The translations under genes were made by a program, and so were the position numbers. Below, one piece after another: positions 1-21,045 of a stretch of DNA of 21,045 bases (positions within the stretch are counted from its first letter, which is position 1; each line of letters begins with the position of its first letter). The DNA comes from a virus: positions 1-21,045 of the IMG/VR virus record IMGVR_UViG_3300032046_000256. One strand, 5' to 3'. Under the pieces are notes generated by a model, which ran no database searches, was not told where the DNA came from, and saw nothing but the letters and a program-made list of their open reading frames with translations.

Positions 1-1
1 G

Positions 2-1333
2 CCTCCCGATACGGCCAACCCGGCTATCAAGTTTTTTGCCACTCCGACTCCCGACCCTAACTTTTTCTCCCAAATTAACCTCAACTCCCTAAGTGCCCCA
101 CAGGAACTTAACGACCGAGTTGAAGCTGAGCGCGAACGAGTTCGGGGACTTCGGCAGCACGACTTTGAAGCAGATCGACGGATTACGGCAGATGCAGCAG
201 AAGAAATTGCAAACGGATTTGGGCTTGGAAGTGCTAGTTACAGTCGCCTGGTGGGTATGGATTCACGAAGCCCGGTCGCCACCTATGTACAGCCCGACGA
301 TGTGCCTACGCCCACAGACAGCCAAATGGCCGTGCTGTATGCCCTTCAGGAATGTCTTCAGGTAATGGATTCGCTTGTGGCATCCGGGACCATTGACGAC
401 AATGCCATTCCTAGTAGTCTAGAATACGTTGCGGCTTTGTCGAACGCTTCTAACATTCCGTTTGACATTCCCGTTAGCAAGTATCTGGTGCCGGTACCGT
501 ATGGCGCTACTCTAGAATCGATTGCGTTGCTGTATACCGGAGATCCCAACCGATGGTCGGAAATTGCCACACTGAATGGATTGTTACCCCCCTATATCGA
601 CGAGGTAGGGTTTGCGCTAGAGATGTTGACCAACGGTAGTGGCAACCAATTCACTGTCGCGGACTTGACAAACCTGTTTACGGGCCAAACCATCAAATTG
701 TATTCCAGCACGGTTCCGACGTTTAAGCGTCGAATCCTAACCATTGAATCGATCAGTGCGGGCAACGTTTTGATTACGGTCGATGGCGACGATGACCTTG
801 GGATTTTGAAGAAGTCGGACCACGCTACCATGCGGGCTTTCTTACCTGGAACCACCAATAGCGAGCAGTTAATCTATGTTCCGGGTAACGCCGAGGCTCC
901 ATCGGACCCCAAGCTCCGTTCGATTCCTGGTATTGATGATACTGATCGAATGGTTCAGATCAGCGGAATTGATCTGTTGCTAACCGACAAGGGCGATATT
1001 GTGATTACGCCAGACGGCGATACACGCCTGGCCTATGGTATGACCAACCTGGTACAGGCTATTCGACTGAAAATTGCAACCCCCAGAGGATCGCTATTAC
1101 GCCATCCATCGTATGGGTTCGATATTCTGTCGGGGACCAGTACGGCTGATCTAACGCCAGGTAGTATTTTGCAGTCGGTCCAGGGTTCGTTCGCGGGTGA
1201 CGACCGATACGACGGTGTCGACGCTCTTCAGGTACTAAAGAGTGGCCCGGTACTGCAACTTAATGTGGCAACCCGCGTCAGCAACCTGTCGGTTTTGTTA
1301 CCGGTGTCGGTTCAGGTCCCTCTACCCAGTTAA
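2..1333 (+). CDS. Baseplate wedge protein with LysM/gp53-like and gp25-like regions (5' partial)
   Basis: The frame is open from the first complete codon to the TAA at 1331-1333, so the start lies outside the window; the ATG at 251 is internal because in-frame coding continues above it. 443 residues are visible. Nucleotides about 475-615 encode a LysM-like stretch (VPYGATLESIALLYTGDPNR, then W and an IATLNGL motif), as in T4 gp53-type wedge proteins. Nucleotides about 965-1320 encode a gp25/gpW-like domain: GDIVITPDGDTRLAYGMTNL followed by an RGSLLRHPSYGFDI motif. Proteins with gp25-like domains sit in the inner baseplate and, in T4, help nucleate the sheath. The part between, and the N-terminal charged helix-like part (ELNDRVEAERERVRGLR), were not recognised. 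It lies 16 bases before the J-like gene, as expected for a baseplate operon. The domain calls come from motif recognition, not from a profile search. Confidence 0.8.
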   Translation, partial: PPDTANPAIKFFATPTPDPNFFSQINLNSLSAPQELNDRVEAERERVRGLRQHDFEADRRITADAAEEIANGFGLGSASYSRLVGMDSRSPVATYVQPDDVPTPTDSQMAVLYALQECLQVMDSLVASGTIDDNAIPSSLEYVAALSNASNIPFDIPVSKYLVPVPYGATLESIALLYTGDPNRWSEIATLNGLLPPYIDEVGFALEMLTNGSGNQFTVADLTNLFTGQTIKLYSSTVPTFKRRILTIESISAGNVLITVDGDDDLGILKKSDHATMRAFLPGTTNSEQLIYVPGNAEAPSDPKLRSIPGIDDTDRMVQISGIDLLLTDKGDIVITPDGDTRLAYGMTNLVQAIRLKIATPRGSLLRHPSYGFDILSGTSTADLTPGSILQSVQGSFAGDDRYDGVDALQVLKSGPVLQLNVATRVSNLSVLLPVSVQVPLPS

Positions 1334-1349
1334 TAGCGGAGATTAAACC

Positions 1350-4300
1350 ATGGCTACTATTCCTCAACCACGAAGCTACGAACAGATCGTCGGGGATCTG
1401 ATTGATGCTCTTCGGGCCCGCCTGGGCCTTAGCGACCTTAGGCCTGGCTCCGGCACATTGTCGTTCATAGAGGCTGCGGCCCAGAGTGATTTTAGGTCCA
1501 GCCAAGACATCTTTGCAATTCTTGATGCAAACTCTGTTGACCGCGCTACCGGAAATGAACTCGATCTGGTGGGAAACGACAACAACGTTCCGCGCCTTAT
1601 GTCTGCTCCGGCTACCGGTGAGGTAACCGTTACCGATGGCAGCTTTACCAAAATTTCTTCTAAGGTGTATCCCGGTACGGTTCCGCCCAATATTGGATCT
1701 ACCGCACTGAACGTTTCAGACGCATCGCAGTTTCAGAATACGGGTGCCGTCTATATTGGACGCAATACTGCCAATTTCGAGGGCCCCATTGGCTATACGG
1801 CGGTAACCCAGATTGGTGCCTATTGGCAATTGGCCCTGGCGACCCCAACTACAAAGTTCCACAACCTGTCCGAAAGTGTGATTGTAAAGCAGGGTGGCAA
1901 CCGAACAATTTCGGCCGGTACTTTGGTGCAGACGCCCCAGGGAAACGTGTCGGTTGCGGTACAGTTCCAGACAACCTTGTCAACTATTATTCCCGATGGC
2001 GAAACTACCATCACGGGCGTACCCGTTGTGGCCCTAACTCCAGGTAGTATCGGTCGGGTGCCTCGGGGTGCCATCAGCGAGGTGCCATCGGCCCCGATTC
2101 CAAACCTAAGTGCCACAAACCCCTTGCCTTTTGTTACAGGTCAAGACCGAGAATCCGATACCGATTATCGAGACCGTATCAAAAGAGCCATTCAGTCTCG
2201 TTCAAAGGGTACGGCCGTTGCCATTGAAAATTCGGTACTGGGCGTTACGTCCCCCGACGAACCCAAGCGCGTAGTGTCGTCCAAGGTGATTGAACAAGTA
2301 GGACTGCCAACTCGCCTTATCGTTGATGATGGCGCTGGCTATGAAGAACTGTCCACTGGCGTCGGGCTTGTCAGTGTGATTGATTCGGCACTCGGCGGTG
2401 AAAAGTATCTCCAGTTGCCGGATCGCGTTGTCGTAAGGGCTCAGCTGATAACAACGCTGGACTCTCCTTTTGTGTTGTCCGATCACGCTATTCTGGCCGT
2501 TATGGTCGGAGGGGTGCGCTCGGAACACACCTTCTATGCCGCCGAATTCAAAACCATTGGAAACGCCACAGCCTTCGAGGTGGCCAGCAGTATCAATGGC
2601 GACGCCGCCCTTCTGTTCTCTGCTGCCACGACCGATGGTGGCAATCGTGTTCGTATTTTCGCCCAGGTCGATACGCACGAAGACCTTCAGGTGACGGTGC
2701 CGACGCTTGGAACCAATGCTAATCTGACTCTTGGGTTTATTGATTTTCAAACCTTTACGCTTAATCTCTACAAAAACGATATACTTTTACACAAGGATGG
2801 GGTGGTTCCGCAGATCTTCAGCGTAGCGCAATCTTCTTGGAATCCGGCAATTGCCAGCGGCGACACCATTACGGTTAACGTAGACGGAACCGGCCCCGCA
2901 ACCTATACGATTAACGATTCGGATTTTGTGATCAACAATACCGGATATCTAACGGTCAACGCCTTTAACAGCTTGGCTTCCTGGGCCATTGTGTTCAATG
3001 CCAAGATTGCCGGTGTAACCTGTTTGGTGTCGGGCAACCAACTGGTATTTCAAAGTAACAAAGGTGCATCGGCAACCGCCTCTTTGGCGATTACCGGCGG
3101 CTCCTTGGTTACTAACGGAATGTTTGCAGTCTCGTCCAGTCAGGGTCTGGCCAACGACTATGAGTTCAACCGGAACAAAGGACAAATTACCTTGGCGGTT
3201 CCATTGGTTTCGACCGACAGGGTAACGGCCGGATCTAGTTTCACACAAGGCTATGTACAGAGCGGGGTCGTCCCGGGTAGTACGGTGGACTTTTTAACCA
3301 CGGCAAAGCTGTGGGTTATTGTCGATGGTAACGCCCAGCCCGTGGTGATTGATGTTCCGTCCGCATCTACATTGGCGGTAACCAATCCGGGCGCAGGTGT
3401 TGTTTGGCGATATCGCATTGTAGGTAACGCAACGGCATTTGCAGCCATAAACCCTGGCGATTGGCTGGTTGTTCTGGACAGTGCCATAACCGACGCCACC
3501 AATCTCGGATACTGGAGAGTTGCGGCCACCGGTCTTCAGGGTGGAACCGATTCGTATGTAGAGGTGGAAAAAAGTGCTGGTGTGGTAGCCAGTTATGTTC
3601 TGGTTGGGGTTGGGGCAGGGGGCGGTCTAATGGCTGCCCGCAGCTCTGAGCCCATGCAGCAAATCGCTTTGGCCCCCGGCGTTACAATTCCCCTAACTAC
3701 AATAGCGGCTTTGATAAATTTGCAACTATTAGGCGCCACGGCCAGTGTGGCGGCGGGTTCGCGCCTTCGACTTACCACGCTAGCCTATGGCACCTCAAAG
3801 GGCATCATGTACGTTGCGGCTAACTTTGAAGGACGTAAGCTTTTGTTTACCGATGCAACCAGCGTTCTGAACAAGACAAGTCACACCGCCTTTGTGGAAA
3901 GTGGTAACGACGAACTAGGAACTCCGCTGTTTGTACATGATGTTGTGGCTACCGGTCCGGCCGTAGAACCGCCCCTTAGCATTGCCTCGACAGTTAACCT
4001 GGTGGCGGTAGCTGGGGCTAGCGCAAGCCACATGATAGGCTTTCTTCGCCCCATTGGTGTCTCCGACAGATTTTCAAGCAACCGCAATAACCACCTTCAG
4101 CTTCAGGATATCGTAACGACTGCCTTGACCTTGAATCCCAAGGCAACCGTCCACGAAGTTTTAACAAACGACCGAATCTTTCCGGCTACTCCCTATGACC
4201 TTGACAGTGAGGATTCTTTGGTAACGGTACTGGACCAGGACGAAATCAACAAGACCTTTGATATCAGGATGGCGCGTCGTATTGCAGTCGCCGGGGTTCC

Positions 4301-5048
4301 AGTACCTCCGTCCAGTAGCAAGTTCTACATTTACGATTTGGATCAAGGTCCCGTTGCCACACCCGATCTGGCGTTTGGCACCGCCTTCAAATTCGACAAC
4401 TTCAAACTCTGGATGAAAGCTCGTACCGTTTTGGATCCGGATGGTGCAAAAAACGCCATTGTCTATCGGTTTGCCGATTACGGTCCCGGCGGTGACGTGT
4501 GTCGAATCGGATATTTTTTGCCCATCGCCTCGAACCTCGCGCTGGGCTCATCTGTTACGACTGGTCAGTACACTTCAATCAATATCGTTCTGGCGTCGGG
4601 CAACGCTCGTAGCCTTTCGCACGACGGAACCACGACGTTTTCGGTAGCGGTGGTGGGCGCCGGACCCTATGACGTTACGTATACGCGGGTAGGTGGCCCC
4701 TCGCCCGACTTTATTGTTAATGGCGTGGTGGTGGGCGATATTTTGACCATTACAAACGCTTCGTCCTTGCTGGCCGCCAACATTGGAACCTGGCGGATAA
4801 CGGCCCGAACTGCCAGTACCATTACGGTGCGACGTTCCGATGCCGGTACGGCAGATGGCGCCAAAGCCCTAAATGTGGCCTCGGCCCTTCAGGTCTACCC
4901 CATCGACCCGGCCTGCACGGCCGCTGCCGTTGTAAGTTACGTCAATACAAATCTGTCTAGCTATGTGTCGGCCATTCTAACAACTTATGATCCACCGGCG
5001 ACACCCAATGATGGCTCTGGAGTAATCGCAACCAGTACCGGATGGTGA
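1350..5048 (+). CDS. Baseplate J-like protein, N-terminal part of an apparently split gene
   Basis: ATG at 1350 has a GGAG Shine-Dalgarno 8 bases upstream. The 1232-residue product begins like Baseplate J/gp47 proteins (ELDLVGNDNNVPR near residue 70), and residues about 215-295 carry the J-family core: PDGETTITGVPVVALTPGSI and then an ESDTDYRDRIKRAIQSRSKG motif. Such proteins form the wedge ring that triggers sheath contraction. After residue 300 the family pattern stops and about 900 residues of beta-rich, Gly/Thr/Val-rich sequence follow, containing at least three copies of one recurrent module and two of another. The expected C-terminal J domain is absent here but present in the next frame (5095-6630). 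The TGA at 5046 is directly overlapped by that other frame, which opens at 5026. This is much longer than usual J proteins (about 300-400 residues). Confidence 0.85.
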   Translation: MATIPQPRSYEQIVGDLIDALRARLGLSDLRPGSGTLSFIEAAAQSDFRSSQDIFAILDANSVDRATGNELDLVGNDNNVPRLMSAPATGEVTVTDGSFTKISSKVYPGTVPPNIGSTALNVSDASQFQNTGAVYIGRNTANFEGPIGYTAVTQIGAYWQLALATPTTKFHNLSESVIVKQGGNRTISAGTLVQTPQGNVSVAVQFQTTLSTIIPDGETTITGVPVVALTPGSIGRVPRGAISEVPSAPIPNLSATNPLPFVTGQDRESDTDYRDRIKRAIQSRSKGTAVAIENSVLGVTSPDEPKRVVSSKVIEQVGLPTRLIVDDGAGYEELSTGVGLVSVIDSALGGEKYLQLPDRVVVRAQLITTLDSPFVLSDHAILAVMVGGVRSEHTFYAAEFKTIGNATAFEVASSINGDAALLFSAATTDGGNRVRIFAQVDTHEDLQVTVPTLGTNANLTLGFIDFQTFTLNLYKNDILLHKDGVVPQIFSVAQSSWNPAIASGDTITVNVDGTGPATYTINDSDFVINNTGYLTVNAFNSLASWAIVFNAKIAGVTCLVSGNQLVFQSNKGASATASLAITGGSLVTNGMFAVSSSQGLANDYEFNRNKGQITLAVPLVSTDRVTAGSSFTQGYVQSGVVPGSTVDFLTTAKLWVIVDGNAQPVVIDVPSASTLAVTNPGAGVVWRYRIVGNATAFAAINPGDWLVVLDSAITDATNLGYWRVAATGLQGGTDSYVEVEKSAGVVASYVLVGVGAGGGLMAARSSEPMQQIALAPGVTIPLTTIAALINLQLLGATASVAAGSRLRLTTLAYGTSKGIMYVAANFEGRKLLFTDATSVLNKTSHTAFVESGNDELGTPLFVHDVVATGPAVEPPLSIASTVNLVAVAGASASHMIGFLRPIGVSDRFSSNRNNHLQLQDIVTTALTLNPKATVHEVLTNDRIFPATPYDLDSEDSLVTVLDQDEINKTFDIRMARRIAVAGVPVPPSSSKFYIYDLDQGPVATPDLAFGTAFKFDNFKLWMKARTVLDPDGAKNAIVYRFADYGPGGDVCRIGYFLPIASNLALGSSVTTGQYTSINIVLASGNARSLSHDGTTTFSVAVVGAGPYDVTYTRVGGPSPDFIVNGVVVGDILTITNASSLLAANIGTWRITARTASTITVRRSDAGTADGAKALNVASALQVYPIDPACTAAAVVSYVNTNLSSYVSAILTTYDPPATPNDGSGVIATSTGW
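2460..2738 (+). repeat. Module 1 copy a (J-like gene)
   Basis: Protein-level repeat: PFVLSDHAILAVMVGG, then a strand, then FKTIGNATAFEVASSINGDA (a T-A-x-E-V-A-x-x-I-N helix), ending in strands NRVRIFAQ and ANLTLGF. Aligned by eye with the copies at 2853 and 6976. Confidence 0.6.
2853..3130 (+). repeat. Module 1 copy b (J-like gene)
   Basis: Begins SGDTITVNVDGTGPATYTIN, has the helix region YLTVNAFNSLASWAIVFNAK, and ends GNQLVFQSNKGASATASLAI followed by TGG. More diverged than copies a and d. Confidence 0.5.
3450..3580 (+). repeat. Module 2 copy 1 (J-like gene)
   Basis: Pattern GD-x-L ... N-x-G-x-F/W-x-I/V: here NPGDWLVVLDSAITDATNLG followed by YWRVAATG and SYVEVEKSAG. Confidence 0.6.
3672..3850 (+). 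repeat. Module 1 copy c (J-like gene, degenerate)
   Basis: Contains PGVTIPLTTIAALINLQLLG and SRLRLTTLAYGTSKGIMYVA. It has the strand-helix-strand order of module 1 but lost the first strands; a doubtful member. Confidence 0.35.
4731..4845 (+). repeat. Module 2 copy 2 (J-like gene)
   Basis: VGDILTITNASSLLAANIGT followed by WRITARTASTITVRRSDAG. Confidence 0.65.
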
Positions 5049-5095
5049 AAACTGGATTCTGTCGACCGATCTGACGGGTGGGACCGAAAACCTGG
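5026..5095 (+). other. Frame junction inside the Baseplate J-like gene
   Basis: Frame 3 (the 1350 gene) is closed by TGA at 5046-5048. Frame 1 has its last stop at 5023-5025 and is then open to 6630, so the two frames overlap only in 5026-5048. Frame 1 between 5041 and 5095 encodes an uninterrupted, protein-like DGENWILSTDLTGGTENL before the first possible start (GTG 5095), which has no convincing Shine-Dalgarno. Joining the frames needs a net shift of +1 (one base skipped or one extra base present). There is no long homopolymer in the overlap; only doublets such as CC and GG occur. This could be an assembly or sequencing indel, a real mutation, or translational frameshifting near the UGA. 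Confidence 0.7.
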
Positions 5096-6630
5096 TGCTT
5101 AAAAAAACTCTAGCATTTTCCAGCGCCTTGTACTCCTTGACGGGCGAAGAAATGCGTTTAATTGCCACAACCGCCGATCAGTTTTCGCGATACCTCAACG
5201 TATTGGGTACCTCCGGGATCGTTACGGTTGCCGGGCTTTCGACGACTTCGCACGACAACAAGCTTCAGATCTACTCTGATGTCCTTGGATCTAGTGGATC
5301 CGTTCAGGTGACGGGTGGAACCGCAAACATTACTGGCGCTCCGGTTTTAGGTTCGGCCGCTACGGTCGACACTTCCTATACGAAGCTGCGAATTGCCTCG
5401 GCTCTAAAGCGCGGTTTTCATGCCAACCAGTGGGTACGCGTTACCTCGTCTTCGGTGCAGCCCAAGGCTCTGGGCTTCGATGCCAGTACAACTGCCCTTA
5501 GCGTAACAGTTACGGCTGGGCTGGTTAACACTATTGATATTACGGCTGGTCCGGGAACCTTCCGAACCGCCAAGCCCCACTCGGGAGATGCCACGACAGA
5601 ATTTCAGTTAGAAAAGCAAGGCAGTTTCATGGCGTTGGTACATTCTGGCTTTACGGCTCCGGCGTTTGTGGGAGCCGGTATTGTGGAGGGCGACTGGGTA
5701 ACGTTGGGAACAGCTTTTACGGCCGTCAATCGTGGTACCTTCAGAGTCGTGCGGGTGTATGGAAATTCTATTTATTTTGAGAACCCACTGGGCGTCGAAG
5801 AAATCGTTGTGCCGGGTGCGGGCAATCCCACGTTTGTCAGTTATGACAGTGTGCTGCCCGGCGACACCCTTAGTATCGGTAACAACATCTTGGGGGCTGC
5901 CAACGTAGGATCGTTTGTGGTTGTCGCAGTAAACAGCCCATCGCAGTTAGTGGTAAACGGCACCATGGTAAACGCCGGGCCCACGGTTCTGGGGGCGTCC
6001 AACACCCAGGTGCAAATCCTGGAGGGCGTTGCGTTCCAGGCGGTTAAACAGATTCATACCATAGCCATCAACCCCTCGACCTCGGATCAACTAGATGTAA
6101 TTCTGCGCGGAACGGCCCTGAACAGCAAGATTTCGGTGGTAGGGGGCGCAACGCTTGAAGCTCTCAATAAATTCAATTTCAATACGGACATTCAACCCGG
6201 TATTGACGCATACCGAAAGTATCAAGGTCTAATTCTTGAATCAAACCGCGTAGTCTATGGCGACCCCTTAAGTCCAACCTCGTATCCGGGCGTTAAGGCT
6301 GCGGGTGCCCAGCTCAACATCGAGGGCCCTATTGTGAAGCGCATCACGGTTGCGCTGTCGGTACGGGTACGTACCGGTACGCCCTTTAGTCTTGTTGAGG
6401 ATCAAATTCGTAGTAGTGTGGCGGCGGCTATCAATCTGGTTCCATTGGGCAATCCGGTAGTTCTTTCCGATATCGTGTCGGCTGCCGGTTCGGTCGACGG
6501 AGTTCTTGCGGTCTCGGTAGTGTCACCAACGTTTGATTCAACCCACGATCTTATTACGGTCCAGGCGTTTGAGAAGCCGTTGGTAATTGACGCCGACGCC
6601 GACATCACTATTTCGCAGGTCGGTGCCTAG
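5095..6630 (+). CDS. Baseplate J-like protein, C-terminal part of the split gene
   Basis: If translated alone, the first start codon is GTG at 5095, giving 511 residues; coding sense extends upstream in frame to about 5026. The last 105 residues match the C-terminal domain of Baseplate J/gp47 proteins: an IVKRITVALSVRVRTGTPFS strand region, EDQIRSSVAAAINL, a GNPVVLSDIVSAAGSVDGV segment, and a final strand ending DADADITISQVGA. The N-terminal J domain lies in 1350-5048, so the two frames together would make a protein of about 1760 residues. The middle part has two adjacent copies (5686-5810 and 5851-5960) of the GD...N-x-G-x-F module and the tail of another module (GSSGSVQVTGGTAN, about 5290-5330). 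The TAG stop overlaps the next GTG start by one base, suggesting coupled translation. Confidence 0.8.
   Translation: MLKKTLAFSSALYSLTGEEMRLIATTADQFSRYLNVLGTSGIVTVAGLSTTSHDNKLQIYSDVLGSSGSVQVTGGTANITGAPVLGSAATVDTSYTKLRIASALKRGFHANQWVRVTSSSVQPKALGFDASTTALSVTVTAGLVNTIDITAGPGTFRTAKPHSGDATTEFQLEKQGSFMALVHSGFTAPAFVGAGIVEGDWVTLGTAFTAVNRGTFRVVRVYGNSIYFENPLGVEEIVVPGAGNPTFVSYDSVLPGDTLSIGNNILGAANVGSFVVVAVNSPSQLVVNGTMVNAGPTVLGASNTQVQILEGVAFQAVKQIHTIAINPSTSDQLDVILRGTALNSKISVVGGATLEALNKFNFNTDIQPGIDAYRKYQGLILESNRVVYGDPLSPTSYPGVKAAGAQLNIEGPIVKRITVALSVRVRTGTPFSLVEDQIRSSVAAAINLVPLGNPVVLSDIVSAAGSVDGVLAVSVVSPTFDSTHDLITVQAFEKPLVIDADADITISQVGA
5158..5343 (+). repeat. Module 1 copy e (second J-like frame, C-terminal half)
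   Basis: ADQFSRYLNVLGTSGIVTVA then NKLQIYSDVLGSSGSVQVTG-GTAN. The GSSGSVQVTGGTAN ending matches GPSSTVRVMGGQAQ of the copy in the next gene. Confidence 0.5.
5686..5810 (+). repeat. Module 2 copy 3 (second J-like frame)
   Basis: EGDWVTLGTAFTAVNRGTFR followed by VVRVYGNSIYFENPLGVEE. The FENPLG phrase recurs as VSNPLG in copy 5. Confidence 0.65.
5851..5960 (+). repeat. Module 2 copy 4 (second J-like frame)
   Basis: PGDTLSIGNNILGAANVGSF followed by VVVAVNSPSQLVVNG. Directly follows copy 3, so the module is tandem here. Confidence 0.6.
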
Positions 6631-8261
6631 TGTCAAATGCACAAGACAGACTGCGCCAGTTCCTCTCGCCTGCCATTGGTGGTCCCAATACAGATGCGCT
6701 GCTGGAGGCATTAGCGATAGGCGACGATCTCAACGATGCCAACATCGAAGCCATTCATGATCAACTGTACTTGGTTACTGCGACTGGACGGTATCTAGAT
6801 AGGTTGGCCGCCAACGTTGGATTTGTCCGACCCGTTAACGTGGGGCTATCGGATGAAGCCTTTAGCAACTTGGCCGTGGTATCAACAGCCACAAAGCAGA
6901 TTACTCCAGTCTTGTTAGATCTTATGGAAATTTTTTACGGACCTGAGTCCACCAGGGCCTTTGTGGTCTCGACTGCAAACGAGCCGTTTGCGCTGGCCGA
7001 CGGGATGCAGCTCGCGATGGAATTTGATGGACAGGAACCGTTAACCGTTACGTTTAGATCGACCGAATTTGCCAACATTACAGCCGCGACCGCAAAGGAA
7101 GTCGCCGACACTATCACGAAGCAGATTCGAAATTTAACCGATTCCCTAGCGGCCAAGGCCTATGCGGTTGACTACACCGACGATACCACCGGTCTTATTT
7201 ACGTTAAGTTGTTTTCGGGAGCCAAAGGGCCCTCCAGTACGGTGCGAGTGATGGGCGGTCAAGCTCAGAACTTTTTGCTATTTCCGGCACCGTTGGCTAC
7301 CACCCAGACAATCGGTACCCAATGGCAAGTGGCCATTACGGGCTCGGCCCTGAGGTTTACGTGGATTGGCGGCACCAACCCCAGCCTGGGGCTAGTTAAT
7401 GTAGGCGATATTGTAAGTGTGTTTGGGGGCGTCTTCTTTTCCGAAAACCGGGGGTCCTTCGAAATCATATCGGTGGTTGACGGGACCGTAACGAATGCGC
7501 GGTTTACGGTTTCAAATCCGTTGGGGATTGCCCAGGCCGTTATACAGCTGGCCGCCAACGATATTACCTTTATGAATCCCGTCCGACGCTCGATTTTATC
7601 TACCGCTCGATACGCTACGGTTTTTGAAGTGGCGCCCAACGTTCTTAACGTATTTCTCCCGGCCACAACCCAGGTGGTGGATCGTCAACTTGAGGATGCG
7701 GCCCACCTTCATTTAACCGCACTAGAAAGCGATTTCATGGGCCCCTACATATATGACACAACGCTTGCTGGTGTCCTAACCGAAGCCCAGACCTCCCTGG
7801 TAAGTCTAATTGAACCTGGACAAACCTATCGGACCATTAGTGTGGTGGATGCGGTTGACTTTGTCGACGGTGTCGGCTATCTCATGTTTGACTTCGGGTA
7901 CGATAACCAAGAGGGCCCGGTCAAATACGTTGGGCGGCCCAGTAGTCAGCTGCTGCTAGTTGATCCTGCCTATTCGTTCCTTAAGCTCCATTCACCGGGC
8001 GCCAATATTACGTTTTTGTCGTCTCGGGCACCCATTGACTTAAAAGAAGACGGATCACAATTTCCGTTCTATCTCACCGGAATCGCCAATGGACGTCTGT
8101 ATGCCGAAGATCTAATTGACCAGCTGGTGGCGACCGGTCTAACTCTGATTATCACGATTTTGTATCCCGGGGACGTAGGACTGGGGAACGCGGGACTGCC
8201 CACTACCGGTAACCCACCACTAAGCGATGCCGTTCGGGTGTGGGGGGGGGATCCGCCATAA
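6630..8261 (+). CDS. Baseplate/tail structural protein in the gpI position
   Basis: Starts with GTG at 6630, overlapping the preceding TAG by one base; 543 residues. The N-terminal 100 residues (DQLYLVTATGRYLDRLAANV, then GLSDEAFSNLA) resemble the entry region of P2 gpI/XkdT-type baseplate proteins, but the match is weak. Residues about 116-218 hold a copy of a module also found in the J-like gene (EFANITAATAKEVADTITKQ, ending STVRVMGGQAQN). Residues 258-302 hold a copy of the GD...N-x-G-x-F module. The C-terminal 200 residues (VDGVGYLMFDFGYDNQEGPV, later ILYPGDVGLGNAG) were not assigned to a family. Its place between J and the fibre matches gpI of P2-like phages, which is the main reason for the call. 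The last codons lie on a run of nine G (8242-8250). Confidence 0.6.
   Translation: MSNAQDRLRQFLSPAIGGPNTDALLEALAIGDDLNDANIEAIHDQLYLVTATGRYLDRLAANVGFVRPVNVGLSDEAFSNLAVVSTATKQITPVLLDLMEIFYGPESTRAFVVSTANEPFALADGMQLAMEFDGQEPLTVTFRSTEFANITAATAKEVADTITKQIRNLTDSLAAKAYAVDYTDDTTGLIYVKLFSGAKGPSSTVRVMGGQAQNFLLFPAPLATTQTIGTQWQVAITGSALRFTWIGGTNPSLGLVNVGDIVSVFGGVFFSENRGSFEIISVVDGTVTNARFTVSNPLGIAQAVIQLAANDITFMNPVRRSILSTARYATVFEVAPNVLNVFLPATTQVVDRQLEDAAHLHLTALESDFMGPYIYDTTLAGVLTEAQTSLVSLIEPGQTYRTISVVDAVDFVDGVGYLMFDFGYDNQEGPVKYVGRPSSQLLLVDPAYSFLKLHSPGANITFLSSRAPIDLKEDGSQFPFYLTGIANGRLYAEDLIDQLVATGLTLIITILYPGDVGLGNAGLPTTGNPPLSDAVRVWGGDPP
6976..7283 (+). repeat. Module 1 copy d (gpI-position gene)
   Basis: PFALADGMQLAMEFDGQEPL, then FANITAATAKEVADTITKQI, then LIYVKLFSGAKGPSSTVRVM-GG. 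The best-preserved copy of module 1. Confidence 0.65.
7401..7536 (+). repeat. Module 2 copy 5 (gpI-position gene)
   Basis: VGDIVSVFGGVFFSENRGSF followed by EIISVVDG and ARFTVSNPLGIAQ. Confidence 0.65.
8242..8250 (+). repeat. G9 homopolymer at a gene junction
   Basis: Nine consecutive G lie in the reading TGG GGG GGG GAT, three codons before the stop of the 543-residue protein and 11 bases before the next ATG. A shift of -1 here joins the 543-residue frame to the frame of the downstream small protein (8261-8728), because that frame is open back through GTG 8240. Two tandem GGG codons preceded by G allow perfect re-pairing after a -1 slip. The run could also act as a crude Shine-Dalgarno for the next gene, be a length-variable site, or be a base-calling problem. 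Confidence 0.6.
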
Positions 8262-8728
8262 TGCAAACTGTTACAATCACCGGGGCAAGGCTAAGGCTTG
8301 TCATCAACAATAAGGTCGTGGGACTTGCTACGAGTATTTCGTATTCAGTCGACTATGGCAAAAAGGCGTTGCGGGGCATCGATACGCCATTTCCTCAAGA
8401 AATCGTGCCGGGGCAACAAACCGTCAAGGGTACGATTGCGTGCATCCGGATTCAAGGCATGAGCCTTGAAAGTTACGGAATTGTAAGTCCTCAGCTTTCG
8501 ACCGTAACAACTCCCTTGGGGGAAGGAGCCCCAAGCCCAGGAACACCGGCCACGGGGTTGTTGGCCGATTCTTACATCAGTATCGCGCTGATCGACCGGA
8601 TAACTGGCGAGGCTGTTTTTCAGGCCGACCAGGCCAGCGTTCTATCGCAAAATTGGTCTGTTGGGGCTCGGGGAATCATGCAGGGCTCATTTGAGTTCGA
8701 GGGAGTGGTGCAGCCAGCACAACAATAG
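8261..8728 (+). CDS. Small tail structural protein, tail-tube-like
   Basis: Chosen start is ATG at 8261, sharing its A with the TAA of the upstream gene (TAATG), giving 155 residues; an in-frame GTG at 8240 is less likely because it begins inside the G run. The protein starts with beta strands TVTITGARLRLVINNKVVGL, continues with a YGKKALRGIDTPFPQEIVPG turn region, and ends with a strand pattern SVGARGIMQGSFEFEGVV. This layout (short ligand-like strand, R/D/T-rich loop, C-terminal F-x-F-x-G strand) resembles phage tail tube and tube-initiator proteins. Its position after baseplate genes, not beside a sheath gene, suggests a tube-end or hub-adaptor role rather than the major tube subunit (inference). 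No profile search was possible. Confidence 0.5.
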   Translation: MQTVTITGARLRLVINNKVVGLATSISYSVDYGKKALRGIDTPFPQEIVPGQQTVKGTIACIRIQGMSLESYGIVSPQLSTVTTPLGEGAPSPGTPATGLLADSYISIALIDRITGEAVFQADQASVLSQNWSVGARGIMQGSFEFEGVVQPAQQ

Positions 8729-8745
8729 GGGCAGAAGCAATCTTA

Positions 8746-8770
8746 GGAATAGGCTTCCCGCCTCTTTTCC
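8746..8770 (+). terminator. Possible weak terminator hairpin
   Basis: In the 73-base gap before the fibre gene, AGGC (8751-8754) can pair with GCCT (8760-8763) around a five-base loop, extended by GGAA/TTCC with an internal bulge, and CTTTT follows the core stem. The stem is short and the T run small, so it may only reduce read-through or be chance. Apart from this and the Shine-Dalgarno GGAGAT at about 8787, nothing was recognised in the gap. Confidence 0.25.
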
Positions 8771-8801
8771 TGGTTTGCCTAACTACTGGAGATAATTAAC
8801 A

Positions 8802-11800
8802 ATGGCTATCAAAAGGCAAGCGAACCTCTTACAACAACAGCGCCTAGACATTCCACACCTACGCGCTATTGAATCTGCCGTCTCCAACGACTTTGACGCA
8901 TTGCTTCGTGGGTGGGTAACGCGCGTAGGCTTTCCTTACTTCATTCGAGGCTTCAGAATTACCTATGCGGTCGGGGGGCTCGCAGAGGCGCTTTATGTCG
9001 AGGTGGCTGATTCGGCTATTTTTCATTCAACCGCGACGGAATCAGGTACTGTTCTGACGGTACCGGCTGGGACGGCTGCCGAAATTCTAGGCCCCACTAA
9101 CTCCAAGGTAACTGGTAGTTTTATTGCAGCCGCTACTAACTTTGTAGCGCTGGACTACACACGGGCACCCGATTCCACCACCAACGATCTCGTTAAGTTT
9201 ATTAACCCCGACACCAAAGTAGAGTTTGCCAAAACCGTTCCGCTGGCCCAGTCCCTTAACTACCAATTTGTTATAAGCCCGGCGGGCTTTGGTACGCTGT
9301 TACCCATCGCCAAGGTTGTAACGGATGCGTCCAACCGAGTGGTGTCCATTACGGATTGCCGCCCCATGCTGATGAGACTGGGATCCGGTGGAGTCGTTCC
9401 CGATCCAACCCACGTTTATCCGTGGCCAGCGGGGCCCGACGTTCCGGGTAGCGGTAGACTGGAAAACCCTTCTACGTCGTCAACTCCCGGTATCGTCAAC
9501 ACACCCTTTGAGGGCGGCGACAAAGAAATCCAAAGCCTGAAAGATTGGCTCGATGCGGCAATGAGCCGAATCAGGGAGTTGGATGGCGGGACCTACTGGT
9601 ACAGTCCGAGCATTGCGTCGTTGACAGGCCTGGCCCAAAACCAAAATGTCCATATCCTCGACAGTGGGGTTGTCTGGAACTGGAATTTGGCGACTCAAGT
9701 TTTGTCTTGGAGCGGGTCGCTGACGTTCCAGGTTCCCGGGGCCGTTGCCAACAACACGTTGGCGGCCGGTAACGTTACAATTATTGCGGGGCAGTGTGCA
9801 TACGTCACAATTGATCGGACGGTTGTGGTCCCGACCCCCGTACCGTTCATAAACGTAGTGGACGACGACGCGGTCCCGGTCGACGAAGACAATTTTGTCT
9901 TTGCCCGTCGAGATGGCAATGACATAATCGTGGGGACCCATTCGTTCCGAGTCAAACCGACCGACGCTACCGAGAGTGACTATTCGGATCATCTTTCAAA
10001 AGAAAAGCTTCTCAAGCCCATTGTTACACAAGCAGGCGCCAATACCGGTTTTGCAATTTATCCGTCCCAAAGGGTGTCGGGCAATAAACGTAGATACATC
10101 TATATTCAACCAAAGGAATCTTCTCTTTTTCCTCGTACTGGGTATTTGGCCGGTACTTACGACGGCGGTGCCAACAACGACCAACTGACAACCATCGATT
10201 TTGTCAATAACGCCGGTACCCTGGAGGTCCACGCAACACTGCCGTCGATTGTTCCGCCAATCTTGGCGTCCGACGCCATTGCGACCTGGACAAGCAAATT
10301 TACGCCGGTTCTGATTGCAGTTTCAACTGCCGATGCCCTTACGGTTACGTTCGGCAATCACTATGGTTCGTTGGCTGCCGCCATAGCGGACGCGGCCATG
10401 CCGGTTCCGGGCAACCCCGATTACCCGGTAGCCGTGGCTATCATTGAAGTTAATGGTGCCGGGGTTATTCAGCCCATCGTTGAGAACCATCTGATAGACC
10501 GTCGCCCAACGGGTGCGGGCGGTAGCGGTTCGGGTGGCGGGTCCGGATCCGTAACCGAATATACTGCGGTCGGCGGCGAGACTCTTATTTTGTTACCCCT
10601 GGGTCAAACCTATACGCCAGGCCTGGGTGATTTGGCTGTAATTGAAAACGGTGTCGAACTCTTCGCAGATCTTCCCGGCCCCATTTTCCGTGACTACGCC
10701 GAAACAGATGGCACGCACATTACATTGCATATCCCGGCAGGTGTCGGAGATCGATATAAGTTCCGTACTGGCGCGGGCGTAACGCCAGGTACGATAGGTG
10801 ATGTGGTGGGACCGGCGGCAGCAACCGATAACGCCATCGTTAGATTTGACTTGGCAACCGGTAAGTTGATCCAGAACTCTCTAGTGCTTCTAGATGACTT
10901 TGGTAGCCTAACTGGTATCCTGGACCTTACGATGACCGGAACGTTGACCGGGGGCGCTTCGCCCTTCATAATCAAAACGGTTGAGGCTAACGGAGCTGGA
11001 GCCATTGGGTTTAAGCTGGATACAACCAATACACTAAATACTAACGGATCCAAGATTTTAAGTGTTCGAAACAATACCGTTGAGCATCTCGTGATACGTC
11101 GTGGTACCGACTATGGACTAAACGCTGACTATGCCTTGGTGGAGCTGTTTGGTAAGACCGGAGCTTTGTCGCTACAACTTTCTTGTGATGCTACGGGGGG
11201 TAGTCGCGTTTACCCGCAGGGGACCTTTACCATCGATCAGTTGACCGATCCGACTTACGGTGCTGGGTATAAAGAAAATTTAGTGTCAATATCCAACGCT
11301 AGCAACCCGAGCATCGTGGCGTCGTCAGAGCTGGACAGCGTTGGTAAGGTTGATCTGGAAATGAGCGGTGGAAATGTCGGCGGTGGACCCGGAACGTATC
11401 CGTCCTTCTTTGTCGATGTAATCGACCAAGCAACCGCAGAGGGTACGGCTGAGCTAGGTCTGTTTACCGAAGACAACACTGCATGTAACCGTACGGACGT
11501 TCGCTTTAACGCTGTTACTAAGTATGGCTATTTGGGTATTGCTAGTACCGGGGCTTTCTTTGGTGGCAGCGCCCTAGTTAATCCGGCCAGTTGGTTATTT
11601 GAGTCGGGCGCGATAGACGGGGCTACCGTTATCGCTTACGATCTCGACACATTCAATACACTAGCAAACGCCGCAGCAAAACTTTTGCGTTTAAGTAACA
11701 ATGGGGTTCCAAAATTCGTTCTTGACAAAGACGGTAACATCACAACGGTCGGAACCATCGCGGGATTTTCACCCAATTCCCTCTATGCCCTGAAGGGCGA

Positions 11801-12740
11801 TGTTCTGATTGGTACGGCTGTCCCGGGTACACCGGCAATTCTTTCGGTTGGAGCCAATCCCAACGGATTTGTATTGGCCCTCGATAATGCTACCGCCACA
11901 GGCCTTAAGTGGAGTTCGGCGGGCGCCGGTGACGTAATTGGTCCGGGGCTTTCCACCAACAATGCATTGGTTACCTGGAACGGTATCAGTGGAACTAACG
12001 TCAATAACTCCCTCACGACTCTAGACGCTTTGGGTATCATGACCCATGGAGGTGCCGTCAACTTCAAGCGTAAGACCAATGCAGATTTAGCTATTGCGCT
12101 GGCAAATGCGTTGAAGGCTATGATGAACGCCCACGCGGCCGATGGCGCCGAGCACTTTGCTGGCGGCGGGCCTACTCCGGACATAGTCAATTTTCCAGTG
12201 GTCGTCGCAAACGCAACTGACCTAACAACTCTGTACCCGCTATGCTTGGCTTTGTTTACGGCGTATGCGGCCCATAATGTGGATGCAATTAACGCCGGAC
12301 CAACCTACCATAACGCTCAGTCTCTACCGGGCAACGCACTGGTGTCGGCCTTAATACCGACCTCATTAGATGAGGCGGTCGCGCGTCTCAACGACCTTAA
12401 GGCAAAATATAATTTGCATGACGCGGACGTCATCAACCATACGACAGGCGGCCTGCATCAAGAGGCAGTTGTTGATTCGTCGGGCGACTATACCACCAAC
12501 AACGAAACGGTTGTCGCCATGGTAGATACAACTTCCATACGGGCCGTTACGCTATCGGATACCGATAAGCAATTGGGTCGGCTCGTTGTCATCAAGGACG
12601 AGTCGGGTAACGCCACGGCCATGCCCATCACGGTTACGCCCCAGACGGGAACTGTCGATGGAGCCCCCAACGTTTCCATCACGGCCGACTACGGTTCCCT
12701 TAGGCTCTATAGCGATGGATCCGACTGGTTCTCAATGTAA
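8802..12740 (+). CDS. Large tail fibre protein
   Basis: ATG 8802 follows a GGAG about 10 bases upstream; 1312 residues. The N-terminal 190 residues (LLQQQRLDIPHLRAIESAVS ... GFPYFIRGFRI) look like a virion-attachment domain of the kind linking fibres to baseplates (DUF4815-like, tentative). A Gly/Ser linker (GGSGSGGGSGSV, about 10518-10548) separates it from the shaft. The shaft starts with the widespread fibre motif GDVVGPAAATDNAIVRFD, seen again in altered form at 11928. Between these are two copies of an LDT-N-L...K-L-L-x-x-N motif. A His-rich helical region follows (12112-12466), and the end, ITADYGSLRLYSDGSDWFSM, is the kind of closing strand seen at many fibre tips. It would bind the host surface. 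Next to the spike gene, it suggests a phage with two host-contact proteins. Confidence 0.8.
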   Translation: MAIKRQANLLQQQRLDIPHLRAIESAVSNDFDALLRGWVTRVGFPYFIRGFRITYAVGGLAEALYVEVADSAIFHSTATESGTVLTVPAGTAAEILGPTNSKVTGSFIAAATNFVALDYTRAPDSTTNDLVKFINPDTKVEFAKTVPLAQSLNYQFVISPAGFGTLLPIAKVVTDASNRVVSITDCRPMLMRLGSGGVVPDPTHVYPWPAGPDVPGSGRLENPSTSSTPGIVNTPFEGGDKEIQSLKDWLDAAMSRIRELDGGTYWYSPSIASLTGLAQNQNVHILDSGVVWNWNLATQVLSWSGSLTFQVPGAVANNTLAAGNVTIIAGQCAYVTIDRTVVVPTPVPFINVVDDDAVPVDEDNFVFARRDGNDIIVGTHSFRVKPTDATESDYSDHLSKEKLLKPIVTQAGANTGFAIYPSQRVSGNKRRYIYIQPKESSLFPRTGYLAGTYDGGANNDQLTTIDFVNNAGTLEVHATLPSIVPPILASDAIATWTSKFTPVLIAVSTADALTVTFGNHYGSLAAAIADAAMPVPGNPDYPVAVAIIEVNGAGVIQPIVENHLIDRRPTGAGGSGSGGGSGSVTEYTAVGGETLILLPLGQTYTPGLGDLAVIENGVELFADLPGPIFRDYAETDGTHITLHIPAGVGDRYKFRTGAGVTPGTIGDVVGPAAATDNAIVRFDLATGKLIQNSLVLLDDFGSLTGILDLTMTGTLTGGASPFIIKTVEANGAGAIGFKLDTTNTLNTNGSKILSVRNNTVEHLVIRRGTDYGLNADYALVELFGKTGALSLQLSCDATGGSRVYPQGTFTIDQLTDPTYGAGYKENLVSISNASNPSIVASSELDSVGKVDLEMSGGNVGGGPGTYPSFFVDVIDQATAEGTAELGLFTEDNTACNRTDVRFNAVTKYGYLGIASTGAFFGGSALVNPASWLFESGAIDGATVIAYDLDTFNTLANAAAKLLRLSNNGVPKFVLDKDGNITTVGTIAGFSPNSLYALKGDVLIGTAVPGTPAILSVGANPNGFVLALDNATATGLKWSSAGAGDVIGPGLSTNNALVTWNGISGTNVNNSLTTLDALGIMTHGGAVNFKRKTNADLAIALANALKAMMNAHAADGAEHFAGGGPTPDIVNFPVVVANATDLTTLYPLCLALFTAYAAHNVDAINAGPTYHNAQSLPGNALVSALIPTSLDEAVARLNDLKAKYNLHDADVINHTTGGLHQEAVVDSSGDYTTNNETVVAMVDTTSIRAVTLSDTDKQLGRLVVIKDESGNATAMPITVTPQTGTVDGAPNVSITADYGSLRLYSDGSDWFSM
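10797..10920 (+). repeat. Fibre repeat A
   Basis: GDVVGPAAATDNAIVRFDLA followed by TGKLIQNSLVLLDDFG. A widespread phage fibre motif; diverged second copy at 11928-12050. Confidence 0.75.
10999..11100 (+). repeat. Fibre repeat B
   Basis: AIGFKLDTTNTLNTNGSKIL followed by SVRNNTVEHLVI. Second copy at 11622. Confidence 0.65.
11622..11763 (+). repeat. Fibre repeat B, second copy
   Basis: ATVIAYDLDTFNTLANAAAK followed by LLRLSNNGVPKFVLDKDGN. Shares the LDT-x-N-T-L and K-(I/L)-L-x-x-x-N-N spacing with 10999-11100. Confidence 0.65.
11928..12050 (+). repeat. Fibre repeat A, second copy
   Basis: GDVIGPGLSTNNALVTWNGI followed by SGTNVNNSLTTLDALG. Closes the A-B-...-B-A arrangement of the shaft. Confidence 0.7.
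12112..12466 (+). repeat. Three His-containing helical repeats in the fibre
   Basis: Three units of a helix ending in H plus a following H: LKAMMNAHAADGAEHF (from 12112), LALFTAYAAHNVDA then TYHNA (from about 12244), and LKAKYNLHDADVINHTTGG then LHQ (from 12397). The repeated phrase is roughly L-x-x-x-x-(Y/N)-x-x-H-x-A-D with a second His 5-12 residues on. Confidence 0.6.
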
Positions 12741-12752
12741 TAAGGAACGGGT

Positions 12753-14771
12753 ATGACACACACGCAAGTAGCATTCAGACAATACTCAAAACCAGTTGTC
12801 ACTGTAGTCGATGGGGTGTCCTATCCCGACGGAGACTTTAACGTCCTGAGATTAACAACCGACGATCCCGTAACTTTTCCTGGGCCAGCTGCCGTTATTC
12901 AGGCCGCATACGATTCGGTCAAGACCCTTGGGGGCACCCTATATATCAGGGCCGGTTCGTATCCGCTGGAAACTGAAGTAAGCTGTAGTGGAACGACCGC
13001 CCCGGTTACTATTACGGGCGATGGAGACGCCACAGCTATTGTAAAATCGGGTGGCGTAGCCAGTGTACGTTCAGTATTGAATCCCGGAGACATTGGAGTT
13101 AATACGGTGACCGTTACGCTTCCGGGCGGCGGCATTATTCGGTTTACAAGGTCAGCGGGAACTTGGGCCTACCAACCATATCCAAACGAGAACCTTACGG
13201 TTGCGGGAAACTTTAACGTAGCCAACCGAGGAACCTTTACTATTAAAGATGCTACCACGACAGTAATCGATGTGTACAGTGTTACGGCCGGATTTGCGGA
13301 AGCGGGCATAACCCTGTCTAGTGTTAACGATATGGCTGTCCGTGGTTGTGCGTTTCGTGTTACCGAAAACATTCAAAACATAACGATAGAAAAACTAGGA
13401 CTTTCGCGACCCGCAACAGTACTGGGGAGTGGGGAACTGGTGGTCGTTGAACAGGGCGCAGACCACATAACGGTACAGGACTGTATATTGAGTGGAAATC
13501 CAAATGCAGCAGGGTCGGACATTCTGGTCGTCGGACGCAGTTCAGACACCACAGATATTGATGTTCTGAGAAACAGATTTATAGGTGACGCCGATGTCAT
13601 CACCAGAAGGAGCTTTGGCGTTTCGCTTGTGGGACGCGTACAGTTCATAACGACCGAACGTAACGGCTTTGAGGGTCTACGAAATCGACATGTCGTGGTT
13701 CAAGATTTTGCCTCCGCACCTACATTGCTGGGTCACGACATTTGTATTGAATGTAATAACGCGTCGGGAGAAATGGCGCCGTCTGGTTTGTCGTGGCCCA
13801 TCGGTTCGGTGTCGGCAAGCATTTTGGTTAGCGGGATGTTTACGAAGGTCGATATTCTTGACAACAAACTCGACTTTACGCTCTCCCACGGTAACGTTGC
13901 GATGAGTGGGGTGTCTGTGACGAGTGGAAATACTCCTGCCGGGCATGCCGCTGCCGATATGCACGTTAATGTCCGAAACAACCGTGTATATCTATCGCGA
14001 TTGGGTGGCACGTCCAACCTGCTAGATCGTGCCGTGAGCGTCGACTACGCTTCGGCATTTATTGGTGCTTCGCCCAGGGCTAAATTTGTCGATGTATCAG
14101 ACAACGACTGGAGAATTGAGTCTGGTCTCGAAACGTCGACGGGATATGTTGGATACGCAAGTGTCCTCCGGTTTTGCAACAACAAGGGAATCGGTACCAG
14201 CGGGGTGTTTTTGGAGCGGTGTACCGGCGGTACCCAGGGCGGCAACGTAGTCGTAGGAAACTATCTGGAGGCTACGGCCAATGGCCGCGATGGCCTGAGG
14301 CTAACTAACGATAGCTGGTTTACTATCCAGGGCAATACCCTTAAGTCGGCGGGCGGTGGCGGATTAGGGCTGAATGTAGTGTCCTGTCCGAACAGTGTCA
14401 TTGGACCTAACCTGGTGACTCAGGAATCGTCTATTGTGAGTGCCGATCCGGCCACAAGCTACAATGTCAATAAACAAATCGTAAAGGCGTGGGCACGAAC
14501 GAACTACGACGGTACGTTGTTGGCTGGTTACAATCTTACGGTGGTAGCGACGCCAACTGGTGGTGATTGTGAATATACCTATACGTTTCTTAGGCCCATG
14601 AAATCTGCCAATTATTCTATCGTATCAATACTTCTTGGTCATAACGAAAAAATCGTTTTGGTAGACGACTCACCTTTGCCAACCCTAACGGCCTTTGTGT
14701 TAAGGGTTTACTCTGGGGCATCCAATAACGTAGGTCACTTCGTGATGGTTTGCGGGGAATCGGCCGACTAG
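12753..14771 (+). CDS. Tail spike, right-handed beta-helix (pectate-lyase-like fold)
   Basis: ATG 12753 follows AAGGAA with a five-base spacer; 672 residues. After a short N-terminal part comes the classic first turn of a phage beta-helix spike: AAVIQAAYDSVKTLGGTLYI followed by RAGSYPL. Most of the rest shows the short N/G/V-rich rungs typical of such helices, for example IQNITIEKLGL, DHITVQDCILSGN, VDILDNKLDFTL and RDGLRLTNDSWFTIQGNTLK. A stretch at about 13095-13300 interrupts the early rungs and carries the GD-like N-x-G-x-F module shared with the baseplate proteins. The C-terminal 110 residues are a separate beta domain (receptor or trimerisation role possible). Spikes with this fold commonly bind or degrade surface polysaccharide, but I could not identify catalytic residues. 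The substrate is unknown. Confidence 0.8.
   Translation: MTHTQVAFRQYSKPVVTVVDGVSYPDGDFNVLRLTTDDPVTFPGPAAVIQAAYDSVKTLGGTLYIRAGSYPLETEVSCSGTTAPVTITGDGDATAIVKSGGVASVRSVLNPGDIGVNTVTVTLPGGGIIRFTRSAGTWAYQPYPNENLTVAGNFNVANRGTFTIKDATTTVIDVYSVTAGFAEAGITLSSVNDMAVRGCAFRVTENIQNITIEKLGLSRPATVLGSGELVVVEQGADHITVQDCILSGNPNAAGSDILVVGRSSDTTDIDVLRNRFIGDADVITRRSFGVSLVGRVQFITTERNGFEGLRNRHVVVQDFASAPTLLGHDICIECNNASGEMAPSGLSWPIGSVSASILVSGMFTKVDILDNKLDFTLSHGNVAMSGVSVTSGNTPAGHAAADMHVNVRNNRVYLSRLGGTSNLLDRAVSVDYASAFIGASPRAKFVDVSDNDWRIESGLETSTGYVGYASVLRFCNNKGIGTSGVFLERCTGGTQGGNVVVGNYLEATANGRDGLRLTNDSWFTIQGNTLKSAGGGGLGLNVVSCPNSVIGPNLVTQESSIVSADPATSYNVNKQIVKAWARTNYDGTLLAGYNLTVVATPTGGDCEYTYTFLRPMKSANYSIVSILLGHNEKIVLVDDSPLPTLTAFVLRVYSGASNNVGHFVMVCGESAD
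13182..13290 (+). repeat. Module 2 copy 6 (tail spike)
   Basis: PNENLTVAGNFNVANRGTFT followed by IKDATTTVIDVYSVTAG. GD is replaced by NE, but VANRGTF matches the AVNRGTF of copy 3. It interrupts the early beta-helix rungs. Confidence 0.55.
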
Positions 14772-14780
14772 GAGTATAAC

Positions 14781-15230
14781 ATGAAAGTTCGAGTTTATCA
14801 TAACCAAAGTCAAATTGTGGCCATAGAGCACGATTTGCGCTATACGGAAAACGGTGGGTACACTAACGATTTTCACCCGGGACAGTTTCTAAAGGATCAA
14901 AGCAACCCGTCGTTGGGGTACGAGAATGTGCCGGATTGGTTTGTTGTCGATGGAGCTGGGGCGTGGCGGGGCAAACCCCACGAATATCTGGAGGTGCGCA
15001 CCGACGATCAGGGTAACCGGTCCATATATTTTGATGCGGCAGCGTACCAAAGTATGGTTAGTCGGGCAGCATCTGTAAAGTCTGCTCTGGGGTGGAAGCG
15101 CGATATCTTAATTCAGACCGACTGGACCTCTACGCCACTGGCTCCCTACGAACGTAAAATTATTATTGGGCTTCCTCTTACCGAAGACGAAAATACACTA
15201 TTGGTAGATGATTGGACGGCTAATCGGTAA
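14781..15230 (+). CDS. Hypothetical protein, possible tail fibre assembly chaperone
   Basis: ATG 14781 follows AGGAG that overlaps the end of the spike gene, so translation should be strong. The product has 149 residues with no signal peptide or membrane span. The only familiar element is near the C-terminus: KRDILIQTDWTSTPLAPYER, which recalls the R-x-x-LL-x-x-TDW pattern of small tail fibre assembly proteins encoded right after fibre genes. The N-terminal half (MKVRVYHNQSQIVAIEHD, then YLEVRTDDQGNRSIYFD) is beta-rich and not recognised. Its position straight after fibre and spike and before the endolysin agrees with the chaperone idea, as gpG follows gpH in P2. The family match is weak, so the function stays an inference. 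Confidence 0.6.
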   Translation: MKVRVYHNQSQIVAIEHDLRYTENGGYTNDFHPGQFLKDQSNPSLGYENVPDWFVVDGAGAWRGKPHEYLEVRTDDQGNRSIYFDAAAYQSMVSRAASVKSALGWKRDILIQTDWTSTPLAPYERKIIIGLPLTEDENTLLVDDWTANR

Positions 15231-15241
15231 GGTACGGATCA

Positions 15242-15850
15242 ATGTGGAACTCCTTAGCCAAATTGGTGGGACCGCTCTGTAACGCCTTTAAGTCTCAAGA
15301 TACAACGTCTAGGTCATTTGATATGGTTTTCAAGCCTGCCGATCAACGTGAAGCCAACATCTTGGCCCAGCTCTATCCACCGTTCAAAGCTCAGCTGGAA
15401 GACACGCTACAGAAATGCCGCGAGGCCGGATTGGCCGTGTACATCTTTGAAGGAATGCGCACGGTCGAACGACAAAGGGAACTCTATGCCAAGGGAAGGG
15501 ATACCAGCGGTCGGGTCGTAGACAAGAGGCTGGTCGTAACCAACGCGAAGCCCGGCAGTTCATTCCATAACTATGGGCTTGGCGCCGATCTTGTTTTTGA
15601 CGGCATCCCCTCGACATTGAAGGTGGATTGGTCCTGGAGCGACAAAATGCCCTGGGACAAGATGGGGCAGATCGCTCAAGGCTGTGGGTTAGAGTGGGCC
15701 GGAAAGTGGCGATCATTTCCTGAAAAGCCACATGTGCAGTTACGCACCGGACTTACGGTTGCACAGTTTCAGGAAGCTTACAAACGTGGGGGACTCGGCG
15801 AGGTCTGGAAGTTGATCGACGCCGAGTTGCTTTCGAAAAATATCGGCTAG
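15242..15850 (+). CDS. Endolysin, peptidase M15 (VanY/L-Ala-D-Glu or D-Ala-D-Ala type)
   Basis: ATG 15242 follows a modest Shine-Dalgarno (TAAGG); 202 residues. Zinc-peptidase M15 motifs are all present: EGMRTVERQRELYAKGR (residues 70-86), SFHNYGLGADLVF (107-119) giving metal ligands H109 and D116, and EWAGKW...FPEKPHVQL giving ligand H164 with E161 in the usual acidic position. The enzyme should cut peptide bonds in the peptidoglycan stem. The first 40 residues precede the domain and contain a weakly hydrophobic start (WNSLAKLVGPLCNAF) but no clear signal peptide or anchor, so release would need a holin. No obvious holin lies beside it on this strand; candidates for envelope functions are on the opposite strand. 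The gene end overlaps the convergent minus-strand gene by 111 bases. Confidence 0.9.
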   Translation: MWNSLAKLVGPLCNAFKSQDTTSRSFDMVFKPADQREANILAQLYPPFKAQLEDTLQKCREAGLAVYIFEGMRTVERQRELYAKGRDTSGRVVDKRLVVTNAKPGSSFHNYGLGADLVFDGIPSTLKVDWSWSDKMPWDKMGQIAQGCGLEWAGKWRSFPEKPHVQLRTGLTVAQFQEAYKRGGLGEVWKLIDAELLSKNIG

Positions 15851-16045
15851 CTCTTTTTCGTCCCGAAAGTATTGACGGAGCGCTTTGGCCAGAACTGGTT
15901 CCCACCCCCAGCATTCGCCCCGAACAAACAAATTGTCGTTTTGATCTAGAAACATTGCCAGGTGACTACCGCCTGTTTCTTCGGCCGCCCCCCAACAAAT
16001 TACAATACCGTTGAACCCAACGGTTACTTCATAGAGTTCAGTCAT
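15740..16045 (-). CDS. Hypothetical protein, last gene of the minus-strand operon
   Basis: ATG at 16045 overlaps the stop of the upstream gene by 8 bases; 101 residues. The first half is beta-rich and contains hydrophobic and Trp-rich segments (YEVTVGFNGIVICWGAAEE, VRGECWGWEPVLAKALRQYF) and the second half is charged and helical (DEKELADIFRKQL). There is no signal peptide or long membrane span. No family was recognised. The last 37 codons lie opposite the endolysin gene, an unusual tail-to-tail overlap. That could mean the protein is genuinely shorter in relatives, but the bases 15851-16037 are not explained by any other frame, so the gene itself is likely real. Confidence 0.6.
   Translation of the reverse strand: MTELYEVTVGFNGIVICWGAAEETGGSHLAMFLDQNDNLFVRGECWGWEPVLAKALRQYFRDEKELADIFRKQLGVDQLPDLAESPTFVSFLKLCNRKSGA
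15794..15834 (+). terminator. Candidate terminator at the end of the late plus-strand genes
   Basis: CTCGGCG (15794-15800) and CGCCGAG (15820-15826) form a perfect seven-base-pair GC-rich stem with a 19-base loop, followed by TTGCTTTCG. It sits inside the last codons of the endolysin, where the plus-strand late transcript must stop before meeting the convergent operon. The loop is long and the T run broken, so this is only a candidate. A second AT-rich inverted repeat (CGAAAAA/TTTTTCG, 15834-15860) overlaps the stop codon. Confidence 0.3.
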
Positions 16046-16298
16046 TGGTCAGGAGTTCAATCAGCTCCTGGGCGTTCGGTAACTTCTCCTGCTCCGCAAT
16101 GTGGACTACCGTCGGGACATCAAAGTTGTCTCGGAGATACTGGATCCCGTGGGCAAGCTTCCGGCGAATTCGTTCATATAGCCCAGGATCGTTAATGGCT
16201 TCTAGGCCAATCAGTTGAGTGAACAGATCATCGAGTTCACGCAGAACCGCTACGGTGCGTTCGTCCGGAGTCATCGTATCCATGGACTTACCACTCAT
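16038..16298 (-). CDS. Hypothetical small helical protein
   Basis: The start chosen is ATG at 16298, which overlaps the stop region of the gene before it (stop at 16288-16290), giving 86 residues; later in-frame ATGs at 16283 and 16274 are also possible, and none has a strong Shine-Dalgarno. The product is acidic, soluble and helical (VAVLRELDDLFTQLIGLEAI, YERIRRKLAHGIQYLRDNFD), without membrane span or cysteines. No family was recognised. It sits in a run of small overlapping genes downstream of replication genes, where phages often carry fast-evolving accessory proteins. Confidence 0.6.
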   Translation of the reverse strand: MSGKSMDTMTPDERTVAVLRELDDLFTQLIGLEAINDPGLYERIRRKLAHGIQYLRDNFDVPTVVHIAEQEKLPNAQELIELLTND

Positions 16299-16470
16299 CG
16301 CTGTCGATCTCGTCTTCAAAATCATCTTCGGGTCCCTCGTTGTCGTCCGGAACCACCAGGCCCTCGTCGATCAAGAACTTTATGGTGGCCCTGGCCTGTG
16401 CTTCTAGGTCACCCTCGTTCTCATACAAGACGGTCAGAATGTCTTCTTCGAGCTGTTCGATATTGGTCAT
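16288..16470 (-). CDS. Hypothetical acidic small protein
   Basis: ATG at 16470 is preceded by GGAGG with an eight-base spacer, the best ribosome binding site of the cluster; the longer in-frame reading from 16557 would begin inside the upstream gene and lacks such a site. The product has 60 residues. The first 40 form likely helices (EQLEEDILTVLYENEGDLEA) and the last 20 are dominated by D and E (EGPEDDFEDEIDSDEW). Such acidic tails occur in DNA mimics and in many unrelated small phage proteins, so no function is assigned. Confidence 0.7.
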   Translation of the reverse strand: MTNIEQLEEDILTVLYENEGDLEAQARATIKFLIDEGLVVPDDNEGPEDDFEDEIDSDEW

Positions 16471-16501
16471 GGCATAATCCTCCACGGTCTTTAGATTATG
16501 A

Positions 16502-16816
16502 CTACTCTTGGGCATCCGACAGTGAGTCGTCCAGCACAACACGGCCCCCAAGGACACGACAATTCATAGGTAACACCGTCTCGATGGTTTCGGTTACACG
16601 CTCCAGCGCGTCCGTGCTAACGATTTCTTGGGTTTGGCGTTCGGTATCGAAAGCCCAGAGGTCGTATTTGCGACCCCCCAGGTCGGCTGGATAGACCCGG
16701 TACTGGACGGTGCGATCTGGCATCGCGCAAGAAAAGCCCTGGTACCTCTCGGGCTCAACACAGCCCGCCACCAATGACCCCAATATCGTTGCAACCCCAA
16801 GCCATCTAGAAATCAT
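16502..16816 (-). CDS. Putative lipoprotein
   Basis: ATG 16816 overlaps the upstream TGA (ATGA) and has GGAGC eight bases before it. The 104-residue product begins MISRWLGVATILGSLVAGC, a textbook lipoprotein signal with lipobox LVAGC, so C19 would be acylated and the protein held at a membrane, most likely the outer one in a Gram-negative host. The mature part has two further cysteines (FSCAMP near residue 30 and PMNCRVLGG near residue 86) that could form a disulphide, and is short and soluble. Together with the neighbouring membrane proteins it could belong to a lysis or superinfection-exclusion set. An Rz1-like role is possible, but it is not the usual tiny Pro-rich Rz1 and is not nested in an Rz gene. 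Confidence 0.7.
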   Translation of the reverse strand: MISRWLGVATILGSLVAGCVEPERYQGFSCAMPDRTVQYRVYPADLGGRKYDLWAFDTERQTQEIVSTDALERVTETIETVLPMNCRVLGGRVVLDDSLSDAQE

Positions 16817-17106
16817 TTGGTCAGCTCCGTCTGGAGATATTTTAGGAGCCTGGCGGCCTCAGATTCGGCTATCGAATGGCCCAGGATATTGAAATAACGC
16901 TTACCGTCCGCTGGCGACACAAAGGTACTGAAGCCATAGCCCAAGATACGCCTTTTGCTTTTGGGACCCTTGGGGCGAGGATCCCCAGCTCTATCGAGCG
17001 TACCCTTCATCCAGTGGGGCCATTCGGCCACTTCCCGGGCGGTATGTTCTACATAGGCCCAGAAATCGCGGTCGCATTTCTTACTTTCTAGCTTAGGTTG
17101 TACCAC
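16813..17106 (-). CDS. Hypothetical protein
   Basis: The frame is open to 17298, but that part overlaps two better-supported genes and is low-complexity shadow sequence. A GTG at 17106 has AGGA six bases upstream, directly after the stop of the 40-residue membrane protein, and is the chosen start: 97 residues. Visible features are CDRDFWAYVEHTAREVAEWP, which resembles a V-x-E-W-P-x-W phrase seen in assorted small phage proteins, and a C-terminal RRILGYGFSTFV...RYFNILGHSIAESEAARLLK. It is basic in the middle (RPKGPKSKRR) with no membrane span. Function is unknown. Its stop overlaps the lipoprotein start. Confidence 0.6.
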   Translation of the reverse strand: MVQPKLESKKCDRDFWAYVEHTAREVAEWPHWMKGTLDRAGDPRPKGPKSKRRILGYGFSTFVSPADGKRYFNILGHSIAESEAARLLKYLQTELTK

Positions 17107-17117
17107 GGAGAATCCTG

Positions 17118-17240
17118 TCAGCAGGCTCTTTGAAATAGAGCCAACAACAAAAAGAAAATCGCGGACCCCGTGACAAATCCAATTATGCTTACCAGTATGG
17201 TACGAACGTTGTACCGGGGAGGTCGTTTTTGCTTGGCCAT
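17118..17240 (-). CDS. Small single-span membrane protein
   Basis: A 40-residue frame reading from ATG 17240 to TGA 17118-17120. The start lies two bases after the stop of the stalk protein gene, with GGAG nine bases upstream. The N-terminus is strongly basic (MAKQKRPPRYNVR), followed by one hydrophobic segment (TILVSIIGFVTGSAIFFLLL, then ALF) and a short QRAC tail. By the positive-inside rule the N-terminus should stay in the cytoplasm. The tight spacing on both sides, its own Shine-Dalgarno and the clear membrane segment make it a credible gene despite its size. It could be a holin-like, holin-regulating or small envelope protein; size and topology alone do not decide. Confidence 0.75.
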   Translation of the reverse strand: MAKQKRPPRYNVRTILVSIIGFVTGSAIFFLLLALFQRAC

Positions 17241-17242
17241 GG

Positions 17243-17704
17243 CTAGAACTCCAAGGCGACCGAAACGCCAAAGGTCCGGTTGGATAAGCCCCAGGCACCG
17301 ACGAAGATGGGGCCCAGTAGGCGCCGCTCGACCGCAGCCCCGTAAATGGGCTTTACTGATGTGAAGTCGCTGGTGTCGGTGTCAAATCCAGCCATGCCGG
17401 TCAGTTTCCACTGGGGCCGTCTGTACGTGACCTCTCGGGTCTTTTCGCTGGTCGCAACCGTATCGGTATCGGTCTTGGTATCGACCACGGTCTTGTCCGT
17501 TACGGTCGTGACAGACGTGCCATCGGGCTTCTTGGTAATGACCGTAACGACGTCTTTCTTCTCGTTTTGTTGTTTCTTCTCAACCTCAACAACCTTGATC
17601 TTTTCTACTTCCTTGATGCGCTCGGGTGCTGAGTAGCGGCCGAATGCAAATGCCGCGAGCGCAATCAGTATGGCGGCTCCGGCAATAATGAAATAGCGTT
17701 TCAT
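17243..17704 (-). CDS. Membrane-anchored stalk protein with beta-strand C-terminus
   Basis: ATG 17704 overlaps the upstream TGA (ATGA); 153 residues. Residues 4-24 are a hydrophobic anchor (FIIAGAAILIALAAFAFG) with MKR before it. Residues 27-95 form a charged, K/E- then T/D/V-rich stalk (EVEKIKVVEVEKKQQNEKKD, TDKTVVDTKTDTDTV). The last 55 residues are short alternating strands: WKLTGMAGFDTD, VKPIYGAAVERRLLGPIFVG and a final FGVSVALEF ending in Phe, like the closing strands of outer-membrane proteins. The layout (inner-membrane anchor, periplasmic stalk, outer-membrane-like end) would let it span the envelope, as spanins do. I have the impression that similar proteins occur in other phages without an assigned role, but this was not checked. 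Confidence 0.75.
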   Translation of the reverse strand: MKRYFIIAGAAILIALAAFAFGRYSAPERIKEVEKIKVVEVEKKQQNEKKDVVTVITKKPDGTSVTTVTDKTVVDTKTDTDTVATSEKTREVTYRRPQWKLTGMAGFDTDTSDFTSVKPIYGAAVERRLLGPIFVGAWGLSNRTFGVSVALEF

Positions 17705-17889
17705 TTCTGGATCTCCTTTACGTCAAAGTCCCGAACGATGGTTTCGAAAATTCCTTTCGTAACTTTTCGAAAATGGTTGATTATATCAACGCTTCCGTAG
17801 TTGTTACCGTCGCCTGAGGTTTCAACGGTCACCTTTGTCTTGGCTACTCCCGACTTAGGAGTGATTGTAAAAATCATCTTGCGTTTCAT
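17701..17889 (-). CDS. Hypothetical small protein
   Basis: ATG 17889 overlaps the upstream TGA and has AGGAGA seven bases before it, so the longer reading from 17922 is rejected. The product has 62 residues: KRKMIFTITPKSGVAKTKVT at the start (beta-rich), a GDGNNYG turn, then a helix-like INHFRKVTKGIFETIVRDFD. It is basic and soluble. It could be a small nucleic-acid or host-protein binding factor, but nothing in the sequence decides this and no family was recognised. Confidence 0.7.
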   Translation of the reverse strand: MKRKMIFTITPKSGVAKTKVTVETSGDGNNYGSVDIINHFRKVTKGIFETIVRDFDVKEIQK

Positions 17890-18086
17890 TGTGGTTTCTC
17901 CTGGGCATTTTGTTCGAGCCACCGTTCTTTACACTTGGCGTGGCACCGGATTTCTTTGACAATTTCCCAGCCGGTCGCGATAACGAGACCTTCCTGGGTA
18001 TAGGTCTGGGGGCGCCTCTTCACTACCAGCGAACTGCGTCCTTCGCCTGGTTGGGAGAGCCCTTGACAAATTTCACATCGATACAT
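17886..18086 (-). CDS. Small zinc-binding-type protein (four Cys)
   Basis: ATG 18086 has TGGAG five bases upstream; 66 residues. C4 and C7 (RCEIC) and C48 and C52 (CHAKC) can form one four-cysteine metal site with a long loop between, and H49 lies in the second pair. The loop contains basic residues (VVKRRPQTYT) and the second pair follows TGWEIVKEI. It resembles short zinc-ribbon proteins of phages, usually of unknown role, possibly DNA or RNA binding. It is the first small gene after the helicase, 35 bases downstream, and its stop overlaps the next start. Confidence 0.7.
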   Translation of the reverse strand: MYRCEICQGLSQPGEGRSSLVVKRRPQTYTQEGLVIATGWEIVKEIRCHAKCKERWLEQNAQEKPQ

Positions 18087-18121
18087 AATGGCTCCAGTCT
18101 ACACGGATTTGTGGCCGTGCG

Positions 18122-19759
18122 CTACTTCTTGGGCTCCTCCGGAACCCCAGGGGTCGGTAGTGAGGTTCCCTTGGCAGCGATTGCCGCCTCGCGAGCCAGC
18201 CGGTCGCGCTTTAGGTCATCGGAACTGGCGTTGGGGTTGGGCTTAGCCCGGGAAGTTTCAGATCTAAGTCGGTCAGATGATTCAACAATTTCTTTACCGT
18301 TGGCCTGGACCCCACCTTCGGCCGTTTCCTTGCCGACCACATTATCCCAGTTGGTTTCGACGGAGACCTCGCCTAGATCGTCCCCGTGGGTCTGATACCA
18401 CTCAAATTTGCTATTGCACACCACGATTTTGCCTCGGGCTTGGGATCGACACTTGTCAATGTGGAACTTGATGATGCCCTTGGTTCTATCGTCATCGCTC
18501 CGGTTGATCGTAATGAAGTTCGAAGCCACTTGCGGCACCCCCCAGGACTCACTGGTATCTTCCATGATGAGGGCCCGCTCTTTTCCATCTCGACTGAGAA
18601 TAGAGCCGCTTCGGTTGGTTTGGATGGCGACGAGAGCATGAAAATTTTCACTTTCAGCTAACGCGGCAAAGCGCGAGTAGATGAAGTACATACGCTGTCG
18701 GTATTCGTCGCGCTTACCATATTCGCAGGTCAGTTTCGCGGGAAAGTCGTCGACGAGCAAATCGAACCCCTTGCCGTGAGTACGCTTATGTTCCCGTTGT
18801 TTCTCCAGGATCACATCCATGACGTGCTCAACGGTGGTGCCGGTGGGAGAATTGAGGTGAACGTATTCGAGATGTTCGTGGAGACGCCTTTGGGCTTCCT
18901 GAATGGCTCCAAGCTTTTCGGGATTTTGGTACCATGCAATTAGGTCGCTCTCGGGACATTTCAACATACAGAGTAGAATCTGTTTTTGAATATTGTCCGA
19001 GTGGTTCTCGTGAACCATCATTAAGACATCTTTACCAGCTCGAATGTTATGAATCGCAACCGTACCCAGAAAACTGGTTTTGCCCTGAGAGATGGCACCC
19101 AGTATGACAGTAAAGTCTCCAGGGGCAAGACCGCCATCCCCTGCATCTCCGTTCAGTAAGGCCCGATTAAATAGCTCGCTTCCGGTCGTGCAGGCGTTCT
19201 TACGGCGCCAGATCATTCGATCTACCACGCTGGTTTTGGTGTCGGCAAACGAAACAGTCTTGATCGGATCAAAATCCGCACTTTTGATGGCCGCAAGTTT
19301 ATCTTCGGCATACTTAGTAGCGGGTTCGATTTGGTGATTTTTGTACATCTTCATAAGGGTTGCGGCGGCCTCTTGAATTAAAACTGCTTTAAGCCATGCG
19401 GTACATTCTCGGACTACTACGTCAAGGCCAATATGGTCGGCCATTAGCATACAGCGGTCGATCTCTTGATAAAACTCGTTAGCCTTATCCATTCCGAGGG
19501 ACGCAAACATACTCTTTAGTTCTTCGGCGGTGGGGCGACGCTTGTATTTTTCTATGTTGTAGAACTCCAACATTTTTTCCCAAATCTCACCGCGCAGGCC
19601 CTTTCCAAACCAGTGGTATTTGATTTGCTCTCGGGCCTTCAGGAAAAACACTTCATCCCGAATGAGATGGCCGATAACGGCCTCTTGTTTTCGTTCGTCG
19701 AACGGAATGATTGGGTCAGTTACGACTTCGTAAAAATCTTGTGGGGGTTGTTCATCCAT
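18122..19759 (-). CDS. DnaB-like replicative helicase
   Basis: 545 residues from ATG 19759. N-terminal helical domain (about 20-130) as in DnaB/gp41-type helicases, then the RecA-like motor: Walker A GAISQGKTS (221-229), Walker B LLVDD (334-338), a Q-containing sensor IQTNR (379-383) and a DKCRS motif (435-439) in the usual basic-finger region. It should be a hexameric ATPase unwinding the fork, loading with the primase encoded just upstream. Differences from standard DnaB: the segment after Walker A reads MMVHENHSDN where DnaB has the SLEM phrase, and the last 75 residues are polar and probably disordered (SSDRLRSETSRAKPNPNASS). The start has only a weak Shine-Dalgarno; 44 bases separate it from the primase gene. 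Confidence 0.9.
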   Translation of the reverse strand: MDEQPPQDFYEVVTDPIIPFDERKQEAVIGHLIRDEVFFLKAREQIKYHWFGKGLRGEIWEKMLEFYNIEKYKRRPTAEELKSMFASLGMDKANEFYQEIDRCMLMADHIGLDVVVRECTAWLKAVLIQEAAATLMKMYKNHQIEPATKYAEDKLAAIKSADFDPIKTVSFADTKTSVVDRMIWRRKNACTTGSELFNRALLNGDAGDGGLAPGDFTVILGAISQGKTSFLGTVAIHNIRAGKDVLMMVHENHSDNIQKQILLCMLKCPESDLIAWYQNPEKLGAIQEAQRRLHEHLEYVHLNSPTGTTVEHVMDVILEKQREHKRTHGKGFDLLVDDFPAKLTCEYGKRDEYRQRMYFIYSRFAALAESENFHALVAIQTNRSGSILSRDGKERALIMEDTSESWGVPQVASNFITINRSDDDRTKGIIKFHIDKCRSQARGKIVVCNSKFEWYQTHGDDLGEVSVETNWDNVVGKETAEGGVQANGKEIVESSDRLRSETSRAKPNPNASSDDLKRDRLAREAAIAAKGTSLPTPGVPEEPKK

Positions 19760-19803
19760 GGATGATCCGATTGTATCGCAGGTGGCGGTTGGAATTCAAA
19801 TTC

Positions 19804-20766
19804 TTACCGCTTCTTGGGAATGTCAAAAAAGAGATCGTTGCCGGTTACACGCTGTGCCTTTTTGAATTCGTTCAGTACCTCCTGGGGGGTTGAGTCTCCG
19901 AGGTCTTCGCGGCCCGGAGGGGTTCGTAGCAGATATGCCTCCAGGTTGCATTCACGCGCCAGGTCTGGCACAATCGAGAGAGTGTCGTTATCGAGCGCAA
20001 AGTAGATCTTCTTGATCCCGGCCTTCTTGAGCAGTTCGATTTGTTGGGGCGTAATGTGCTTGCCGAGGGTCGCAACATTGCCACCACAACAGTGGGCCTT
20101 CAGGGCATCGAACGGACCCTCACATACGACAGCGTGGTCTCGGCCCTTTAGACGATCATAGAACATCACCATGTTACGCCGGGGGAGGTCTCGGCTAGAT
20201 AGAATCTTAATTTCGCCAGGCTTAACCTGATCGATCATACGGGCCTGGTAGCCGTAACAGATCCCATCGGCTATAAGGGGAAAGATAATCCTGCGGAAAC
20301 GTGCCCAATAGCGTAATTGGTACAGTTTGGCAATGGGGGCCGGTATTCCACGCGACCTGAGGTATTCAAGGCCAGGAATGGCATCTGGGGCATCCACAGG
20401 CACCATTTCGGGAGACATCACGAAGGGTACGAGCGGTTTTTCGGGCTCGGGGGCTAGATCCTCAAAATTGAGTTCATCCGGGAGGCCTGAGAGATTTCGG
20501 TAGGAGGTGTCAAGGCCGTACAAAATGCGTTTGATCTCTTTGGGGGGTCGACCAGTCAGTACGTGGAGGACATAAGCGGGGTTGGAACCTTTGAATCCAT
20601 CAGATTCGCTGCAAACCCAACAGATCCAGAATCCCTCTTCTTTGTCTAGGTAAAGCTTATCTTTCTTACCGCATCGAGGGCAATCCATAACGAAGGATCG
20701 GGAGTTAGTTTTGTATGGAATCCCCGCATCGTCGAGGATTGACGATATGGTGAATTCGAGGCTCAT
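19804..20766 (-). CDS. DnaG-like primase (zinc finger plus TOPRIM)
   Basis: 320 residues from ATG 20766, which overlaps the stop of the HNH gene (ATGA). Residues 29-52 hold a CHC2-type zinc site with four cysteines: CPRC (29-32) and CWVC (49-52). Residues about 158-175 carry the R-R-I-I-F-P-L phrase that precedes TOPRIM domains of primases. The TOPRIM core follows: VVCEGPFDALKA with E216, and YFALDND with D259 and D261. It would make RNA primers at the fork and work with the helicase. It is short, lacking the C-terminal helicase-interaction domain of bacterial DnaG, as usual for phage primases. The helicase and primase are separate genes, unlike T7 gp4. Confidence 0.92.
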   Translation of the reverse strand: MSLEFTISSILDDAGIPYKTNSRSFVMDCPRCGKKDKLYLDKEEGFWICWVCSESDGFKGSNPAYVLHVLTGRPPKEIKRILYGLDTSYRNLSGLPDELNFEDLAPEPEKPLVPFVMSPEMVPVDAPDAIPGLEYLRSRGIPAPIAKLYQLRYWARFRRIIFPLIADGICYGYQARMIDQVKPGEIKILSSRDLPRRNMVMFYDRLKGRDHAVVCEGPFDALKAHCCGGNVATLGKHITPQQIELLKKAGIKKIYFALDNDTLSIVPDLARECNLEAYLLRTPPGREDLGDSTPQEVLNEFKKAQRVTGNDLFFDIPKKR

Positions 20767-21044
20767 TGATTCGGTTTCCAGTCAAGCCTATTACGTTTCA
20801 CATGACGATTGATATCGCACTCTAGAGGCTGGAAGTTAGAGTAATGATTAAGACGAATTACATCTTCGTAGGTTTTGGCCGAAGAGATCGGAACGATGTG
20901 GTCGAGGTCCCAAACGGTCCCCTTGTTCTCGAAGGTCCAACCAGGCTTGAACCTGGTCGCGATGTAGCCTTGGAATTCCTTAGGTGACATACATAAAATC
21001 TGGGAGGTTTTAGAATTTTTCCGGAAGCCCTTACCCTTAAAGGA
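20763..21044 (-). CDS. HNH endonuclease (5' partial)
   Basis: The frame is open on the minus strand from the window edge (complete codons from 21044) to TGA at 20763; the ATG at 20990 is internal to a good family match, so the gene most likely starts outside the window. Visible are a basic stretch (KGFRKNSK), the phrase EFQGYIATRFKPGWTFENKG, the HNH core WDLDHIVPISSA with the catalytic DH pair, then LNHYSNFQPLECDINRHVKR. This order (W/F-E-N-x-G, D-H-I-x-P, N-x-Q-P-L, N-x-x-K) is that of phage HNH homing-type nucleases. It overlaps the primase start by 4 bases. The role could be a free-standing homing nuclease or DNA packaging/processing; the adjacency to the primase favours a homing element. 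Confidence 0.85.
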   Translation of the reverse strand, partial: SFKGKGFRKNSKTSQILCMSPKEFQGYIATRFKPGWTFENKGTVWDLDHIVPISSAKTYEDVIRLNHYSNFQPLECDINRHVKRNRLDWKPNQ

Positions 21045-21045
21045 A

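Follow-up and report, generated by a model that had tools for sequence, protein, structure and literature searches.

Why should one small beta domain recur in several virion proteins of the same phage, and is it a roaming decoration or an old structural part? The question is raised by a viral record of 21,045 nt (IMG/VR record IMGVR_UViG_3300032046_000256), which was analysed over its whole length and is referred to here as the window. The initial annotation, made from the bare sequence, described six copies of a unit with a GD...NxG signature, distributed over a J-like baseplate protein, a protein in the gpI position and a beta-helix spike. All features described below lie on the + strand.

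The wedge proteins and their relatives

The window belongs to the relatives of Myxococcus phage Mx1, a group of large phages with contractile tails, most of them uncultivated. Mx1, with a genome of 170 kb, is the best named relative, showing 41-42% identity in the C-terminal part of J and in the gpI-position protein, and is the one named isolate found within the group. A profile search with the N-terminal part of J brought in 80 IMG/VR contigs and three MAG contigs; those IMG/VR relatives that are close to a full genome measure 144-182 kb. In the IMG/VR scans, a query with J2 only and one with gpI plus Mx1 gave no match.

The J-like baseplate wedge protein is encoded in an N-terminal piece (1350..5048; Pfam Baseplate_J, PF04865, E 2.4e-12; phrog_6, E 5.7e-30) and a C-terminal piece (5095..6630; phrog_6, E 1e-4), residues 412-511 of which match solved J C-terminal domains with Z 10-11. 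Its assignment to Baseplate J rests on a PF04865 score of 47.2 bits against a cut-off of 21.1, on the phrog_6 core and on the C-terminal fold. The core and the C-terminal domain are thus common to the window J and the Baseplate J / T4 gp6 wedge. Unlike the latter, the J proteins of the relatives are very large (about 1,850-2,620 aa), because they contain several hundred residues of inserted modules, barrels included.

J had been read as a split protein. In this contig it does occupy two ORFs in different frames, but in 79 other loci, Mx1 among them, it is one ORF, so the window break is local. The frame change, within 5026-5095, is not shared by the relatives; J is otherwise broken only in L051 and L089, each time at a different place. 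A programmed frameshift was rejected on these grounds, and the break near 5048 is a local one, either an assembly error or a mutation.

The gpI-position protein (6630..8261) has a weak phrog_6 match at its N-terminus (E 1e-3) and the 41-42% identity noted above to its Mx1 counterpart, WNM70275.1. It shares more with J than the barrel. A 'S.TVRV.GGQAQN' stretch ahead of the gpI barrel (7203..7271) matches J at 5263-5328, ahead of barrel copy J2a, and both are covered by a single hhalign hit (E 3.8e-12). A second common module, 'F..ITAATAKEVADTIT' ('TAxEVAxxI'; 6954..7118), has its J counterpart at about 2439-2597 (E 2.8e-8 for gpI against the J family), and a third, 'V.DA..F...G...EGP..Y' (7833..8015), at about 1710-1886 (E 7.3e-6). 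Since gpI and J have these further modules in common, common descent or mosaic growth may explain why they also share the barrel; the pattern is in line with wedge proteins that grew long ago by paralogy or in mosaic fashion. In Mx1 WNM70275.1 (L005:35800-38748), a kelch propeller is seemingly inserted within a sister barrel module.

Homology of the barrel copies

A regular expression for the GD...NxG signature finds five matches in the window, four in J (positions 3456, 4734, 5689 and 5860) and one in the gpI-position protein (7404); when the four proteins were shuffled at constant composition, 3,000 rounds gave 0.011 matches on average and never more than 1. The unit as a whole measures about 65-75 residues. 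Held-out HMMs were trained without one protein at a time, with the Mx1 orthologues added, and family HMMs were applied as well; E values are given below in that order. Copy J1a (3408..3605; E 5e-4 and 1e-10) occupies site Ja, which is filled in 53/57 J proteins of relatives. Copy J1b (4674..4898; E 4e-7 and 1.5e-13) lies at a lineage-restricted site, and its position in the copy tree is close to the Mx1 and L012 copies. Copies J2a (5644..5829; E 7e-5 and 5e-17; high-confidence model) and, directly after it, J2b (5821..6000; E 4e-4 and 5e-9) occupy sites Jd and Je, each filled in 50/57 relatives. The single gpI copy, Ia (7350..7571), is the weakest of these in the held-out test (E 1.4e-3) and matches the family HMM at E 6e-20. 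Beyond the copies described here, including the spike copy discussed below, the family HMM finds none in the window at E 1e-3.

Every J and gpI copy is therefore recovered by held-out HMMs and also carries the signature, and the proposal that one domain is present in several virion proteins holds for J and gpI. The Mx1 gpI copy is likewise detected (domain E 9e-6), and two copies in Mx1 WNM70315 came up unprompted. In its first round a barrel HMM picked up 262 domains across 84 loci, and none of the shuffled or reversed decoys scored below E 1e-3. Profile-profile comparison, proposed at the outset as a check, aligns J and gpI over a block that covers the barrel. Pairwise similarity is low: BLAST between different window proteins is clearly significant for the best pair only, gpI and J2a (E 2.6e-5).

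A beta fold had also been foreseen, and structure prediction bears this out. The gpI copy, modelled alone from 51 sequences (pLDDT 91.2, pTM 0.82), forms a predicted 7-strand barrel. The J2 model, built from 32 sequences, has a mean pLDDT of 78.7, with the barrels at about 90. Strand order is identical in the high-confidence J2a and isolated gpI models, and it is on strand order that the agreement rests.

Could the signature, with its GD turn and NxG turn, have arisen convergently in unrelated small barrels? The domain is short, the copies are only 14-52% identical to the gpI copy, and the fold type is so common that unrelated barrels score nearly as high in structural comparisons. Convergence nevertheless has to contend with the held-out detection, the clean decoys, the common order of seven strands and the hhalign hit over the barrel-containing block. 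For the J and gpI copies it is disfavoured, and overall we regard it as very improbable. At the level of protein sequence, the J and gpI copies are shown to be homologous.

The spike is a different case. Here the count of six copies in three proteins stands only in part: the five copies in J and gpI carry the full signature, but the sixth is partial and lacks the GD. The spike itself (12753..14771) has a Pfam Beta_helix match (E 0.014) below the family's cut-off. Its candidate copy (13137..13337) reads NENLTVAGNFNVANRGTFTI, with the second half of the signature (N-x-G-x-F) alone present. The held-out HMM gives it a domain E of 4e-3 and a whole-sequence E of 0.2. A profile iterated on the relatives, with the spike kept out of its training throughout, scores it at 17.9-20.1 bits (E 2.6e-5 to 1.3e-4 in 1,117 proteins); 2,000 shuffles of the spike reach at most 9.1 bits. 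The region thus matches the family profile without the GD and is probably a divergent barrel copy, the weakest of all, although a convergent beta-hairpin signature is possible at this site. No relatives of the spike were found in IMG/VR, and phage records give at most a weak partial match to its C-terminal part.

A common barrel type without a library entry

That the domain lacks a name, as first suspected, is confirmed for the libraries searched: no family in Pfam, PHROG or NCBIfam covers the barrel, and the profile built here makes the family searchable. Against PDB sequences, the barrel profile finds nothing under E 0.05. Among predicted viral proteins, the best structure matches come from uncultured phages (TM 0.72-0.79) and include several J-like proteins as well as one named 'endosialidase, beta barrel domain'. 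For the J2 model, EF-Tu barrels are further matches (Z about 10).

For the isolated gpI copy, the top solved matches are the endosialidase barrels of phi92 (Z 7.0) and K1F/NF (Z 6.2-6.4) and the FCCH domain of E1 (Z about 6), with generic barrels of helicase Upf1, V-ATPase, riboflavin synthase and flavin reductases within about 1-1.5 Z of them. The likeness to the endosialidase barrel (PF12195, End_beta_barrel; 4hiz, 1v0e, 3ju4) amounts to Z 6.4-7.0 over 77-78 residues, below the threshold of 8 and near unrelated barrels, and none of 45 GD...NxG copies matches PF12195 at E 1. Context differs as well, in that the endosialidase barrel is part of a catalytic tailspike and the present ones of baseplate wedge proteins. 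The FCCH domain of E1 (PF16190) may be a similar barrel (Z 5-6.1 over 74-79 residues); here too the curated cut-off is not reached (best E 0.07-0.15, with E 0.071 in 1/45 copies; 13.4 bits against a cut-off of 29.5 for the extra Mx1 copy), and FCCH sits in the ubiquitin-activating enzyme E1, a context that the present barrels do not have. Judged from the models, then, the barrel would be of a common, known type, and its likeness to endosialidases is no proof of endosialidase ancestry. RIFT-related domains are a widely shared class found in many tail and neck proteins (PMC10684548). Domain sharing of this kind is therefore already known, and the present family is a fresh member, set apart from RIFT-related small barrels by its own signature and its site-fixed distribution.

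The same proteins contain sister 'HGxxVGD...FxY' modules, which resemble the barrel family (hhalign score 22.2, where 60 column shuffles do not exceed 10.3) and, as 'HGxxVGD...Y', reach PF12195 at a best E of 0.0077, in 2/23 members. TAL-effector rows obtained for the sister module were rejected as summed repeat noise, every printed stretch being under 5 bits.

The structural matches bring up the idea that the barrels are carbohydrate-binding modules, giving a weak multivalent grip on host surface or slime. The K1F endosialidase has three polysialic-acid sites, of which the barrel is one. This barrel is both a sialic-acid site and a hotspot of host discrimination (PMC12632334). By analogy, the endosialidase barrels at the top of the gpI matches and the presence of a copy in the spike could point to binding. 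Against this, the scores of FCCH and of barrels with no relation to endosialidases differ by no more than about 1 Z, no surface patch is conserved across sites, and the copies are found within core proteins of the wedge and in a protein whose gene neighbours that of the portal. We consider a carbohydrate-binding role unlikely, if still worth keeping in mind.

Fixed sites, history and possible role

The barrels in J sit between conserved N- and C-terminal cores. J has up to six copies and gpI typically one; in each of 65 gpI-type ORFs there is one. Besides the near-universal sites Ja, Jd and Je, J has the additional sites Jb, Jc1, Je2 and Jx, so some sub-lineages have gained or lost copies. A third carrier, a protein of about 330 aa encoded in the large records, often has two detectable copies. 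In Mx1 this is WNM70315.1 (L003:7617-8612), a conserved protein with two barrel copies whose gene lies between terminase and portal, and a relative of it was present in 10/10 genomes searched. Farther afield, a domain match was seen in 1/200 genomes sampled evenly from one bacterial phylum, so the barrel is uncommon in that phylum, and tblastn with the consensus domain against 50,697 phage records gave zero matches.

A tree of 228 copies requires 13 changes for 11 site groups, where the minimum is 10 and the shuffled mean 147; it is built on 75 columns and leaves many forks unresolved, with a clear site signal. As copies group by site, duplication preceded the diversification of the group and was followed by inheritance in place. 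These observations bear directly on the initial annotation's suggestion of a mobile domain, passing from one tail gene to another, as a decoration of this particular phage's baseplate. Such mobility would accommodate a divergent copy in an unrelated spike, and movement between genes is seen for other modules in the relatives. Yet the barrels of J and gpI keep their sites in almost every relative, their tree follows those sites, and a barrel copy in one gene shows no DNA-level similarity to a copy in another; nor does the window contain any DNA-level repeat between genes. For J and gpI the suggestion is largely refuted, and as a general account we hold it to be distinctly improbable. On sequence evidence, the barrel appears instead to have belonged to the baseplate for a long time, at fixed positions, across the phage group. 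The spike copy, which vertical evolution of the wedge does not explain, is the sole candidate for a true transfer and could be one.

The reading that we favour, and think rather likely to be correct, is that the barrel dates back to the ancestor of the group as a structural module of the baseplate wedge, duplicated early, inherited in place and serving as a spacer or contact piece. Duplication would have occurred before the group diversified, partly within larger blocks common to J and gpI. It would have produced a layout of typically at least three copies in J, one in the gpI-position protein and two in the 330-aa protein, each presumably inherited in place since then. The barrels may widen the wedge as rigid spacers and points of protein-protein contact, with faces onto which adjacent wedge proteins and fibres could dock. 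The copy in the spike would be a divergent single acquisition or a remnant.

Conservation is in keeping with a spacer or contact role. Mean identity is about 0.21-0.36 in the barrel-bearing middle of J, against 0.42-0.55 in its cores. Across sites, conservation falls on the signature Gly, Asp and Asn plus hydrophobics, with no common polar or aromatic patch. The lower conservation of the middle, together with the retention of turn and hydrophobic residues, speaks for spacers or contacts rather than for a single conserved ligand site; low surface conservation would also fit a binding module whose specificity varies. Contacts between proteins, which had been suggested at the outset, are plausible. 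A bolder version, which we put forward as a long shot, is that J, gpI, the 330-aa protein and, here, the spike dock to one another via their like barrels. In that case the layout of much of the tail in this group would be dictated by a single duplicated module. In practical terms, the fixed sites can serve as landmarks when the very large J and gpI proteins of this under-described phage group are annotated.

DNA-level copying between genes does occur among the relatives, in modules other than the GD...NxG barrel. In L006, a sister barrel module common to J and a kelch-propeller protein (L006:10666-10839 and L006:19525-19698) is 77.6% identical in DNA over 174 nt and is a recent intergenic copy. 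A 'YYVWYNV...AAxVAxATAAAIN' module is likewise shared at the DNA level between J and a fibre (L016:14551-14734 / 20279-20462; L055:15326-15433 / 21020-21127) or between J and gpI (L075:15794-15907 / 18150-18263). Two look-alike processes can thus be told apart, an old, site-fixed duplication for the barrel and recent DNA-level copying for other modules of J, gpI, fibre and kelch genes. Finally, proteins encoded downstream of J in three loci (L017:17596-19650, L020:17728-19965 and L044:16817-20197) contain tandem 'NNSGGSINSSTGxYxAG' repeats, which by appearance may be immunoglobulin-like.
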